Positions 1-64,000 of a stretch of 64,000 bases of DNA are shown piece after piece; the stretch's first letter is position 1; each line of letters begins with the position of its first letter. The DNA is from Haloarcula mannanilytica (GTDB lineage Archaea > Halobacteriota > Halobacteria > Halobacteriales > Haloarculaceae). The stretch is from positions 372,001 to 436,000 of the forward strand of contig NZ_BIXZ01000002.1 of assembly GCF_005406125.1 (NCBI RefSeq). The letters run 5' to 3'. Made by a program: the position numbers and the translations under genes. Below the pieces are notes generated by a model that searched no databases, was not told where the DNA came from, and was given only the letters and a program-made list of their open reading frames with translations.

Positions 1-333
1 GGCCGCCGTACCGAGGATGACGCGGTCCAGCCCGCGGTCCAGTAGCGAGATGGCGTCCTCGGCGGTCCGGATGCCACCGCCCAGTTGCACGTCCACGTCG
101 GTCCCCACCGCATCTAGGACGGCGTCGATGGCCGCAGCGTTCTGTCGCTCGCCCTCGAACGCACCGTCGAGGTCGACCAGATGGAGCGTCCGCGCGCCGG
201 CGTCGACCCACCGCTGTGCGGCCTCGACCGGGTCGCCGTAGGTCTTCTCCGTGCCGCGTTCGCCGCCGACCAGTTGGACCACCTGTCCGTCCTGCATGTC
301 GACCGCGGGGACGACCTCGAACTCGGGGAACAT
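1..333 (-). CDS. hisA: HisA, 5' part only (3' end beyond window edge)
   Basis: Phosphoribosylformimino-AICAR ribotide isomerase, fourth step of histidine synthesis, a cytoplasmic TIM barrel. The first 111 residues are present, starting at an ATG at 333. Visible family hallmarks are VVPAVDMQDGQVVQL at the N-terminus with the catalytic Asp near residue 12, HLVDLDGAF near residue 51, and the phosphate-binding QLGGGIR strand near residue 84. The gene runs off the left edge, so its C-terminal half with the second catalytic Asp cannot be assessed. Another histidine gene, hisI, lies 5.5 kb away, so the pathway genes are dispersed rather than in one operon. Confidence 0.95.
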   Translation of the reverse strand, partial: MFPEFEVVPAVDMQDGQVVQLVGGERGTEKTYGDPVEAAQRWVDAGARTLHLVDLDGAFEGERQNAAAIDAVLDAVGTDVDVQLGGGIRTAEDAISLLDRGLDRVILGTAA

Positions 334-413
334 GGCCGGTGGTCCGGCGGCGGCCGTCGAAAGCGTGTCGGTCCGATACGTGGAGACGGCTGTCTGACCC
401 GGCGTACCCCCAT

Positions 414-421
414 CCTTTTAC
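414..421 (+). promoter_or_regulatory. TATA-like box for the gene at 444
   Basis: The sequence CCTTTTAC sits about 26 bases before the ATG at 444, the spacing expected for a leaderless haloarchaeal transcript. Inferred from position and composition only. Confidence 0.4.
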
Positions 422-443
422 GGCGTGATGGGAAAGGTCCGCC

Positions 444-1364
444 ATGGTTACTGCTACACTCGTTCTCACACCGCTGGCCCGTCGGCTCGAAGCAATCATG
501 TTCGGGCCCTACGAGCGCGAATATCGGCTGTTCGAACAGGCTGTCCTGGTCGTCGCCGTCGGCCTGGCGCTGGCCTGGGGGTTGGCCGAGTTCGGCGTCC
601 TGCCGCTCGGTGCCGGGGCGGTGTCGATGCTTGCGACCGCCGCCAGCGTCGCCATTTCGGCTTTTGTCGTCGTCGGCTTGCTGCAGTTTCTCGTCCTCGC
701 GAACGTCCTCGAACGGACGAACGAGGATGTCGCCACGAAGGCCGCTGAACTCGAAGCGGCCGCCGAACAACTGGAAACGACAGCCGAGGAGCTAGAGACC
801 ACCGCCGACGAGGTCGAGGACGCTGCGGAAACGGTCGACGAGGCCGCCGAAGATGTCGAGCAGACGGCGGACGATGTCGAGAAAACCGCGGACGAGGTCG
901 AACAGACGGCTGACGAAGTTGAACAGACCGTCGACGAGGTCGAGCAGACGGCCGATGAGGTCGAACAGACGGCTGACGAAGTTGAACAGACCGCGACCAA
1001 GACCGGCGACGAGGACGCCGCCGAGAAGGTGACCGAAGTCAAGGACAAGACGACCGAGGTCAAGGACAAGACGACTGAAGTGAAAGACAAGACAGCCGAA
1101 GTCAAGAACAAAGCCACGGAGACGAAAGACAAGACGACCGAGGTCAAGGACAAGACGACTGAAGTGAAAGACAAGACCAGCGATGCGAAACAGACCGCTG
1201 AGTCGGTCACGGAGGAAGCCGAAGCGGCCAAGCGGACGGCGAGTGAAGTCGAAGAGACAGCGAGCGAAGTCGAGGAGACCATGCCGGCCGACGACGAACA
1301 CCTCGCTGACGAGGGTGGCGAGTCCAGCACCACCGACAGCGGCTCGGACGAGCGGTCCCGCTAG
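444..1364 (+). CDS. Membrane-anchored heptad-repeat coiled-coil protein
   Basis: A 306-residue protein of unknown function. Two hydrophobic segments (about residues 33-50 and 58-88) anchor the N-terminus. The rest is charged and almost wholly built of seven-residue repeats: about ten TADEVEQ-type units (residues 105-190) followed by about eight TTEVKDK-type units (residues 195-250), then an acidic tail. The first block is acidic, the second alternates K and E/D. Such repeats resemble LEA or apolipoprotein-like amphipathic helices; whether this one is a stress protector, a cytoskeletal tether or a membrane stalk cannot be told. The repeats are near identical at DNA level, so the copy number probably varies between strains. 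Long open frames on the opposite strand are by-products of the repeats. Confidence 0.85.
   Translation: MVTATLVLTPLARRLEAIMFGPYEREYRLFEQAVLVVAVGLALAWGLAEFGVLPLGAGAVSMLATAASVAISAFVVVGLLQFLVLANVLERTNEDVATKAAELEAAAEQLETTAEELETTADEVEDAAETVDEAAEDVEQTADDVEKTADEVEQTADEVEQTVDEVEQTADEVEQTADEVEQTATKTGDEDAAEKVTEVKDKTTEVKDKTTEVKDKTAEVKNKATETKDKTTEVKDKTTEVKDKTSDAKQTAESVTEEAEAAKRTASEVEETASEVEETMPADDEHLADEGGESSTTDSGSDERSR
898..993 (+). repeat. In-gene direct repeat, 33 bp, offset 63 bp
   Basis: A 33-base stretch at 898-930 recurs identically at 961-993, an offset of nine times seven bases, equal to three protein heptads. It lies within the acidic coiled-coil block of the gene at 444 and points to recent in-frame duplication. 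Confidence 0.85.
1044..1177 (+). repeat. In-gene direct repeat, 50 bp, offset 84 bp
   Basis: A 50-base stretch at 1044-1093 recurs identically at 1128-1177. The offset of 84 bases equals four heptads, so the frame is kept. It encodes the TTEVKDK block of the gene at 444. Confidence 0.85.
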
Positions 1365-1433
1365 CGGCTGTCGCCGGCGCTAGACGCATTATCCGTTCGG
1401 TACGTTTTAACGGGGTGAGGGACTGGCACCTGT

Positions 1434-2642
1434 ATGGTCGAACTTCTCTTTGCCCTCGGCGTTCTGGTGGCTATCTTCGTCGGGTTCAATATTGGGGGGT
1501 CTTCGACGGGTGTCGCGTTCGGGCCTGCCGTCGGGTCGAACACGCTCTCGAAGCTCTCGGCGGCGGCCCTGATGACTATCTTCGCCCTAGCTGGGGGACT
1601 CATCGTCGGCCCGGAAGTCGTCGAAAGCCTCGGGAGCGACCTCGTTGCGACGCAGTTCTCGCCGCTGATTAGCATCGTCGTCCTGTTTTTCATCGGCGTT
1701 GCGCTGTTTCTCTCGAACGTGGTCGGCGTCCCGGCGTCGACCTCGATGACGGCCGTCGGCGCCATCGCGGGCCTCGGCCTCGCTCGCGGGACGCTGAACG
1801 CCGCGCTGATGCTCGAAATCGTCTCCTGGTGGCTCGTCTCGCCGATCATCGCCTTCTGGGTCAGCGGCGTCATCGGGCGGTACTTCTACCCCAGACTCGT
1901 CGAGTGGTTCGCCGTCTCCCAGAGCGAAGGCGCGCTGCTCGATTTCGACCGGTCGGGGGCTGTTCCACGGCCCAGCCTCGGCGAGAACACGACGCCGCGT
2001 GAGTTCGTTGGCACCGTCGTCGTCATCGGTATCGGCTGTTATATGGCCTTCTCAGCGGGCGCGTCGAACGTCGCCAACGCCGTCGCCCCCCTCGTGGGTA
2101 ACGGCTCGCTGGAGATGTACCCGGCTATCCTGCTCGGCGGCGGGGCCATCGGCCTCGGTGCCTTTACCATCGCCCGTCGGACGATGGACACGGTCGGCAA
2201 CGATCTGACCGACCTCCCGCTGGTGGCCGCCATCGTCGTCGCGGCGGTCGCCTCCACTATCGTCACCTTCCTCTCCGCGCTGGGTATCCCGGCGAGTTTC
2301 GTCATTATCGCCACGATGAGCATCGTCGGCCTCGGCTGGGGCCGGGCGACGCGAACGACGAGCCTCTCCGACACTGTGCAGGGCGAGACGCCCGTTGCCT
2401 CTGTCGGTGCGCTGACCACCGATGCGGAAGCCGCGGACGCGCCGACCGTCGGCGGCAAGAAGGGGACGCCGAAACCGGCCGAGACCGAACCCATCGGCGA
2501 GGAGTCCCGAGAGGACATCCCGTCGGCGTCAGACCTGTTCGAGCCCGGGACCACTGCCAGAGTGATTTTCCTCCAGAACATCGTCCCCTCGATTGCGACG
2601 CTCGCGGCGTATCTGGTGTTCCGGTTCCTGCCAATCGCCTGA
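1434..2642 (+). CDS. pitA: Inorganic phosphate transporter, PiT family
   Basis: Low-affinity phosphate (metal-phosphate) permease in the cytoplasmic membrane. The 402-residue protein has the PiT plan of two homologous halves around a central soluble loop. The diagnostic motif is GASNVANAVAPLVG near residue 208; the N-terminal half has the degenerate counterpart GGSSTGVAFGPAVGSN near residue 24. At least ten hydrophobic segments are visible, and a hydrophilic linker (about residues 300-365, rich in acidic residues) precedes the last membrane helix. A TTTTAA box lies about 28 bases upstream, consistent with a leaderless mRNA. The gene stands alone, with no adjacent PhoU-like gene. The symbol is by family only. 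Confidence 0.9.
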   Translation: MVELLFALGVLVAIFVGFNIGGSSTGVAFGPAVGSNTLSKLSAAALMTIFALAGGLIVGPEVVESLGSDLVATQFSPLISIVVLFFIGVALFLSNVVGVPASTSMTAVGAIAGLGLARGTLNAALMLEIVSWWLVSPIIAFWVSGVIGRYFYPRLVEWFAVSQSEGALLDFDRSGAVPRPSLGENTTPREFVGTVVVIGIGCYMAFSAGASNVANAVAPLVGNGSLEMYPAILLGGGAIGLGAFTIARRTMDTVGNDLTDLPLVAAIVVAAVASTIVTFLSALGIPASFVIIATMSIVGLGWGRATRTTSLSDTVQGETPVASVGALTTDAEAADAPTVGGKKGTPKPAETEPIGEESREDIPSASDLFEPGTTARVIFLQNIVPSIATLAAYLVFRFLPIA

Positions 2643-2768
2643 GCGGTGACCATTCTCCAACCGACGGCACCGATTCTCCGACGAATCCCCGCGTTGTCCC
2701 TCATTATTTTGCACGGCCTAAACCCGAAGGGCAAAGTCTAACAGGGCGGGGTTCGAACCCGTCAGGTG

Positions 2769-3158
2769 ATGCCCACGGTAGAGTACCTTAACTACGAAGT
2801 AGTGGACGATAACGGCTGGGACATGTACGACGACGACGTCTTCGCAGAGGCGTCCGACATGGACCTCTCTGACGAGGACTACGGGTCCCTTGAAGTGAAC
2901 GAAGGCGAGTACATCCTTGAGGCCGCCGAGGCCCAGGGCTATGACTGGCCCTTCTCGTGTCGCGCCGGGGCCTGTGCGAACTGTGCCGCCATCGTCCTCG
3001 AAGGCGACATCGACATGGACATGCAGCAGATCCTCAGCGACGAGGAAGTCGAAGACAAGAACGTTCGCCTGACCTGTATCGGCAGTCCGGACGCCGACGA
3101 GGTCAAGATCGTCTACAACGCCAAGCACCTCGATTACCTGCAGAACCGCGTCATCTAA
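2769..3158 (+). CDS. fer: Halobacterial-type 2Fe-2S ferredoxin
   Basis: Plant-type [2Fe-2S] ferredoxin, the electron acceptor of 2-oxoacid:ferredoxin oxidoreductases in haloarchaea. Cluster ligands are C64, C69 and C72 (CRAGACANC) and C103. An acidic N-terminal extension of about 35 residues, characteristic of halophilic ferredoxins, is present. The protein matches what I remember of the Haloarcula marismortui ferredoxin, whose mature form starts PTVEYLNYE, so the ATG at 2769 is chosen over the in-frame GTG at 2766; the Met is probably removed. The gene is monocistronic with its own upstream AT-rich stretch (about 2700-2710). Confidence 0.97.
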
Positions 3159-3245
3159 CGCGGGGTCTGCAGCGCACTACATTTCCTTTCTCGGGTAGCA
3201 CCCGCTTTTCACAACCGTCGTATCGGAACCATTAGGGGCTGTGCT

Positions 3246-4283
3246 ATGTTGCATATAGCCGTGCTCGGGTCGATACCGGACCTGCTTCGGCTGGTCGCCG
3301 TCCCGGTGTTCGGGTGGGCAGCCTACCGCGACGTGAAAACTCGCCGGGTGCCCAACCGGACCTGGACTCCGCTGGCGGTATTGGCGGTCGTCCTCCTGCT
3401 GTGGGACGCCTACACCGTCTGGACCGGCCCGACGGCGGTCGGCCAGCGGCTGTTTTTCATCAGGGTCGCGATCAGCCTCGGCTTCGTTATCCCGCTGTCG
3501 TATGGCTTCTGGCTCATTGGTGGCTTCGGCGGGGCCGACGCGAAGGCGTTCATGCTTATCGCCGTTCTCTTTCCCGCCTATCCAGTGTACTACCTGCCGA
3601 CCGTCGCACTCCCGCTCCAGCAGACCGCTGTCGGTGTCTTCTCGCTGACGGTGCTTTCGAACACCGTCCTCGCCGGGATCATCTATCCGCTGGCCGTCGC
3701 CGCCGGCAACCTCGCCAGGGGACGCTTTTCGCTGGCGATGTTCATCGGCCGCCCCGTCCCCGTCAAGCAGGTGACTGCGGAGTACGGTCGCCTGCTCGAA
3801 TCGCCCGATGGGTTCGACCGCAGCGGTCTCGACCTCGACGCGCTCCGGATGTATCTCCAGTGGCGCGACTGCTCGCTCGCTGACATCCGCGCCGACCCCG
3901 ACCAACATCGGCTGCCGACCTCGCTGCCGCGGGTTCCGAACGACCCCGGCGACGGCTCGCTGGCGACCGACGGCGGTGATCCCGTGGCCAACGACGTGGA
4001 CAAGTCGGGCGGTGACGACGCTTCGGCGCAGGCTGTGGCTGACAACACTGACACCATCGACGACCCCTGGGGTGCCGAGCGGTTCCTGAACGACATCGAC
4101 CACTCGGCCTACGGCACGTCACCGGACCAACTCCGGGACGGACTGGAGGTGCTCGTCGAAGAAGACGAGGTGTGGATCTCCCCCGGAATTCCGTTCCTCG
4201 TTCCGATGTTCGCCGGGCTGGTCGTCTCGCTCACCTACGGCGACGTGCTGTTCTCGCTGTTGCAGATGGTCGGACTGGCCTGA
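3246..4283 (+). CDS. pibD: Prepilin / preflagellin peptidase, A24 family
   Basis: Membrane aspartyl protease that removes class III signal peptides from type IV pilins and archaellins before assembly. The catalytic pair is visible: D29 in [13 protein letters not shown] and D98 in the GGADAK (GxGD-type) motif. Hydrophobic segments lie at about 5-25, 41-58, 72-93, 100-125 and 135-155, with a final one at about 315-340. The protein (345 residues) is longer than bacterial counterparts because of a hydrophilic, acidic region of about 130 residues (180-310) between the catalytic core and the last helix; haloarchaeal PibD proteins also carry such an insert. No pilin or archaellin gene is adjacent. 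Confidence 0.88.
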
Positions 4284-4301
4284 CACAGTCAGGACGAACA
4301 T

Positions 4302-4324
4302 TCTCTCAGCAGAGAGTTTTTATA
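4302..4324 (+). terminator. Hairpin plus T-tract after pibD
   Basis: TCTCT-CAGC-AGAGA (4302-4315) forms a short stem-loop followed by GTTTTTATAT. It sits 18 bases past the pibD stop. The T-rich part could equally be a promoter element for the downstream kinase-like gene. Confidence 0.4.
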
Positions 4325-4429
4325 TGAAAATAAACTGTAGTATCTCGTAGCTAACATGGACGGGGTTCTGGGGGTAGACAGTCGTATCGGGGGAGAACCG
4401 CAGCGACGCTTGCGGGGTGTCGCCATCGG

Positions 4430-5833
4430 ATGAGCGACAACGGGACTCGTCGCACGTCCACCGGTGTCGGCTCCGAGGCCGTTCCGCGCCCGCCCTGTCG
4501 GCCGCCGCTCGAACTCATCGAAGCCGACGGGGAATGGCTGGTCAGGGAGTATCGCCGCGACCAGGCCGACGTGACGACCTTCGCCGCGTATGACCGCCGA
4601 ATCGACGCGATGCGAGCAGGACAGGGACGGATGAACGCCGACCGCCACCCCTGTCTCCTGCGGTGGGACGCCCCCGACATCGTCGGGGATATCTATTGGA
4701 ACGAACTGTTCGAGCGCCTCGTGGTCGAATGGAGCCGGATGCTCGACGCGTGGGTGGTCGTCCCCGACGGCGAGCCAGTCGTCTTCCACGCCGCGTCCGA
4801 CCTCGAATCGGCCTACGAGACCGGCAAGACCGTCCTGCGAGAGTACGATTTCAAGCGGCTGGTAGTCCGCGATGGGGACGGAACGACCGAAACGACGGTC
4901 GAACATCGCTTCCTCCGCCACGGCATCGCGGAGTCGGGCGTCCGGTTCGACCGCGAACGGCTTCCGGCGAAATCCGCGGAGGAGACGCCGACAGACGAGA
5001 ATGGCGAAACAGACCCAGACCCACCTGACATTGGGCCAGCGACGCCGTCCAGCACGCTGATGGCCGCGATTCCGGACCTCACGCAACTCGAGGAACTCGA
5101 TACAGCCGGATACGTCCACCGCTACCGTGGAAAGTGGACCGACGGGGAGGAGGCCCTCATCGCGTTGCTGGACCCGGACCGCAGTGACGACCGCACCGCA
5201 GCCAAACGGTTCGTGACGAGCGTCGATGACTGGCAGGCGCTCTCCGACGAGCCGACCGTTGCGACTGTCTACGACGTTGGCGTCAGCCCGAGCCCGTGGG
5301 TGGCGTACCACGCCGGCGAGAGGTCGGCTGAACGGCTCGCTGACGCTCTCTCGCTTGACTCGCGGCTCCGCGTCATCGAGGACATCGCGGCGGCGGCAAC
5401 CGTGGCGGCGCAACAAGATGTGTACGCCACTGAGATCACGCCCGGCACGGTCCGAATCCGCTCGCATAATGAGCCGGCACGCGCAGCGCTCGCCGGATGG
5501 GGTATCGAACGTGCCGTCCGGACAGCGTTCGACGACCGCCGGGTAACGCCTTACACTGCGCCGGAACAGTTGGCGGGAGCCATCGCGACGACGACGCCGG
5601 TGTACCAGCTCGGCACCGTCGCGTACCGGCTGCTCTGCGGGCGCGAGCCGTTCCGCGGCGAGCCCACCCTCCCGAATGCGATCCGTAACGGCACCGTCCG
5701 CCCTGCGAGTGACGGGACCGGTCTCCCGTCTGGTGTCGATGCAGTCTTCCGGCGCGCGATGGCGACGGACCCGAAGCGCCGGTACGCGAGTCCCGAGGCG
5801 TTTGCCGACGCTCTCGCCGATACCCTGCGATAG
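4430..5833 (+). CDS. Protein kinase-like protein, degenerate catalytic site
   Basis: A 467-residue protein. The C-terminal 265 residues resemble the Ser/Thr kinase fold: YTAPEQL near residue 380 matches the APE region that closes the activation segment, [17 protein letters not shown] near 401 matches subdomain IX, and [18 protein letters not shown] near 440 matches subdomain XI. The expected HRD catalytic loop and DFG magnesium motif are missing; in their place are [12 protein letters not shown] and LAGWGIER. No glycine-rich loop is visible and the subdomain II lysine is not recognisable. It is therefore probably a pseudokinase. The N-terminal 200 residues form a separate soluble domain I do not recognise. 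It is a single gene; no partner is obvious. Confidence 0.75.
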
Positions 5834-5889
5834 CGAACCGCGGTCGCCTGAGCAGAAGACCTATTTTTCGGACACGCTTCAGCCCGAGT

Positions 5890-6252
5890 ATGACCGAGGT
5901 CGACCTCGCGTTCGACGAGCAGGAGTACATCCCGGCGGTCGCCCAGGACGCCGACACCGGTGAGGTGCTCATGCTCGCCTACGTCACCGAAGAAGCCCTC
6001 CGGAAGACCCGCGAGACGGGGGAGGCTCACTACTACTCCCGCAGCCGCGACGAGCTCTGGCACAAAGGGGGGACGAGCGGCCACACGCAGGCCGTCGAAG
6101 AGGTGCGGGTCGATTGCGACGGGGACGCGCTGCTGTACGTCGTCGACCAGACCGGCGGGGCCTGCCACACCGGCTACGAGTCCTGTTTCCACCGCACCGT
6201 CGACGGCGAGACGGTCGGCGAGCAGGTGTTCGACCCTGACGACGTGTACTGA
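5890..6252 (+). CDS. hisI: Phosphoribosyl-AMP cyclohydrolase
   Basis: Third step of histidine synthesis, opening the adenine ring of PR-AMP. At 120 residues it is the monofunctional form without a HisE domain. Family hallmarks are [30 protein letters not shown], the metal-binding VDCDGDALL and the zinc-ligand region [10 protein letters not shown]. The stop codon overlaps the next start by one base (TGATG), implying translational coupling with the coiled-coil gene downstream, although no functional link is known. Confidence 0.96.
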
Positions 6253-7403
6253 TGGCGCGATCCAATACTGATATCGAACGCAGCGACGGCACTCCCGACG
6301 CCGTGGCGCGTCTCGAACGGGCCGCCGAGGCGTACGACAGGGCACAGGAACGCGTCGAAGAAGTCGGTGCCGACGCCCTGCGTGACTGCCGTGACATCTA
6401 CAGCGAACTGCAGACACTGCTGGAGCGTTACGACGGCCGGGCGACCGGCGGCGGCGACTTCGAGGCGTTCATGGAGTTCCAGGGCCGGGTCGGGACGCTG
6501 ACCGACGACCTCCCCGAGGACCTGCCCGAGCGCGATACCTTCGAAGAAGTCGACGACTTCCTCCAGCAGCGGCGGCTCACTGAGAGCGATTTCGAGCAGG
6601 CCCGCGAGATGCTGTCGCCCGTCGGCGACCTCGTCGGGCGGCTCGATGAACTCGACGAGGCGCGCGAGCGGTACAAGAAGGCCCGGACCGACGCCGGTCG
6701 TCGACGTGAGGAACTGAGCGACCGGATCGACGAACTGGAACGGCTCCAGCGTCTCGGCGACGCCGACCTCGACGCTCCGGTTGAGCGGCTCCGTGAGCCA
6801 ATCGAGTGCTACAACGACGCCGTCACAGCGGCGTTCGATGACTTTCGGAACGATACGCCGGCCAGGGACGCGCTGGCGGTCATCGAGCGGGCGGACGCGT
6901 ACCCGCTGGTCGAGTTCCAGTCACCACCCGAGGAACTCCTGACGTACGTCCGCGAGCACGACGCGGGCCGGGAGCCGATTCCGAAACTCTTGGAGTACGC
7001 CGACTACTCCGCCTCGAAATTGGACCACTACGTCGACGACGCGGCGGCGCTGCGGAGCGCCGTCGCCACCCGGCGGACGTATCTCCGGCGGCTCGATGCC
7101 GAACCGGTCCGCATCGACTGGCCGCCGCCGTCGGCCGACGCCCTGCCGTGGCTCTGTCGGGAGTACCGTTCGGTCATCGCCCGATTCGCCGACGAGTCCG
7201 TGGTCGCGGCACTGCGGGAGGTGCGGAGACTCACAGAGCGGGAGGACTACGAGCGCCTCCGCGAGAGCGCTGTCGCTCGGTCAGAGCTCACAGAATCAGA
7301 ACGCGAGCGACTGGCGAGCGGCGCTGTCGAAGACGAACTGTCGGCCGCCCGCGAGGCCCGCGCAGCTATCGGGGACGCGCTGGACACTTATTCGTCGCTG
7401 TAG
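6252..7403 (+). CDS. Coiled-coil protein, haloarchaeal, unknown function
   Basis: A 383-residue, very acidic and arginine-rich soluble protein with no signal peptide or membrane helix. Most of it is predicted helical: long stretches of charged heptads at about 20-60, 120-195 and 320-375. It overlaps hisI by one base, so the two are co-transcribed. I recall a family of similar haloarchaeal proteins usually next to hisI (possibly DUF7118), but no function is known to me. It ends with a 16-base tail-to-tail overlap with glmM on the other strand. Confidence 0.85.
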   Translation: MARSNTDIERSDGTPDAVARLERAAEAYDRAQERVEEVGADALRDCRDIYSELQTLLERYDGRATGGGDFEAFMEFQGRVGTLTDDLPEDLPERDTFEEVDDFLQQRRLTESDFEQAREMLSPVGDLVGRLDELDEARERYKKARTDAGRRREELSDRIDELERLQRLGDADLDAPVERLREPIECYNDAVTAAFDDFRNDTPARDALAVIERADAYPLVEFQSPPEELLTYVREHDAGREPIPKLLEYADYSASKLDHYVDDAAALRSAVATRRTYLRRLDAEPVRIDWPPPSADALPWLCREYRSVIARFADESVVAALREVRRLTEREDYERLRESAVARSELTESERERLASGAVEDELSAAREARAAIGDALDTYSSL

Positions 7404-8767
7404 GTATCCGTTCGCTGTGTCGCCCGGCTGACCATCGTCTCGGCGAGTTCCTCGGCCCGGTCGAGCGTGCGCGCCTCGGCGTAGACGCGGACGACTGGCT
7501 CCGTCCCGGACGGTCGGGCCAGCACCCAGCCGTCGCCGTAGTCCAGCCGGTAGCCGTCCGTCGTATCGAGGTCGGCCGTCGCGTCGTTCGCGTGGGATTC
7601 GATGCCTTCGAGCATTGCCTCGCGCTCGTCTTCGGTCTCGTATTCGAGGTTCCGCCGGACGTTGTAGTAGTCGTCGTAGTCCGCCGCGACCTCGCTTGCC
7701 GGCCGGTCGGCGACGAGTTCGAGGAATTTCGCGGCGGTGAACGCGCCGTCCCGAGCGATGCGGTAGTCCGGAAAGAGGATGCCGCCGTTGCCCTCGCCGG
7801 CGATGGCGACGTGGGTGCCCTCGTCCTGCAGTCTGCGGATGCGGCTGACGATGTACGTCGATCCGATAGGTGTCAGCGAGAGGGTCGCACCGGCGTCCTC
7901 AACCACGTCGACCAGCCGCTGAGAGGCGTTGACCGCCGAAACGACGCCGTCGCCGGCCTCGATTTTCGCCGCTGCGAGCGCGGCCAGCGCCGCGTCGCCC
8001 TCGATGTGTGTTCCGGTCTCGTCGACGAACATCCCGCGGTCGGCGTCGCCGTCGTGAGCGAACCCGAGGTCGGCGTCGGTCGCGCGGACGTACGCCCGCA
8101 GGTCTTCGAGGTTCTCGGCGACGGGTTCGGGGTCGCGGCCGGGGAAGTGGCCGTCGGGCTGGGTGTTGACGGTATGGACCTCACAGCCGAGTTCGCGGAA
8201 CAGGTCGGGGCTCGTGAGCGACCCGGCACCGTGGCCGGGGTCGACGACGACGGTGAGGTCGGCGTCGGCGATGCGGTCGCGATCGACGGCGGAAAGCACT
8301 TGCTCGCGGTAGCGGCGGCGAGCGCTGGCGATATCGTTGTCGGACCCGACGGTTTCCCAATTCGCGTAGGTCGGCGTGTCGTCCCGGATCGAGTGTTCGA
8401 CGCGGTCGAGCGTGTCCCGCGTCAGTTCCACGCCGTCCGCGCCGATGAGCTTCACGCCGTTGTACGCGGCCGGGTTGTGACTCGCCGTGATCATCACACC
8501 CGGGACCCCCTCGCGCTCGCAGTAGGCCTGCAGGCCCGGCGTCGGGACGACGCCGAGCCGGTCCACGTCGAACCCGACGGTTGTCAGGCCGCTGGTCGCG
8601 GCGTTCGTGAACGTCCGCCCAGTCGTCCGCGTGTCCCGGGCGATGGCCACGCGGTCGTGATGCTCACGCCAGACATCCCCGGCGGCCTGTGCAACCCGCA
8701 GGACGTACCGCGGTGTCAACTCCTCGCCCGCGACACCCCGGACGCCGCTCGACCCGAACACTTGCAT
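7388..8767 (-). CDS. glmM: Phosphoglucosamine / phosphohexomutase
   Basis: Alpha-D-phosphohexomutase of 459 residues that interconverts hexose 6- and 1-phosphates, here most likely glucosamine or mannose phosphate for glycan precursors. All four domain signatures are seen: the phosphoserine loop TASHNP with Ser96, the metal loop DGDADRGM near residue 242, the sugar-binding GEGNGG near 325, and the phosphate-binding RPSGTEP near 425. Substrate preference cannot be read from the motifs, so glmM is a best guess over a phosphomannomutase. The gene is monocistronic; the start at 8767 lies head to head with pyrE (86 bases). Confidence 0.88.
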   Translation of the reverse strand: MQVFGSSGVRGVAGEELTPRYVLRVAQAAGDVWREHHDRVAIARDTRTTGRTFTNAATSGLTTVGFDVDRLGVVPTPGLQAYCEREGVPGVMITASHNPAAYNGVKLIGADGVELTRDTLDRVEHSIRDDTPTYANWETVGSDNDIASARRRYREQVLSAVDRDRIADADLTVVVDPGHGAGSLTSPDLFRELGCEVHTVNTQPDGHFPGRDPEPVAENLEDLRAYVRATDADLGFAHDGDADRGMFVDETGTHIEGDAALAALAAAKIEAGDGVVSAVNASQRLVDVVEDAGATLSLTPIGSTYIVSRIRRLQDEGTHVAIAGEGNGGILFPDYRIARDGAFTAAKFLELVADRPASEVAADYDDYYNVRRNLEYETEDEREAMLEGIESHANDATADLDTTDGYRLDYGDGWVLARPSGTEPVVRVYAEARTLDRAEELAETMVSRATQRTDTYSDE

Positions 8768-8853
8768 TCGAGCGAGTGTCTGAGGGCGAGCGGCTTAGGA
8801 ATGTCGCTGTCCGAATCCAACAGTCATTAGCCCTGTGACTGTCCAGTGAGCGT

Positions 8854-9405
8854 ATGGCAAACGACGACCTCATCGCGGCCCTGCGGGACGCCGACGCCGT
8901 CAAGTTCGGGGAGTTCGAGCTCTCCCACGGCGGTACGTCGAACTACTACGTCGACAAGTACATCTTCGAGACCAACCCCGACTGTCTGGACCTCATCGCC
9001 GAGTCGTTCGCCGAACGAATCGCCGAATGGGACACGGACGCCACCCTCGCCGGCGTCGCCCTCGGCGCGGTCCCGCTGGTCGCCGTCACGAGCGTCGAGA
9101 CCGGCATCCCCTACGTTATCGCCCGCAAGCAGGCCAAGGAGTACGGCACGGGCAACCGCATCGAGGGCGACCTGCCCGACGGCGAGGAGGTCATTATTCT
9201 GGAGGACATCGCGACGACCGGTCAGAGCGCCGTCGACGCCGCTGAGGCGCTCCGCGAGGCTGGGGCCGTCGTCAACCGCGTCCTCGTCGTCGTCGACCGC
9301 GAGGAAGGTGCCAAGGAGAATCTCGCCGACCACGACCTCGAACTATCCTCGCTCGTGACCGCCTCGGACCTGCTCGCCGACGCGCCCGACGACATCGACG
9401 TGTAA
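8854..9405 (+). CDS. pyrE: Orotate phosphoribosyltransferase
   Basis: Fifth step of UMP synthesis, joining orotate to PRPP. The 183-residue protein shows the PRPP-binding loop [15 protein letters not shown] near residue 115, the orotate-binding region [11 protein letters not shown] near residue 28, and [12 protein letters not shown] in the flexible loop. Haloarchaea often have two pyrE genes; this short form is the type used in uracil-auxotrophy selection in other species. It is followed by the glutaredoxin gene after 84 bases. Confidence 0.95.
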
Positions 9406-9489
9406 CGCCGGCAAATTGCCCTCGCCCCTGCACGGCCCGGACACACCATCGATGTGTTCTTGACGATGGCCCGTCTAGAATGGGGCGCA

Positions 9490-9738
9490 ATGGCTAATCT
9501 GGAACTCTATGAACTCGAAGGCTGTCCGTACTGCGCGAAGGTAATCGAGAAACTCGACGAACTGGGCCTCGACTACGAATCCCACATGGTCCCGCGGTCC
9601 CACGACGAGCGGACCGAAGTGAAGGAGGTTTCGGGCCAGACCGGCGTTCCGGTCCTCGTCGACAAGGACAACGGCGTCGACGGGATGCCCGAATCCGACG
9701 ACATCGTCGAATATCTCGAAGAGACGTACGGGCAGTAG
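9490..9738 (+). CDS. Glutaredoxin-like protein (GST N-terminal type)
   Basis: A compact 82-residue thioredoxin-fold protein with the redox motif CPYC at residues 12-15 and the cis-Pro motif TGVPVLVD near residue 54, as in glutaredoxins and the N-terminal domain of glutathione S-transferases. Haloarchaea use gamma-glutamylcysteine rather than glutathione, so the physiological thiol probably differs. The ATG at 9490 is preferred to an upstream in-frame TTG/ATG at 9454-9466 because the fold begins at NLELYELEG. The last 35 bases of the gene recur downstream (see repeat at 9842). Confidence 0.92.
   Translation: MANLELYELEGCPYCAKVIEKLDELGLDYESHMVPRSHDERTEVKEVSGQTGVPVLVDKDNGVDGMPESDDIVEYLEETYGQ
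9703..9737 (+). repeat. 3' end of glutaredoxin gene, first copy of direct repeat
   Basis: Starts ATCGTCGAATATCTCGAAGA and runs 35 bases up to the TA of the stop codon. It is repeated at 9842-9876 with one change (ATC to ATT, silent for Ile). Confidence 0.95.
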
Positions 9739-9753
9739 CGATATTCTGTATCG

Positions 9754-9841
9754 CGGTCGCGCCATGCGCGACCGTTTTTCGCCCACGTTTTTCGAGGAGT
9801 GGTTCGCGCGGTTAGCGCGAACCCGACACTGAAAAAGGTGG
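9754..9841. repeat. Modular hairpin element A
   Basis: Begins with a 9-bp stem (9754-9762 with 9766-9774), then TTTTTCGCCCACGTTTTTCG, a second perfect 9-bp stem GGTTCGCGC/GCGCGAACC (9801-9809 with 9815-9823), and ends in AAAAAGGTGG at 9841. CCACGTTTTT and AAAAAGGTGG can pair with one mismatch, giving an outer stem. The same plan occurs at 18228-18479 and 29819-29945. The element ends exactly where the second copy of the glutaredoxin 3' end begins. Confidence 0.85.
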
Positions 9842-9876
9842 ATTGTCGAATATCTCGAAGAGACGTACGGGCAGTA
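9842..9876 (+). repeat. Second copy of the glutaredoxin 3' end
   Basis: 34 of 35 bases match 9703-9737, offset 139. Read in the same frame it still encodes IVEYLEETYGQ and a stop, but nothing upstream could initiate it. The remaining spacer to the next gene (9877-9933) shows nothing further. Confidence 0.95.
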
Positions 9877-9933
9877 ACCCAGTCACTTGTGACGGTTCGA
9901 TTTTAATTGACAGGGATAACTGATAGCGCCCGC

Positions 9934-10902
9934 TCAGGCCACTTCTTCGGGGTCTTCGCCGCGCTCCATAATCAGGTCCCGAAGGTCAACTGCGTCCTGA
10001 ATATCGTCCATCTCGTCTTTCTCGATGAGCGCCGTCCCGTCGACGGATTCGCGCCGGAGTTCGTCGACGACGTACACCGACCGCGTGCGGGTCACTTCGC
10101 CGACTGAGGACATGATGCGCGCTCGCTTCTCGGCCGTCTCGGTAAAGGCCGAGTGGCCGGCAAGCACCTGCTCGTGCTGGTCCTCGCTCTCGTTGACGCT
10201 CTTGAACGGGGCGCGGTCCGTCGGGTGGACCTCGAAGCCGATGCGGGTGAACACCGTCACAATCGGCTCGTCCTCCGGTGCGACATCGGGGTCCTCCGGC
10301 GTCGGTTCGTCGTCTCGAACCTCCTCGGCACCGTCGAGGACGCTGACCGGGGAGGTCAGCGGCGCGTCGAACAGGTCTTCGAGTTCGGCGGCCACTTCGA
10401 CGGAGGCGTCCATCCCGTCCTCGTACTTCGAGACCGTCCGGCGGGAGACGCCCAGTTCCTTCGCCAGTCGGCCCAGCGACCAGTCGCGGTCCTCGCGCAC
10501 GTCGGCGAGAATTTCGGAGTCGATGTTGACGTAGAGCCCGCCCGGGGCGGCGTAGATGAGCGGCGGGACCTCTTCGACGAACAGGTCCATCGCGGTGTCC
10601 GGTGACAGCACAGGGACGCCGTGGCGGAAGTAGACGACGCCGGGTTTCAGCTCCTCGTCGCGTGTCCGGAGTCCGATCACAATCGGCGTGGCGTTCAGGT
10701 AGGTGCCCAGCCGTCGCATCTCGCCGCCGGTCTGTGCGTCGAAGGCGTCGATGTTGCCCAGTATCTTCAGGAGCAACACGTCCTCACCGCGACGGGCAGC
10801 GATGTCGAAACTCTTCGGGCGAATCGCACACCGGTCGCTGACGAGGAAGCCAGCGTCTTCGAGCATCGCCATGACGTTTTCCACCAGCGCCGACCGTGAC
10901 AT
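9934..10902 (-). CDS. Archaeal HTH transcriptional regulator (nuclease-fold N-terminus)
   Basis: A 322-residue DNA-binding protein of a conserved archaeal family. The N-terminal part (about 1-115, with [20 protein letters not shown]) looks like a restriction-endonuclease-type fold. A Cro/XRE-type helix-turn-helix follows near residues 135-185 ([20 protein letters not shown]). The C-terminal 120 residues carry another conserved domain and end in an acidic tail. The ATG at 10902 is used rather than an in-frame GTG at 10938, because a TATA box and an operator-like palindrome lie just upstream of it. It diverges from tiaS. Regulation by its own product is likely. Confidence 0.85.
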
Positions 10903-10905
10903 AGT

Positions 10906-10925
10906 ACTCAGTACCTCTACTGAGT
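10906..10925. promoter_or_regulatory. Operator-like palindrome before the HTH regulator
   Basis: ACTCAGTA-CCTC-TACTGAGT is a perfect 8-bp inverted repeat with a 4-base spacer. It lies between the TATA box (10941-10949) and the regulator's ATG (10902), covering the expected transcription start. This is the geometry of an archaeal repressor site. Confidence 0.7.
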
Positions 10926-10940
10926 CTAGGCCGTTCACCC

Positions 10941-10949
10941 ATTATATGC
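10941..10949 (-). promoter_or_regulatory. TATA box of the HTH regulator
   Basis: On the minus strand the sequence reads GCATATAAT, a good archaeal TATA box about 40 bases before the ATG at 10902. Transcription would begin near 10919, inside the palindrome. Confidence 0.6.
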
Positions 10950-11031
10950 ATTGCGCCGTTCATTGAACTTTCAGGCCGGAAAACCGGGACGTGGCGAAAG
11001 GGGTTTGACCGCTTCGGGGTTACAGAGTGGC

Positions 11032-12297
11032 GTGACTGTCGTCGGCCTTGACGATACGGACTCGCGCGAGCGGGGGATGTGTACCACCTACGCCGCCGCC
11101 ACTCTCGCCGAGTCGATCCGGGACGCTGGTGGTGCCATTGAGCGCCTGCTCCTCGTCCGCCTGAACCCCGCCGTCGAACACAAGACCCGCGGGAACGCGG
11201 CGCTGGCAGTGCATACGGACCTCGCTCCCGACACGGCCCTTGGCCTGGTCGAAGACACGCTCGACATGGCCGAGACCGACGACCCCCGGACCAATCCCGG
11301 TGCCGTCGTCGCGGACTGCGATCCGGAGGATGTCCCACCGCAGGTCGCAACGTTCGCCCGCGAGACCATCCAGTCGATACAGGACCCGATGACCGCGACG
11401 ACACTCGCCGACGTGGTCGGGTTCGCTCGTTGCCAGCGGGGCAACGGTCGCGGGTTAGTCGGCGCACTCGCAGCAGTCGGGGCGTGGGCCGCCCTGTCTG
11501 ACTGGACCTACGAACACATCGCCTACCGGGAACGGGACCGGTGGGGCACGGAGCGGTCGGTCGACGCCGAGAGCGTCCGCGCCGCGGCCGAGGAGTACTA
11601 CCCCGATGTGTGGGACACCATCGACCGCGAATCGGGCTATCCGGTCTGTGTCCCGCGGACGCCGTGTCCGATTCTCTACGGGATTCGCGGTGACGACCCC
11701 GACGCCTGCCGTGCCGTCGCCGACGCCATCGACAGCGAACCCATCGCTCGGCGGGCGACGTTCGTGACGAACCAGGGAACGGACGTGCATCTACAGGACG
11801 CAACACTCGACGCGGTCAGGGACGACAGCGCCTACCGCGTCACCGGCGACGTGGTCGCCGCTCCCGAAACGCGAGAGGGTGGGCACGTGTTCGTTACGCT
11901 TAACGGCGACGGGACGACCCTCGACTGTGCTGCCTTCGAACCGACAAAGGGGTTCCGCGACCGGATCCGGTCGCTCAGAGCGGGTGACCGGGTCACCGTC
12001 TGTGGCGAGGTGAGCGACGGCACGCTCAAACTGGAGAAGTTCGCCGTCCGGGACCTGGTGAGGATAAAGACCGTCACCCCGGACTGCCCGGACTGTGGCC
12101 GGTCGATGAAATCCGCGGGTCGGAACCAGGGCTACCGGTGTCGGGACTGCGGGACCAGTGCCGACGGCAAGGTCGAGCAGTCCGTCGAGCGGGACCTGGA
12201 ACGTGGCTGGTACGAGGTGCCGCCGGTCGCGCGCCGCCACATCGCGAAGCCCCTGGTCCGCGGTGGGTTCGACGCACCCACTCACCCTTCTCGCTGA
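11032..12297 (+). CDS. tiaS: tRNA(Ile2) 2-agmatinylcytidine synthetase TiaS
   Basis: Modifies C34 of the CAU-anticodon tRNA-Ile with agmatine so it reads AUA; an archaea-specific ATP-dependent enzyme. Seen are the N-terminal VVGLDDTDSRERGMCTTY motif, the internal FARCQRGNGRGLVGALAA region (about 123-141), an OB-fold (about 275-355) and a C-terminal zinc ribbon with CPDC and CRDC near residue 365-390. The GTG at 11032 is taken as start because homology begins right there (VTVVGLDDTD); a frame extension to 10951 is low-complexity and overlaps the divergent promoter. Confidence 0.93.
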   Translation: MTVVGLDDTDSRERGMCTTYAAATLAESIRDAGGAIERLLLVRLNPAVEHKTRGNAALAVHTDLAPDTALGLVEDTLDMAETDDPRTNPGAVVADCDPEDVPPQVATFARETIQSIQDPMTATTLADVVGFARCQRGNGRGLVGALAAVGAWAALSDWTYEHIAYRERDRWGTERSVDAESVRAAAEEYYPDVWDTIDRESGYPVCVPRTPCPILYGIRGDDPDACRAVADAIDSEPIARRATFVTNQGTDVHLQDATLDAVRDDSAYRVTGDVVAAPETREGGHVFVTLNGDGTTLDCAAFEPTKGFRDRIRSLRAGDRVTVCGEVSDGTLKLEKFAVRDLVRIKTVTPDCPDCGRSMKSAGRNQGYRCRDCGTSADGKVEQSVERDLERGWYEVPPVARRHIAKPLVRGGFDAPTHPSR

Positions 12298-12467
12298 GGA
12301 GGGCGTTCCGTCGTGAAAAGTAGCGATCTGTCGTAGCTACGTTCTCGTCTGACACCTGGTTCGAATCGACTACCGGGCAGTAAGCGCCACGAACATTCCG
12401 GTAATTTGGGAATATACGGCGATTTAGACAACGGGTAACAATATTCATATCCCGCTATTTGACGGGC

Positions 12468-12674
12468 ATGAGTAGTGAGGGGACGGACGCCCAGAGCCGA
12501 AATCCGACAGACGACGGGTTCACGGAGAAACTACTGACCGTCGAACACGAGCCGGCTGCGGGCGGTGGCGAGCGTTCGATTCTGTATCCGCCGGGACTTT
12601 CGAGTTCAGAACTGGAGGCGAACTGGCTGGCCGTTTCGTCAGACCTTCTCGTTTCCCTTGACGACGTTCAGTAG
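12468..12674 (+). CDS. Small acidic protein, first of two tandem paralogues
   Basis: 68 residues, soluble, very acidic, no cysteines. The C-terminal half GERSILYPPGLSSSELEANWLAVSSDLLVSLDDVQ-like pattern (key residues Y-x-P, W-L-x-V near residue 53) is shared with the next gene. It resembles a haloarchaeal small-protein family I remember as DUF7511, of unknown function. The ATG at 12468 follows an AT-rich stretch with TTCATATCC about 25 bases upstream, suggesting a leaderless mRNA. Confidence 0.7.
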   Translation: MSSEGTDAQSRNPTDDGFTEKLLTVEHEPAAGGGERSILYPPGLSSSELEANWLAVSSDLLVSLDDVQ

Positions 12675-12730
12675 CCCTTACGCGCGATAACCGACTGGTA
12701 ACAATAATAACACCTATCGTGAACCCAGAC

Positions 12731-12934
12731 ATGGACTCCGATACCCGGTCGACGAGCGAGGTGACGGCAGCGACCGACACTGACGAACCGGCGCTGCCTG
12801 CCGTAGTGCGCTCCCGTCCTGACGGCAGTGAACGACTCATCTGCTACGCCCCGGACGTGGAAACGACAGACGTAGAGGACCAGTGGCTTTCTGTCGATGC
12901 CGACTTTCCGGTTTCGACGCTGTTGATGCGGTAG
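12731..12934 (+). CDS. Small acidic protein, second of two tandem paralogues
   Basis: 67 residues. It aligns with the preceding gene over its last 35 residues (GSERLICYAPD..., then QWLSVDADFPVS against NWLAVSSDLLVS). The spacer between them is 56 bases and contains GGTAACAATAATAACACC, which resembles the GGTAACAATATTCATATCC upstream of the first gene, so each copy may carry its own promoter. The ATG at 12731 is preferred to an in-frame GTG at 12719. It ends one base before the convergent threonine synthase gene. Confidence 0.7.
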   Translation: MDSDTRSTSEVTAATDTDEPALPAVVRSRPDGSERLICYAPDVETTDVEDQWLSVDADFPVSTLLMR

Positions 12935-12935
12935 C

Positions 12936-13994
12936 TCAACTGTTTCGCCCTGTTAACGCAACCACAACGTCCTCGTCGTCCTGGAGTTCTCCCCGCTCTC
13001 TGAACTGAGTTAGCGCCGCTGTCGCCGTCGCACAGGTGGGTTCGACGTGAAATCCCGCCGCACTGAGGCGGTCGTGTTCCCGTTCCGTCGCCGCCGCGGA
13101 GACGGCGACGGCAGCCCCGTCCGTTTCCTCGATGGCCTGCCGGATCTGGTGGCCGCGTGGCGGGTCCCGGATGTGGATGCCGTCAGCGAGGTCGTTCCGC
13201 TCGCCGTCCGGCCCGTTCTGCTCGTCGGCGATGGGGCTGTACCCGGTCGCCTGTGTGCCCAGTATGCGCGGGATAGTATCGGTCCAGCCGGCCCGCTGCA
13301 GTGCCCGGAACCCACGATAGAGACCGAGAAACAGCGTCCCGTGGCCCAGCGGCGTGACGACGGCGTCCGGAACGGTCCAGTCCCGCTGGGCGGCGATTTC
13401 GTAGGCGGTCGTCGCTGTCCCGGCGAAGAAGGCAGGGTTCCAGGCGTGGCTGGCGTACCAGCCTGCGCCGCTCTCGACGGCGTCGATACAGGCCGCGGTT
13501 ACGGACTCTCTACTTCCTTCGATCGGGATCACGTCGGCTCCGGTTCGTTCGATGCGGCGGCGTTTCGCTTCCTTCGCGTCCGCGGGGACGTAGATTTCTG
13601 CATCCAGCCCCGCCCGCGCCGCGTAGGACGCGACCGCCAGTCCGGCGTTGCCCGAGGAATCTTCGAGGACCCGGTCGGCCCCGACTTCGAGCGCCTCCGC
13701 GATGATCGTCGCCGCGCCGCGGTCCTTGAAACTCCCCGTCGGGTGGAGATACTCCAGTTTGAACGTGGCGTCCCACCCGGGTGCCTCGACCAGCGGGGTC
13801 CAGCCCTCGCCGAAACTGACCCGCTCGTCCATTGGGAGGAAGTCGGTGAAGTCCCAGACACCGCTGGTCCGTGCGAACTGCGCCGGGCGGCTGTCGGGCA
13901 GCGGCTGGGTGGCGTAGTCGAGGGGCTCTCCGCAGGAACACCGCCAGGGCTCCTTGCGGGGATACTCGCGGTCGCAGAGGCTACAGGTGCGCAT
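12936..13994 (-). CDS. thrC: Threonine synthase (PLP-dependent)
   Basis: Converts O-phosphohomoserine to threonine. The 352-residue protein has an N-terminal zinc ribbon (CSLC near residue 4 and CSC near 19), then the PLP fold with Lys90 in GSFKDRGA, the SSGNAGLAVASYAARAG cofactor loop near 113-129 and a C-terminal TGRNS. A frame extension of 48 residues upstream has a composition unlike a protein, so the ATG at 13994 is used. Haloarchaea often carry several threonine-synthase-like genes; this may be a paralogue rather than the main biosynthetic enzyme. Confidence 0.85.
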   Translation of the reverse strand: MRTCSLCDREYPRKEPWRCSCGEPLDYATQPLPDSRPAQFARTSGVWDFTDFLPMDERVSFGEGWTPLVEAPGWDATFKLEYLHPTGSFKDRGAATIIAEALEVGADRVLEDSSGNAGLAVASYAARAGLDAEIYVPADAKEAKRRRIERTGADVIPIEGSRESVTAACIDAVESGAGWYASHAWNPAFFAGTATTAYEIAAQRDWTVPDAVVTPLGHGTLFLGLYRGFRALQRAGWTDTIPRILGTQATGYSPIADEQNGPDGERNDLADGIHIRDPPRGHQIRQAIEETDGAAVAVSAAATEREHDRLSAAGFHVEPTCATATAALTQFRERGELQDDEDVVVALTGRNS

Positions 13995-14192
13995 GGGTCT
14001 ATTGGACGGCGCATCGCCCAAAAACTGGCGGCGTCTGCCGGGGCGGTAGTCGGTGCCTGCGGCCAGATTGGCAAAGCCTACAGAGCGGTGGCCGGGCGGC
14101 CGCTCCGTCGGCCGCCCCGGGGAAGGGCAGGCCAGCAAACGGGCGGATGCGCCGCATTGCGCCCTGAAAACACCCGACGCAGTAAACAGTGG

Positions 14193-15149
14193 CTAGTACG
14201 TATCCACGTTCGTTCCGACCGAGCAGACGTACTCGCCGGTCGCGACCTGCGGGAGCCGTCGAGCGCGCCAGAACACACCGCTGGAGTCGGCGGTAATTTC
14301 GGTCTTGGGCTCGCCGAACACATCGGTCACCTCGAACAGCGTCTCGCCGCGGGAAACGCGGTCGCCGAGGTCGGGTTTGAGGTCGATGAGGCCGCCGACG
14401 GGGGAGCCATACTGCTCGAACCCGGAGGCGCGGGTCTGTGGCCGTGCGTCGTGGTGGCCGTCGAGGAAGCCGTAGTATTTCAACACGTTGAACACACCGT
14501 CGACGCCCCGCTGGATGGAGGCCTCGTCCCAGCCGACACAGCCCCCGAGTTCGGGGTCGATTGTCGGAACGCCCTCGTCGGGAGCGGCGCGGGCTAACTG
14601 CCCGTCGGGGCCTTTCTGGTCGAGGATGTACCCACAGCCGAACACCTTCGCCAGTTCGAGACACTCCTCATGGAGGCGATGCCGGGTGCCACACCGGACC
14701 CGAACTTCGTCGATCATCTGCGAGGTCGATCCCTGATGGAGGTCGAGCACGTAGTCGGCGCTGATGGCGGCGTCGAAGGTCGCGGCGGCGATGCGCTCGC
14801 TCGAAGTTCCCGTTTTGTCGCCCGGATACGCCCGGTTCATCTTCGTGTCGTCGATGGGGTTGCGGTGTTCGGCGACCTGGAAGGCGTGGTAGTTCACGAC
14901 GCCACAGACCAGCACCGTCCCGGACAGTTCCGTCGGGTCGAGTTGCGGGAGCGTCCGCTGGATGACGCCGACGCCGTTCAGTTCGTCGCCGTCGCTGGCC
15001 GCCTGTATGTAGAGCGTCCGTCCGTCGTCGACACCGTTGACGACGGCGACCGGTAGCCCGAACGTCGACCCGTCCCGGGTCTCACCGACCTCCAGCCGCC
15101 CCGTGTCTTTCTCACCGGGAGCGGCGGTCGCCGTACCGAAAGTAACCAT
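14193..15149 (-). CDS. Succinylglutamate desuccinylase / aspartoacylase family protein
   Basis: 318-residue zinc-carboxypeptidase-fold (M14-like) protein of the AstE/AspA family, which cleaves N-acyl amino acids or modifies peptides. The family zinc motif HxxE is present only as SDGDELNG near residue 56, with Asp where His is usual; the second ligand region YVLDLHQGS near residue 130 is normal. A C-terminal beta-rich domain (about 235-318, with SPVGGLIDLKPDLGDRV) resembles the biotinyl/lipoyl-like tail common in this family. The substrate is unknown. The ATG at 15149 is taken over a GTG at 15158. It diverges from the small membrane gene at 15249. Confidence 0.82.
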   Translation of the reverse strand: MVTFGTATAAPGEKDTGRLEVGETRDGSTFGLPVAVVNGVDDGRTLYIQAASDGDELNGVGVIQRTLPQLDPTELSGTVLVCGVVNYHAFQVAEHRNPIDDTKMNRAYPGDKTGTSSERIAAATFDAAISADYVLDLHQGSTSQMIDEVRVRCGTRHRLHEECLELAKVFGCGYILDQKGPDGQLARAAPDEGVPTIDPELGGCVGWDEASIQRGVDGVFNVLKYYGFLDGHHDARPQTRASGFEQYGSPVGGLIDLKPDLGDRVSRGETLFEVTDVFGEPKTEITADSSGVFWRARRLPQVATGEYVCSVGTNVDTY

Positions 15150-15248
15150 TGTTCTCACGTTTGCCTTGGGAGCCTTTACTGGTTCGGATTTCGGCGGCGG
15201 TTGCGCCGGACCGACGGCGTCTTGGGCCTGTCGGCCCTATCGGAGAGC

Positions 15249-15500
15249 GTGTCCCAGTCCGAGCCACAGAGCGGCAAAGCGGCGATGGTCGCGGCGCTGA
15301 ACGTGCCCCGCAACGCGAAAATCGGCTTCGCGGTCGCCGGCCTGTTCACGGCGGGGCTGTTCGCCCTGTTCGTCTTGCCGGGGACCCAGCGGCCGATGGG
15401 GTTCTACGTGGCGCTGGCCTTTGTCCTCGCCACCTCGCTGGGCGGCCTGCTGACGGCGCTGTTCACAGCGGTGTCGGCTGTCCGACTCGCCAGACGCTGA
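15249..15500 (+). CDS. Small two-helix membrane protein
   Basis: 83 residues starting at a GTG at 15249. A soluble N-terminus of about 22 residues is followed by hydrophobic segments at about 24-43 and 50-75, ending in basic RLARR. This is a haloarchaeal-type small membrane protein of unknown function. The longer open frame back to 15201 overlaps the divergent promoter and adds an arginine-rich, unprotein-like stretch, so it was not used. The gene ends 13 bases from the convergent PhoU-TrkA_C gene. Confidence 0.65.
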   Translation: MSQSEPQSGKAAMVAALNVPRNAKIGFAVAGLFTAGLFALFVLPGTQRPMGFYVALAFVLATSLGGLLTALFTAVSAVRLARR

Positions 15501-15513
15501 TACCCCCGCTTTC

Positions 15514-16734
15514 CTACCCCTCAGCCAGCTCTGTAAGCCGATCGCCACCAGTTCGAGTCCCCTTCGCAATGAGTACGTCGCCCGTCTGAATCTGCGTTTC
15601 GGGGCCCGGCGAGACGACCCAGTCGCCGCCTTCCCGTCCGGTTCGCTCGCTCTCGCCGGCCCCGCGCCGTATCGCGATGATTCGCATGCCCGTCGCCGTC
15701 TTGACTTCCGCGTCACCGATGGTCGTCCCGGCGAGGTCGCTGTCGGGGTACACCGTGGTCCGGACGATGACCTCGTCGGATTCCTGAACGGCCTCGGCAA
15801 CGACTGGATGCGTCGACAGTCCCCGCAGGACACCTTCGCTCATTTCCAGCGCAGCGTCGGAGATGACCTCCGTTGAGCGGGCCAGATGGACGAGGCCCCG
15901 CAGCGACACGGGGTCGTCGATGTCGGCGGCAGCCCGGAGCGTCCAGGCTTCGAACCGGGACTGCAGCGCGTCGACCTCGGCTTCGAGTTCGACGACCTCC
16001 TCGGCAACCTCCGTGCTGTCGAACAGCACCGCGCCGTAGGCTAAATCGACCGCCAGTTCCCCCATGTCTTTCATCAGGACAATGGAGTCGACGGCGCGTT
16101 CGAGGTCTCGGACGCCACCCTCGGGCGGTTCCGGCGGTTCGTACACGTCACCGGTCGCGTCCCGATACACCTCGGCGATGCCGTCCTCGGGACCGCGGAA
16201 CAGCACCACGTCGCCCGCTTCGAGGCGCGTTTCCCGGTCGGGGTTGAGCAGCCAGTGCCCCTGCCGGCGGATCGCCAGCGCGCGGACGCCCGTCTCGGTT
16301 TCGAGGTTCAGGCCCCCCAGCGTCTCGTCGGCCAGCTGTGAGTCCGAACTAATCGTTGCCCGCACGAGCGTCTCGACGGCCTCGGGGAGGGCCGCCCGCA
16401 TCGTGTCTGGCAAGCCGATGTCCTCAAGGACTATCTTGGCGATGTCGCCGGCGGCGTCGCTGATTTTCTCCGCCGCTCCGACCATCCCCAGGACGGGGGC
16501 CAGCGACTCCGCATCATCCGTCGACCGGCAGGCCATCAGGAGGCTCATGCGCGCCCGTAACTGGAGCACGTCCATCTTCTCCTCTAACTCCAACACCTCC
16601 GCGGCCACGTCGTCGCTCCCCAGCAGAACGGCCGAGTACGAGAGGTCGATGAGCAACTCGGCGGTGTCTTTCATCTCGGCCAGCACCTGCTTGACGCTGA
16701 CCGGCTCGTACTCGACCGTCCCTGGCTGGTCCAT
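15514..16734 (-). CDS. Tandem PhoU-TrkA_C protein, potassium-transport regulator type
   Basis: 406 residues made of two copies of the same two-domain unit: a PhoU-like helical domain (about 12-105 and 210-300) followed by a TrkA_C/RCK_C ligand-binding domain (about 110-190 and 308-400). Repeated landmarks are MKDTAELLIDLSYSAVL and MKDMGELAVDLAYGAVL, then VRATISSDSQLADETLGG and VRTTVYPDSDLAGTTIGD. It has no membrane helix. Proteins of this type are thought to act with K+ channels or other ion transporters. The ATG at 16734 begins at MDQPGTVEYEPVS. Two other TrkA-type genes occur at 23189 and 32350. Confidence 0.88.
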   Translation of the reverse strand: MDQPGTVEYEPVSVKQVLAEMKDTAELLIDLSYSAVLLGSDDVAAEVLELEEKMDVLQLRARMSLLMACRSTDDAESLAPVLGMVGAAEKISDAAGDIAKIVLEDIGLPDTMRAALPEAVETLVRATISSDSQLADETLGGLNLETETGVRALAIRRQGHWLLNPDRETRLEAGDVVLFRGPEDGIAEVYRDATGDVYEPPEPPEGGVRDLERAVDSIVLMKDMGELAVDLAYGAVLFDSTEVAEEVVELEAEVDALQSRFEAWTLRAAADIDDPVSLRGLVHLARSTEVISDAALEMSEGVLRGLSTHPVVAEAVQESDEVIVRTTVYPDSDLAGTTIGDAEVKTATGMRIIAIRRGAGESERTGREGGDWVVSPGPETQIQTGDVLIAKGTRTGGDRLTELAEG

Positions 16735-16967
16735 AGCGGCCGGTTCGACGGCCCCGAGCAAAAACGTTCCTCACGATGCGGGTCGGTAACCTTCTGTTAC
16801 CGAAACGAGCGCGGACGAATGAACGACGAGTTCTCCGGTATCGATGTAATAAACAAACGAATTCATGCGGAAAATAGTAAACGAACGGGCAGTCTCAGCT
16901 CCTGACAGTGTGACACACAGGCCCAGAAAGAAAATGTTTTTCCCGGAAGGTAGGGAACAGATTGCGT

Positions 16968-18113
16968 ATGTCCGACGACCTCAAGAAGGGACTCGAGGGT
17001 GTCATTGTCGCCGAGTCCGAACTCAGCGTTATCGACGGCGACGCTGGCAAACTCGTGTATCGGGGGTACACCATCGAGGACCTCGCCAAGGGTGCCAGCT
17101 ACGAAGAGGTGCTGTACCTGCTCTGGCACGGCCATCTGCCGGACCGGGACGAACTCGCCGAGTTCAAGCAGGCGATGGTGGACGCTCGCGACGTGGACGA
17201 CGATGTCATCTCGACCGTGCGGCAACTCGCCGAAGCCGACGAGGACCCGATGGCGGCGCTCCGGACCGCGGTGTCGATGCTCTCGGCCTTTGACCCCGCT
17301 CCCGAGGACGCTGAGCCGACCGACGAGATGGTCAATCTCGAAACGGGTCGGCGGATCACGGCCAAGATCCCGACCATCATCGCGGCGTTCACCCGCATCC
17401 GCGACGGACAGGAGCCCGTCGAACCCCGCGACGACCTCGACCACGCGGCGAATTTCCTCTACATGCTCAACGGCGAGGAGCCCGACGACGTGCTGGCGGA
17501 CGTGTTTGACCAGGCGCTTGTCCTCCATGCAGACCACGGCCTCAACGCCTCGACGTTCTCGGCCATCGTCACCGCGTCGACGCTGTCGGACGTTCACAGC
17601 GCGGTCACCTCCGCCATCGGGACGCTGAAAGGACCGCTCCACGGCGGGGCCAATCAGGACGTTATGGAGATGCTAAAGGAAGTAGACGACGCCGAATCCG
17701 ACCCGCTTGAGTGGGTCCAGAACGCCCTGAACGAGGGCCGCCGCGTCTCCGGGTTCGGCCACCGCGTCTACAACGTCAAGGACCCGCGGGCGAAGATTCT
17801 CGGCGAGCGCTCGAAGGAACTCGGGGAGGCCGCCGGCACGCTCAAGTGGTACGAGATGTCGACCACCATCGAGGACTACCTCATGGAGGAGAAAGGCCTG
17901 GCTCCGAACGTCGACTTCTACTCCGCGTCGACGTACTACCAGATGGGCATCCCCATCGACATCTACACCCCCATCTTCGCGATGTCCCGCGTCGGTGGCT
18001 GGGTCGCCCACGTCTTCGAGTACATCGAGGACAACCGTCTGATCCGCCCCCGCGCTCGCTACGTCGGCGCGAAGCCGGAAGACACGACGTTCGTGCCGCT
18101 GGACGAGCGGTAA
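16968..18113 (+). CDS. citZ: Citrate synthase
   Basis: Condenses acetyl-CoA and oxaloacetate, entry of the TCA cycle. The 381-residue archaeal/Gram-positive type protein shows LVLHADHGLNASTF near residue 185, the catalytic GPLHGGANQDVMEML near 220, SGFGHRVYNVKDPR near 258 and the catalytic Asp region in APNVDFYSASTYYQMGIP near 312. The ATG at 16968 follows AAAATGTTTTTC about 30 bases upstream, consistent with a leaderless transcript. The gene stands alone and is followed by hairpin element B. Confidence 0.97.
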   Translation: MSDDLKKGLEGVIVAESELSVIDGDAGKLVYRGYTIEDLAKGASYEEVLYLLWHGHLPDRDELAEFKQAMVDARDVDDDVISTVRQLAEADEDPMAALRTAVSMLSAFDPAPEDAEPTDEMVNLETGRRITAKIPTIIAAFTRIRDGQEPVEPRDDLDHAANFLYMLNGEEPDDVLADVFDQALVLHADHGLNASTFSAIVTASTLSDVHSAVTSAIGTLKGPLHGGANQDVMEMLKEVDDAESDPLEWVQNALNEGRRVSGFGHRVYNVKDPRAKILGERSKELGEAAGTLKWYEMSTTIEDYLMEEKGLAPNVDFYSASTYYQMGIPIDIYTPIFAMSRVGGWVAHVFEYIEDNRLIRPRARYVGAKPEDTTFVPLDER

Positions 18114-18227
18114 GACGCTCTGGCTGCAGTTTTTCGAAGCCTGTCCCTGCTGTGTGGCCGTGAGCGCGTTGCATCGCGCGAACCCGGGGAAAGGCAGGGT
18201 CGCTAGCTCCCAATAATAACATTGTGA

Positions 18228-18479
18228 CTGTCCGCGAACGAAGTGAGCGGTTCACCGAACGCGAGCGGAGCGAGCGTTCGGCCTTTTTCGCCACTGAAAG
18301 ACTCGCTGTACTCGTCTTTCGAGCCCTCGTTCGCTCCGTTCACGAGGACCACGTTTTTCGAGTCGAGCGGGACCGAAGGTCCCGCTGACCATGCGAACGG
18401 GCGCTTTGCGCCCGTGAGCAGAGAGTCTTCCCGCAACGGCGCTTCGCGCCGCGAGGAAATCCGACGACGAAAAAGGTGG
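18228..18479. repeat. Modular hairpin element B (largest copy)
   Basis: Occupies most of the 405-base gap after citZ. It starts with a 30-base stretch (CTGTCCGCGAACGAAGTGAG...) identical to 29819-29848, then the stem CCGAACGC/GCGTTCGG followed by CCTTTTTCGCC. Further stems are GAAAGAC/GTCTTTC (18296-18320), CCTCGT/ACGAGG (18325-18347), AGCGGGACC/GGTCCCGCT (18366-18386), ACGGGCGC/GCGCCCGT (18397-18415) and CGGCGC/GCGCCG (18437-18451). It contains CCACGTTTTTCG and closes with GAAAAAGGTGG at 18479. No start-stop frame here looks like a protein. The rest of the gap (18114-18227, 18480-18518) shows nothing. Confidence 0.85.
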
Positions 18480-18518
18480 TGGACAAATGGTTTAACCTCG
18501 GCCTGAATAGAACGCAGT

Positions 18519-18794
18519 ATGGCAGAGAAACCCCAGTCGGGAACGTTGTTCGGCGTGCCGTACAACTTCGAACGACCGAGCCTCAAGCGGTTGGTGTCGG
18601 CCTATTGGAAGCCGGGCGATGACATGCTGGTCGAGAAACCCTTCGGCATCGGCTACACGCTGAACCTGGCGAACTGGCGCTCGTGGGTCGTGCTGGCGGT
18701 CGCCGGCGTGATGCTGTATCTCGAAAACGGCAGCAGCGAAGCGGAGTTCGAATCCGAGAGCGAAGACGAACCGGTCGAAGTCGTCGTCGACTGA
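18519..18794 (+). CDS. DUF5808-type small membrane protein
   Basis: 91 residues. The central pattern MLVEKPFGIGYTLNLANWRSW (positions about 36-56; key residues P-x-G-x-G-x-T-L-N) matches what I remember of DUF5808, followed by one hydrophobic segment at about 56-70 and an acidic tail (EFESESEDEPVEVVVD). The N-terminal motif GTLFGVPYNFERPS is conserved among haloarchaeal relatives. Function unknown; probably a small inner-membrane protein with its tail in the cytoplasm. The start is 40 bases beyond hairpin element B. Confidence 0.75.
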   Translation: MAEKPQSGTLFGVPYNFERPSLKRLVSAYWKPGDDMLVEKPFGIGYTLNLANWRSWVVLAVAGVMLYLENGSSEAEFESESEDEPVEVVVD

Positions 18795-18894
18795 GACGGA
18801 TTGGTGTCACGATTTCCCGGTTCGTGCTGACCTCTGGAGCAACACTGTCCGGAAATAATCCACGACAGTCCGTCTGAGCGGAGTTTCGACGGCT

Positions 18895-18903
18895 CTTTTA
18901 TCG
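18895..18903 (+). promoter_or_regulatory. TATA-like box of rdgB
   Basis: CTTTTATCG lies about 25 bases before the ATG at 18923, the spacing expected for a leaderless mRNA. Confidence 0.45.
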
Positions 18904-18922
18904 CCGGCCGCCGTGTGCCGGT

Positions 18923-19579
18923 ATGCTCAATTTTGTCACGACCAACCCCGGGAAGGTCCGGGAGGCGACGGAGTATCTCGACGACGAAATCAGGCAGTTC
19001 GATTTCGACTATCCGGAGGTCCAGGCCGACGACCTGGGAACGGTCGCGGCCGAGGGAGCGCGGGCGGCCTACCGAGCGGCGGACGGCCCGGTCATCGTCG
19101 ACGACGCGGGGCTGTTCATCGACGCCTTCGACGGGTTCCCCGGCCCGTACTCCTCCTACGTCGAGGACACTGTCGGCGTCGAGCGCGTCTGGCGCATGAC
19201 TGAACCGGAGGCCGACCGCGCCGCGGCGTTCAAGACGGTCATCGCCTACTGCGACGGCGACGGGTTCGAGGCGACGCCGGACCCGGGCGGTATCGACCGC
19301 GAGGACCGGCGCGGGCAGGACCTGTCGGCCGACGACCGCGGCGCGGCGACGACGGACGAGCAGGTCCACGACGGCGGCGAGACGGTCCCGGTGAAACTGT
19401 TCGAGGGGCGCGTGCCCGGCGAAATCGTCGCCCCGCGAGGCGAGGGTGGCTTCGGCTTCGATCCCATCTTCGAGCACGACGGGACGACGTTCGCGGAGAT
19501 GAGTACCGAGGAGAAAAACGCCATTTCCCACCGTGGGCGGGCGCTGGCGAAGTTTGCGGAGTGGTACGGTGAGCGGTAG
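18923..19579 (+). CDS. rdgB: XTP/dITP diphosphatase, HAM1/RdgB family
   Basis: House-cleaning pyrophosphatase that removes non-canonical purine triphosphates (ITP, dITP, XTP). Signatures are the N-terminal FVTTNPGKVREA with catalytic-region Lys near residue 11, DDAGLFIDAFDGFPGPYSSY near 61-80, and APRGEGGFGFDPIFEHDG near 173-190. The protein is 218 residues, longer than usual (about 185-195), because of an acidic, low-complexity insertion of about 35-40 residues (about 115-153, with PGGIDREDRRGQD). The last bases of the gene are duplicated at 19666, just before the SDR gene. Confidence 0.93.
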   Translation: MLNFVTTNPGKVREATEYLDDEIRQFDFDYPEVQADDLGTVAAEGARAAYRAADGPVIVDDAGLFIDAFDGFPGPYSSYVEDTVGVERVWRMTEPEADRAAAFKTVIAYCDGDGFEATPDPGGIDREDRRGQDLSADDRGAATTDEQVHDGGETVPVKLFEGRVPGEIVAPRGEGGFGFDPIFEHDGTTFAEMSTEEKNAISHRGRALAKFAEWYGER

Positions 19580-19582
19580 CGA
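19556..19582 (+). repeat. 3' end of rdgB, first copy of direct repeat
   Basis: GCGGAGTGGTACGGTGAGC followed by GGTAGCGA, covering the last seven codons and stop of rdgB. The second copy at 19666 differs at two positions. Confidence 0.9.
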
Positions 19583-19591
19583 ACCGTCCGT

Positions 19592-19648
19592 CGAGGGATG
19601 CCCCATCCCTCGGAAGTTCCAGCGACGAGGGACCGATGGCGCTGGAAC
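19592..19648. repeat. Two perfect hairpins between the rdgB 3'-end copies
   Basis: CGAGGGATG-CCC-CATCCCTCG (19592-19612) is a perfect 9-bp stem with a 3-base loop. GTTCCAGCG and CGCTGGAAC (19616-19624, 19640-19648) form a second perfect 9-bp stem. They fill the space between the two direct-repeat copies. Confidence 0.85.
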
Positions 19649-19665
19649 CCGAAGCGACAACGGTC

Positions 19666-19692
19666 GCGGAGTGGTACGGTGAGCCATAGCGA
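19666..19692 (+). repeat. Second copy of the rdgB 3' end
   Basis: 25 of 27 bases match 19556-19582, offset 110. The copy carries the GTG at 19679 that serves as the most likely start codon of the downstream SDR gene. Confidence 0.9.
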
Positions 19693-20476
19693 CGTATCGG
19701 TCGTCGGCACCGGCGGCACCGCCCTCATAACGGGAGCGTCAGCGGGTATCGGCGACGCGCTGGCACGGGAGTTCGCCGCACGCGGGCACGACGTAGTGCT
19801 GGTCGCCCGGAGCGAGGAGCAACTGAAACGGCTGGCCGAGGACCTCGAAACGAGAGGCATCACGGCGACGCCGATTGTAATGGACCTCGACCGCTCGGCG
19901 GCCGCCGAAGAACTCTACGAGGCGGTCCAGTCTCGTGGATTAGACATCGAAATCCTCGTCAACAACGTCGGCGTGGGAACCTATGGCCCGTTCGCCGAAA
20001 GCGACCTCGACGCGGAACGAACGCAGCTGCGGCTGAACGTGCTACTGCCGGTCGAACTGACGCGGTTGTTCCTCGACGAGTTCGACGACGGCGGCGCGGT
20101 TATCAACATGGGTTCGGTCGCCGGGTTCCAGCCCGGGCCGAACCTCGCGGGCTACTACGCGAGTAAGGCATACATCAACAGCTTCAGCGAGGCACTGGCC
20201 GAGGAACTCCGTGAGACTCCGGTCGATGTAACTGTTGTCTGTCCCGGCCCGGTCGACACGGAGTTTCAAGCACGTGCGGGAATGTCGGACTCGACCGTTG
20301 GATCGGTCTCCTCGAACACGCCCGAGGCGGTCGCAGCGGCGGCCTACAAGGGAGCGGCCGCTGGCGAGACAGTCGTGATTCCGCGGTGGTCGATGCGGTT
20401 CATCGACAGGCTTGTTCGGGTAACCCCGCGAAGCGTTGTCCGGCGCGTCGCAGGCTGGGTCAACAGCGGGCGATAG
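19679..20476 (+). CDS. Short-chain dehydrogenase/reductase (SDR)
   Basis: NAD(P)-dependent oxidoreductase of the classical SDR fold, 265 residues. Seen are the cofactor motif TGASAGIGDALA near residue 19, NNVGVGTYGPF (NNAG-type) near 95, and the catalytic YxxxK as YYASKAYINSFS near 160 with Ser about 13 residues before it (NMGSVAGF). The arrangement resembles the DltE/YqjQ-like subgroup with broad substrates. The GTG at 19679 lies inside a duplicated segment of the preceding rdgB gene; the frame stays open upstream to 19598 but with an arginine-rich, unlikely sequence. Confidence 0.88.
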   Translation: MSHSDVSVVGTGGTALITGASAGIGDALAREFAARGHDVVLVARSEEQLKRLAEDLETRGITATPIVMDLDRSAAAEELYEAVQSRGLDIEILVNNVGVGTYGPFAESDLDAERTQLRLNVLLPVELTRLFLDEFDDGGAVINMGSVAGFQPGPNLAGYYASKAYINSFSEALAEELRETPVDVTVVCPGPVDTEFQARAGMSDSTVGSVSSNTPEAVAAAAYKGAAAGETVVIPRWSMRFIDRLVRVTPRSVVRRVAGWVNSGR

Positions 20477-20608
20477 TAGAATCTGTTCTGATATTTGAGT
20501 CATGACATAGGAGAAAAACGCCTATACGGTGGATCCATCCTCTATTTTGTTTTCATATACTGAGAACCGAGAGTTTGCTTTATCAAAGCTGGAGCGAAAG
20601 GGTTCGGT

Positions 20609-22312
20609 ATGCTCACAGACCCGGTCGGACAGTACAAATCGATAATACGCGGATCACTAGATCTTTTCGGCGTCTCCGGCTCAGTCGAACGGAAGGTCCT
20701 CGCAGCCGTCGCGCTGCAGTTTGCCGCTTCGGTTGCGCTGGCAGTTGTCTCCCTTGTCGCCAGCGGGACCGTCCGGTACGTCGTCACGGGCGTGTTGCTC
20801 GCTGGCGCTATCGTTGCGTTCGCCAACACGGTGTTCATCACCCGCGAGGACTTCGTCGAACCCGTCACAGCGATGGCTGCGGGCGCGGATCACATCGCCG
20901 CCGGTGAACTCGATGCGGAACTGCCCGAGAGCGAGCGCGACGACGAGGTGGCCGAACTGCTCTCGTCGTTTCGATCGATGCAGTCCTACCTGCTGACAGT
21001 GTCACAGCAGGCTGACGCGCTTTCCCGGCAGGAGTTCGACGCAGATATCCTCGATGAGGACGTACCCGGGACCTTCGGGCAGTCACTGGAGCAGATGGCC
21101 GCCAGCATGGACGAGTACACCACCGAACTCCAGACGATGACCAGCGACCTCGAACGCCGGTCGAAGGCGCTCAACGACCTCGTCGTCGCCTTCGGTGATG
21201 CCGCCGAACGGGCGAAAGACGGCGACCTAACCGCCACTATCGACGAGGATTTCGAGGCCGACGACGAGCAGTTCGAGGCCGTTGTCGAGAACTACAACGA
21301 CCTCGTGACGACGCTGGGGGAAACGATTGCGACCGTCGCGGCGTTCGCGGAGGATGTTGACGAGACGAGCGACCACGTCACCCGCAGCATCGAGGAGATC
21401 GACGGTGCGAGTGACGAGATTTCCCGGTCGATTCAGGAGATCTCGGCCGGCGCCAGTCAGCAGGCGACCCGTCACGAAGACGTGGCCTCGGAAATGAACA
21501 CGTTGTCTGCCACCGTCGAGGAGATCGCCGCGACCGCCGAAGATGCCGCTGGGACCGCCGACAAGGCGACACAGCGAGGCCGAGAAGGACGTGCGGACGC
21601 CGAGCAAGCCATCGACGAACTCGACGAGATGGAGGCTCGTATCGACGACATCGCCGTTGCAGTCGAAAGCCTGGTCGACCAGATCAGCGAAATCGACGAC
21701 ATCGTCGAGGTCATCACGGACATCGCCGAGCAGACCAATATGCTCGCGCTGAACGCCTCCATCGAGGCGGCCCGCGCGGACGGCAGCGGTGACGGGTTCG
21801 CCGTCGTCGCCGACGAGGTGAAGACACTCGCAGAGGAGACCCGCGACGCCGCGACCGACGTGTCGGACCGCATCGAAGCGGTCCAGCACGAGGCCAGCGA
21901 GACCGTCAGCGACGTGGAGGCGACGAACCAGCAGGTGACTGACAGCGCCGCGACCATCGAGTCGGCACTCCGGGACTTCGAGGACATCGTCGACGTGCTC
22001 GGCGAGGTCAACGCCTCGATTCAGGAAATATCGGGTGCTACCGCCGAGCAGGCAGAGACGACCCAGGAAGTCGTCGACATGGTCGACGAGGTCGCGGCGG
22101 TGAGCGAACAGACCAACGAGGAGTCCGAGGCCGTCGCCGCCGCGGCCGAAGAACAGACCGCGACGATCACCGAAGTGACCACCGAGGTACAGGAGATGGC
22201 GTCCCGGACTGACGACCTCCGCGAGATTCTCGCGGAGTTCGACGTTGCCGAGGACGCGGCCGGGTCATCGGGGACCGCCTCCACGACCGCCGTGACGACG
22301 GCCGACGACTGA
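20609..22312 (+). CDS. Haloarchaeal chemotaxis transducer (Htr/MCP)
   Basis: Membrane-bound methyl-accepting transducer of 567 residues signalling to CheA/CheW. Two adjacent membrane helices (about 30-50 and 57-77) are joined by a turn of only a few residues, so there is no extracellular sensor domain. A HAMP domain follows (about 78-130), a second HAMP-like unit about 185-240, then the signalling coiled coil with the hairpin tip [17 protein letters not shown] at 374-390 and flanking Glu/Gln methylation-type sites. This layout recalls MpcT/Htr14 of Halobacterium, which senses membrane potential; that parallel is inference. A CTTTATC box lies about 28 bases upstream of the ATG. Confidence 0.93.
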
Positions 22313-22338
22313 TACGGACTGGGCTGGAAGCCTACCCG

Positions 22339-22815
22339 TTAGGCTCGCGGGTCTCTGTCGGGACCGGGATACTCGCCGTCTTCAACGACCGGGTACAGTG
22401 ACTCCGGATCGAACAGGCGGGCGAAGGCGTCCGGCGGTCGCACGCTTAAGGACATGTGACGGTTGAGCGACGCGCTGGTCCGGGCGCTCCGCAGCTCGTC
22501 ATCGTAGGAGAGCAGATGCTGTGCGCCGCCGCGGTAGGCCGAGGCCAACGCGGGGTGATCGCCGGCCGGGTGATCGACGATGTCACAGTCCGGTTCGATC
22601 CGCGCCCGCCAGTCCGCCGCCAGGTCGTCGTCGGCGAGGTCCCCGATGACGGCGGTGGCATCGTCCAACAGGTGGTCACTCGTGACGAGCGTGACCCACG
22701 AGTGCCGACGGACATGGTCGAGGGCGGCGCGGGCATCGCTGTCTGGTCCACACAGTAGGTCGGCGGCGAGCACGTCGGCGTCAGCGACGATACGCGCCGG
22801 CGACGGCTCACGCAT
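22339..22815 (-). CDS. PIN-like domain protein
   Basis: 158 residues starting at MREPSPARIV. VADADVLAADLL near the N-terminus and DHPALASAYRGGAQHLLSYDDEL near residue 105 have the spacing of acidic residues seen in PIN ribonuclease folds (D near 11, D/E in the middle, S/T-x-D near 122). I recall haloarchaeal proteins of this kind as DUF7384. It could be a toxin-type RNase or a house-keeping nuclease; catalytic residues look largely retained. The start overlaps the stop of a 35-residue upstream ORF by 8 bases, implying translational coupling. Confidence 0.7.
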   Translation of the reverse strand: MREPSPARIVADADVLAADLLCGPDSDARAALDHVRRHSWVTLVTSDHLLDDATAVIGDLADDDLAADWRARIEPDCDIVDHPAGDHPALASAYRGGAQHLLSYDDELRSARTSASLNRHMSLSVRPPDAFARLFDPESLYPVVEDGEYPGPDRDPRA

Positions 22816-22915
22816 CGCTGTCGTCCTCCGCCCGGTGTTCGTCGAGGGCCGCACGGACAGCGTCGACCGTGGTCCGGTGGTTCGTCGCGCGTTCGAACAA
22901 CGTCGCCCAGGTCAT
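22808..22915 (-). CDS. 35-residue ORF coupled to the PIN-like gene
   Basis: A short, acidic protein beginning MTWATLFERATNHRTTVDAV, mostly helix-forming. Its ATGCGTGA junction overlaps the start of the PIN-like gene by 8 bases on the same strand. Sequence bias (third-position G/C, acidic side chains) is typical of real haloarchaeal genes. It may be a regulator, an antitoxin-like partner, or only a leader peptide; nothing in the sequence decides this. Confidence 0.6.
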   Translation of the reverse strand: MTWATLFERATNHRTTVDAVRAALDEHRAEDDSDA

Positions 22916-23188
22916 GACGGGACCCAGTACCCGAACGGGCAAAAAGCCGCGCCGTCTGTCGTCCGTCGGCCGCCTGTCTGACGGGCATTTATGCTTACCG
23001 GTAGCATTCGACCCGGTACGGGCGCGCTTCCACGGCTGCAGTGGGCGTCGGTGACACTGCGTGCCATCCTATCCTCCCCAGGCGCGCCCGGACACCGCGA
23101 TCCTCCCTTTCATATTCCACTCCCCCGGCTTTCAGTCGAGATAGCTACTGTGCTAAGTGTCGACACAGCAAAGCGAAGTAGCGAGCGG

Positions 23189-23854
23189 TCAGGCCGGTGC
23201 GTCGCCCCGGAGCGTCGCTCGGATGTCGTCCAGTCCGCCGGGGTCGGCCATGATCGCGACGCTGTCACCGGCTTCGATTTCAGTCTGTGGCAGCGGGATC
23301 GTCATGGGTTCGTGGCCCTTCCCGTGTGCGTAAATGTGGGCGTCGCCGGGGAGTTCCACCTCGACGACGCGCTTCCCGACGAACGGTGAGCCGTCGGGGA
23401 TCCGGATGCTCGCGACCGAAAGCTGTTCAGTCAGGTCGGCGAGAACGTTGAAGTCACCGCCCAGTAGCGCCGTTTTCGCGCCGGCCGCGCCCAGCCGTTC
23501 CGGGTAGATGATCTCGTCCACATCGGCGGCATACTTCTCGTAGATTTCTTCGCGGTAGTCGGCGTCAATCCGCAGGACGGTCCGGCAGCCGAACTCCTTG
23601 CCGATCATACAGGCCGTGAAGTTCGTGTTCAGGTCTCCAGTGAGGCCGCCGATAGCGTCCGCGGTTTCGATGCCGGCCTCCATGAGGACACTCTCCTCGT
23701 TGCCGTCTCCCTGGATTGTCTCGAACCCGGTTTCGGTGGCTCGTTCGACCTTCACAGGGTCGTTGTCGACGATAACAACCTCGTGGCCCTCGCTCTGCAG
23801 AATCCGTGCGGTCCGGATACCGACGCGGCCATAGCCAACGATGACGAACTTCAT
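23189..23854 (-). CDS. trkA: TrkA-type potassium uptake regulator
   Basis: 221-residue cytoplasmic RCK protein that binds NAD(H)/ATP and gates a TrkH/KtrB-type K+ transporter. The Rossmann motif GYGRVGIRTA is at residues 7-16, followed by VVIVDNDP and the GDGNEESVL turn. The second half (about 140-215) is a TrkA_C domain with SIRIPDGSPFVGKRV and ending in SVAIMADPGGLDDI. No membrane-subunit gene adjoins it. K+ uptake is central to haloarchaeal osmoadaptation, and this window carries three RCK-related genes. Confidence 0.92.
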   Translation of the reverse strand: MKFVIVGYGRVGIRTARILQSEGHEVVIVDNDPVKVERATETGFETIQGDGNEESVLMEAGIETADAIGGLTGDLNTNFTACMIGKEFGCRTVLRIDADYREEIYEKYAADVDEIIYPERLGAAGAKTALLGGDFNVLADLTEQLSVASIRIPDGSPFVGKRVVEVELPGDAHIYAHGKGHEPMTIPLPQTEIEAGDSVAIMADPGGLDDIRATLRGDAPA

Positions 23855-23911
23855 GGACTACGGTACGACGGCCACCATTAAAAATGTGAACGGGTGACAG
23901 GGTAACGCGGG

Positions 23912-25231
23912 TTAGTTTTCTACCGTCGCAGTTTCTTCGGTCGCGTTGCCTGTCGCGTCAGTTTCGTCGTCTTCCTCGGTGTCCTCGATACTGTCTTCAG
24001 TCGATTCGTCGGTACTGTTCTCGGTCGAGTCTTCAGTACCGTCTTCGGTCGACTGTTCGGTTTCGGATTCGGTCGACTGTTCGGTTTCGGATTCGGTCGA
24101 CTGTTCGGTTTCGGATTCGGTCGACTGTTCGGTTTCGTCTTCAGTCGACTGTTCGGTTTCCTCGTCAGTCGACTGTTCGGTTTCGTCTTCAGTCGACTGT
24201 TCGGTCTCGGATTCAGTCGACTGTTCGGTTTCCTCGTCAGTCGTTTCAGTCGTTTCTTCGGTGTCGTTCGCGGGCGGCTCTTCGGTTTCGTCCTCAATCG
24301 GTTCTTCAGTGTCGTTTGCCGGCGGCTCTTCAGTCTCGTCTTCGGTCGGCTCCTCAGTATCGTTCGCTGGCGGCTCTTCGGTCTCGTCCTCAGTCGGCTC
24401 CTCTGTCTCGTTTGCGGGCGGCTCTTCGGTCTCGTCCTCAGTCGGTTCCTCGGTCTCGTTTGCGGGTGGCTCTTCAGTCTCGTCTTCAGTCGGCTCCTCT
24501 GTCTCGTTTGCGGGCGGTTCTTCAGGCGTGTCGACAGCCGATTCGATGGTGATTTCGCCGAACGCACCGTCGTCACGCGTGAAGACACTGTGGACGTATG
24601 TGTCCGGTTCGACACCGGTCGTGTCGACGGTGAACGTCACGTCAGTGGATTCGTTCGCGTCGAGGGTCACGGACTCGGTGGCAAGCGGCTGGCCGCCGAG
24701 TCGGAACTCGACTGTCTGGGTCGTGTTGAAGTCGTTCGGGTTGGCGACGGACGCGTCGACGGTGATGTTGTCACCGGCGGTGGCGTTCGTCGGTGCATCG
24801 AGGCTCTCCAGTGTGAATGAGTCAGAGACGGTCACGGCGGCGACCTGACCGTCGTCGCTGGTGAAGACACCGTGGCGGTAGTCACCGGGTTCGATGTCGG
24901 TCGTGTCCGCGGAGAACTGAACGACACTGGTTTCGTTTGGCTCAAGTGTGACGAGCGTCCGGTCGACGACAGCGCCGTCGAACCGGAACGCCACGGACTC
25001 AGTTACCGTGGTGTTCTCGTTGTTCGTGACCGTCGCGGCCACGTCAGCGGTCGAGTTCGGTGCGACGCTCTCTGGAGCGGTCAGGGAGGCAACAGTGACC
25101 CCTGTGTTCCCGGCTTGTTCTGTCGGCGATTCCTGTTGCGCTGTCACGCCCGGTACAGCCCCGACCTGTGCGGTGAGGCCACCGACGACGAGTAGCGCAG
25201 CGAAAACGGCGAGTGTACGAGTTTGTATCAT
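23912..25231 (-). CDS. Secreted CARDB-like protein with long acidic repeats
   Basis: 439 residues. An N-terminal signal peptide (hydrophobic core TLAVFAALLVVGGLTAQVGA) starts at the ATG at 25231. Two Ig-like CARDB domains follow (about 45-130 and 135-225), each with a pattern TNNENTTVTESVAFRFDG / ANPNDFNTTQTVEFRLGG. The remaining 200 residues are low complexity: five copies of a 16-residue PPANETEEPTEDETEE unit, then about ten copies of an 8-residue TEQSTESE unit, and an acidic tail. No C-terminal membrane anchor or PGF motif is seen, so the protein is probably released or bound non-covalently. The Thr/Asn-rich linker is a likely glycosylation region. Confidence 0.85.
   Translation of the reverse strand: MIQTRTLAVFAALLVVGGLTAQVGAVPGVTAQQESPTEQAGNTGVTVASLTAPESVAPNSTADVAATVTNNENTTVTESVAFRFDGAVVDRTLVTLEPNETSVVQFSADTTDIEPGDYRHGVFTSDDGQVAAVTVSDSFTLESLDAPTNATAGDNITVDASVANPNDFNTTQTVEFRLGGQPLATESVTLDANESTDVTFTVDTTGVEPDTYVHSVFTRDDGAFGEITIESAVDTPEEPPANETEEPTEDETEEPPANETEEPTEDETEEPPANETEEPTEDETEEPPANDTEEPTEDETEEPPANDTEEPIEDETEEPPANDTEETTETTDEETEQSTESETEQSTEDETEQSTDEETEQSTEDETEQSTESETEQSTESETEQSTESETEQSTEDGTEDSTENSTDESTEDSIEDTEEDDETDATGNATEETATVEN
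24040..24530 (-). repeat. In-gene tandem repeats, 24-bp and 48-bp units
   Basis: About 24255-24530 holds tandem 48-base units (16 codons) and about 24040-24240 tandem 24-base units (8 codons), all in frame. Neighbouring units differ mostly at third codon positions. They encode the acidic linker of the CARDB-like protein and are likely to vary in number. Confidence 0.9.
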
Positions 25232-25614
25232 GAGTTGGTTCTGCAGTGATCGGAAGGCAATGCGAACGATGCAACGGGTGAACGACACATAAACCGGCGA
25301 GACAGTTCACTTGAGTATAACAACCTGCTAAGCTGTCTTCTGGTATCGCCGGCTGGAAAAAATGAGATTGAGTAACGCTTACGCAACGGTAAATTGTTTT
25401 GTCGGTAGTTAAGGACCCAGTCGAGGAGCATACTCTTGTAGCAAGAATACTGCGAGCAGCCGGTATGCTCGGCCATTTCGAATAAGCACGTTACCGAGTA
25501 ACGCACAAACGATGGTCGTAGCCACCCGATGGATCCAGACCGGGAGTGACGACCCGCTCTCGGCGCTGCCCTTTCGACACCGGTTTACCCGTCGACAGCA
25601 GATGGTCCGATGAT
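25232..25614. other. 383-base intergenic region, no gene seen
   Basis: Divergent spacer between the CARDB-like gene (leftward) and rnz (rightward), more AT-rich than its surroundings. On the minus strand GTTTATGTG (about 25289-25297) and TTATACTC (about 25313-25320) are possible TATA boxes for the CARDB-like gene. GTTAC-CGA-GTAAC (25490-25502) is a short inverted repeat. No convincing small ORF or RNA was found. Confidence 0.4.
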
Positions 25615-26544
25615 ATGCGCGTGACGTTTCTCGGGACGAGTGGGGCCGTGCCGACGACCCAGCGCAACACGAGCAGCATCTTCTGTAACCGCGACGGCGA
25701 CTACCTGCTCTTCGACTGTGGCGAGGGGACACAGCGCCAGATGATGCGCTACGGCACCGGCTTCGCCATCGACCACCTGTTCGTCACGCACCTCCACGGC
25801 GACCACGTCCTCGGAATTCCGGGACTGCTCCAGACGTGGGATTTCAACGAGCGCGACCGCCCAATCGCCATCCACGCTCCGGCGGGTACGCGCGGCAACA
25901 TCAAGCAACTCATCCAGGCCAACGGGACGACACCCTCGTTTCCCGTCCGCATCAACGAGGTGTCGGCCGGCGATGTCGTCCTCGACCGGCCGGAATACGA
26001 GGTCCGGGCCATCGAGACGGCACACCGCTGTGCCAGCGTCGGCTACGTCCTCGACGAGGACGACCGGAAGGGGAAGTTCGACCGGGAGAAAGCCGAAGAG
26101 GAGTTCGGCATTCCCCCGGGACCGAAATACTCCAAACTCCACCGCGGGGAGGCCGTCGAGCACGAGGGCAAGACCATCCAGCCGGAGGCCGTCGTCGGTC
26201 CGCCCCGTCCCGGCCGACGGTTCGTCTACACCGGCGACACGCTCCCGAAAGAGAGCGTCATCGATGCCAGTGAGGGCGCGGACCTGCTCGTCCACGACGC
26301 CACCTTCGCCGAGGACCGGAAAGAGCGGGCGAAGGCGACGGCCCACTCCACCGCCCGGGAAGCCGCTGACGTGGCGCGCCAGGCCGGTGCATCGACGCTC
26401 GCGCTGACACACATCTCGACGCGCTACGCCGCGAGCGCCGACCAGTTAGTCGAGGAGGCCCGCGACGCCTTCGACGGCGAGGTCGTGCTTGCGGAGGACG
26501 GGATGGAACGGCGCGTCGAGTTCCCGGATGCGGACGAGTACTGA
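25615..26544 (+). CDS. rnz: Ribonuclease Z
   Basis: tRNA 3'-end endonuclease of the metallo-beta-lactamase superfamily, cutting the trailer from pre-tRNAs. The 309-residue short form has the metal motif THLHGDH at residues 58-64, GTSGAVPTTQRN near residue 7, the exosite region GIPPGPKYSKLHRGE near 165, TGDTLP near 205 and a final LTHISTRY. The ATG at 25615 begins MRVTFLGTSG, where the family starts. Given the 3'-end duplications found beside tRNA genes in this window, correct trailer removal is of local interest. Confidence 0.95.
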   Translation: MRVTFLGTSGAVPTTQRNTSSIFCNRDGDYLLFDCGEGTQRQMMRYGTGFAIDHLFVTHLHGDHVLGIPGLLQTWDFNERDRPIAIHAPAGTRGNIKQLIQANGTTPSFPVRINEVSAGDVVLDRPEYEVRAIETAHRCASVGYVLDEDDRKGKFDREKAEEEFGIPPGPKYSKLHRGEAVEHEGKTIQPEAVVGPPRPGRRFVYTGDTLPKESVIDASEGADLLVHDATFAEDRKERAKATAHSTAREAADVARQAGASTLALTHISTRYAASADQLVEEARDAFDGEVVLAEDGMERRVEFPDADEY

Positions 26545-26586
26545 TGAAATAGTGCAGCATTTATTCCTCGAAGCGATAGCGCAGCC

Positions 26587-27660
26587 ATGACGCACCGATT
26601 AGTCCACGTCGGTCTGGGCGGACAGGGGTCCACCTGGGCGACGGACGCGCTTCCACCGAACGTCGACGACGGCCGTATCGAGGTCGTCGCCGCGGTTGAC
26701 ACCGACCCCGAACGGCACGAACTGGCCGAACGGGAACTCGGGCTGTCGCCCGAGGAGTGCTACACCGACCTCGACACCGCGCTCTCGGAGCACCCGGCGG
26801 ACAGCTGTTCTATCGTGACGCCGCCGTCGACCCACGAGGCCGTGGTCGAGACGGCACTTGCCCACGACCTCCACATCATCTCAGAGAAGCCGATTGCCGA
26901 CACGCTGGAGGCCTCGGTCCGGGTCGCCGAGAAGGTCGACGCGGCCGGCAAGAAGATGGGTGTCACGATGAGTCACCGCTTCGACCGGGACAAGACGACG
27001 TTCCGGCGCGCCGTCGAGGCGGCCGGCGACATCGACTATCTGACGGCCCGGTATACGGGCAACGTCCGCGAACGGGGCTTCTATGCCGACTACGTCTACG
27101 AGATGGCCGATATGCTCCTGCTCGACGGCGCAATCCACCACCTCGACATCCTCGCGTCGCTGGCCGATTCACCCTGCGAGCGGGTGTACGCCGAAACGTG
27201 GACGCCCGACGGGGCCGACTACGACGGTGACTGCACCGGCTTCGTGACGCTGCACTTCGCTGACGGGACCCGCGCCCAGTACGAGGGTAGTTACGCCAAC
27301 GCGACGACGCTGAACGGCTGGGGCCACGAGCAGTTCCGCGCCGAGTGCGACGATCAGACTGTCGTCCTCGACCGCCGCGACGTCGAGCGGTTCCACGCCG
27401 ACGCCTACGACGTTGGGAACTTCGACAGCATCGGCAAGGGTGACGGCGAGACGGTGCCGCTGGCCAAGCGGCCCCACTGGAAAAACGCCTGGCTCATCGA
27501 GCAGTTCTGTGACTGGGTCGACGGCGGTGAGCCGATGCCGACGAACGTCGACAGTGTCCTCGAATCGATGGCTATCGTCTTCGCTGCCATCGAGAGCAGC
27601 GAAACCGGTGAGGCCGTCGACGTGCAGGCACTGCTTGAGGACGCCCGCGCGAACGCCTGA
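26587..27660 (+). CDS. Gfo/Idh/MocA family oxidoreductase
   Basis: NAD(P)-dependent dehydrogenase of 357 residues acting on a sugar or inositol-like substrate. The Rossmann motif VGLGGQGSTW is near residue 8, VDTDPER near 39 binds the cofactor, and SEKPIADTLEASVRVAEK near 99-116 carries the conserved EKP motif. The C-terminal half (about 130-340) has the open beta-sheet substrate domain, with HHLDILASL near 182 containing the usual catalytic-region His pair. The substrate cannot be told. It is separated from the convergent DJ-1 gene by 15 bases. Confidence 0.88.
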   Translation: MTHRLVHVGLGGQGSTWATDALPPNVDDGRIEVVAAVDTDPERHELAERELGLSPEECYTDLDTALSEHPADSCSIVTPPSTHEAVVETALAHDLHIISEKPIADTLEASVRVAEKVDAAGKKMGVTMSHRFDRDKTTFRRAVEAAGDIDYLTARYTGNVRERGFYADYVYEMADMLLLDGAIHHLDILASLADSPCERVYAETWTPDGADYDGDCTGFVTLHFADGTRAQYEGSYANATTLNGWGHEQFRAECDDQTVVLDRRDVERFHADAYDVGNFDSIGKGDGETVPLAKRPHWKNAWLIEQFCDWVDGGEPMPTNVDSVLESMAIVFAAIESSETGEAVDVQALLEDARANA

Positions 27661-27675
27661 GACATGCAGTCGTGC

Positions 27676-28287
27676 TTACACTGATTCGCCGCTGAATACA
27701 TCGCCACGTGGCTCGTACTCCATCTCCTCACAGACAGCGGCAGCCACGTCCGTGCCCCACTCGCGCTCGACAAGATGGACCGCGAGGTCCAGCCCGGACG
27801 TGACGCCGCCGCAGGTCAGTACGTCGCCGTCGTCGACGACCCGGGCGTCGACCACGGTCGCGTCGGTCGCTCGCAGGTCGTCGATTGCACCGCCGTGAGT
27901 CACTGCGGGGCGGCCGTCGAGCAGGCCGGCCCGCGAGAGGACCATGCCGCCGGTACAGACCCCAGCGACAGTCGCGCCGCGCTTGTGGGCCGCCGCGACG
28001 GCGTCGGGCAGGTCCCCACGCTCAGTCTCCGTCCAGACGCCGGCCTCGCTTCGGTCGTTCCACCCGCCGCCGGCCACGACGAGCAGATCCGGCGTCACGT
28101 CGGCGAGGGAGCCGTCGGGTTCGACCCGAAGCCCGTGGCTGGCGGTGACCATCTCCGACTCGCGCACTGAGTGGAGTGTCACGTCCCACGACGCGCCGAA
28201 GCGGGCCGCGTTCTCGAACACCTCGTAGGGACCGATGGCGTCCAGTTCGTCGAACCCGTCAAAACAGGCGATTGCGACAGTGTCCAT
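27676..28287 (-). CDS. DJ-1/PfpI family protein
   Basis: 203-residue single-domain class I glutamine amidotransferase-like protein. The nucleophile elbow AGVCTGGMVLSRAG (Cys near residue 106) and the TCGGVTSGLDLAVHLVER region near 160 place it in the DJ-1/PfpI superfamily, closest to the isonitrile-hydratase/AraC-N-terminal subgroup. Possible roles are amide/isonitrile hydrolysis or glyoxalase/deglycase activity. The ATG at 28287 starts MDTVAIACFDGFDELDAIGP; the much longer open frame upstream is an artefact of the opposite PhzF gene. Confidence 0.85.
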   Translation of the reverse strand: MDTVAIACFDGFDELDAIGPYEVFENAARFGASWDVTLHSVRESEMVTASHGLRVEPDGSLADVTPDLLVVAGGGWNDRSEAGVWTETERGDLPDAVAAAHKRGATVAGVCTGGMVLSRAGLLDGRPAVTHGGAIDDLRATDATVVDARVVDDGDVLTCGGVTSGLDLAVHLVEREWGTDVAAAVCEEMEYEPRGDVFSGESV

Positions 28288-28395
28288 GCCCACAGCAGGG
28301 CCGACAGCGGCAAATAGTCCGGTGGTTTCGCGTGGTTCGGTACCACTCGTCAGTATCCCGGAGCGTTCTTTGGCGCCGCCGCCGAGCGAACAGGT

Positions 28396-29274
28396 ATGTC
28401 CCACCCGTTGCATATCGTCGACGTGTTCGCGCGGGAACGCTACACCGGGAACCAACTCGCCGTCGTGACGGACGCCGGCGACATCGGCGACGAGGAGATG
28501 CAGGCTATCGCCGCCGAGATGAACTACTCGGAGACGACGTTCGTCACCGGCGAGGCGACCGATGGTGCGTGGCCGGTCCGCATCTTCACCCCCGCCGCCG
28601 AGATCCCCTTCGCCGGCCATCCGACACTCGGGACGGCACAGGTCATCCGGGACCATCTGGCCGAGGGGCAACCGGAGACGGTGACGCTGGACCTGCCTGT
28701 CGGCGACGTGCCGGTCGACGTGCGAGAGCGCGACGGGCGCGAAACGCTGTGGATGACACAGCAGTCGCCGGAGTTCGGCGAGCAGTTGGCCCACGCGGAC
28801 CTCGCCGCCGTCCTCGGGCTATCGACTGACCGACTGGACCACGATTGGCCGGTCGAAATCGTCTCGACAGGACTGGCGACAATTGTCGTCCCGGTCGCCG
28901 ACCGCGACACGCTGGCAGCCATCGACTTGGACCGCGACGCCTACGACGCCGTGACCGGCGACCGCGAGGCCAAGAACGTCCTGGCCGTCTGCCGGGACCC
29001 GCGAAGCGACGACAACGACCTCGCCGTCCGCGTCTTCGCGCCGTTCTACGACGTGCCGGAAGACCCCGCCACCGGTTCCTCGAACGGCTGTCTGGCCGCG
29101 TATCTCGCTCGCCACGACGTTCTGAACGGTCCCGTCGTCGACGCTCGCGTCGAACAGGGCTACGAGATGGGCCGCCCGTCGCTGTTGCACCTCTTGGCCG
29201 ACGGCAGCGACGACCCGATCAGTGTCCGGGTCGGCGGCAGCGTCGTTCCCGTTGCCCGCGGCGACCTGCTGTAA
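28396..29274 (+). CDS. PhzF family isomerase-like protein
   Basis: 292 residues with the diaminopimelate-epimerase-like fold. The family motifs are DVFARERYTGNQLAVV near residue 8, NYSETTFV with the catalytic-type Glu near 46, FTPAAEIPFAGHPTLGTA near 64-81 and DPATGSSNGCLAAYLARHD near 226. In phenazine producers PhzF isomerises trans-2,3-dihydro-3-hydroxyanthranilate, but most archaeal members work on unknown substrates. Adjacent genes for a DJ-1 and a VOC protein suggest small-molecule metabolism or detoxification, without proof of an operon. Confidence 0.88.
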   Translation: MSHPLHIVDVFARERYTGNQLAVVTDAGDIGDEEMQAIAAEMNYSETTFVTGEATDGAWPVRIFTPAAEIPFAGHPTLGTAQVIRDHLAEGQPETVTLDLPVGDVPVDVRERDGRETLWMTQQSPEFGEQLAHADLAAVLGLSTDRLDHDWPVEIVSTGLATIVVPVADRDTLAAIDLDRDAYDAVTGDREAKNVLAVCRDPRSDDNDLAVRVFAPFYDVPEDPATGSSNGCLAAYLARHDVLNGPVVDARVEQGYEMGRPSLLHLLADGSDDPISVRVGGSVVPVARGDLL

Positions 29275-29333
29275 GTAGCCGCCACAGCGACGCTATCGGC
29301 ACACTCATTTCACCCCGGCCACAACGCCGCTGC

Positions 29334-29705
29334 ATGGAACTCGCACACACGGCGATTTGCGTCTCGGACCTCGATCGTGCCATGGACTTCTACGGCGCGC
29401 TAGGTTTCGAGGAGACCCACCGCTTTACACTCGACGGCGTCGAGAACGTCTATCTCGGCCGGAACGGCGACGCCGATCTGCAACTACGCTACGACCCTGA
29501 CCGAACGACCCCGGTCGCGCCGAACCGCGCCGACGTGGACCACATCGCGTTCACCGTCGACGATGTCGAGGAAACGTTCGAGACGGCCATCGACGCCGGC
29601 GCTGCGCCGGTGCTCGAACCGACCGAAATCGACGCTGCTGACGCCTTCGCCGCCTTCGTCGAGGACCCCGAGGGGTACACGCTGGAGTTCTACCGCTGGG
29701 TGTGA
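29334..29705 (+). CDS. VOC / glyoxalase-I-like protein
   Basis: 123 residues, one vicinal-oxygen-chelate domain: two beta-alpha-beta-beta-beta modules with metal ligands likely His5 (ELAHTAICVSDLDRAMDFY), a central His in VDHIAFTVDDVEETFE and Glu near the end in EDPEGYTLEFYRW. This is the pattern of glyoxalase I or related lyases and dioxygenases. It follows PhzF after 59 bases on the same strand and may be co-transcribed. Confidence 0.85.
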   Translation: MELAHTAICVSDLDRAMDFYGALGFEETHRFTLDGVENVYLGRNGDADLQLRYDPDRTTPVAPNRADVDHIAFTVDDVEETFETAIDAGAAPVLEPTEIDAADAFAAFVEDPEGYTLEFYRWV

Positions 29706-29818
29706 GGTAATCAGGGTAAGAGGTAATTGGCGATAACAGTGGAACAGTAACCAGCTTCACCAGTTGACTACCAACCGCTTCGTAGACATCTCACTGTCGG
29801 CTGCTCGGTATGCGGTTT

Positions 29819-29945
29819 CTGTCCGCGAACGAAGTGAGCGGTTCACCGCGCTCGAACGCCGTTCGAGCGCGGCCTTTTTCGCCCACGTTTTTGCACGGGG
29901 GTTGAGGGCGCTACGCGCCCTCAACCCCCCCGTGGAAAAAGGTGG
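29819..29945. repeat. Modular hairpin element C, beside tRNA-Ser
   Basis: Starts with the 30-base stretch identical to 18228-18257, then a perfect 12-bp stem (CCGCGCTCGAAC 29846-29857 with GTTCGAGCGCGG 29861-29872) followed by CCTTTTTCGCCCACGTTTTT, then a second perfect 15-bp stem (29897-29911 with 29915-29929, loop TAC), and ends GGAAAAAGGTGG at 29945. The mature 3' end of tRNA-Ser, on the other strand, is two bases beyond, so the tRNA trailer would run straight into the element. Confidence 0.85.
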
Positions 29946-29947
29946 TA

Positions 29948-30029
29948 CGCCAGGACTGGGATTTGAACCCAGAATCCCGAAAGGGAACACGCTTTCCAGG
30001 CGTGCGCCTTACCGTTCGGCCATCCTGGC
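29948..30029 (-). tRNA. tRNA-Ser (GGA)
   Basis: 82 bases on the minus strand. Acceptor stem GCCAGGA/TCCTGGC with discriminator G, a D-arm with GGCCGAACGGTAAGGC, anticodon loop CTGGAAA giving anticodon GGA, the long variable arm typical of serine tRNA, and T-loop GGTTCAAATCC. No intron. CCA is not encoded. Confidence 0.97.
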
Positions 30030-30058
30030 TCGCGTTTCGAGAGTGCGAGGGCGGGCGA

Positions 30059-30262
30059 TTAAGGGCTTTCGTTTCCGAACAGCCGCGGCTGCATGCGATA
30101 GGCGGCCAGCGTCGCCCCGACGCCGACGGCCAGAGCGACCCCAGCTTTGGCCGGCAGCGACACTGGCGTCCCGGCCAGCAGTTCATAGCCTTGGACGAGA
30201 ACGAGAAAGGCTAGCCCGCCGACGACGCCCCATAGGAGGCTGGCTTTGGTTCGCGGGTCCAT
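30059..30262 (-). CDS. Small two-helix membrane protein
   Basis: 67 residues beginning MDPRTKASLLWG. Two hydrophobic segments (about 10-27 and 36-56) with a short polar link and a basic, then NESP, C-terminus. This is a common haloarchaeal small membrane protein type with no known function. The ATG at 30262 is chosen over one at 30280 because relatives I recall start at MDPRT. It sits 29 bases past the tRNA-Ser 5' end in the same direction, so tRNA-Ser may be transcribed from this gene's promoter. Confidence 0.7.
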   Translation of the reverse strand: MDPRTKASLLWGVVGGLAFLVLVQGYELLAGTPVSLPAKAGVALAVGVGATLAAYRMQPRLFGNESP

Positions 30263-30358
30263 CAGTTCCCTCCACCCCATGTCGGCTCAACAGTCACTGC
30301 GCGAACGGCCGGTCGCATACACGAAACGGCGGTCGCCGCGGCTAAAACCCCGCCGGAA

Positions 30359-30571
30359 TCAGAGCAGGAACGTGACGAGCGCCAGCGCGAGGAAGATGAC
30401 GACGAGGAACTTCGCAACGCGGAAGCTCAGCCCGGCGACGCCGCGGAAACCGGCGATACCGGCAACGAACGCCAGAACCACGAAGACGACAGCGTAGTAC
30501 AACAGTCCGCCGCCGCCGGACTGCAGCGGAACGGTCACAGCCGGCGGCACAGCGAGCGGGGGCGCTACCAT
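30359..30571 (-). CDS. DUF1328-like small membrane protein
   Basis: 70 residues starting MVAPPLAVPPAV. The pattern LLYYAVVFVVLAFVAGIAGFRGVAG followed by AKFLVVIFLALALVTFLL (two helices, each under 25 residues; key residues YYA, AGxxGF, A-K) matches the DUF1328 family of short inner-membrane proteins found widely in bacteria and haloarchaea; function unknown. The open frame continues upstream to 30823 but that part has no protein-like character. Nothing recognisable occurs in 30572-30851. Confidence 0.82.
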   Translation of the reverse strand: MVAPPLAVPPAVTVPLQSGGGGLLYYAVVFVVLAFVAGIAGFRGVAGLSFRVAKFLVVIFLALALVTFLL

Positions 30572-30851
30572 TGAGACCACCCGTGACAGGGCTGTCGGGG
30601 CGGGTGAGAGACGATTCGGTCGTGCGCTGCTGTCAGCGATGACATAGTCGACCGTTGGCCCGTGCCCGGCCCCAGTGTTGTGCTTGCAGGGGTGACTGCG
30701 TCGTGTGGTCGAACAGGCCGAGAACGGAACTGTCAGAGTGCTCCGGTGCTGGCGTTGATATGGAAGGTCCAGCCACTCGGAGAGACCTTTCGCACGCAGG
30801 CCATCGACTGCAGCGAGCGTCACAGTTAGACGAGCACGTCAAGTGTCTCAG

Positions 30852-32063
30852 TCAGACCAGCACGTCGACCTCGTACCCCTCGGCAGTGAGCGCGTCAAGG
30901 AGCGCGTCGACGTGGTCGGGGCCGCGGGTCTCCAGGTCCAGTTCGACCTCGGCGGAACTCATCGCCACGTCGCGGTTGGTCCGGTCGTGCTCGATGGCAT
31001 AGATGTTGACCTGTTCACGGGTGAGGACTTCGACGAGTTCCTCCAGCGCGCCGGGGCGGTCCTGAAGGACGGTCTGAATCTTGAGATAGCGGCCGGTCTC
31101 GACAAGGCCGCGCATGATGACGTTGGTCAGCGTGTTCAGGTCGATGTTCCCGCCACACAGCGCGGGGACTATCGTCTCGTCGTCCTCGAAATCGAATTTC
31201 TCCTCCATGACAGCGGCCAGCGCGACGGCCCCCGCGCCTTCAGCGAGCGTCTTCGACCGTTCGAGTAGGGTCGTCAGGGCGACAGCGATCTCGGAGTCAG
31301 ACACCGTCACGACCTCGTCGACGCGTTCGCTGATGACCTCGAAGGTCTTCTCGCCGACGGTGCGGGTGGCGATGCCGTCGGCGATGGTTTCGACGCTGTC
31401 GCGCTCGATGCGGTGGCCTTTTTGCAGGGATTCGGCCACGCTTGAGGCCCCTTCGGCCTGCACGCCGACGACGCGGATGTCTTCGTCTTTGCCCTTGAGC
31501 GCCGTGGCGATTCCGCTGATGAGGCCGCCACCGCCGATGGGGACGACAACGGTGTCCACGCTGGGGAGGTCCTCGTATATCTCTAGGCCGATGGTCCCCT
31601 GGCCCGCCATCACTCTCTCGTCGTCGAAAGCGTGGACGTAGGTCCGGTCTTCCTCGCGCTCGATCTCGTGGGCGCGTTCGGCGGCGGCATCGTAATCCCG
31701 GCCATAGAGGACCACGTCGCCGCCGTAGCTCCGGGTCGCTTTCACTTTCGAGACGGGTGCCCGTTCGGGCATCACGATCTTCGAGTCGACGCCGATTCGC
31801 GTGGCGGCCAGTGCGACCCCTTGGGCGTGGTTGCCGGCACTGGCCGTGACGACGCCGGCCTCCCGTTCAGACTCTGAGAGCGACGCGATGCGGTTTGTCG
31901 CGCCCCGAACCTTGAACGACCCGGTCCGCTGGAACAGTTCGAGCTTGAGGTGGACATCCGCGCCAGTCATCGCGGAGAACGTATGCGAGTAGTCGAGCGG
32001 TGTGTGTCTGGCTGTTTCAGAGACAGTGTCCTGTGCCGCGAGAACGGCCTCAAATGAGAGCAT
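30852..32063 (-). CDS. ilvA: Threonine ammonia-lyase with ACT domain
   Basis: PLP-dependent deaminase converting threonine to 2-oxobutanoate, the entry to isoleucine synthesis or a catabolic route. Lys51 in GSFKVRGA binds PLP; SAGNHAQGVALAA near 74 and the phosphate loop PIGGGGLISGIATAL near 175 are intact. A single C-terminal ACT domain (about 328-403, ending EGYEVDVLV) suggests allosteric control by an amino acid. At 403 residues it is the short, single-ACT form. It diverges from the K+ channel gene; the 286-base spacer holds no clear gene. Confidence 0.93.
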   Translation of the reverse strand: MLSFEAVLAAQDTVSETARHTPLDYSHTFSAMTGADVHLKLELFQRTGSFKVRGATNRIASLSESEREAGVVTASAGNHAQGVALAATRIGVDSKIVMPERAPVSKVKATRSYGGDVVLYGRDYDAAAERAHEIEREEDRTYVHAFDDERVMAGQGTIGLEIYEDLPSVDTVVVPIGGGGLISGIATALKGKDEDIRVVGVQAEGASSVAESLQKGHRIERDSVETIADGIATRTVGEKTFEVISERVDEVVTVSDSEIAVALTTLLERSKTLAEGAGAVALAAVMEEKFDFEDDETIVPALCGGNIDLNTLTNVIMRGLVETGRYLKIQTVLQDRPGALEELVEVLTREQVNIYAIEHDRTNRDVAMSSAEVELDLETRGPDHVDALLDALTAEGYEVDVLV

Positions 32064-32349
32064 GCGAAAGGGTATTCACTGGACCGTGTTATACTGTCGG
32101 CCCGCCGAAACGGCCAGTGGTATCGGGAGAGCGTTGGGACTCACGGGCCAGAGCACCAGAACGGAAAGGGGGGAGCGTGTGACTGCAAACGGGAGAACGA
32201 GCGCGATGAACTTAAAGCCAGTCGTAGCGTGGTGAAAGTGAAAGTAGATGACAGCGGTCCGGTGCGATTGGAATACGGGAACGCACGGTACGACTCAGCC
32301 GACCGGTCGGACAGAACTGTTTTACTCCCGCTGTGCAAGCACGTAGTAG

Positions 32350-33984
32350 ATGGACACCTGGCAGCGGCGGACGGGGTTGTACGTTCTCGCTCTCGTCGGC
32401 ATCATCTTCGGGTACGCGCTGGCCTACGACTACGGGATGTCCGCCTTCGAGAACGAGCCGCGGGAGTTCCTGCATTCGCTGCAGGTCGTCGTCGAGACGT
32501 TCACGACCACCGGATTCGGCTCTGACGCCCCCTGGGAGAGCACGGGGATGCGTCTGCTCGTCATCGTGATGGACATCACCGGCGTCGTGCTCATTTTCCT
32601 CGCGCTCCCTGTCCTGCTCTTCCCGCTGTTCGAGGAAGCCATGGAGACGACCGCCCCGACCACGGTCGAGAACGGCCTCAGCGACCACGTCGTCATCTGT
32701 CAGTTTACCCCCCGCGGCGAGACACTCGTGGCAGAGCTGGAGACCTGGGATGTGGACTACGTCATCGTCGAACCGGACCGAAGCCGGGCGAACGACCTTT
32801 ACGAAGACGGCTATCAGGTCATCCACGCCGACCCGCAATCCGTCGAGGGGCTCGAACAGGCCCGCCTGCCGTCCGCCCGCGCGCTCGTCGCCGACGCCTC
32901 GGACCAGATCAACACCAGTATCATCCTCACCGCACGCGAGGTCGACGAGTCGGTCCAGACCGTCAGCGTCGTCAAAGAGCCCGACCGCGCGAAGTACCAC
33001 GACCTCGCCGGTGCCGACGCGGTCCTGTCGCCGCGCGGGCTCCTCGGCGAAAGTCTCGCCAGCAAGGTCACGACCGGCGTCTCGACGACGCTCGGTGACT
33101 CTATCGAAATCGGCGAGGACTTCGACATCGCCGAACTGCCGATCCACCGCGGGAGCGACCTCGTCGGAGCGACCCTCGCTGAGAGCGGCATCCGGGAGCG
33201 GACCGGCGTCAACGTCATCGGCGCATGGTTTCGCGGGCAGTTCGTGAGCCCCCCCGACCCCGACGCCGAATTCGACGGCAGTACGGTCCTACTGGTCTCG
33301 GGCACTGAAGGGCAATTAGAGCGGCTCAAGGAGATGACCCTCTCCAGCGTGCGTGGCTTCCGCCGTGGGGAAACGGTGGTTATCGGCGCTGGCGAGGTCG
33401 GTCAGACCATCGTATCGTCGCTAACGAGAGCTAGCGTGTCACACACGGTACTCGACAAGACCGACGAACCCGGCGTCGACGTTGTCGGCGACGCCACGGA
33501 GCCCGGGGACTTGCGGGCTGCCGGCGTCGACGACGCCAGGACGGTGATTTTGGCCCTCTCAGAGGACACTGATACCGAGTTCGCCACGCTGGTCATCCGC
33601 GATCTCAACCCCGATGTCGAAATCGTCGCCCGAGCAGAGGAAAGCGGGAACGTCCAGAAGATGTATCGTGCGGGCGCTGACTACGTCCTCGCGCTCTCGA
33701 CGGTCAGTGGCCGGATGCTCGCCTCCACGATTCTCAAAGACGAGGACGTGATCTCGATGGACCAGCAGGTCGAAATCATCCGTGTCGCTGCAGACGGCCT
33801 CGGGAACACGACGCTGGGTGCGGCCGACATCCGGGCACGCACAGGCTGTACGGTCGTCGCCATCGAGCGCAACGGCGCTGTACTCACTGACCTCGGTCCT
33901 GAAACGACTATCGAACCGACTGACCAGCTCGTCATCGCCGGCACCGACGACGGCGTCTCGCGGTTCCAGTCGGCGTTTGGCTAA
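32350..33984 (+). CDS. Potassium channel with two RCK domains
   Basis: 544 residues. The N-terminus is a two-helix pore module: hydrophobic helix about 8-26, pore helix and selectivity filter TTTGFGSD at 52-59 (GFG in place of GYG), second helix about 66-92. Two RCK units follow, each with a TrkA_N Rossmann part (VVICQFTPRGE near 113; VVIGAGEVGQTIVSSL near 345) and a TrkA_C part (about 255-325 and 460-540). This resembles MthK-type calcium- or nucleotide-gated K+ channels, but with both RCK copies fused in one chain. Location: cytoplasmic membrane with a large cytoplasmic gating ring. Confidence 0.9.
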   Translation: MDTWQRRTGLYVLALVGIIFGYALAYDYGMSAFENEPREFLHSLQVVVETFTTTGFGSDAPWESTGMRLLVIVMDITGVVLIFLALPVLLFPLFEEAMETTAPTTVENGLSDHVVICQFTPRGETLVAELETWDVDYVIVEPDRSRANDLYEDGYQVIHADPQSVEGLEQARLPSARALVADASDQINTSIILTAREVDESVQTVSVVKEPDRAKYHDLAGADAVLSPRGLLGESLASKVTTGVSTTLGDSIEIGEDFDIAELPIHRGSDLVGATLAESGIRERTGVNVIGAWFRGQFVSPPDPDAEFDGSTVLLVSGTEGQLERLKEMTLSSVRGFRRGETVVIGAGEVGQTIVSSLTRASVSHTVLDKTDEPGVDVVGDATEPGDLRAAGVDDARTVILALSEDTDTEFATLVIRDLNPDVEIVARAEESGNVQKMYRAGADYVLALSTVSGRMLASTILKDEDVISMDQQVEIIRVAADGLGNTTLGAADIRARTGCTVVAIERNGAVLTDLGPETTIEPTDQLVIAGTDDGVSRFQSAFG

Positions 33985-33989
33985 CTACT

Positions 33990-35651
33990 CTACTGGTACC
34001 GCCCGCGCCCCTCGATATCATCGAGGCTGGCAAACACCGCGTCGGCGTGGTCGCTCTCGGTCCGGTAGGCGTCTTCTGCGGCCGACAGCAGCCGTTCGGG
34101 GTCGTCGGCAGTCCCGGCGAGTGACTGGGCGAGGACGTGGATGTCCATCGCGTGGTCCTCGGCCTCTTGCGTGTAATAGCCGAGGCCGAAGTCGATGAGG
34201 AAGGTTCGGTCCGTCCGGCAGCCGCGGCTACCGACCCGGACGTTTCGCGTCGTCGGGTCACCGTGGACGAAGCCGGCGTCGTGGATGCGGGCGAGCCAGC
34301 GGCCCACGTCCTCGACGCGCGGTTCGGACAGCCCCTCGCGGAGGTCTGTCTCTCCAACGCGCTGAAAGACGATGCGGGATTCCTGCGGGTCCACGTCACG
34401 GACCAGCGGCGTCGGGACGCCGTTCCGCCGGGCCTCGCTGGTGAGCCGGGCCTCCTGTCGGGTCCGCTCTGTCCGGAGGCGCTCATCAAGCGTCGGGTGG
34501 CGGTAGCTCCGCGGGACGCGCTCCTTGATAACGCGGTCGCCGTCGAAGCGGACAGTCGCCTCCGCGCCCTGAACTTCGTCGTCCGCCGCCCGATAGCTGT
34601 CGACCGACTCCTCGGCTCCTCGCCAGGTGACGGCCACCTCGTCGGGCCGGAAGTTCGAGTCGATACGCGAGTCCTCGATGGCGATGGTGTCCCCGGCCGC
34701 GTACATCTTCGCACCGAGTATCGCTATCATACCGGCGTTGTCCCGCAGGAAGCGATTTTCGGGGGCGTAGAACTTCGCGCCGCGTTGCTGACACATCTCG
34801 CCGAGCATCCGCTGGAGGCGGTCGTTCTGGCCGACGCCGCCGCCAAGCACGAGTTCGTCAGCGCCGGTCAGCGACAGCGCCCGCTCGGAGACCTCCGTCA
34901 GCATCGCGAAAATCGTCTCCTCCATCCCGCGACAGACATCGTCGACCGGAACGCCCTCGTCGACGGCCTGCTTGGCGGCGCTCATGATGCCCGAGAAGGA
35001 GAAGTCCATCCCCTTGACGACGTATGGGAGTTCGTGATACTCGCCGTCGCGGGCGTGCTGTTCGACCTTGGGTCCGCCTGGATGCGACCAGCCGATGTGG
35101 CGGGTGAACTTGTCGATGGCGTTGCCGACACCGGTGTCCATCGTCTCGCCGAGTACGCGGTACCGGCCGTTCCGGTAGCCGAGGATGTGGGCGTTCGCGC
35201 CGGAGGCGTTCAGACACACCGGCGAGTCAAAGCCCGAGCGGTGTCGGCCGACTTCGAGGTGGGCGACCATGTGGTTCACGCCGACCAGCGGCACGTCGAA
35301 GCGTTGTGCGACTGCTCTGGCTGCTGTGGCGACGATGCGAAGACAAGGTCCCAGTCCCGGGCCGCGAGCGAAGGCGACGGCGTCGATGGGAGAGCTGTCG
35401 GCTCCGTGCTCGTTCGACCCAGCACCAGCCGCCCGCTCGTGTGCGTGCTCGATGGCCGTCTCGACGACATCCGGGATGGCCTCGCCCATGTGTTCGGCGG
35501 CCTCGCGCGGGTGGATGCCGCCGCTGTCGGGTGCGTAGGCGTCAGTTTCGATGAAAACGTGGTCGTCGTCGGTTACCCGCGCTGGGTCCGGCGTCTCGAA
35601 CACCGAAGCACTGGCTGCCCAGGCGGTACCTTCGATACCCAGAATACGCAT
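33990..35651 (-). CDS. kae1-bud32: Fused Kae1-Bud32, tRNA threonylcarbamoyladenosine synthesis
   Basis: KEOPS subunits in one 553-residue protein. Kae1 (about 1-325) transfers threonylcarbamoyl to A37 of ANN-decoding tRNAs; metal ligands H127 and H131 are in NHMVAHLE, and GIEGTAWAASA at the N-terminus and SGANAHILGY near 150 bind nucleotide. Bud32 (about 335-553) is a small atypical kinase/ATPase with HGDPTTRN and DFGLGYY and a final RGRYQ tail. The fusion is common in euryarchaea. It follows rps27ae by 9 bases and is co-transcribed with the two ribosomal genes. Confidence 0.97.
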   Translation of the reverse strand: MRILGIEGTAWAASASVFETPDPARVTDDDHVFIETDAYAPDSGGIHPREAAEHMGEAIPDVVETAIEHAHERAAGAGSNEHGADSSPIDAVAFARGPGLGPCLRIVATAARAVAQRFDVPLVGVNHMVAHLEVGRHRSGFDSPVCLNASGANAHILGYRNGRYRVLGETMDTGVGNAIDKFTRHIGWSHPGGPKVEQHARDGEYHELPYVVKGMDFSFSGIMSAAKQAVDEGVPVDDVCRGMEETIFAMLTEVSERALSLTGADELVLGGGVGQNDRLQRMLGEMCQQRGAKFYAPENRFLRDNAGMIAILGAKMYAAGDTIAIEDSRIDSNFRPDEVAVTWRGAEESVDSYRAADDEVQGAEATVRFDGDRVIKERVPRSYRHPTLDERLRTERTRQEARLTSEARRNGVPTPLVRDVDPQESRIVFQRVGETDLREGLSEPRVEDVGRWLARIHDAGFVHGDPTTRNVRVGSRGCRTDRTFLIDFGLGYYTQEAEDHAMDIHVLAQSLAGTADDPERLLSAAEDAYRTESDHADAVFASLDDIEGRGRYQ

Positions 35652-35660
35652 CGGGCGGCC

Positions 35661-35795
35661 TTACTTCCACTCGGTGTAGCCGCACTTGCCGCAGTGCTGG
35701 CGGTCCTCGTGTTCGGCGAGGACGGTGTCACCACACCGGGGACAGGTTTCGCGGTCGAGTTCGCCGTCGTCGTTGTAGTACTCGTTGTGTGGCAT
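35661..35795 (-). CDS. rps27ae: 30S ribosomal protein S27ae
   Basis: 44 residues beginning [18 protein letters not shown]. Four cysteines in two CxxC pairs (CPRC, CGKC) make the zinc ribbon characteristic of S27ae, the archaeal form of the ribosomal part of the ubiquitin-S27a fusion. Its ATG directly follows the TAG of rps24e. Too short for many ORF cut-offs but unambiguous by sequence and synteny. Confidence 0.96.
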
Positions 35796-36104
35796 CTATG
35801 CTTCCTCCGCTTCCTCTTCGCCGTCGGCGACGATCTTGTTGCGTTCGAGCATGTGGTCCTGCTCGACATCGCGGGCGTACTCGGGGTTGTCGTAGACCTT
35901 CGCGTAGCCGACCGTCTTCCGCATGCCGAACTTGGTGTCGAGCTTGTGGATGACGACTTCCTCGGCGTCCTTGTTCAGCGTGGCCGCAAGAGAGTCGCGG
36001 ACAGAGAGACGGGATGGGGTAGCTTCGTCGTGGACGACCTCGAACCGGACGTCCGTTCGGTGCAACATGGGATTTTCGTCTTCTTCGATGATGTCGATAT
36101 CCAT
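35796..36104 (-). CDS. rps24e: 30S ribosomal protein S24e
   Basis: 102 residues beginning MDIDIIEEDENPMLHRTDV. Conserved features are the N-terminal strand with NPLLxR-type motif (here NPMLHRTDVRFEV), the SVRDSLAATLN helix and the TKFGMRKTVGYAKVYDN segment. First gene of the rps24e-rps27ae-kae1/bud32 operon, a gene order widely kept in archaea. The 194 bases between it and the RFC gene hold no clear ORF. Confidence 0.96.
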   Translation of the reverse strand: MDIDIIEEDENPMLHRTDVRFEVVHDEATPSRLSVRDSLAATLNKDAEEVVIHKLDTKFGMRKTVGYAKVYDNPEYARDVEQDHMLERNKIVADGEEEAEEA

Positions 36105-36298
36105 GGTTCGTTGTCCGTATCTACCCGCCGAAGCGCGTAAAAGGATTTCGAAGCGGTTGACGCCGCTTCGACGGCTGAGCGTCCGCGATTCAGGATTGCC
36201 GTCGGCGAGTCAGTTTCGGGTACGCTAGTTTGATGCCGTGTAGCGGCCGGAGACGTTCGTTTTGGCTACGATACCGGTAGCGGGTCAGCACCGAGTCC

Positions 36299-37306
36299 TT
36301 ACTGTTCACCCAGTTGCGCAAGCAGGTGCGAGAGGTGGATCCGCTCGTTCGCCGCGTCGACGAGTGCCATGTCCGTCTCGCCGGCCAGCCTGTGGACCTC
36401 GGCCAGTCGGTCGCCGGAGTACCGCGACCGAGCCACTGCAAGCATGTCGTCGAGGATGTCCGACGCGCCGTACCCCTCGTCGACCAGTAGGTCGTCGAGC
36501 GTCGACCGGGCGTCGGTAAAGCGCCCGTCCTCGGCCGCGTCGAGCATCTGCTCGACCTGGTCGTCGGCTTCGACGGCGTTCAGCGTCTCGAAGGCGGCGT
36601 CCATCGTCACCTCGCCTTCGGCTTCGGCGGTTGTCTGGGCGGCAAGCACCGCCGTCCGGAGGTCCCCCTCCGCGTAGCCGGCGACGTACTCGATGCCCTC
36701 GTCGTCGTGGTCGACACCCTCTGCGGTGACGATGTCCGCAAGCACCGACGCCGTTTCCTCGTGGGTCGGCTCGCGCATTACGACCGGGAAACACCGCGAG
36801 CGGATCGGCGGAATGACTGCTGAGGGCTGGCGCGTTGCGATGACGAACTGCGTCGCCTCGTAGTACTGCTCCATGACCCGACGCAGCGCCTGCTGGAAGT
36901 CCTCGCGCATCCCCTCGGCGTTGTCCAGCAGGATGGTCTTGTAGCTGCCCGACACTGGTGAGTAGCTGGCGGACTCCTTGAGGACGTGGTTGATGAGGTC
37001 GGCCTTCGATGACTCGCGGCGGCGCTTGCTGTCGATAAACGACGAAAACCGCGGGTCGTTGGCGACCTCTTTTTTCGTCATGTCGAACACGTCGGCGACG
37101 TTGAGTTCAGTGAAGTCCGCGTCGGGGTTCTCGTGGACCTCGCGGGCAAAGGCCCGGACGGCGGCCGTCTTCCCGCTCCCTTTCGGCCCGTGAACCAGAA
37201 GGTTCATCGGCTCCTCGATAGCTCCCTGCAGGTGCTCGCGGGCCTTCGGCTGGCGGATCTCCGACAACTCCGGGGCGTGTGTCTCCGTCCACAGCGGCGC
37301 GTCCAT
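36299..37306 (-). CDS. Replication factor C small subunit, divergent paralogue
   Basis: 335-residue AAA+ clamp-loader subunit (type known as RfcC in other haloarchaea). Walker A is HGPKGSGKTAAV near residue 39. Walker B reads LLDNAEGM near residue 130, lacking the usual DE pair, so catalytic ATP hydrolysis is doubtful. The SRC arginine-finger motif is present as IRSRCFPV near 170. The C-terminal collar domain (about 240-335) is present. Such divergent subunits accompany canonical RfcA/B in haloarchaea and may be needed for assembly rather than catalysis. The ATG at 37306 starts MDAPLWTETHAPE. Confidence 0.88.
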   Translation of the reverse strand: MDAPLWTETHAPELSEIRQPKAREHLQGAIEEPMNLLVHGPKGSGKTAAVRAFAREVHENPDADFTELNVADVFDMTKKEVANDPRFSSFIDSKRRRESSKADLINHVLKESASYSPVSGSYKTILLDNAEGMREDFQQALRRVMEQYYEATQFVIATRQPSAVIPPIRSRCFPVVMREPTHEETASVLADIVTAEGVDHDDEGIEYVAGYAEGDLRTAVLAAQTTAEAEGEVTMDAAFETLNAVEADDQVEQMLDAAEDGRFTDARSTLDDLLVDEGYGASDILDDMLAVARSRYSGDRLAEVHRLAGETDMALVDAANERIHLSHLLAQLGEQ

Positions 37307-37479
37307 CTGTTGGCACTGGGTATGCCCGGCCCCGACAAGTATCCCGCGGTCACGGGTTCGCAGCACTCGAAGCAGTTGCTCGTCACAGTCGCCCCATAGG
37401 ATGGGTCGGTGCTGCCGAGCTATTGGACTACAAACAACTACTGAGACGGCATTGACGGTCGTGTCCCGATTACAGCCGG

Positions 37480-37620
37480 TTATGAGTCTATGCGCTTTGC
37501 ATCCGGCTGCCAGCCGCACTCCACGCACTCGAACTCCTCGTCGGCTGTTTTGATCACCGGCTCATGGCATTCTTTACATTCCCGGAGGGGGTTGTGGGGC
37601 CGAGTGGATGGTCGCGGCAT
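37480..37620 (-). CDS. Small zinc-finger protein, two CxxC pairs
   Basis: 46 residues: MPRPSTRPHNPLRE then CKEC, a 12-residue loop, CVEC and GWQPDAKRIDS. Two CxxC knuckles would bind one zinc. Haloarchaea encode dozens of such proteins, some needed for swarming, biofilm or phosphate response; this one I cannot place. Codon use fits a real gene. Upstream, on the minus strand, lies an AT-rich stretch (37621-37680) with possible promoter boxes. Confidence 0.72.
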   Translation of the reverse strand: MPRPSTRPHNPLRECKECHEPVIKTADEEFECVECGWQPDAKRIDS

Positions 37621-37743
37621 ACGTTAACATCCTACACATTCATCTCACATAACCGTTCACTCTACGTACCTAGAATGACCGACGGAACTGAAACTGTATG
37701 CCGCCCGTGTACGTCGGTTTCTCGGCTATACTGGGGCTCTCGG

Positions 37744-37932
37744 ATTGCTTGCAGCAAAACCCGCCGGCCGGGAGTGAGCGAACCAGAGTGTTCGCGAACA
37801 TCGGGCGGCAAACGACCGCAGGGAGTGCGCCGGCCGGGAATTGAACCCGATGGCGAGACTCACTCCGTTCGCCTCGCGTGATTCAATTCCCTGTGGACTG
37901 CATTTGCTGCTCGCGAATTGCTCGCAGCAAAA
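37744..37932. repeat. Partial tRNA-Gly copies and hairpins past the tRNA-Gly 3' end
   Basis: Most of the 312-base gap between the zinc-finger gene and tRNA-Gly. A 24-base copy of the tRNA acceptor/T-arm (TGCGCCGGCCGGGAATTGAA...) lies at 37826-37849, identical to 37933-37956 (offset 107). An older copy, 37744-37773, matches 37917-37946 at 27 of 30 bases. TTCAATTCCC (37882-37891) is an inverted copy of the T-arm. TTTGCTGC/GCAGCAAA (37903-37910, 37924-37931) forms a stem. Bases 37621-37743 show nothing except an AT-rich stretch. Confidence 0.85.
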
Positions 37933-38003
37933 TGCGCCGGCCGGGAATTGAACCCGGGCTATTGCCTTGGGAAGGCAATGTCCTACCACTGGACCACCGG
38001 CGC
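37933..38003 (-). tRNA. tRNA-Gly (CCC)
   Basis: 71 bases on the minus strand. Acceptor stem GCGCCGG/CCGGCGC with discriminator A, D-arm GGTCCAGTGGTAGGAC, anticodon stem-loop TTGCC-TTCCCAA-GGCAA giving anticodon CCC, T-loop GGGTTCAATTCCC. No intron; CCA not encoded. Past its 3' end lie several partial copies of its own 3' half. Confidence 0.97.
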
Positions 38004-38222
38004 GCATCGTTCACTACGTTCACTCGCGCGCCGAGGCTCGCGATTCCTACGGAATCGCTCACCACCGGAGCGCTTCGGTAGACTGCAGGTCTGTCGGACC
38101 TGCGAACCCCGTACCGAACTGTGAACAGCGCCCGCACTTGAACGTAGCGCTTCGACTGGACGGCTGTCCGAAAATATCGCGCCGATGGATGGCTATTAGT
38201 TCCGTCCGGCCAACCAACAGAT

Positions 38223-39056
38223 ATGGCAACAGCCGACTCCGTCGTCCGGGCCGACGACCCGTTCGACCTGACGTTTTCCGAGGCTGAACTGGACGCCCAT
38301 CGCGACCACATCACGTCGTTCATCGAGGCGCAGGTCGACGCCGCCGGTGTTGACTCCGTCGTGATGGGGCTCTCGGGTGGGATCGACAGCACGCTGGTCT
38401 CCCATCTGGCCGTCGAGGCGCTGGGCCGCGATGCCGTCCACGGCCTCGTGATGCCCAGCGAGGCCAACCGCGCGGACAACATGAGCGATGCCGAGCGAGT
38501 GGCTAACGACCTGCTGGGCATTGAGTACGACGTTATCGAAATCAATCCGTTGGTCGATTCGTTCCTCGACGCCTACCCCGACGCTGAGGGCGACCAGCTG
38601 GCCGTGGGCAATCTCCGCGTTCGCTGTCGAGCGGTGCTGAACTACCTCGTCGGGAACCACGAGGGGGCGCTGGTGCTTGGCACCGGCAACCGCAGCGAGG
38701 CGCTGGTGGGCTACTACACGAAGTACGGCGACGGCGCGGTCGACTGCCATCCCATCGCGGCGCTGTACAAACAGCAAGTCCGCCAGCTGGCGAAACACGT
38801 CGGTGTCCCGGACGACCTCGCGGAGAAGACCGCCAGCGCCGAGATGTGGTCGGGCCAGACCGACGCCGACGAGATGGGGATGGACTACGACACGCTCGAC
38901 TCGATTCTCGCCCTGCACATCGACGGCGGCGTTCCGGCGACTGCGACAGCCGACCGGATCGGCGTTCCGATGGCTGCCGTCGAGACTGTCCGTGAAATGT
39001 ACGAGTCGAGCGCCCACAAGCGGGCGATGCCGCCGGGTCCGGAGCCGCTGTACTGA
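38223..39056 (+). CDS. nadE: NAD+ synthase (ammonia-dependent)
   Basis: Amidates deamido-NAD+ with ATP and ammonia, the last step of NAD synthesis. The 277-residue protein has the P-loop-like pyrophosphatase motif SGGIDS at 51-56, LGTGNRSEALVGYYTKYGDGAVD near 157-180 and KTASAEMWSGQTDADEMGM near 200. It lacks a glutaminase domain, so it uses free ammonia. Monocistronic; the start follows GGCTATTAG about 25 bases upstream. The spacer to tRNA-Gly contains a GCGATTCC/GGAATCGC hairpin near 38040-38058. Confidence 0.96.
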   Translation: MATADSVVRADDPFDLTFSEAELDAHRDHITSFIEAQVDAAGVDSVVMGLSGGIDSTLVSHLAVEALGRDAVHGLVMPSEANRADNMSDAERVANDLLGIEYDVIEINPLVDSFLDAYPDAEGDQLAVGNLRVRCRAVLNYLVGNHEGALVLGTGNRSEALVGYYTKYGDGAVDCHPIAALYKQQVRQLAKHVGVPDDLAEKTASAEMWSGQTDADEMGMDYDTLDSILALHIDGGVPATATADRIGVPMAAVETVREMYESSAHKRAMPPGPEPLY

Positions 39057-39081
39057 GCCGACGCTGAGTCGTCAGTGCGGC

Positions 39082-39807
39082 TTAACGGACCGGGTTCTCC
39101 GGACCGCGCCCCAGATACTCCGAGAGGAACGCGTGGACGGTTTCGGCGTCGTAGCTATCCATCGTCAGCTCGTGCTGCCACGCCGTCACCACGTAGGGGG
39201 CTCTGGGGTCGTCGTTGGGGTTCGGTGCGACGACGACACTCTGCCAAGTCCCGGTGTGGACGCTGGCGAACTCCCGAAGGCTTTCTCTGGCCTCGGGCGA
39301 GATCGTGTCGGGATCGTAGTAGATGATGACTGCACCGTGTTCGAGCGTGTGGACGAGCGAGCCGAGCGCGGGGGTTTCCTCGTAGAACCCGGCGTCAGTC
39401 GTCGACGCGTAGTGTGTCCCCGACAGCGGCGGGACTCGCTCGTAGTCGATGTCCGTTCCCTGCTGGACGTGGCTTGTCCCTCGGTTCGGGAACTGTTGGA
39501 CATCCGCCAGTAGCTCACTGTCCCCCGAGCTAGCAAGCGAAGACGCCTCGATACCGTCGGCCTCGACGCCCTCTCCCCCACCCCCGCTCAGTTGGGTCGC
39601 ATACGCTGCCAGTCCGATTGCGAGTACGATGACGACGCCGATGATGATCGGTCCCACTGGAAGGTCGCCGTCGTCGTCACTCCCGGTATGTTCATTGACC
39701 CGCCGTCTGTCGATAGCGCCCAGTTCACCGTCGTGGGCATCGGCGAGGTGATCGAGATACGCGCCCTCGCCGTCGAACGATTCCCCGCAGTACTCACAGT
39801 CAGCCAT
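39082..39807 (-). CDS. DUF3105 membrane protein with N-terminal zinc finger
   Basis: 241 residues. A C2H2-like finger (CEYC...HLADAH, residues 4-24) at the N-terminus is followed by a polar linker, one membrane helix (about 52-70) and an outer domain (about 100-241) with GTSHVQQGTDIDYERVPPLSGTHY and LVHTLEHGAVIIYYDPD, the pattern of DUF3105. The finger would be cytoplasmic and the DUF3105 part extracellular. The His residues (GTHY, EHG) might bind metal. The function is unknown. The ATG at 39807 begins at the finger. Confidence 0.85.
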   Translation of the reverse strand: MADCEYCGESFDGEGAYLDHLADAHDGELGAIDRRRVNEHTGSDDDGDLPVGPIIIGVVIVLAIGLAAYATQLSGGGGEGVEADGIEASSLASSGDSELLADVQQFPNRGTSHVQQGTDIDYERVPPLSGTHYASTTDAGFYEETPALGSLVHTLEHGAVIIYYDPDTISPEARESLREFASVHTGTWQSVVVAPNPNDDPRAPYVVTAWQHELTMDSYDAETVHAFLSEYLGRGPENPVR

Positions 39808-39845
39808 TGCCAGCCCGTAAGCGAGGGGTGGTCTTGTACTCTTTC

Positions 39846-40520
39846 CTACCCGTCGTCCGCGTTGAGACCGGCAAAGGCCTGCTGTTCACGGTGTTCCTGT
39901 GTTTCCCTGTTGGCGTCGTCCCGTATCCGTTCTTTCAGTACCCGGAGCGCGTCCGCATCGACGGCCGCCAGTTCTTCGGTGACGGCTCGCGGCTCCGTGG
40001 TAATCCGCGAGACCAGCCCCATCCGAAGCGCCGTCTCGGCGTCCAGCGTCCGACCCGACAGCGCGATATCCAGAGCCTCGCCGGTCCCGACGATGTCTGG
40101 GAGCCGCGCCGTCCCGCCCCACGCACCGAACAGGCCCAGCTTGACACCTGTTTCGGCCAGCGTCGCGTCGGGCGTCGCCACCCGGATATCGCAGGCCAGC
40201 GCCAGTTCGACGCCGCCGCCCCGCGCCGCCCCGTCGATACCAGCGACGACCGCCCCGTCGTAGGATTCCAGCGCCCGGGCCACCCGCTGGCCCAGCGCCG
40301 CGAACGACTCGGCACTCTCTGAATCGAGAGCCTTGACTTCATCGAGGTCCGCGCCGGCACAGAACGCCGGGCCGGCACCGTGGAGGTACAGCACTGGCTC
40401 GGTCGCCGACTCGACCGCCGCTTCGAGGTCTCGCAGCGCGTTGCTCGTGAGCGCGTTGCGCTGGTCGGGTCGGTCGAGCGTCAATGTCCGGATACCATCG
40501 CCGCTCGTGGTCTGTACCAT
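39846..40520 (-). CDS. Enoyl-CoA hydratase/isomerase family protein
   Basis: 224-residue crotonase-fold protein. The oxyanion-hole strands are AFCAGADLDEVKAL near residue 53 and GAARGGGVELALACDIRVA near 98-116, the latter with the Glu usually catalytic in hydratases (G-V-E region); the second catalytic Glu is less clear (AETGVKLGLFGAWGGTARL). It is shorter than typical hydratases (about 255-260). Role: beta-oxidation or a related acyl-CoA conversion. The ATG at 40520 is chosen because the longer frame lacks homology. It diverges from the gene at 40581. Confidence 0.88.
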   Translation of the reverse strand: MVQTTSGDGIRTLTLDRPDQRNALTSNALRDLEAAVESATEPVLYLHGAGPAFCAGADLDEVKALDSESAESFAALGQRVARALESYDGAVVAGIDGAARGGGVELALACDIRVATPDATLAETGVKLGLFGAWGGTARLPDIVGTGEALDIALSGRTLDAETALRMGLVSRITTEPRAVTEELAAVDADALRVLKERIRDDANRETQEHREQQAFAGLNADDG

Positions 40521-40580
40521 GTCTGCTGTGACTCTGCGGTTTCCAAAGGTCTTTGCCCTTCCCGTCGCTAGACCCTCATA

Positions 40581-41237
40581 ATGGAGGAAGTGGCGGCGGT
40601 TCGCCGAGCAGCGTTGGCGGCAGTCGACGATGTCGAGCCCGACCGGCTCCACGGGCGTATCGATGCCCACCTCGACGACGCGTCACTGGCGCCCGGCGTC
40701 CTGACGCTCGTCAGCGCAGGGGCAACCAGCGATCCGCCGGTCGACCTGGCCGACGGCGTCGCTGACCGGGCTGCCGGCGTCCAACTCATCTACGAGGGAC
40801 TCTCGCTCACTCGCCAGTTAGCCCACGATGACCCCTGGGTCAACGGCGACCGCGACACGGCCGACCTGGACATCCTCATCGCCGATATCCTCGTCTCCCG
40901 TGGCTTCTACCTGCTCGCCAGGACCGAAGCCGCCGACGCCGCCGTCTCCGTCGTCCGTTCGTTCGGTCACGATCAGACGGTCCGCCGGACGACCGACGAC
41001 GAGAGCCTCGACACTGCGCTCGAAACCGATATCATGGAACTCGCCGTGGTCGCCGGTGTCACTGCTGCCGGCATCCGACCCACACCGACGCTCCGTGAGT
41101 ACGCGACTGACTTGGCCGTCGACGGCCTGCCGTCGAACGCCGACTTGCTCGGCGAGGACGTGGCCGATGCGCTCCGGGCCCGCGTGGGTGCCGAACAGCC
41201 CACCGGCGACGGGACCGAAGCCGCCGCCGACCACTGA
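40581..41237 (+). CDS. Helical haloarchaeal protein, possibly prenyl-synthase-like
   Basis: 218 residues, all-helical and acidic. The segment ADLDILIADILVSRGFYLLA near residue 93 and LTRQLAHDDPW near 72 recall the helical, catalytically inactive component I (HepS) of heterodimeric polyprenyl diphosphate synthases, where a similar D-x-x-x-G/S-x-x-Y pattern occurs. No DDxxD motif is present, so the protein itself would not be catalytic. I remember related haloarchaeal proteins as DUF7114. The HepS parallel is only a weak pattern match. Upstream it is head to head with an enoyl-CoA hydratase. Confidence 0.75.
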   Translation: MEEVAAVRRAALAAVDDVEPDRLHGRIDAHLDDASLAPGVLTLVSAGATSDPPVDLADGVADRAAGVQLIYEGLSLTRQLAHDDPWVNGDRDTADLDILIADILVSRGFYLLARTEAADAAVSVVRSFGHDQTVRRTTDDESLDTALETDIMELAVVAGVTAAGIRPTPTLREYATDLAVDGLPSNADLLGEDVADALRARVGAEQPTGDGTEAAADH

Positions 41238-41304
41238 TACTACTCGGCACACCGGTCCCGAATCGAAACGACTTTAGACAATTGCCGGATACACACTGTT
41301 GCGT

Positions 41305-41376
41305 GCCTGGGTAGCTTAGCGGTAAAGCGCGTCCTTGGTAAGGACGAGACCCCGGATTCAAATTCCGGCCTAGGCT
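41305..41376 (+). tRNA. tRNA-Thr (GGT)
   Basis: 72 bases. Acceptor stem GCCTGGG/CCTAGGC (one G-T pair) with discriminator T, D-arm AGCTTAGCGGTAAAGC, anticodon loop TTGGTAA giving anticodon GGT, T-arm CCGGA-TTCAAAT-TCCGG. No intron; CCA not encoded. Its 3' end is partly duplicated at 41488-41508. Confidence 0.97.
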
Positions 41377-41508
41377 TCTCACGCGAACAAACCGCGCGGA
41401 GTTTCATCTCCGCGCAATCTAGTGAGCGTGTGTCACGGGAGCGGAATTTGAATCCCTGGAAGACGAGCGACGCGAGTCTTCCTCTGGTTCAAATTCCGGC
41501 CTAGACTT
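41377..41508. repeat. tRNA-Thr 3'-end copies and hairpins
   Basis: Fills nearly half of the 301-base gap after tRNA-Thr. A direct copy of the tRNA 3' end (TTCAAATTCCGGCCTAG plus ACTT) at 41488-41508 matches 41357-41377 at 20 of 21 bases, offset 131. An inverted 14-base copy (CGGAATTTGAATCC) lies at 41442-41455. Two hairpins fill the space: GCGCGGAG/CTCCGCGC (41394-41415) and GGAAGAC/GTCTTCC (41458-41482). The remainder to 41677 holds only a possible promoter for the DUF7344 gene (CTATACTATG next to its start). Confidence 0.88.
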
Positions 41509-41677
41509 TCGGCGTTTTTCACGCTTCGTTCCCGTTCTCAGAACCGTGACGGTCGGGAGCGCTACCGTTCACGACACGGGAAGCGAGAACGCGACGCAAC
41601 TGTGTTCGGCACCTGAACCGTGCTTTCGCCGATTCGGCCGTGAAAATAGTTTTCCCCTCCGGTCGCCATTCTATACT

Positions 41678-42118
41678 ATGGCTGACGAATCCGACCCGGA
41701 CGAGGACGTATCGTCCGACGCGTCCGCGTCACCTGAAGCACAACTGCCGCCGCCGGAGGTTCTGGAACTCGACCCGGTGTACGAGGCACTGGGACACCCC
41801 CGACGGCGCTACCTGTGTTACACCTTGCTCGAAGACGCGGAGTGGTCGCTGACCGATCTGGCGACGAAAATCGCCGCGTGGGAACACGATGTCCCGGAAC
41901 ACGCCGTAACCAGGGACCAGCGCCAAGAGGTATACATCTCGCTGTACCACGCCCACATCCCGAAGTTGGCCGACGAAGGCGTGATTACGTTCGACGAAGC
42001 GACCGAGCGGATTGAGACCGCCGAACACGCCGAGCAGGTCTTGACCGCGCTCGAAGGGATGGGTGCCAGTCTCGACGTGAATCAAGAAGTGCACGCACGG
42101 AGTGATATGAATGAGTAA
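41678..42118 (+). CDS. DUF7344-type winged-helix protein
   Basis: 146 residues. After an acidic, disordered N-terminus of about 30 residues, DPVYEALGHPRRRYLCYTLL and WSLTDLATKIAAWE followed by ISLYHAHIPKLADEGVITFD form the haloarchaeal winged-helix pattern I know as DUF7344. Similar domains serve as sequence-specific DNA-binding or protein-interaction modules. The ATG at 41678 is used because the upstream frame is cysteine-rich and unlike the family. The stop overlaps the start of the HalOD1 gene by 8 bases, so the two are translated together. Confidence 0.82.
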   Translation: MADESDPDEDVSSDASASPEAQLPPPEVLELDPVYEALGHPRRRYLCYTLLEDAEWSLTDLATKIAAWEHDVPEHAVTRDQRQEVYISLYHAHIPKLADEGVITFDEATERIETAEHAEQVLTALEGMGASLDVNQEVHARSDMNE

Positions 42119-42470
42119 ACGGAGTGACGACGGAAGCGTGGGCGGAGATGACTTCAGCAGTGCCGATACGCACTGGTCGCAGGCAGCACAACGTTACTAC
42201 GAACCCGGCGGAACGGGGGAACTGACGACCGCAATCGTGTACGCAATCGCAGACGCCCAGGAGGTGTCGCCAAACGAGTTGCGCGGGCGTCCGCTGTACG
42301 AGTCTGTGGACGTTCCGGCGATAGAAGATGCGTTCTTCCGACCGGACGGACGCGGGGACTCCCACCACGGCGTCGGGTCCGTCGAGTTCCGGTACACCGA
42401 GTACCTCGTGAAAGTCCGGAGCGACGGCTGGGTGCAGGTGTACGAACCGACCGAACCGGACCGACCGTAG
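42111..42470 (+). CDS. HalOD1 output domain protein
   Basis: 119 residues. YYEPGGTGELTTAIVYAIADAQ followed by SPNELRGRPLYESVDVPAIEDAFF (positions about 29-75; key residues G-x-L-T-x-A-I, L-Y-E-S-V-D) and a terminal beta pair FRYTEYLVKVRSDGWVQVY match HalOD1, a haloarchaeal output domain found alone or attached to response-regulator receivers. Here it is stand-alone and overlaps the DUF7344 gene by 8 bases. The pair is presumably a small regulatory unit; signals and targets are unknown. Confidence 0.85.
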   Translation: MSKRSDDGSVGGDDFSSADTHWSQAAQRYYEPGGTGELTTAIVYAIADAQEVSPNELRGRPLYESVDVPAIEDAFFRPDGRGDSHHGVGSVEFRYTEYLVKVRSDGWVQVYEPTEPDRP

Positions 42471-42684
42471 ACGCATACTCCGGCGCTACGCCGTTCTCAC
42501 ACGCCGGCCACACATGCCCTCAGTCTCCTTCTCGACCGATAGCACGCCGAAGAGAGTCCGGACAGCCGGTCCGCCGTGCGCCGTGGTTTCTCGGCTGGCC
42601 TCTGCCCTGGCCTCGGGCTTTTCGACGCGAGAGCCCTTCCGACGCCGAGTGGCCGCTGTGGCCGGTGCTCTCGGCTCGGGGCAA

Positions 42685-43128
42685 CTACTCTCGGTCCGGT
42701 TCCTCGGCGAGTGCGGTCTCGCGCAGCCGCTGGGATTCCTCGCTGTCGGCCGTCAGTTCGGGGACCGGCGTCGGCTCCCCGTCCTCGATTGCGACGAAGG
42801 TCGCGTAGGCGCTGGTCGTCTCCTCGGTGTCGCCGGTGTGTGGGTCCTCGCGGGCGACTTCGATGCGAACCCGGACACTGGTCCGGCCCGTAGCGTAGGC
42901 GTAGGACTCGATGAGCGCGGTGTCGCCGATGGGGATTGGGCGCTCGAAGTCGACGCGGGACATCTGGGCGGTCACGCAGGACGCCCGGGCGGCCCGCATG
43001 GCCGACATCGCGCCGATTTCGTCCATCCACTTCATGACGATGCCGCCGTGGGCGCTCTGGTAGTTGTTCGCGTGAGTCGGCTGGACGCGCTCGCGGTTGA
43101 CGATGTGCGTGTCGGCGATGCTCGGCAT
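42685..43128 (-). CDS. Acyl-CoA thioesterase, hotdog fold
   Basis: 147 residues, YciA/Acot-like. The signature AHGGIVMKWMDEIGAMSAMRAAR near residue 26-48 (conserved G-G, with Asp at the active position) is followed by a hotdog beta sheet: FERPIPIGDTALIESYAY and TSVRVRIEVAREDPHTGD. Hydrolyses acyl-CoA to free acid and CoA, adjusting CoA pools. The C-terminal acidic tail is a halophilic trait. Monocistronic; the 214-base gap on its left shows no gene. Confidence 0.9.
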   Translation of the reverse strand: MPSIADTHIVNRERVQPTHANNYQSAHGGIVMKWMDEIGAMSAMRAARASCVTAQMSRVDFERPIPIGDTALIESYAYATGRTSVRVRIEVAREDPHTGDTEETTSAYATFVAIEDGEPTPVPELTADSEESQRLRETALAEEPDRE

Positions 43129-43248
43129 GGCTCTCCGTAGAACGTGTCCCGGGAAAACGGTGTGGTGGGTCGCTGGCGGCGGCCCACTCGGTCACGCACC
43201 CCGCCGTCGCCGTGATAGCCTCGCCGGACGACGGCGTCTCTACCGATG

Positions 43249-43797
43249 TTACCCGGTGAACTGGTGGTATTCGAGGCCTTTGTGCTTCATCTCGTTGTGC
43301 TTGCGTTCGAGGAACGAGTAGACGGAGCCATGCGGCGCACCGTCCAGAATCATCTCGGCGGCCTCTCGCACGGCGTCGACCTGCTCGGGGCCGCCGATGA
43401 TGCCAAGCGTCGAGCCGTAGATGACGACGGCCGCGCCGGAGAGTTCCTGCATGAGTTCCCGCGTTCGGCCGCCCTCGCCGATGAGGCGGCCCTTCTGGCG
43501 GCGGAAGTCGTTCTTGTTGCGGGAGGCGGCCTCGATGTCGATGAGTTCGAACATCATCATGTCGTCGTCCAGCAGCGCCAGCGCGTCGTCGGGCGCGAAC
43601 CCGCGGCCGATGGCCTTCACGATGTCGGGGCCTTTCAGCGCCGTCACGGGGTCACCGACGGACTCGACTTTCACCGTGCCGTCCTCGGAGTCGATGTCCA
43701 GCCGGACCTCTGCGCGCTCCTCGATTTCGCGCATGGTCTCACCGCCTTCGCCGATCAACACACCGATACGGTCCTGCGGAATCTTCACGTGTTGCAT
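43249..43797 (-). CDS. KH-domain RNA-binding protein, Pno1/Dim2-like
   Basis: 182 residues with two KH domains: QHVKIPQDRIGVLIGEGGETMREIEE (residues 2-27; GxxG is GEGG) and KGRLIGEGGRTRELMQELS near 100. This is the archaeal form of Krr1/Dim2 (Pno1), involved in late 16S rRNA maturation in other organisms. It is downstream of eif1A and rio1 in one operon, matching the conserved archaeal order and joining three factors of small-subunit maturation and initiation. The ATG at 43797 begins MQHVKIPQ. Confidence 0.93.
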   Translation of the reverse strand: MQHVKIPQDRIGVLIGEGGETMREIEERAEVRLDIDSEDGTVKVESVGDPVTALKGPDIVKAIGRGFAPDDALALLDDDMMMFELIDIEAASRNKNDFRRQKGRLIGEGGRTRELMQELSGAAVVIYGSTLGIIGGPEQVDAVREAAEMILDGAPHGSVYSFLERKHNEMKHKGLEYHQFTG

Positions 43798-43879
43798 AAG
43801 TATACTACCTCGTAGGAGGTTCTGCCTGTTTAAAACTTCGGCAGTCGCGTAACTGACAAATGTGGCGGTGACTCCGTCG

Positions 43880-44815
43880 TTACTCGTCGTCGCGGCGGTC
43901 GGCCGGCGTTCCCTGTGGCACGGCGTCGTCGTCGCTGCCCGGCGCGGTGTCGTCTTTGTCTTTGGGCGTCGCGTACTCCTTGACGTACGCGAGCAGGGCC
44001 TCGGGCGTCGCGTCAACGCCCTGTCTGGCGAAGAAGTTCGCGACGTTGCGACAGTCCCGTTCGAGGAACTCCTCGGCGTTGGGGTGGTGAATAGTCACTG
44101 CCTGTCCGAGGTCGATGATGTATAACTGCCCCTCGTGGAAGACGATGTTGTACTCCGAGAGGTCACCGTGGACGAGGCCGGCGTCGTACAGCCGGCGGGT
44201 GTACTCCTTGACGACCTCGTAGGCGGTCTCGGGGTTCTCGATGTGGACCTCGCTGAGGCGCTTGCTGCGGCCGTCCTCCGTTCCGAGATACTCCATCACG
44301 AGGACGTTCCGCTCGACAGCGATGGGTTCCGGCGTCCGGACGCCGGCCCGGCGGGCACGTTTGAGATTCGATGATTCCTTGCGGACCCACGCGGTGACGA
44401 CCTTCTTTTTGTCCGAACCGATGCCCTCGAAGCGGGGGTCGCCGTCGAGATACCCGCGCATGTCCTTGAAATCGGAGGCGTTGATGCGGTACACCTTGAC
44501 GGCGACCTCTTTGTCGCCCGACAGCGCCGTGTAGACGTTTGCCTCCTTGCCGGTCGAGATCGGGCCACCAAAGGCGTCGATGTGGCCGTCCTGGACGAGC
44601 TTGTACAGCGCGCCGTAGGTGGCGTCGTCGAAGACGCTGGCCTCGACTTTGAACTGGTCTGCGTCCTTGATGCGCTCGCGGAACTCGCTGAACTCGCGGT
44701 CCCGCTTGCGGGCGATTTTGTCGGCCTCCGTGTCGGAAACGTCGACCTCTTCCCACTCGTCGCCCGGCGAGTCGACATCGTCCGTATCGAGCAGGCCGAA
44801 CTGCCCCTCGGTCAC
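43880..44815 (-). CDS. rio1: RIO1-type serine protein kinase
   Basis: 311-residue atypical kinase/ATPase of small-subunit maturation. The RIO P-loop STGKEANVYTA near residue 87, the catalytic-loop HGDLSEYN near 222 and metal-loop IIDLGQAV near 242 are intact. An acidic N-terminal extension (about 1-50) and an acidic C-terminal tail (280-311) flank the domain. It lies between eif1A (41-base gap) and the KH gene (82 bases), as in many archaea. It should act on pre-30S particles together with the KH protein. Confidence 0.96.
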   Translation of the reverse strand: MTEGQFGLLDTDDVDSPGDEWEEVDVSDTEADKIARKRDREFSEFRERIKDADQFKVEASVFDDATYGALYKLVQDGHIDAFGGPISTGKEANVYTALSGDKEVAVKVYRINASDFKDMRGYLDGDPRFEGIGSDKKKVVTAWVRKESSNLKRARRAGVRTPEPIAVERNVLVMEYLGTEDGRSKRLSEVHIENPETAYEVVKEYTRRLYDAGLVHGDLSEYNIVFHEGQLYIIDLGQAVTIHHPNAEEFLERDCRNVANFFARQGVDATPEALLAYVKEYATPKDKDDTAPGSDDDAVPQGTPADRRDDE

Positions 44816-44856
44816 GCTTGTGCCTCCGTCGAGCCCGCGGCCACGTACATATCAGG

Positions 44857-45144
44857 CTACTCCTGGATGTGTCCCTCCTCGCGTAGTTGGTCGGCGTCCT
44901 GTTTCTCATAGCGCCACGTGATGTCGGCCTTCTCGTCTTGCCAGTCCCAGGGCTCGACCAGCACAACGTCGTCCTCGCGTATCCAGATTCGCTTTTGCAT
45001 CTTGCCTGGAATCCGGGCTGTGCGTTCGACGCCGTCCATACAGCGTACCTTGACGCGGTTCGCGCCAAGCATGTCCATGACGACGGCGAACACCTCGTCC
45101 TCTTCTGGCATCCGCAGGTTCTTTCTGCTGTCGTTGTCGCTCAT
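44857..45144 (-). CDS. eif1A: Translation initiation factor aIF1A
   Basis: 95 residues, one OB-fold S1-like domain: [29 protein letters not shown]-type pattern (residues 10-38; key G-x-N-R-V-x-V-R-C), [35 protein letters not shown]. It binds the 30S A site and stimulates start-codon scanning. First gene of the eif1A-rio1-KH operon. The ATG at 45144 starts [13 protein letters not shown]. Confidence 0.96.
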
Positions 45145-45265
45145 ATCCGATACTTCGACGGGGAGAGGTTTAAGGTTTGGAAAAGCTGGACCGAGAACGG
45201 GGTCCGTGGCCCCTGACATGGGGTGGGACAGATGCTGGGACCTACCGAAACCGAGGTCGTGGCCG

Positions 45266-45394
45266 TCAGTCAGCGCCGAGACAGCCGACCCACGCGCAGT
45301 CGGTGCAGGTCTCGATGCCGTTCGCCGTTGTCGTCTCGCCGCGACAGCCCGGGCAGACGGAGCCGACGGGCGTGGCTTCGGCTTTACTCGTCGG
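45266..45394 (-). other. Zinc-ribbon coding frame without a normal start codon
   Basis: A 42-residue open frame, bounded upstream by an in-frame TAA at 45395-45397, ends with TGA at 45266. It reads [13 protein letters not shown] then [20 protein letters not shown] and AWVGCLGAD. Two CxxC pairs 12 residues apart look like a small zinc-finger protein of the kind found at 37480, yet no ATG, GTG or TTG exists in the frame. It begins just after and partly overlaps the end of the aldehyde dehydrogenase gene. It could be a decayed gene that lost its start, or one using an unusual start. Confidence 0.5.
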
Positions 45395-46955
45395 TTATGA
45401 TGTCGGCCGAGAGGCCCTGTGCCATCTCGATGTCCTTGGAGTTGTTCAGCGTCCAGGCGGTGCGTTCGGTGACGGCCTCGATGACTTCGCGGCCGCTCGG
45501 GAGGCCGTTGCCGGACTTCTTGACGCCGCCGAAGGGCAGATGGACCTCTGCGCCGATACACGGGAGATTCCCGTAGGCGAGGCCGATTTCGGCCTCGTCG
45601 CGGAACTGATTGATCTGTCGGTAGTCCTCGGAGATGATCGCGCCGGCGAGGCCGTAGTCGACGCTGTTGTGCATCTCCAGCGCCCGGTCGAAGTCACCGG
45701 AGTACTCCAGTAGTGCGACGTGGGGGCCGAACACTTCCTCGTTGATACAGCGCAGGTCCTCGTCGTAGTCGATCTCGTAGACGAACGGGCCGACCCAGTG
45801 ACCGTTCTCGAAGCTCCCGCTTCGCTCACTGTCCGCGGCCTCAGCCGCGCTGTCCTCGTGGCCGTCGGGAATCTCCTCGGCACCGAGATCGGCGCGGTCG
45901 ACGAGCACGTTCGCCCCCTCCTCGCGGGCGAGGTCGTTGTAGCGGTTGAATTTCTCGACCTGATCGCTCTCGATGAGCGGCCCCATGAAGGTGTCTTCCG
46001 CCAGCGGGTCGCCGACGGCGATGTCTTCGGCCACGTCGACAAACCGCTCCTTGAACTCGTCGTACACGTCCTCGTGGACGATGAGCCGCTCCGAGGAGAC
46101 ACAGCGCTGGCCGGTCGTCTTGAAGCTGGACATCACAGCCGAGTGGACCGCGATGTCGAGGTCTGCCTCTTCGGTGATGACGACAGCGTTTTTCCCGCCC
46201 ATCTCGCAGGCGGCGATCTTGCCGGGCTCGCCGCCGACCTTGGAGGCAATCTGGTGGCCCACTTCGGCGCTGCCGGTAAAGAGGACCGTCTCGACGCGGT
46301 CGTCCTCGACGATGGCGTTGCCGGCGTCGCCGTAGCCCTGCACGAGGTTGAACACGCCGTCGGGGATGCCCGAGTCCTCGAACATCTCGGCGATGATATG
46401 GGCACACCACGGGGTCTGCTCGGCGGGCTTCCAGACGACGGTGTTGCCCTCGACCAGCGTGACTGCGAGATGCCAGAACGGGATGGCCACCGGGAAGTTC
46501 CACGGCGTGATACAGCCGACGACACCCTTGGGCTTGCGTCGCATGTAGGCGTCCTTGCTGGCAATTTCCGAGGGAACTACATCGCCGTGGGGATGGCGGG
46601 CGTTGCCGGCGGCCCACTCGACCATGTGCCAGGCCTCGGTCACGTCGGCCAGCCCCTCGCTTATCTCCTTGCCACACTCCATGGTGACGATTTCGCCGAG
46701 TTCCTCGTGGCGGTCGCGCAGTTCGTGGTAGATGTCCCAGAGGTACTCGGCGCGGTCGATGTACGACAGCGAGCGCCACTCGTCGTAGGCGTCTTCGGCC
46801 GCGGCCAGCGCGCGGTCTACGTCGTCCTCGGTCCCGCGATGGAACGAGGCGAGTGCCTCGCCGGTTGCGGGGTTCTCGCTCGTGAACGTTTCGTCGCCGG
46901 TGCCTGTCGTCCAGTCGCCGTCGATGTAGTGTCGCCGTGAGTCGTCTGCACTCAT
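45384..46955 (-). CDS. Aldehyde dehydrogenase, probable P5C dehydrogenase
   Basis: 523-residue NAD(P)-dependent aldehyde dehydrogenase. Catalytic Cys285 is in [11 protein letters not shown] and Glu251 in CEMGGKN; the cofactor region is FTGSAEVG near 226, and [14 protein letters not shown] near 151 is the conserved N-terminal motif. An acidic insertion of about 25 residues (about 345-370, [15 protein letters not shown]) is unusual. The proline dehydrogenase gene lies immediately upstream (63 bases) on the same strand, so oxidation of glutamate semialdehyde to glutamate is the likely role. A different substrate cannot be excluded from sequence alone. Confidence 0.9.
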
Positions 46956-47018
46956 ATTCGGTACTGTACGCTAGCCATACCAATAGATTCCCCCGCCCAT
47001 GGTCGCACCCTGGACCTA

Positions 47019-47855
47019 TTATGTCAGGACCGCCCGAGCGGCAAACAGCGCGTTCTCCTTGCGTTCGCGGACGCGGCGGTAGAAGTACGAGAACCACTTG
47101 TCGCCGTAGGGGATGTACTGCCACATCGGGACGCCTTCCGCGGCGAGCTCGCGCTGGGCGTCGTCGCGGACACCCATCAACATCTGCACCTCGTAGTCGG
47201 TGCCGTACTCGTCGTGGAGCTTCTTCGCGTAGTCTATCATCGCCGGATCGTGGCTGCCGACGGCGATACCGCCTTTGAACTCCGAGAACATCAGTTCGAG
47301 ACAGCCCCGGTAGGCCTCGTTGACGCGCTCTTTCTTCTTGTAGGAGATCTCCCTGGGTTCGGAGTAAGCCCCCTTGACCAGTCGGACCTTGCCGGGAAGC
47401 GGGGCGAGCCGTTCCAGGTCGTTCGGCGTGCGCGTGAGGTTGGCCTGCGTACAGACGCCGACGCCGCCCTCGTGTTCCGTGACGACCCGCTCGTACGCGT
47501 CGAGGGTCACGTCAGTCGTCGTATGGTCCTCCATGTCGACCCAGACGAAGACGCCGCGTTCGTCGCCCGCCGCGACGATGCGTTCGAGATTCTCGACGAA
47601 CACGTCGTCGCCGACATCGAGGCCGATCTGAGAGGGTTTGACCGAGATACAGCAGTCCAGGCCGCTTCTGTCGAGCTCCTCGATCAGTTCGATGTACTCG
47701 TCGGCGTCCTCGTCGGCCGGCTGGCGCTCGTCGTAGTGTTCGCCTAACAGATTCAGGATGCCCTTGATGCCGTCCTCGTTGAGCGAGGCGACGTGGTCGA
47801 GTGCTCCCGGCGCGGTCTCTCCGGCGACGAAATTGTTCGCTATCGGTGGTATCAT
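47019..47855 (-). CDS. Proline dehydrogenase
   Basis: 278-residue FAD-dependent TIM-barrel enzyme, monofunctional form, oxidising proline to pyrroline-5-carboxylate. Seen are CCISVKPSQIGLDVG near residue 68, FVWVDMEDH near 103, RLVKGAYSEPREISY near 157, and the substrate/FAD-binding end GVPMWQYIPYGDKWFSYFYRRVRERKEN (about 240-267; R-R-x-x-E is the carboxylate-binding motif). With the downstream aldehyde dehydrogenase it forms a proline-to-glutamate operon. The 283-base spacer upstream, divergent from the SCP2 gene, holds no ORF worth calling. Confidence 0.93.
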   Translation of the reverse strand: MIPPIANNFVAGETAPGALDHVASLNEDGIKGILNLLGEHYDERQPADEDADEYIELIEELDRSGLDCCISVKPSQIGLDVGDDVFVENLERIVAAGDERGVFVWVDMEDHTTTDVTLDAYERVVTEHEGGVGVCTQANLTRTPNDLERLAPLPGKVRLVKGAYSEPREISYKKKERVNEAYRGCLELMFSEFKGGIAVGSHDPAMIDYAKKLHDEYGTDYEVQMLMGVRDDAQRELAAEGVPMWQYIPYGDKWFSYFYRRVRERKENALFAARAVLT

Positions 47856-48138
47856 TATCGAATCGACGCCGCTGTATGAGTCTAAACGGATCTCTGCCTA
47901 AAAGGTCACTCAAGATTTACTTGAAACCAAGCGAGACACGGGGGACGCCAGCTTTGAACCTACACCATCGGGATGGTGGACTGCCTCCGGGGCTCGCTGT
48001 CCGCGTTCAGGCGGCGAAACCAGTGCGGGACGGAGATTGCGCTGGACGATGTCAACGCCGCCGTTGTGGTCGTCGGCCGAGCGCGGGCGTAGTGCCGGAG
48101 GACAACACAGAAAAGCCCCCCTCGCATATCGCCTGCCA

Positions 48139-48549
48139 ATGACGGTGATGCTCCCGACCGAGGCCGACGACTGGGCCGCTGCGTGGCGCGACCGGATCAA
48201 CGAACGGGACGCGTTCGCTGACACCGCCGACGGCTTCACCGCCGCGTTCTGTTTCGAGATCCGCGCCGACGACGCTTACGCCGGTGCGCCGATACAGTTC
48301 TCGGTCGTCATCGAAGACGGCGTCTGTACCGCCGCCGGGACGGCCACAGACCCTGAATACGACTTCGCGTTCCGTGGCCCCTACAGCCAGTGGGTCACAA
48401 TGTTGCAGGGCGACCTCGACATCTCCGCCGCAGCGATGGACGGCACCTTCGATGTCGAGGGCGACACGATGCGGCTGCTCCGCCGCCAGGACACCATCGC
48501 CGAGATGGTCGCGGCGGCACAGAACGTCGACACCGAGTTCGAGCACTGA
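48139..48549 (+). CDS. SCP2 sterol-binding-like protein
   Basis: 136 residues. The pattern FCFEIRADDAYAGAPIQFSVVIEDGVCTAAGTAT then YDFAFRGPYSQWVTMLQGDLDISAAAMDGTFDVEGDTMRLLR (about residues 35-115; key W, G-D-L-D, G-x-F-x-V-x-G) is an SCP2/sterol-carrier domain. Archaeal members are thought to bind lipids or acyl-CoA. The ATG at 48139 begins MTVMLPTEADDW. It is followed after 38 bases by a small membrane-protein gene on the same strand. Confidence 0.86.
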   Translation: MTVMLPTEADDWAAAWRDRINERDAFADTADGFTAAFCFEIRADDAYAGAPIQFSVVIEDGVCTAAGTATDPEYDFAFRGPYSQWVTMLQGDLDISAAAMDGTFDVEGDTMRLLRRQDTIAEMVAAAQNVDTEFEH

Positions 48550-48587
48550 CCGACGGGCTTTTGTCCGCCCGCTTGGCCTACACGGGT

Positions 48588-48824
48588 ATGCTCGACAAAC
48601 TCGGTGCGGTTGGTATCGCCGGCATCGTCGTGTTGCTCGCCGGCATCGGTCTGGTCGCGTGGCAGGCACCTATCGTCGCCGCCGGCATCGCCCTGGTTGT
48701 CGGCGGCCTCGGACTGGTCGTCTACGGTCTCGTCACGACGCTTCTCGGCGCGTTCGGACTCGGCGGCGGGATGGGCGGGATGGGCGGCGGTGGAATGGGT
48801 GGCGGTGGCGGCGGAATGCCCTGA
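48588..48824 (+). CDS. Small membrane protein with Gly/Met-rich tail
   Basis: 78 residues. Two hydrophobic helices (about 7-24 and 28-54) end in a tail made almost only of glycine and methionine (from about residue 58: GGGMGGMGGGGMGGGGG). Similar haloarchaeal proteins are known to me as DUF7470, with no function assigned. The Met-rich tail might bind copper or be simply flexible. It is probably co-transcribed with the SCP2 gene. It ends four bases before the convergent histidine kinase. Confidence 0.78.
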   Translation: MLDKLGAVGIAGIVVLLAGIGLVAWQAPIVAAGIALVVGGLGLVVYGLVTTLLGAFGLGGGMGGMGGGGMGGGGGGMP

Positions 48825-48827
48825 CCG

Positions 48828-49862
48828 CTAACAGGCCGTGTCTGCGCCGACATCGAACTCGAACCGCGCCCCGCCGCTTTTGGCCGCTGTGATACGCACC
48901 GCCCAGCCGTGCGCCTCGGCGATTGCGCGCGTGATATAGAGCCCGAAGCCGGTCCCGTCAGCCGTCTGGGACGCGCCCGGATCGAACACCCACTCCCGGA
49001 TATCGGGATCGATGCCCCGACCGTCGTCCTCGATTGCGAACCCCTCGGGCGTCGCTTCGACGCGAACCGTCAGATGTGGTCGGTCGCCGTCTTCGCTCTC
49101 TTCGTCGGCGGCGGGACCGTGTGTCACGGCATTTGCGAAGACGTTCTCGAACAGCCGCAGCAGCCGGTTCTCGTCGCCCTGGACCAGTATCGACGGCGGC
49201 TGGTCCAGCACTGCCCTGTCGGTCTCGACGTGGCTCCATGCAACTGTCGCCACGTCGGCGAGATTGACCGTCGTTTTCTCGGTCGCCAGTGTCCCCTCTC
49301 TGGTCGCGGTCCGCAAGTCGTCGATAATCGATTCTAACCGCTTTAGTCCGTCTCTGGCGGCTTCGATGTGCTCCGATGCGGTCTCCTGGGCGGCCAGTTC
49401 GAGGTGTCCGCTCGTGACGGCAAGCGGCGTCCGGAGGTCGTGTGCCAGCAGGTCGGCAAACTCCGTGAGCCGGTCGTTCTGGCGCTGGAGGTGCCACGCC
49501 TGTTCCCGACGCTCGGTCACGTCACGGCCGACGCCGCTGAACCCCTGTATCGTCCCGTCCGCCGCCGTGAGAAGCCGGCCGGTGAGTTCGAACCGCACCA
49601 CGCCCTCCGTCGTCTCGGCCCGCGCCTCGACGGTCGTCCAGCCCTGGTCGAACACCTCGGCGATGGCCGCCTCGACGGCCGCGCGGTCGTCCTCAACGAA
49701 GAACTCGGTCGGAGCCATCCCCGCGAGCTCGTCGTCGGTCAGGTCGAACAGCTCGTTCAATCGGGCGTTCCAGTACGCGAGCTCGCCGTTTGCGTCGTAG
49801 ACGTAGAAGACATCGTCGAGCGTCTCGATTGCGGCCGACAGGACACGGCACCGGTCTTCCAT
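48828..49862 (-). CDS. PAS-domain sensor histidine kinase
   Basis: 344 residues, soluble, orphan. A PAS domain (about 10-118; VFYVYDANGELAYWNARLNELF...VGRDVTERRE) precedes the dimerisation/phosphoacceptor helix with His141 in LLAHDLRTPL and a C-terminal HATPase domain with N-box ENVFANAVTHG near 239, G1 DDGRGID near 279 and GTGFGLYITRAIAEAHGW near 303. No receiver domain or response-regulator gene is nearby. It lacks a membrane anchor, so it probably senses a cytoplasmic signal or redox state through PAS. Confidence 0.92.
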   Translation of the reverse strand: MEDRCRVLSAAIETLDDVFYVYDANGELAYWNARLNELFDLTDDELAGMAPTEFFVEDDRAAVEAAIAEVFDQGWTTVEARAETTEGVVRFELTGRLLTAADGTIQGFSGVGRDVTERREQAWHLQRQNDRLTEFADLLAHDLRTPLAVTSGHLELAAQETASEHIEAARDGLKRLESIIDDLRTATREGTLATEKTTVNLADVATVAWSHVETDRAVLDQPPSILVQGDENRLLRLFENVFANAVTHGPAADEESEDGDRPHLTVRVEATPEGFAIEDDGRGIDPDIREWVFDPGASQTADGTGFGLYITRAIAEAHGWAVRITAAKSGGARFEFDVGADTAC

Positions 49863-49944
49863 GCTGCTGAAACGCCGCCGAGGAATATAACTACTCAGTT
49901 CGGACCGTCGCCGACGCTGACAGGTCGCCGTCCGCCGGCCGCCG

Positions 49945-51921
49945 CTAGTGTTCGCTCGTCGGCCGGTCGGCGCGGTGTTCACTGATAATCTGGTCGACCA
50001 TCTCGGCGTTCTGTTCCTTCCGGCGGTCGGCGGCCCGCTCCTCCCAGTCCTCGATTGCCGCCTCGATTTCGCCTTCGCGGGCGACGGCCAGTTCGTCCAC
50101 TTCCTGGACGGTGACCATCTCCGCCGGCGCGACGGGGATGTCGTTCTCGAATAGGACCTGGTCGGCCACATCCGAGAGGTTGCCGTTCCGGAGGACGATT
50201 TTGGGATCGATGTCGGCCAACTGCTGGGCGGTCGACCGGCCCGCGCCCGATGCGTCCCGGAACATGACGATGTCGTCCTCGACGAGGCCAAAGCGTTCAT
50301 CCGCGTCGGCGATGGCGTCTCTGGTGAACTGCTCGACTACCTTGACCGGCGTCAGCCCCTCCTGTTTCTCGGACACGTCGGCGAAGTTCGAGTGGTCGAG
50401 CTTCCACAGCGCCTTCAGCCGGTCGAGCTTGTCGGCCAGCGCCTCACGTTTCTCCTCCTCCTCCTCGACCTTCCGTTCGAGGGCCTCGTTGCGCCGCTGG
50501 AGCCGCGTCACCTCGCGGTCCTTCCGGACTTCACGCCGGCCCTCGCTGCGGGCCTTCTCCAGCTGTTTGTCCTTCTCGGAAAGCTGGTCGTCCTTGCGCT
50601 GGATGGTCTCTTTGAGGTCGTCGACGTGTGACTCAAGGCGCTCGATGCGGGCGTTCAGCCGCTTGATTTCCTTCTCGTCGTCGGTGAGTTCCCTCGGCTC
50701 GTGGGCCGTGGCGTCCTCGTCCTCACCGTCGTCGTCTTCGAGGTCCCGAAGCACCGTCTCGACGCTCTCCTCGCCGGCGACGACGCGGTCGATGACCGGT
50801 CCCACGTCGTACTGCGGCGGGACCTTGCCTGCGACACGCTCGAACTGGTCGGCGTGGTGGTCGAAGGCGTAGAGGGCGGCAGCCATCGCGTCCCGTTCGT
50901 GGTCGTTGTCGTAGGCTTCCTCCCGGGTCCGGTGTTTCTTTTCGTCGACCGGGAGGTCAGTGTCCGGTTCCCAGCCCGCGGCGCTAAAGGAGCGCCGGAG
51001 CTTCTCGACGGTCTCGGGCATCGGCGTCACGTCGGCGGCGACGACGACCGGCCGCCCGCGCTCGATGATCCACTCCGTCGTCGCGGCAGCGTCGTCGGTG
51101 CGTGAGGAGTACACGTCTAACACGGTCCCGTCGAGGGAGACGATGGCGACGGCCGTCGTCGTCCCAGGGTCGACGCCGACGACGACGTGGTCCCGGCGCT
51201 TCACCAGCGGCTTGAACTCGATGCCGTCCCGTCGCTCACGCTCGATTTCGACCCGCGTGTCGCCCGAGCGCGCCCGCGATACGGGGATATCCTGCGGTCG
51301 CGCCGAGACCTGAAACACGGCGTTGGAGAAGCCGCCGTACTTCTCGGTCACGTCTCGCTCGTACTCTAAGCCGGCGGCGTCGAGTTCGGACTCGATTTCG
51401 CGTGCCCGCTTTCGGACCGCGCCGTGGATACGCCGCGTGTAGCGGTCCTCGGACCAGCCGCCCTTGCCCGTCGACCGGCCCCGTGAGACCTTCACCTCCG
51501 TCGTGTCGGTGAACGCGGACACCTCCTGGCCGACGTTGGCGGCGGCCAACCGGGCCGCGGCCTCGGCTTCTTCCATCGGGTCCTTGCCGTAGGGAACGCC
51601 GTGGCGCTTGGCGACCCGCGACAGCGGCTCCGGCTGCTCGTCGCCGGTCACCTGCACCAGTTTCGTCTCGTCTGGAAGCGAGCCGAGCACGTGAATCAGG
51701 GCGTCCTTGTCCTCGGCGAGTTCGTACATGTTGTCCGTCGCGACGATGGCCGGCTTTTCGTCCTCGATGCGCCGGCGGAGCTTTCGCCGCGAGACCACAT
51801 CCCGCTCGACCGATTCCCCGTCGAAGACCACCAGCGCGTACGAGGGCGCGTCGCCGCGCACGTCGCCGCTCTGGATGTCGACTCCAAAGACGACCGCGTC
51901 GAGCGCTGCCGTGCGGTTCAC
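49945..51921 (-). CDS. DUF460 (RNase H-like) protein with coiled coil
   Basis: 658 residues. DVVFGVDIQSGD-type motif at the N-terminus (ALDAVVFGVDIQSGDV) and VVVGVDPGTTTAVAIVSLDG near 245 resemble RuvC/RNase H-fold strands. DNDHERDAMAAALYAFDHH near 345 has the acidic residues of the catalytic end. A long charged coiled coil (about 425-530) separates this from a C-terminal domain. DUF460 proteins are conserved across archaea and suspected to be nucleases, without proof. The GTG at 51921 is chosen because homology begins right after it; the frame extends to 51969. Confidence 0.88.
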   Translation of the reverse strand: MNRTAALDAVVFGVDIQSGDVRGDAPSYALVVFDGESVERDVVSRRKLRRRIEDEKPAIVATDNMYELAEDKDALIHVLGSLPDETKLVQVTGDEQPEPLSRVAKRHGVPYGKDPMEEAEAAARLAAANVGQEVSAFTDTTEVKVSRGRSTGKGGWSEDRYTRRIHGAVRKRAREIESELDAAGLEYERDVTEKYGGFSNAVFQVSARPQDIPVSRARSGDTRVEIERERRDGIEFKPLVKRRDHVVVGVDPGTTTAVAIVSLDGTVLDVYSSRTDDAAATTEWIIERGRPVVVAADVTPMPETVEKLRRSFSAAGWEPDTDLPVDEKKHRTREEAYDNDHERDAMAAALYAFDHHADQFERVAGKVPPQYDVGPVIDRVVAGEESVETVLRDLEDDDGEDEDATAHEPRELTDDEKEIKRLNARIERLESHVDDLKETIQRKDDQLSEKDKQLEKARSEGRREVRKDREVTRLQRRNEALERKVEEEEEKREALADKLDRLKALWKLDHSNFADVSEKQEGLTPVKVVEQFTRDAIADADERFGLVEDDIVMFRDASGAGRSTAQQLADIDPKIVLRNGNLSDVADQVLFENDIPVAPAEMVTVQEVDELAVAREGEIEAAIEDWEERAADRRKEQNAEMVDQIISEHRADRPTSEH

Positions 51922-52002
51922 GGAATACGGTAGGCGACGCGCGATTATAAATCCGTTCCGGGCTAGCAAGGTGGGACTGGCTTGGTTACGCTATGGCGAC
52001 TT

Positions 52003-52159
52003 CGAACAGCCAGAAAGCCCCCGACCCATCAACTCCCGCGCCTCGCTTCGCTCCTCGGTCGTTGCACTCCCTGCGGTGCTTGCGTCGTCGGGGTTCGTTG
52101 ATGGGGCGGCCCCTTTCGGTCCCGCCCAACATAGATTGTTCAACTGGCTTTCTGGTTCG
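52003..52159. repeat. Long palindromic element with nested inverted repeats
   Basis: Lies in the 334-base gap between the DUF460 and acetyltransferase genes. Outer arms CGAACAGCCAGAAAGCC (52003-52019) and GGCTTTCTGGTTCG (52146-52159) are complementary apart from a 3-base bulge. Inner arms CCCATCAAC (about 52026-52034) and GTTGATGGG (about 52097-52105) pair perfectly. The centre holds GC-rich short palindromes such as GCACTCCCTGCGGTGC. The element carries no ORF. The rest of the gap shows only a possible promoter for the gene at 52256. Confidence 0.75.
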
Positions 52160-52255
52160 GGATTACCGACCCAACATCTCTTACCGGGGCGCTCCCACAG
52201 CCCACTATGAGTACACCTCGCTGCGCCACGAGCGCCACTCCGGAGGGCGGTCGGG

Positions 52256-52816
52256 ATGCCCTCTGAAAGGGAGAAGATGGTCGCAGGAGAGCCCTACGAC
52301 CCGGGCGACCCCGAACTCGTCGCCGCCCGCGAGCGGGCGAACGAACTCACCCGAAAGTACAACAAGACCGAGCCAGGGGAGACCGACACCAGACGGTCGC
52401 TCACCGAGGAGCTGTTCGGCACTGTCGGCGCGGACTGTCACGTCGAACCGCCGTTCCGGTGTGACTACGGCGACAACATTCACGTCGGCGATGGCTTCTA
52501 CGCGAACTTCGACTGCGTCGTGCTGGATGTCTGTCGGGTCACCATCGGCGACGACTGCCTGCTCGGGCCGGGCGTCCACGTCTACACCGCGACCCATCCG
52601 CTGGACCCGGACGAACGACGCAGCGGCGTCGAGTACGGGAAACCCGTGACCGTCGGAGATAACGTCTGGATCGGGGGCCAAGCCGTTATCAATCCGGGCG
52701 TCACCATCGGCGACGACGCCGTTATCGGCTCCGGCGCGGTCGTCACCGACGACGTTCCCGCAGGCGTCGTCGTCCAGGGGAACCCCGCGTCGGTCGTGCG
52801 GGAGATCGAGGACTGA
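52256..52816 (+). CDS. Sugar O-acetyltransferase, NodL/Maa type
   Basis: 186 residues. The N-terminal maltose-acetyltransferase helix (EREKMVAGEPYDPGDPELVAARERANEL pattern, residues 3-30) precedes a left-handed beta helix of hexapeptide repeats (about 75-175: VHVGDGFYANFDCVVLD, VTIGDDCLLGPGVHV, VTVGDNVWIGGQAVINPGVTIGD). The catalytic His is in TATHPLDPDER near 113. Transfers acetyl from acetyl-CoA to a sugar hydroxyl; the acceptor is unknown. A detoxifying role for non-metabolised sugars is proposed for relatives. Confidence 0.92.
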   Translation: MPSEREKMVAGEPYDPGDPELVAARERANELTRKYNKTEPGETDTRRSLTEELFGTVGADCHVEPPFRCDYGDNIHVGDGFYANFDCVVLDVCRVTIGDDCLLGPGVHVYTATHPLDPDERRSGVEYGKPVTVGDNVWIGGQAVINPGVTIGDDAVIGSGAVVTDDVPAGVVVQGNPASVVREIED

Positions 52817-52891
52817 CGGTCCGGCGTCCCAGTCACGGCAAAGGATCGCGCCCGTCGCGGGGTTCTTCGCTCCGGGGCACGTACTGACTGT

Positions 52892-53230
52892 ATGAACACC
52901 ACAACCGAAAACAGCGTTCGAACGGTCGAGACGCGGGCGGAACTCGACGACGTGCTGGCGAGGGCCGACCGCGTGCTGGTGATGGTCCGGACGACCGGCT
53001 GTACCATCTGCAAGTCGATGGAGCCGATACTCGACATCGCCGCGAAAGCCACCGACGCCGCAGTGGTCGTGTTTAATCCGAAGACCGATCTCGACGCCGT
53101 CGAAGCGTTCGAGGTCCGGAGCGTTCCGACGTTCCTGCTGTTTGCCGACGGGGAATTGCTCGACCGCCGCGCTGATGGCTTCGTGCCGGCCGAGGAGTTG
53201 ATACAGTTCGTCGAGGACCCGTCGGTATAA
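52892..53230 (+). CDS. Thioredoxin-like protein with CTIC active site
   Basis: 112 residues, one thioredoxin fold: VLVMVRTTGCTICKSMEPIL (around residues 30-48), cis-Pro RSVPTFLLFADGELLD near 75. The active site is C-T-I-C instead of C-G-P-C and the usual preceding Trp is Gly, implying altered redox potential. A partner reductase is not adjacent. The ATG at 52892 gives a typical family length. Confidence 0.88.
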   Translation: MNTTTENSVRTVETRAELDDVLARADRVLVMVRTTGCTICKSMEPILDIAAKATDAAVVVFNPKTDLDAVEAFEVRSVPTFLLFADGELLDRRADGFVPAEELIQFVEDPSV

Positions 53231-53300
53231 GCTCGTCCTCCCGGGTTGAATTGTCATACTGAGAAAGTGTTATCACACCGGTTGTCGAAACGGTCCGTTG

Positions 53301-54068
53301 ATGGCCCTCCAAATCGGCTCCGCCCTCGAAGAGGCGGGGTACCGGCTGTTCAGTCGTACCGGTGCGATACTACTCGCGGTGTTTTTCGCCCTGATGATCA
53401 GCTTTCAGGCGCTGTTAAACACGATTCTGGCGACGACCTACACCAGGTTGGGGTACGGGGAAATCGCCGCGGCCCTGCCGCTCACCCTCGATATCTCGCT
53501 GTCCATCGCCGGTGCCGGTGTCGCCGTTGGCATCGTGGTCTCGCTGTATCTCACTATCGTCAGCTTCCGGACGTTCGTCGCCGGAGCGCGCGATAGCTTC
53601 CCCGCGGGTGCGTTCACGCGGAACGTCCCGCTTGCGATGGTGAACGTGCTCGTCGGTGGCATCGTCTACGGCCTGCTCGTGTTCATCGGGTCGCTCCTGC
53701 TGTTCATCCCCGGCATCTTCGCGTACGTCGCGTTCATCTTCATGATGCCGTACGTCATCGTCGAGGACCGGAACTTTATCGCGGCGCTCAAGGAGAGCTA
53801 TCGGCTTACCGAGGGCGACCGGCTGGCACTGTTTGGTCTGCTGTTCATCGTCGTCGCTGCCGCGGGGTTCCTCGGCGGTGTGATCGGACTTGTCGGGGCG
53901 CTGGCGCTTCCGCCGTCGGCCGCGCAGTTGCCGACCGTCGTCATCCAACCCCTGGTGTCGCTGTACAGCACCGCAGTCATTGCAGTCGCGTTCGAGCAAC
54001 TCCGGTCGGCTGACGGGACGCCGCCGTCGGCCCCGAGCGAGGCCGACACGTCGACGACGACGGTCTGA
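53301..54068 (+). CDS. Polytopic haloarchaeal membrane protein
   Basis: 255 residues with about six hydrophobic segments (about 20-40, 65-92, 113-140, 140-160, 178-205, 212-232) and a Ser/Thr/Asp-rich cytoplasmic tail. The region IPGIFAYVAFIFMMPYVIVED and the following NFIAALKESYRLTEGDRL recalls the membrane domain attached to some glycerophosphodiesterases and the haloarchaeal family I know as DUF7847. No enzymatic motif is visible. The ATG at 53301 follows an in-frame TTG at 53298. Confidence 0.8.
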   Translation: MALQIGSALEEAGYRLFSRTGAILLAVFFALMISFQALLNTILATTYTRLGYGEIAAALPLTLDISLSIAGAGVAVGIVVSLYLTIVSFRTFVAGARDSFPAGAFTRNVPLAMVNVLVGGIVYGLLVFIGSLLLFIPGIFAYVAFIFMMPYVIVEDRNFIAALKESYRLTEGDRLALFGLLFIVVAAAGFLGGVIGLVGALALPPSAAQLPTVVIQPLVSLYSTAVIAVAFEQLRSADGTPPSAPSEADTSTTTV

Positions 54069-54162
54069 GCGGAGCGCCCGACTCCGTCGTCCCCGTTCGG
54101 GACCACAACGTCCTTCTGCTGTATCGTGACTGTCTTGTCCGTCCAGTCTCCTACCGCGAGCA

Positions 54163-54681
54163 ATGCGACGGCATCGAGTCGGGACGAGCATCTACGCCGG
54201 CGTGCTGTTTGTCGTCCTCGGGGTACTCGCGTGGGCGAGCGGCCAGCCGTTCATCTTCCCGAGTCTCGGCCCCTCGGCGTTCATCCTCGCGTTCCAGCGT
54301 GACCGTGACCGGACGGTGCTGGGCAGCGTCGTCGTGAGCCATCTCATCGGCGGCGTTGCGGGGCTGGTCGCGTACACCCTGCTCGCAAGCGGCGTCTCGC
54401 TGGTCGCGGACCCGGCCGCGTTCTCGATGGACGGCCTCCGTCTCGTCGCGAGCGCGACGCTCTCGATCATCGCCACGAGTTGGGGGATGATCGCCACCGA
54501 CACAGTGCACGCGCCCGCCTGTGCGACGACGCTCATCGTCTCGCTGGGGCTGCTCTCGACGCCACTGCAGGTCGCAACCATCGTGGTCGGCGTGGGTATC
54601 CTCGTCGCGTTCCACGCATTCGTGCTGTCTGCGTATCACCGAGCTATCGGTTCGACCCGACCGGGAGTCGTCGATGGCTAA
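54163..54681 (+). CDS. HPP family membrane protein
   Basis: 172 residues, four hydrophobic helices, and the family signatures FIFPSLGPSAFILA near residue 29 and DTVHAPACATTLIVSLGLL near 112-130 (the H-A-P element). HPP-domain proteins of cyanobacterial plastid origin transport nitrite; archaeal members are uncharacterised. It is convergent with a UspA gene (16 bases), beyond which lies a TSUP anion permease, so anion transport may be the common theme. Confidence 0.87.
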   Translation: MRRHRVGTSIYAGVLFVVLGVLAWASGQPFIFPSLGPSAFILAFQRDRDRTVLGSVVVSHLIGGVAGLVAYTLLASGVSLVADPAAFSMDGLRLVASATLSIIATSWGMIATDTVHAPACATTLIVSLGLLSTPLQVATIVVGVGILVAFHAFVLSAYHRAIGSTRPGVVDG

Positions 54682-54697
54682 CGGTATCTACTGTGGC

Positions 54698-55135
54698 TCA
54701 CTCGTCCGGTAGTTGGACGGTCAGCACCGGCACCGGTGATTCGCGAACGACAGTCTCAGCGACGCTCCCGATGAGATAGTGGTCCAGTCCCGTCCGTCCG
54801 TGGGTCCCCATCACGACGAGGTCCGCTGGAATCTCCGTGACCGCATCGACGATTTCGGTCTTCGGGACGCCCTCTCGCCGTGTGGTTTCGACCGAAACGT
54901 CGTCGGGCAACTCGGCGACAGTCGTTTCGATTGCTGCCCCAGCACGCTCGCGCTCTGCCTCAACCCACGCGTCAGCCGAAAGGCCGCTTGACGGACTCTC
55001 GAACCGGTTGCGGGTGTCGACGACCGAGAGTACGTGGACCGTCGCGTCGAACCTGCCTGCAATCGTTCCGGCGTGTCTCGCCGCCGCCTCGATACCGTCG
55101 CTGCCGTCGGTCGGTAGGAGAACAGTGTCGTACAT
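54698..55135 (-). CDS. Universal stress protein UspA
   Basis: 145-residue single UspA domain. The nucleotide-binding signature GTHGRTGLDHYLIGSVAETVV near residue 108-128 (G-x2-G-x9-G-S) is intact, so ATP binding is likely. The N-terminus MYDTVLLPTDGSDGIEAAARHA is standard. The ATG at 55135 is preferred because it follows the TSUP stop codon by 4 bases; an upstream in-frame start at 55150 would overlap it. The two genes clearly share one transcript. Confidence 0.93.
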   Translation of the reverse strand: MYDTVLLPTDGSDGIEAAARHAGTIAGRFDATVHVLSVVDTRNRFESPSSGLSADAWVEAERERAGAAIETTVAELPDDVSVETTRREGVPKTEIVDAVTEIPADLVVMGTHGRTGLDHYLIGSVAETVVRESPVPVLTVQLPDE

Positions 55136-55139
55136 CGTC

Positions 55140-56234
55140 TTAGAAACCACCCGTTGCCATCAGGAACAGCGCGGCGGCGATGACTGCGAACAGCCCGCCG
55201 ACAAATTTCTTGATGGTGCCGGTGTCCAGTGCGGTCGAGACGTACGGCGCGATTTGGCCGCCGGTGACGGTCGCGGGGACGGTCCAGACGACCATATTCC
55301 ACGGCGTCGACGCGAGGTCGATGGAGTGTGCGCCTGGAACGAGGCCGCCGCCGAAGACGTGGACCAGCGAGGCGAGGACAGCCGTCAGCGCCACGACGAT
55401 GTGGTTTGTGCCGATGGCGACCCGGACGGGGACCTCGGTCCGGAGCATCGAGATGATGCCCAGTTCGCCGACGCCGAAGCCGGCCAGCCCCTGGAAGATG
55501 CCGCCGATGCCGTAGTTCGCGAAGCGTTCGAGATAGCCGCCGCGCGTGTAGTCGTAGTCGTTGCCGTCGCGGTCGACACGTGTAACGGTGCCGTTATCGG
55601 CCGTTTCGACGCCGGCCGGTCCGAGCTTGTTGGCGTCGTCAGGAAGCGTCGCATCGCCACCGTCCGCTGACACATTGGGGTCACTGTCGTCTGCTTCGCC
55701 CGGGTCCTCGTGGCCGAGATCGGCCTTGAAAAGCAGATACGATGCCGCCAGCAGGGCGATCCCGAGCAACGCGTGAAACAGCGGTTCCGGGATGACGAAC
55801 GAAAGCAACGCGCCGGCGATAACAAACGGCACGCTTCCGAGGACGAGACTCAGCGCCAGCCGTCGATCGACGAGCCCGTACTGGATGAACGCGAGTGCCG
55901 AACTGGAGAGGCCGAACGATTCGCTGATAAGCCCGACCTTCACCAGTGTCTCCGGAGTCAGCGTCTCCCCAGCGAGCAGCGGGAAAATGAAGATGAGAAA
56001 CGGGACGAACAGCGCTGACCCGCTGATACCGACCGTGTTGACGATGGTCGCTCCGATGACGAAGGCGATACAGAGCCACCAGTACTCGAACCAGTAGCCA
56101 GCTCCCGTGTCCGTTGGTGTCGGTGCGATAGTGTACACACCGACGACGAACAGCAGCGGTGCCAGAAACACGAAGACGTGCTGGTACTTGAGAAACCCCT
56201 TCTGGAGTCGACTGGACGGTGACGACGTGGTCAT
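55140..56234 (-). CDS. TSUP (TauE/SafE) family anion exporter/permease
   Basis: 364 residues with about nine membrane helices. The two half-repeats each carry the TSUP pattern: GISGSALFVPFLIFIFPLLAG (about 69-89; key G-x-S-G-S) and AGFGVGELGIISMLRTE near 250. A central acidic loop (about 175-235) is unusually long. Relatives move sulfite, sulfoacetate or organosulfur anions. The ATG at 56234 begins MTTSSPSSRLQKG; the longer frame to 56288 has an unlikely N-terminus. The UspA gene follows after 4 bases. Confidence 0.87.
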   Translation of the reverse strand: MTTSSPSSRLQKGFLKYQHVFVFLAPLLFVVGVYTIAPTPTDTGAGYWFEYWWLCIAFVIGATIVNTVGISGSALFVPFLIFIFPLLAGETLTPETLVKVGLISESFGLSSSALAFIQYGLVDRRLALSLVLGSVPFVIAGALLSFVIPEPLFHALLGIALLAASYLLFKADLGHEDPGEADDSDPNVSADGGDATLPDDANKLGPAGVETADNGTVTRVDRDGNDYDYTRGGYLERFANYGIGGIFQGLAGFGVGELGIISMLRTEVPVRVAIGTNHIVVALTAVLASLVHVFGGGLVPGAHSIDLASTPWNMVVWTVPATVTGGQIAPYVSTALDTGTIKKFVGGLFAVIAAALFLMATGGF

Positions 56235-56364
56235 TGACGCGTGAACGCAGAATTGTGAACTATTGCTTAAATCCCTTGTTGTCTGCATCCATATTAAAAA
56301 TAATTACAAACTTTCGCTACAGAACGCAAAAACGCAAGACTGGTCGACTGTCCTAATATCCCTA

Positions 56365-56374
56365 ATATTTATTT
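56365..56374 (+). promoter_or_regulatory. TATA box of the small gene at 56401
   Basis: ATATTTATTT, with an AT-rich lead, centred about 31 bases before the ATG at 56401. One of the clearest leaderless-type promoters in the window. Confidence 0.6.
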
Positions 56375-56400
56375 CACACCCCGTGGTAACATACAACGTT

Positions 56401-56577
56401 ATGAGTTTTCCAGAGGGACCAATGGAGTCTGGCGGCCGGTCGAGTTATGATGAAGACGCTCCTGCCGACACTGCGGACACAACTGGACTCTTTGGAGCCT
56501 TGCGACGGTTCTCGAAGCGGTGGTCCCGTCGCTACGTCGAGATGCGGGTCGACGCACTCGACAGCCGCCGGGACTAA
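56401..56577 (+). CDS. 58-residue hypothetical protein
   Basis: Acidic N-terminal half (MSFPEGPMESGGRSSYDEDAP) and basic C-terminal half with LFGALRRFSKRWSRRYVEMRVD, ending in DSRRD. The second half would form an amphipathic, arginine-rich helix able to bind membrane, nucleic acid or an acidic protein. No domain is recognised. It has a good promoter and ends 63 bases before the dehydrogenase gene. Its acidic-then-basic layout is unusual for haloarchaea, where proteins are acidic throughout. Confidence 0.65.
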   Translation: MSFPEGPMESGGRSSYDEDAPADTADTTGLFGALRRFSKRWSRRYVEMRVDALDSRRD

Positions 56578-57567
<990 letters not shown>

Positions 57568-57604
57568 TGGCCGTCCGCTCGGACGGTGTAGCTTCGTTCG
57601 CCGC

Positions 57605-58240
57605 TCAGGTGCTTTCGACCAGCCGTTCGAGTTGCTCTGGCGGAACTGCGCCGCGGGCGGCGTGCCCGTCGTAGGCGAACGTCGGGACGCCAGTGATGCC
57701 CTGGCGCTGGGCCGCCGTGAACTTCTCGCGGACCTCTGACCGGAGGGTGTCGTCTGCAAGCGCCGACCGGATTTCGTCGCCGTCGACGCCCGCATCGGTA
57801 GCCAGATCGACCAGCAGATCCTCGTCACCGATGTTCTCCCCGTCCTGCCACAGGGCGTCGAAGATAGCCACGTCGAAGGCCAGCCACGTCTCGTAGTCGT
57901 ACTGCTCTTTGACGTAGTAGGAGGCGATCTGGGCGGGCAGCGAGTCGATGTCGGTGGCGATGTCAAGGTCCATCTCGACGCCGTACTTCTTCTGGAGCCG
58001 GCGCACGCCCTCTTTGGCCTGCTCGTAGTAGTCCTCGTCCTTGCCGTCGTCGACGGAGTGGTCGATGGAGCCGTCGGGGTTGCGCTTCCCGCTCCGGAGG
58101 TCGAAGGGCTGCCAGTCGATTTCCAGTTCGTCCTCGCGTGTCGACTGGTACTGCGTGAGCGATTCGCGTCCGAGATAGCAGAACGGGCAAACGTAGTCCG
58201 AGAAGACTGTGATCTGCTCGTTCGATTGTGTTTCACTCAT
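57605..58240 (-). CDS. DsbA family oxidoreductase, FrnE type
   Basis: 211 residues with the thioredoxin fold and a helical insertion. The active site CPFC is in FSDYVCPFCYLGRESL near residue 17; cis-Pro is in GITGVPTFAYDGHAA near 178. Proteins of this group are cytoplasmic 2-hydroxychromene-2-carboxylate-isomerase-like/FrnE dithiol oxidoreductases; no signal peptide is present. The ATG at 58240 begins MSETQSNEQITVF. It is convergent with the dehydrogenase gene. Confidence 0.9.
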   Translation of the reverse strand: MSETQSNEQITVFSDYVCPFCYLGRESLTQYQSTREDELEIDWQPFDLRSGKRNPDGSIDHSVDDGKDEDYYEQAKEGVRRLQKKYGVEMDLDIATDIDSLPAQIASYYVKEQYDYETWLAFDVAIFDALWQDGENIGDEDLLVDLATDAGVDGDEIRSALADDTLRSEVREKFTAAQRQGITGVPTFAYDGHAARGAVPPEQLERLVEST

Positions 58241-58335
58241 ACGCCCGGATATGCGTTGCTCGCGGTTAAACGCAGCCACCGTCTGTGCCGGGTCCGTGCA
58301 CACCCGCCCAGGGATCACTGCTGAGACTGTCCCAG

Positions 58336-58347
58336 ATCTATATAGAT
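58336..58347. promoter_or_regulatory. Palindromic TATA element ahead of the acetyltransferase
   Basis: ATCTATATAGAT is a perfect 12-base palindrome containing a TATA box. It precedes the gene at 58494 by about 150 bases and the small frame at 58423 by about 80, so either a 5' leader or an additional small gene lies between. Confidence 0.4.
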
Positions 58348-58422
58348 ATCATAGCAACGAATTATGCCACGGCGCGGTCCATCGATACCGACGTGGACGC
58401 CTCGAACGACGACGGTGGTCGG

Positions 58423-58497
58423 ATGGCCGGAACTGCTATCGAGAGACACTACTGCGGAGCCTGTACGGCGAACACACAGCCCGGAGGGACGCTATGA
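58423..58497 (+). CDS. Possible 24-residue ORF before the acetyltransferase
   Basis: MAGTAIERHYCGACTANTQP then GGTL, with one CxxC pair. Its stop overlaps the acetyltransferase start in an ATGA junction. It may be a leader peptide or chance; a single CxxC would need a partner to bind zinc. Confidence 0.3.
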   Translation: MAGTAIERHYCGACTANTQPGGTL

Positions 58498-59060
58498 CCC
58501 GACTGTGGCGGCTGACGCGCAATCGATACGGTCGGACCGTCTACGACACCCTCGCCCGGGCGGGCGTCACGGCGACGTGGATGTACGAGTACACCCGGTC
58601 GCTCGCGGAACAGATACCCGCTTCGACTGACTCCCCGGTATCCATCGAACGCTGTGACCCGGCCCGGGTCGCGTCGCTGGACCCGCCGGCAGACGACCTC
58701 GTTGCGGGCGAGGACGTTTTCGCCGCCGTCGTGGACGGCGAACCAGTGGGCTACCTGTTCTGTTCTGTCGGGGCGACCCATCACATCGCGCCGTTGGACC
58801 GGCGGTTGTCGTTCGACGGCGCGTACATCAGGCGCGTGTTCGTGGACCCGGATTGCCGGAACCGCGGGGTCGCAACGGCGATGGTCGCCGCGGCGTGTCG
58901 ACACGTGGCCGACGATGGGGCGGCCGAAGCGACGGCGCTGGTGGCACTCGACAACCGTCCGTCGCGGGCGCTGTTCGAGCGACTCGGATTCCGTGCGACC
59001 CGTGCGAGGCGCTACGCTGCCGTCGGCCCGCTCTCGTGGCGGTCAGTCCGAGACCTGTGA
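58494..59060 (+). CDS. GNAT family N-acetyltransferase
   Basis: 188 residues. The acetyl-CoA-binding motif A is RRVFVDPDCRNRGVATAMVAAA near residue 110-131 (R-x-x-G-x-A variant), and motif B is ALVALDNRPSRALFERLGFRATRARRY near 145-172. The first 50 residues, LTRNRYGRTVYDTLARAGVTATWMYEYTRSL, are shared by some haloarchaeal GNATs of unknown target. A TATA-like palindrome lies at 58336. Substrate unknown. Confidence 0.87.
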   Translation: MTRLWRLTRNRYGRTVYDTLARAGVTATWMYEYTRSLAEQIPASTDSPVSIERCDPARVASLDPPADDLVAGEDVFAAVVDGEPVGYLFCSVGATHHIAPLDRRLSFDGAYIRRVFVDPDCRNRGVATAMVAAACRHVADDGAAEATALVALDNRPSRALFERLGFRATRARRYAAVGPLSWRSVRDL

Positions 59061-59135
59061 TTCCGGTCTCCAGACTGCTGGATAGCCGAACATAGCTATA
59101 TAGAATACTACTAAGTAAATAATTCTCAGGCAAGA

Positions 59136-59142
59136 TTTATAC
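59136..59142 (+). promoter_or_regulatory. TATA box of the CDP-alcohol phosphotransferase operon
   Basis: TTTATAC in an AT-rich stretch, about 30 bases before the ATG at 59172; consistent with a leaderless operon mRNA covering the three genes to 61299. Confidence 0.55.
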
Positions 59143-59171
59143 TTTGAACGGGCGACGATCCAGACGGGTCG

Positions 59172-59870
59172 ATGACCGAGCCACTGCGAGAAGCGATACG
59201 GGGCGTCTGGAACCGCGTGGACCTCGCCGACCGACGGGTCGCTGATACGGTCGACCGGACGGATATCGTGGGCCGACTCACCGGTGCCGACTACATCAGC
59301 CTCGCGGCCCTGTTCGTCGGCTGGGGGAGCGCGCTACTGTTTTCTCGGGGTGAACCCAACTGGGGTATTCTGGTGATGTTCGCCGCGTTCTTCCTCGATA
59401 AAGTAGATGGCTGGTACGCGCGGCACACGGGTACCTCGTCCCCGTTTGGCCGGCAGATCGACTCGTTTATCGATATCTTCGCGTATCTGCTCCCCGCGGC
59501 GCTCCTGTATCACGTCTCACTTGCACCGTCGCCGTTTGCGAGTCTCGTCGTCGGCTTTCTCCTCTTCGCGTTCGGGGGACTCAGACTGATTCGACACACG
59601 AACGAGGGATTCGGCTCCGACGGTGGCGACAGTTACTATCACGGTACGACGGTCGTTCACACGAACCTGCTTGTTGTCTCGAACTACTTCCTCGCGACGT
59701 TTGTGGGGCTGTGGAACGGATGGGTCGCCGGGGTACTTGTGGGGCTGGCCTGTCCGCTAATGGTGTCTGACTACAAGGCGTACAAGACGGACCTCAGCCA
59801 CGCGCTGGCTGCTGTCGTCGCGCTGGTGGCGGGTGGCCTGGCGCTGGCGCTGGAACTCGGATACGTATGA
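59172..59870 (+). CDS. CDP-alcohol phosphatidyltransferase family protein
   Basis: 232-residue membrane enzyme that joins an alcohol phosphate to a CDP-activated lipid. The complete family motif D-x2-DG-x2-AR-x8-G-x3-D-x3-D is present at D76, D79-G80, A83-R84, G93, D97 and D101. About six hydrophobic helices are seen. In haloarchaea such enzymes make archaetidylglycerophosphate, -serine or -inositol; the acceptor cannot be told here. First gene of a three-gene operon, overlapping the PHP gene by 4 bases (ATGA). Confidence 0.9.
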   Translation: MTEPLREAIRGVWNRVDLADRRVADTVDRTDIVGRLTGADYISLAALFVGWGSALLFSRGEPNWGILVMFAAFFLDKVDGWYARHTGTSSPFGRQIDSFIDIFAYLLPAALLYHVSLAPSPFASLVVGFLLFAFGGLRLIRHTNEGFGSDGGDSYYHGTTVVHTNLLVVSNYFLATFVGLWNGWVAGVLVGLACPLMVSDYKAYKTDLSHALAAVVALVAGGLALALELGYV

Positions 59871-60571
59871 CCGGTCGGTCGGAGTCGCCGGGTGAGCCGA
59901 CCGGCCGGACGGTCCACACCGATACGCACCTCCACACGGCTGCCTCCTACGACGGGTGTACCATGCCCGAAACCCTTCTTTCGCGTGCGAAGGCCGAGGG
60001 GCTTGACGCCGTCGTCGTCACCGATCACGACACGGTCGAGGGCGCAAAGATCGCCGCCGACCTGGCCGAGGACCTGCTGGTCGTCGTCGGCTGTGAGGTC
60101 TCGACTGCTGACGGGCACTTGCTCGCGCTCGGGGTGGACGCGGCTCCCGAACCGGACAGACCGCTCGTCGATACCGCCCGTACTATTCAGGACCGCGGCG
60201 GCGTGGCCGTCGTTCCGCATCCGTTCCAACGCTCGCGCCACGGGGCCAGCCGCACGGCTATCGACGGCGTCGACGGCATCGAGGTGTACAACGCACACGC
60301 ACTGACCAACATCCGGAACAGGCAGGCGACGCGGTTCGCACGAACGGCGGGCTATCCGGCCTTTGGCGGAAGCGACGCCCACCGCCCAGGCGGCATCGGC
60401 CGCGCGGCGACGGCAGTCGACCTCCGACCCGGCGAGCCGCTGACGACCGACACAGTACTCGCGGCGATGCGGGCCGGGCGAACGGCTGCCGTCCGGCAGT
60501 CACCGTCGCGGTCGCGCTACATCTCGAAGGTCGTCGAGAACGCCACCCGGAAGACGCTGACACTGTTCTGA
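59867..60571 (+). CDS. PHP-domain metal-dependent phosphoesterase
   Basis: 234 residues. The metal-binding PHP motifs are DTHLHTAASYDG at residues 19-30, VTDHDTVEGAK near 51, GCEVST near 75, PHPF near 117 and GSDAHRPGGIG near 169. This short form resembles TrpH/YciV and histidinol-phosphatase-like phosphoesterases. It overlaps the CDP-alcohol phosphotransferase gene by 4 bases, so a role as phosphatase of the phospholipid headgroup intermediate is plausible though unproven. Nucleic-acid substrates are the alternative. Confidence 0.88.
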   Translation: MTGRSESPGEPTGRTVHTDTHLHTAASYDGCTMPETLLSRAKAEGLDAVVVTDHDTVEGAKIAADLAEDLLVVVGCEVSTADGHLLALGVDAAPEPDRPLVDTARTIQDRGGVAVVPHPFQRSRHGASRTAIDGVDGIEVYNAHALTNIRNRQATRFARTAGYPAFGGSDAHRPGGIGRAATAVDLRPGEPLTTDTVLAAMRAGRTAAVRQSPSRSRYISKVVENATRKTLTLF

Positions 60572-60573
60572 CT

Positions 60574-61299
60574 GTGACGCCGAACCCACCCGACGGCGAC
60601 CCGACGCGGTTCTTCAGGTCGAAAGCAGCACGGCGTGACGCCATAGTGCGGTCGCTGACGTTACTCGGGCTGTTCGCTGCCCTGGCTGTTGGCCTTCATA
60701 CGGCCGCACCACGCCTGTTCGACCCGGTGTGGCTGCGGCGGCAGCTCGCGGCTTTCGGCGCGTTCGCTCCCCACACGTTCGTCGCCCTGCAGACGCTTCA
60801 GGTACTCCTCGCCCCGATTCCGGGCCAGCTTCTCGGCGGTGTCGGGGGCTACCTCTTCGGGGTCCGGGCCGGAACGGCGTACAGCCTGCTCGGCGTCTGT
60901 CTGGGGAGTGCAGCAGCGTTCACACTCGCCCGCCGCTACGGCCGGCCGTACGTGGAACGGGTGACGCGGCCGGAGACGCTCGCGCGGTGGGACCAGTTCC
61001 TCGCCCGGAACGGCCTGGTCGGGCTGTTCGTCCTCTTTTTGCTCCCGACGTTTCCCGACGACCTGCTCTGTTTCGTCGCCGGCATCTCGGACCTGCGGCT
61101 GCGGACCTTCCTCGCGTTGGTTGCTGTCGGCCGAGCGCCGTCGTTCCTCGCGGCGTCGTACGCCGGCGAACGACTGGCCGGCGGCCACATCGGCACGTTT
61201 CTTGCCGTCGTGACTGCGCTGGCGGTGTTCTCGCTCGCCATCTTCGTCTTGCGGGACCGAGTGATGTCCGCGCTTGGCAGCTTCGGACCGAGCGAGTGA
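60574..61299 (+). CDS. VTT/TVP38 family membrane protein
   Basis: 241 residues starting at a GTG at 60574, two bases after the PHP stop. About six hydrophobic segments. The VTT (SNARE-associated/DedA-like) pattern is visible: LLAPIPGQLLGGVGGYLFG near residue 71-89 and LGSAAAFTLARRYGRPYVER near 108, then LFLLPTFPDDLLCFVAGIS near 155. Relatives act as lipid scramblases or transport undecaprenyl-phosphate-like lipids. In this operon it may move the lipid product or its carrier. Confidence 0.88.
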   Translation: MTPNPPDGDPTRFFRSKAARRDAIVRSLTLLGLFAALAVGLHTAAPRLFDPVWLRRQLAAFGAFAPHTFVALQTLQVLLAPIPGQLLGGVGGYLFGVRAGTAYSLLGVCLGSAAAFTLARRYGRPYVERVTRPETLARWDQFLARNGLVGLFVLFLLPTFPDDLLCFVAGISDLRLRTFLALVAVGRAPSFLAASYAGERLAGGHIGTFLAVVTALAVFSLAIFVLRDRVMSALGSFGPSE

Positions 61300-61427
61300 G
61301 ACCCGGTTTTTCGGTCTGTTTCACCAACCGCAAGCGGCCACATCCTGTACTGCCACTATCTTCTCCCGCACCTCGATCGGTGTGTCGGCGCGTGGTCGTC
61401 CGAACAGCGCTGTCTGACGCAGTATTT

Positions 61428-62108
61428 ATGTCTACTGAGACGAAGGTAGCCGTCAGTACGACTATGATGGCGACGACACACGCGTTCATGACGGTCGCCA
61501 TCGCCGCGCTGGCCGTCCCCGCGCTTTCGGAGTACGCCGCTCCGCCGCTGGTGCTCGCGGCCGCGTTTGTCGGCGGCCTCGCACCCGATTTCGACATGCT
61601 CGCCAGCCACCGGAAGACGCTCCATTTCCCGGTGTACTTCCCGGTCCTGGCGGCCGGAGTGCTGAGCGCTGGGTTCGCTGCGGGGTCGACACCGCTGGTC
61701 CTCGCCGGCGTCGCTGTCGCCGCGGCAGCGGTCCACTCGCTTTCGGACGTGTTCGCCGGCAGCCCCGAGGCCGAGCCCTGGAACCCGACGACGGACATCG
61801 CGGTGTACAACCACGCCCTCGGTCGGTGGCACCGGCCCCGCCGGTACGTCCGCTACTCCGGGGCACCGGAGGACTTCCTGCTCGCGGCGGCCTGTGTCGC
61901 GGTCGCTGTGCTCTCGCCCGCGACGGGCGTCTGGGCCGATAGCGCCCTCGTCGCTCTGCTTACCGTCACCGGGCTGTACACCGCTGCGCGCAAGCACTTG
62001 ACGACAATCGCAGCGACTGCCCGGTCGCTTCTCCCGGTGTGGGTCCCGACCGTGTCCGTCACGGAATCCGAACACGGCGGATCGACACTCACTATCCGGT
62101 TCCGATAG
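61428..62108 (+). CDS. Membrane-bound metal-dependent hydrolase-like protein
   Basis: 226 residues with about five hydrophobic segments. THAFMTVAIAALAVP near residue 16 and GGLAPDFDMLASHRKTLHFP near 50 (D-x-D and H-R-x-x-x-H) carry conserved acidic and histidine residues of the YdjM/DUF457 group of membrane metal-dependent hydrolases. The exact reaction is unknown. The ATG at 61428 is the first that starts within the family; the open frame back to 60729 lies over the VTT gene and is spurious. Confidence 0.8.
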   Translation: MSTETKVAVSTTMMATTHAFMTVAIAALAVPALSEYAAPPLVLAAAFVGGLAPDFDMLASHRKTLHFPVYFPVLAAGVLSAGFAAGSTPLVLAGVAVAAAAVHSLSDVFAGSPEAEPWNPTTDIAVYNHALGRWHRPRRYVRYSGAPEDFLLAAACVAVAVLSPATGVWADSALVALLTVTGLYTAARKHLTTIAATARSLLPVWVPTVSVTESEHGGSTLTIRFR

Positions 62109-62141
62109 TTCGATGCCGCTCCAAGCGGGCTGTCTCAGCCG

Positions 62142-63503
62142 CTACCCGTCGTTTTTGACCGCTCCCTGGACACTCTCGACGCGCTGGATGAGGTCGGCAG
62201 CATCCGCTGCGAACAGCAGCACACGCCCGTCGATACCCACACCTTCGCGGCCGACGACGGCGATGGGCGTCTCATCGCTGGTCTCCAACGCTCGGGTGAC
62301 GCCCCACTGTGCCGTGTCGTCGTCGGACACCGAACCCGGCCGCTCGCTGGGGTCGTACACAGCGGCGGGGCCGTCCAGCGACGACAGCGCGCCCTCGATG
62401 GCATTAGTTAGCCGGCAGTCGACTGCGAACCGGAGTTCCGGGGCGTGTTCTCGGGCGGCCAACAGGGCGCGCGCCACCGTCGTCGACACGCCGAATCGGA
62501 CACCGCGGTTCGGCCGCACGCCGTCCATCGTGCGGTCGATACGGCCCTCGACGGCGGCGACCGCGTCCGGCGTCTCCGCGTAGGGCGTCGCGCTGGCGAC
62601 GGTCATCCCTCGGTCGGGGACTAGCGGCGATACGTCCGCATCGACGAGCGCCGACACAACCCGCTCGACGGCCTCGCTTGTCGACCCTCGCGCGGCGTCG
62701 TTGCGCGTCTGGACGAGGTGGTGGACCGCGCCGGGTCCCTCGCCAACATCGACGTTGTACCGGACCGCGCTCGCAAGCAGGTCGATACCGCTTCCGACCG
62801 CCGTCGACAGGTCGTCGCCGTGGGCCAGCTGTGTCGCGATAGCCGAGGAGAGCGTACAGCCGGAGCCGTGGGTGGCCTCGGTGTCGATGCGGGCGTGGCG
62901 GAACGTCGTCACGCCGTCGTCGGTCACGAGAGTGTCGACGACATCGTCGCCCGGGACGTGGCCGCCCTTGACGAGCGCGCTGTCGGCCCCCATCTCGACG
63001 AGGTCCTGTCCCGCTCGCTCCGCGGCCTCGGGGTCGTCGATATCGCGCCCGGTCAGGACGGCGGCCTCGTCGGCGTTGGGCGTGACGACCGACGCTTCGG
63101 CGATGAGGGACTTGTAGGCGTCCTCCGCTTCGGGGGCCAGCAGGCGGTCGCCCGATGCCGCTACCATTACCGGGTCGACGACGAGGTTCGGCAGGTCGGC
63201 CGCGTGGTCGACGACCAACTCGATGACCTCGCTCGTTGCGAGCATCCCCGTCTTGACCGCGGCCACGTCGAAGTCCTCGATGACCGCCTCGATCTGGGCT
63301 TCGATTTCCTCAACCGGAAGCAGGTGCTGACCCTGTACGCCCGTGGTGTTCTGTGCCGTGACGCTCGTGATCGCGCTGGTCCCGAAGCCGCCACAGGCCT
63401 CGATCGTCTTGAGATCGGCCTGGATGCCGGCCCCGCCGCCGGAGTCGCTGCCGGCGATGGTCAGCACGACTGGCGGCGTCACTGGGGCGTCCGCTCGTGT
63501 CAT
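62142..63503 (-). CDS. thiDN: ThiD-ThiN fusion, thiamine synthesis
   Basis: 453 residues. The N-terminal ThiD part (about 1-265) phosphorylates hydroxymethylpyrimidine and its phosphate: [22 protein letters not shown] (positions 12-33; key G-S-D-S-x-G-G-x-G), then [14 protein letters not shown], and [18 protein letters not shown] near 208. The C-terminal ThiN part (about 270-453) is the archaeal thiamine-phosphate synthase, with [19 protein letters not shown] and [21 protein letters not shown] near 424. This replaces ThiE in haloarchaea. The ATG at 63503 begins [12 protein letters not shown]. Thiamine (TPP) riboswitch motifs were not seen upstream. Confidence 0.94.
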
Positions 63504-63652
63504 ACTCGATGGCTCTACCGGCGGCCACAAATCGGTGCTGATCTCTCAGCTGGATTATATTGACCGGCAGAATCCTAGTATGCTAATAATACACTATATC
63601 ACATTTGAGAAACGCTTATGTATCGCTATGCCGGATGTGACCCCGTACCACA

Positions 63653-63817
63653 ATGGAACCAGCGTCGCGCGATACTACCGATTCCGACGAGCAGTACGGC
63701 AGCTTCACTACCGGCGGCGGCGATGTCGTCGTCTATGACACCGAGAACCCGACCGCGTGGCTCCAGTCGAGCTATGCGGTACAGGTGGGCTGCTCCTCGG
63801 AGCGAAATTCGGCCTGA
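63653..63817 (+). CDS. DUF7331-like small protein
   Basis: 54 residues. The motif [20 protein letters not shown] then AWLQSSYAV (residues 15-43) matches a haloarchaeal small-protein family I know as DUF7331, function unknown. It has AT-rich, promoter-like sequence upstream (about 63575-63620, with AATAATACACTATATC). It ends five bases before the stop of a convergent permease gene. Confidence 0.72.
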
Positions 63818-63821
63818 TTTT

Positions 63822-64000
63822 TTATCCGACCGATATCATCGCGACTCCGACGATAGCGAGCCCGGCAGCGGCCAGGCGAGCGCGAAAATGTGCTTCATCG
63901 AGGATGACAGCGCCCAGAATGACAGCGACGATAGCCTGCCCGTTGACGATGGGCGAGACGATACTCGCCGGGAGCAACTGGAAGGACAACAGCACGATGT
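63822..64000 (-). CDS. EamA/DMT-type permease, C-terminal fragment (5' end beyond window)
   Basis: The last 59 residues of a drug/metabolite transporter: LLPASIVSPIVNGQAIVAVI then LGAVILDEA and a final AAAGLAIVGVAMISVG. This is the pattern of the last two helices of EamA half-domains (P-x-x-S/V-x-x-P...E/D...G-x-x-x-I-x-x-G). The gene begins outside the window on the right. Substrate unknown. Confidence 0.8.
   Translation of the reverse strand, partial: IVLLSFQLLPASIVSPIVNGQAIVAVILGAVILDEAHFRARLAAAGLAIVGVAMISVG

Follow-up and report, generated by a model that had tools for sequence, protein, structure and literature searches.

A dispersed hairpin element is associated with duplicated gene ends in Haloarcula and related haloarchaea

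The glutaredoxin locus of Haloarcula mannanilytica contains an insertion, in which a gene tail and a structured element have been placed ahead of the native tail, and our comparisons support the view that the duplicated end of this gene was created by the insertion of a hairpin element of about 100 bases. In the window (the whole stretch of DNA that was analysed, 64,000 nucleotides), the 35-nt 3' end of a glutaredoxin-like gene recurs at a spacing of 139 with 34 of 35 positions identical (97%), the single mismatch between the copies, ATC to ATT, being silent. The downstream copy begins one base past GAAAAAGGTGG (9831-9841), that is, after GGTGG, and 104 bases (9738-9841) separate the two copies, so that the coordinates and the exact right boundary described in an earlier note on this DNA are confirmed; the left insertion edge cannot be fixed because it falls within the repeat. 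The tail repeat is not a chance match. An unbiased scan for direct repeats (at least 20 nt exact, spacing 70-400), covering 844 kb of the 4.2 Mb source genome (contig 2 and part of contig 1), returned 23 pairs, and the glutaredoxin pair is the only one of these with the present element between its copies, more diverged tail duplications (for example L002, L003 and L005) falling below the exact-match threshold of the scan.

The glutaredoxin-like gene is present in all 32 genomes searched in the genus. Scoring was possible at 29 loci, of which 24 have a single tail and no element (empty) and the remaining 5 are filled. The earlier note had suggested that the arrival of the element created or used the duplication, and this tie between element and duplicated tail is borne out by the empty sites in close relatives and by the same association in 72 of 151 family copies. 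Three junctions occur among the filled loci, at -36 (three genomes), -27 and -55. The filled locus of G019 equals the empty locus of G027 plus 139 bp, and the flank 3' of the second tail copy is 100% identical between the two over ~420 bp. In G019 the downstream tail copy is of the native G027 type (GAAGAA) and the upstream copy of the G000 type (GAAGAG), which implies that the native tail stays downstream as a relic, and that the new tail and the element arrived together. The second copy (R') corresponds to the native tail left behind in relatives, and carries the ATC to ATT scar at 9844. The scar ATTG is common to G000, G001 and G019, indicating that the filled allele has passed from one species to another, for which homologous recombination over short tracts is the simplest route. 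The upstream tail copy is not always local, being a different allele in G019 and, at another gene, in G001 and G027.

Table 1. Features of the glutaredoxin locus and other family members in the window
Feature	Position	Strand	Basis
R, functional tail: final 35 bases of the glutaredoxin gene, to TA of the TAG stop	9703..9737	+	sequence, repeat search
Hairpin 1, CGGTCGCGC-CAT-GCGCGACCG, terminator-like, soon after the stop codon	9754..9774	+	fold
T5C motif no. 1 (TTTTTC)	9775..9780	+	sequence
Element core CCACGTTTTT...GAAAAAGGTGG, imperfect inverted repeat, fixed G.G mismatch	9783..9841	+	fold
T5C motif no. 2 (TTTTTC), left arm	9788..9793	+	sequence
Inner hairpin GGTTCGCGC-GGTTA-GCGCGAACC, exchangeable	9801..9823	+	fold, relatives
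T5C motif, right arm	9831..9836	-	sequence
R', second gene-tail copy, downstream	9842..9876	+	repeat search, relatives' loci
Family copy with a long inner module; its right end abuts the promoter of the next gene	18349..18479	+	
Family copy whose right end lies 2 nt away from the tRNA-Ser(GGA) 3' end (tRNA at 29948-30029, minus)	29883..29945	+	

Compared to shuffled sequence, the insert folds far better (z = -5.5 for 9739-9841); it is ordered as a hairpin shortly past the stop codon, then TTTTTCGCC, and then the imperfect palindrome CCACGTTTTT...GAAAAAGGTGG (Table 1). Throughout the family the arms are constant (TTTTTCGCC-CAC-G-TTTTT ... AAAAA-G-GTGG), the first T-run is kept in ~93% of the 151 copies, and the terminal arms CCACGTTTTT/AAAAAGGTGG are imperfectly inverted around a fixed G.G mismatch, with conservation reaching left to TTTTTCGC. 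The stems covary. For the inner stem, double changes were found at 6/16, 9/21, 10/20 and 4/16 predicted pairs in four length classes. The outer arms were assessed on relaxed arms, because the exact-core search biases arm statistics; apart from the CCAC/GTGG majority, they compensate (CGAC/GTCG, GAAC/GTTC, GCAC/GTGC) and pair at 3.1 of 4 positions compared to 2.2 when shuffled, the compensatory pairs being CG/CG, GA/TC, GC/GC and GT/AC. No known structured RNA of Rfam 15 matched the element apart from a single sub-threshold P17 match (E = 0.18).

The motif TTTTTC, present downstream of the gene end on both strands (twice in sense and once in antisense), recalls the archaeal T5C terminator, which stops 95% of transcripts in a Haloferax volcanii reporter (PMC7237163); unlike a plain T5C terminator, the hairpin element is a dispersed repeat that has arms and modules and is accompanied by duplicated tails. 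The element is likely to act as a bidirectional transcription terminator or insulator. This is the favoured functional reading, and it agrees with the location of copies between convergent genes and ahead of promoters described below. Such a role would explain why the element is tolerated at gene ends and occupies them as far as the following stop codon, tRNA or promoter.

The core CCACGTTTTT-N15-45-GAAAAAGGTGG was found in 70 of the 392 genomes of the order, nearly all of them Haloarculaceae (named genera: Haloarcula, Halomicroarcula, Halorientalis, Halosimplex, Halomicrobium, Salinibaculum, Halovenus and a few others), and the reversed pattern, used as a control, gave 0 matches in the same 392 genomes. 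Core matches in L121 (a Kurthia contig) and L221 are isolated, lie outside haloarchaea or in poor context, and are probably due to chance. The exact core pattern has no match in viral contigs, and a viral origin was rejected on this ground; the intergenic repeats of HF1-like viruses were also set aside, as they are AT-rich promoters unlike the hairpin element. The family is widespread in salt-loving archaea and apparently undescribed: the open-access literature on PATE/SMR/MITE, REP/BIME and intergenic repeats contains no gene-tail-duplicating family, and an earlier description elsewhere is possible.

In 48% of the distinct flanked copies (72/151), compared to ~3% in a mismatched-pair control, the tail of the upstream gene is directly repeated at the right end of the element; these copies represent 42 independent gene-tail clusters. 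A long open reading frame ends at most 120 nt upstream of the core in 83% of the tail-duplicating copies (control 26%). The duplications affect ordinary host genes, are mostly 25-125 nt long and exhibit no clear reading-frame bias in their length modulo 3; about half of all copies have none. Of the 79 copies with no duplication, 37 have a convergent stop codon no more than 12 nt from their end (control 2.4%) and some are flush with tRNA 3' ends; for ~11, a TATA-like box lies ~10 nt and a start codon ~40 nt to the right. These classes rest on open reading frames and not on annotation, and the promoter class on a simple motif. The element fills the gap between a stop codon and the next functional feature or the duplicated tail.

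We compared empty and filled sites at four genes in total (glutaredoxin and three others) in up to 32 genomes, and insertion, tail duplication, recurrence, module exchange and allele import are all shown. The nucleotidase-like gene has five tail-duplication junctions in different species (-57, -63, -68, -91 and -102), which implies that insertion recurs at one gene, with the element end fixed and the return point variable. Another gene followed in the genus has a single junction type common to twelve genomes, the others being empty, and tandem arrays of tail and element, (R-E)n, also exist. The element itself is a mosaic, as BIMEs are. The copy at 18.3 kb has an identical right junction in 14 Haloarcula-genus genomes (L314-L327), yet the inner hairpin at this junction is of at least 5 unrelated types, some with additional hairpins in the left arm; at the glutaredoxin locus the inner hairpin is swapped for an unrelated three-hairpin module in G001 (L013). 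At the nucleotidase-like gene of G001 and G027, the upstream copy ends in SASN(P/S)QSEQSAVGD versus SNGADAGRATADD; this foreign C-terminus has 77% identity to the tail of a relative, while R' and the downstream flank are native (94%), as is the upstream sequence (94%). The altered C-terminus implies that the insertion changed the protein. Efficient gene conversion has been reported in Haloferax volcanii (PMC8223754) and could explain why R and R' resemble each other within a species.

The junctions carry a constant scar. In 39 of the 42 independent junctions, the first three bases past GGTGG agree with the gene, 23 of them in register 0 and 16 in register +1, whereas random positions give a match in 29%. 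By inspection, three gene bases followed by one changed or inserted base are seen in 37 of the 42 gene tails. Position 4 matches the gene at random (0.27), and from position 9 onward the match is ~0.9 or better; the base inserted in the +1 class is C or T in 16 of 16 cases, and gene bases 5-8 at the junction are purine-rich. In-register microhomology between the right end of the element and the gene before the junction shows no excess (0.15-0.36 matches per base), which counts against plain microhomology-mediated template switching. We know of no process that makes a 3+1 junction of this kind. The constancy of the scar is the strongest hint of a defined enzymatic step and argues against simple slippage.

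Our best reading, in which we place about even confidence and in which the mechanism of the primary event is inferred, is that the element is a bidirectional terminator with a mosaic structure, which spreads at gene ends through template switching or recombination. It draws on the empty and filled sites at four genes, the G019/G027 pair and the excess of tail duplications over the mismatched-pair control; on the convergent stops, the copies flush with tRNA 3' ends, the varied junctions and the tandem arrays; and on the covarying arms and stems, the efficiency of T5C (PMC7237163) and gene conversion (PMC8223754). The element may, though we are less sure of this step, reach new gene ends when replication or repair switches template at a palindromic terminator. 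In this scheme, the growing strand would quit the host terminator at its T-run, copy the element from another locus or from donor DNA, and come back from the right end of the element to a nearby position. A return within the gene would give a tail duplication, and a return further on would delete the spacer. The module swaps at the conserved 18.3-kb junction and at the glutaredoxin locus fit copying from ectopic elements. Once formed, the cassette of R, element and R' could supply homology arms for empty alleles and would spread between strains via ordinary homologous recombination and gene conversion. Template switching leaves the 3+1 scar unexplained.

The imported tails admit another possible, though less probable, account, in which a donor fragment of the same gene, taken from another strain and already bearing the element, recombines homologously on the left, is broken at the hairpin base on the right, and is joined illegitimately inside or beyond the recipient tail, so that R is donor and R' native. 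The nucleotidase-like gene of G001 and G027 fits this, with R foreign and both R' and its surroundings native, as does G019, where the glutaredoxin R is G000-like and R' G027-like. However, import of donor DNA leaves unexplained how the element first enters a gene without one, and the imported alleles could equally stem from normal two-sided recombination of filled and empty alleles, G000, G001 and G019 having the ATTG scar in common. Dedicated transposition is rather unlikely in our view: an enzyme would nick one strand within the tail of the gene and the opposite strand past the T-run of the terminator, insert the element and fill in, leaving a long and variable target-site duplication. The exact right end, the consistent scar, the purine preference at positions 5-8, the pyrimidine insertion in every +1 case and the recurrent use of the same genes all point in this direction, but no linked gene exists, about half of the copies have no duplication, duplication length is broad, and the 32 genomes contain no reverse transcriptase (PF00078) and in 11 cases no Y1 transposase, these including G019, which has a recent filled site. 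From the same searches, reverse-transcriptase routes (TPRT-like or DGR-like) were rejected, with PF00078 in 0 of 32 Haloarcula-genus genomes and positive control genomes, as was Y1/RAYT mobilisation, since several of the 11 genomes without PF01797 carry elements.

Tandem duplication of the tail together with an ancestral element, the downstream one of the two elements then being lost, would make the empty sites excisions between R and R'. The (R-E)n arrays and a degenerate second element-like sequence past R' in L036 agree with such a history, which is nevertheless very unlikely given that 24 of 29 glutaredoxin loci are cleanly empty and that R' of the filled strains continues into the same native downstream sequence as in the empty strains. 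We consider site-specific integration at the gene 3' end, in the manner of an integrase at a tRNA and with 9703-9737 as attL/attR, to be highly improbable. A small insert flanked by direct repeats of a gene end is what it would produce, but the length and position of the repeat vary among genes, and among species at one gene, there is no common att sequence, and the core has no exact counterpart in viral contigs. The earlier note had drawn an analogy with integrative elements at tRNA 3' ends, and it is not supported, since duplication length is variable, the junction position at one gene differs between species, and a scar replaces an att-like block of identity.

More tentatively, and with doubt, these patterns may belong to a haloarchaeal mobility process for non-coding hairpins, in which an end-specific 3+1 junction rejoins the right end of the element into the host gene, and the gene gains a new or donor 3' end and a bidirectional terminator while the old tail is kept as a relic. 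The same or a sister process might act at tRNA genes through elements with an inverted T-arm copy as their left arm. If so, it would amount to transposition by fold-back or tail copying, distinct from the DDE, HUH, tyrosine-recombinase and retro-transposition types.

Similar to the tRNA 3'-end integrative elements, the hairpin element is an insert flanked by a direct repeat of the host gene end, but it differs in its 104-bp size, within which there is no integrase gene, in its variable repeat and in its scarred junction. The likeness to REP/BIME sequences lies in short dispersed palindromes at gene 3' ends, with mosaic modules, compensatory stems and a position at terminators or mRNA ends (PMC2817692, PMC3733652), and the fixed-junction module swaps and the covariation place mosaic palindromic modules at gene ends here too. 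REP/BIME sequences number in the hundreds, whereas the hairpin element has about 0-17 exact copies per genome, duplicated host-gene tails and constant T5/A5 arms, and compared to REP/BIME with RAYT, a third of the genomes of its genus have no Y1 transposase. The SMR, PATE and MITE of Haloquadratum walsbyi are likewise haloarchaeal, transposase-free, ~50-110 bp long and furnished with inverted or near-terminal palindromes; SMR and PATE make no target duplications, MITE make those of the transposase type, and they mainly hit other mobile elements (PMC3119063). In contrast, the hairpin element has interchangeable inner modules and long gene-tail duplications at ordinary genes (72/151 copies), mostly of 25-125 nt and thus unlike the short target-site duplications of fixed length in MITE. 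Diversity-generating retroelements have a comparable arrangement, in which two gene tails resembling a variable repeat and a template repeat stand on either side of a hairpin; here, the genus has no reverse transcriptase, and the tails differ at the junction and not at adenines.

A dispersed terminator that copies or replaces host 3' ends can rewrite C-termini and 3' UTRs and insulate neighbouring genes, and its junction scar is a readable mark for tracing events. Many of the odd partial repeats of genes in Haloarculaceae are explained by the element, which also offers natural insertion polymorphisms with built-in homology arms. It also raises a testable question, namely which enzyme or repair route lies behind an end-specific, scarred, one-sided junction with no recognisable transposase.

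Other repeats of gene tails were observed. At C2:170138 of G000, three near-identical gene-tail copies (TGAGCGACATCGGCGAGCTACTGTGA) stand in tandem with no recognisable element between them. The helicase gene of L003 has in the relative L257 an insertion of ~960 bp with a complete open reading frame for a small membrane protein (207 aa), flanked by a gene-tail duplication of 135-150 nt with no hairpin element; the insertion in L259 is similar. A second family of tail-duplicating mini-elements is found at tRNA genes, in the window at 37826-38003 with tRNA-Gly CCC (37933-38003, minus), and elsewhere in the source genome at C2:162318, 449054, 520930 and 634167 and at C1:39702. The layout of this type is the tRNA end, a hairpin, an inverted T-arm copy, another hairpin and a direct repeat of the final 20-30 nt of the tRNA, with a spacing of 107-139 nt, and the copied T-arm folds into a long stem (z = -4.9). 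The same type of element occurs at the tRNA-Ser GGA locus of relatives (GTCTTCTGTGACTGACTGCGAG... with duplicated GTTCAAATCCCAGTCCTGGC; L346, L349, L351-L355, L357, L364, L366 and L372), where the strain of the window carries a terminator-type element flush with the tRNA instead.
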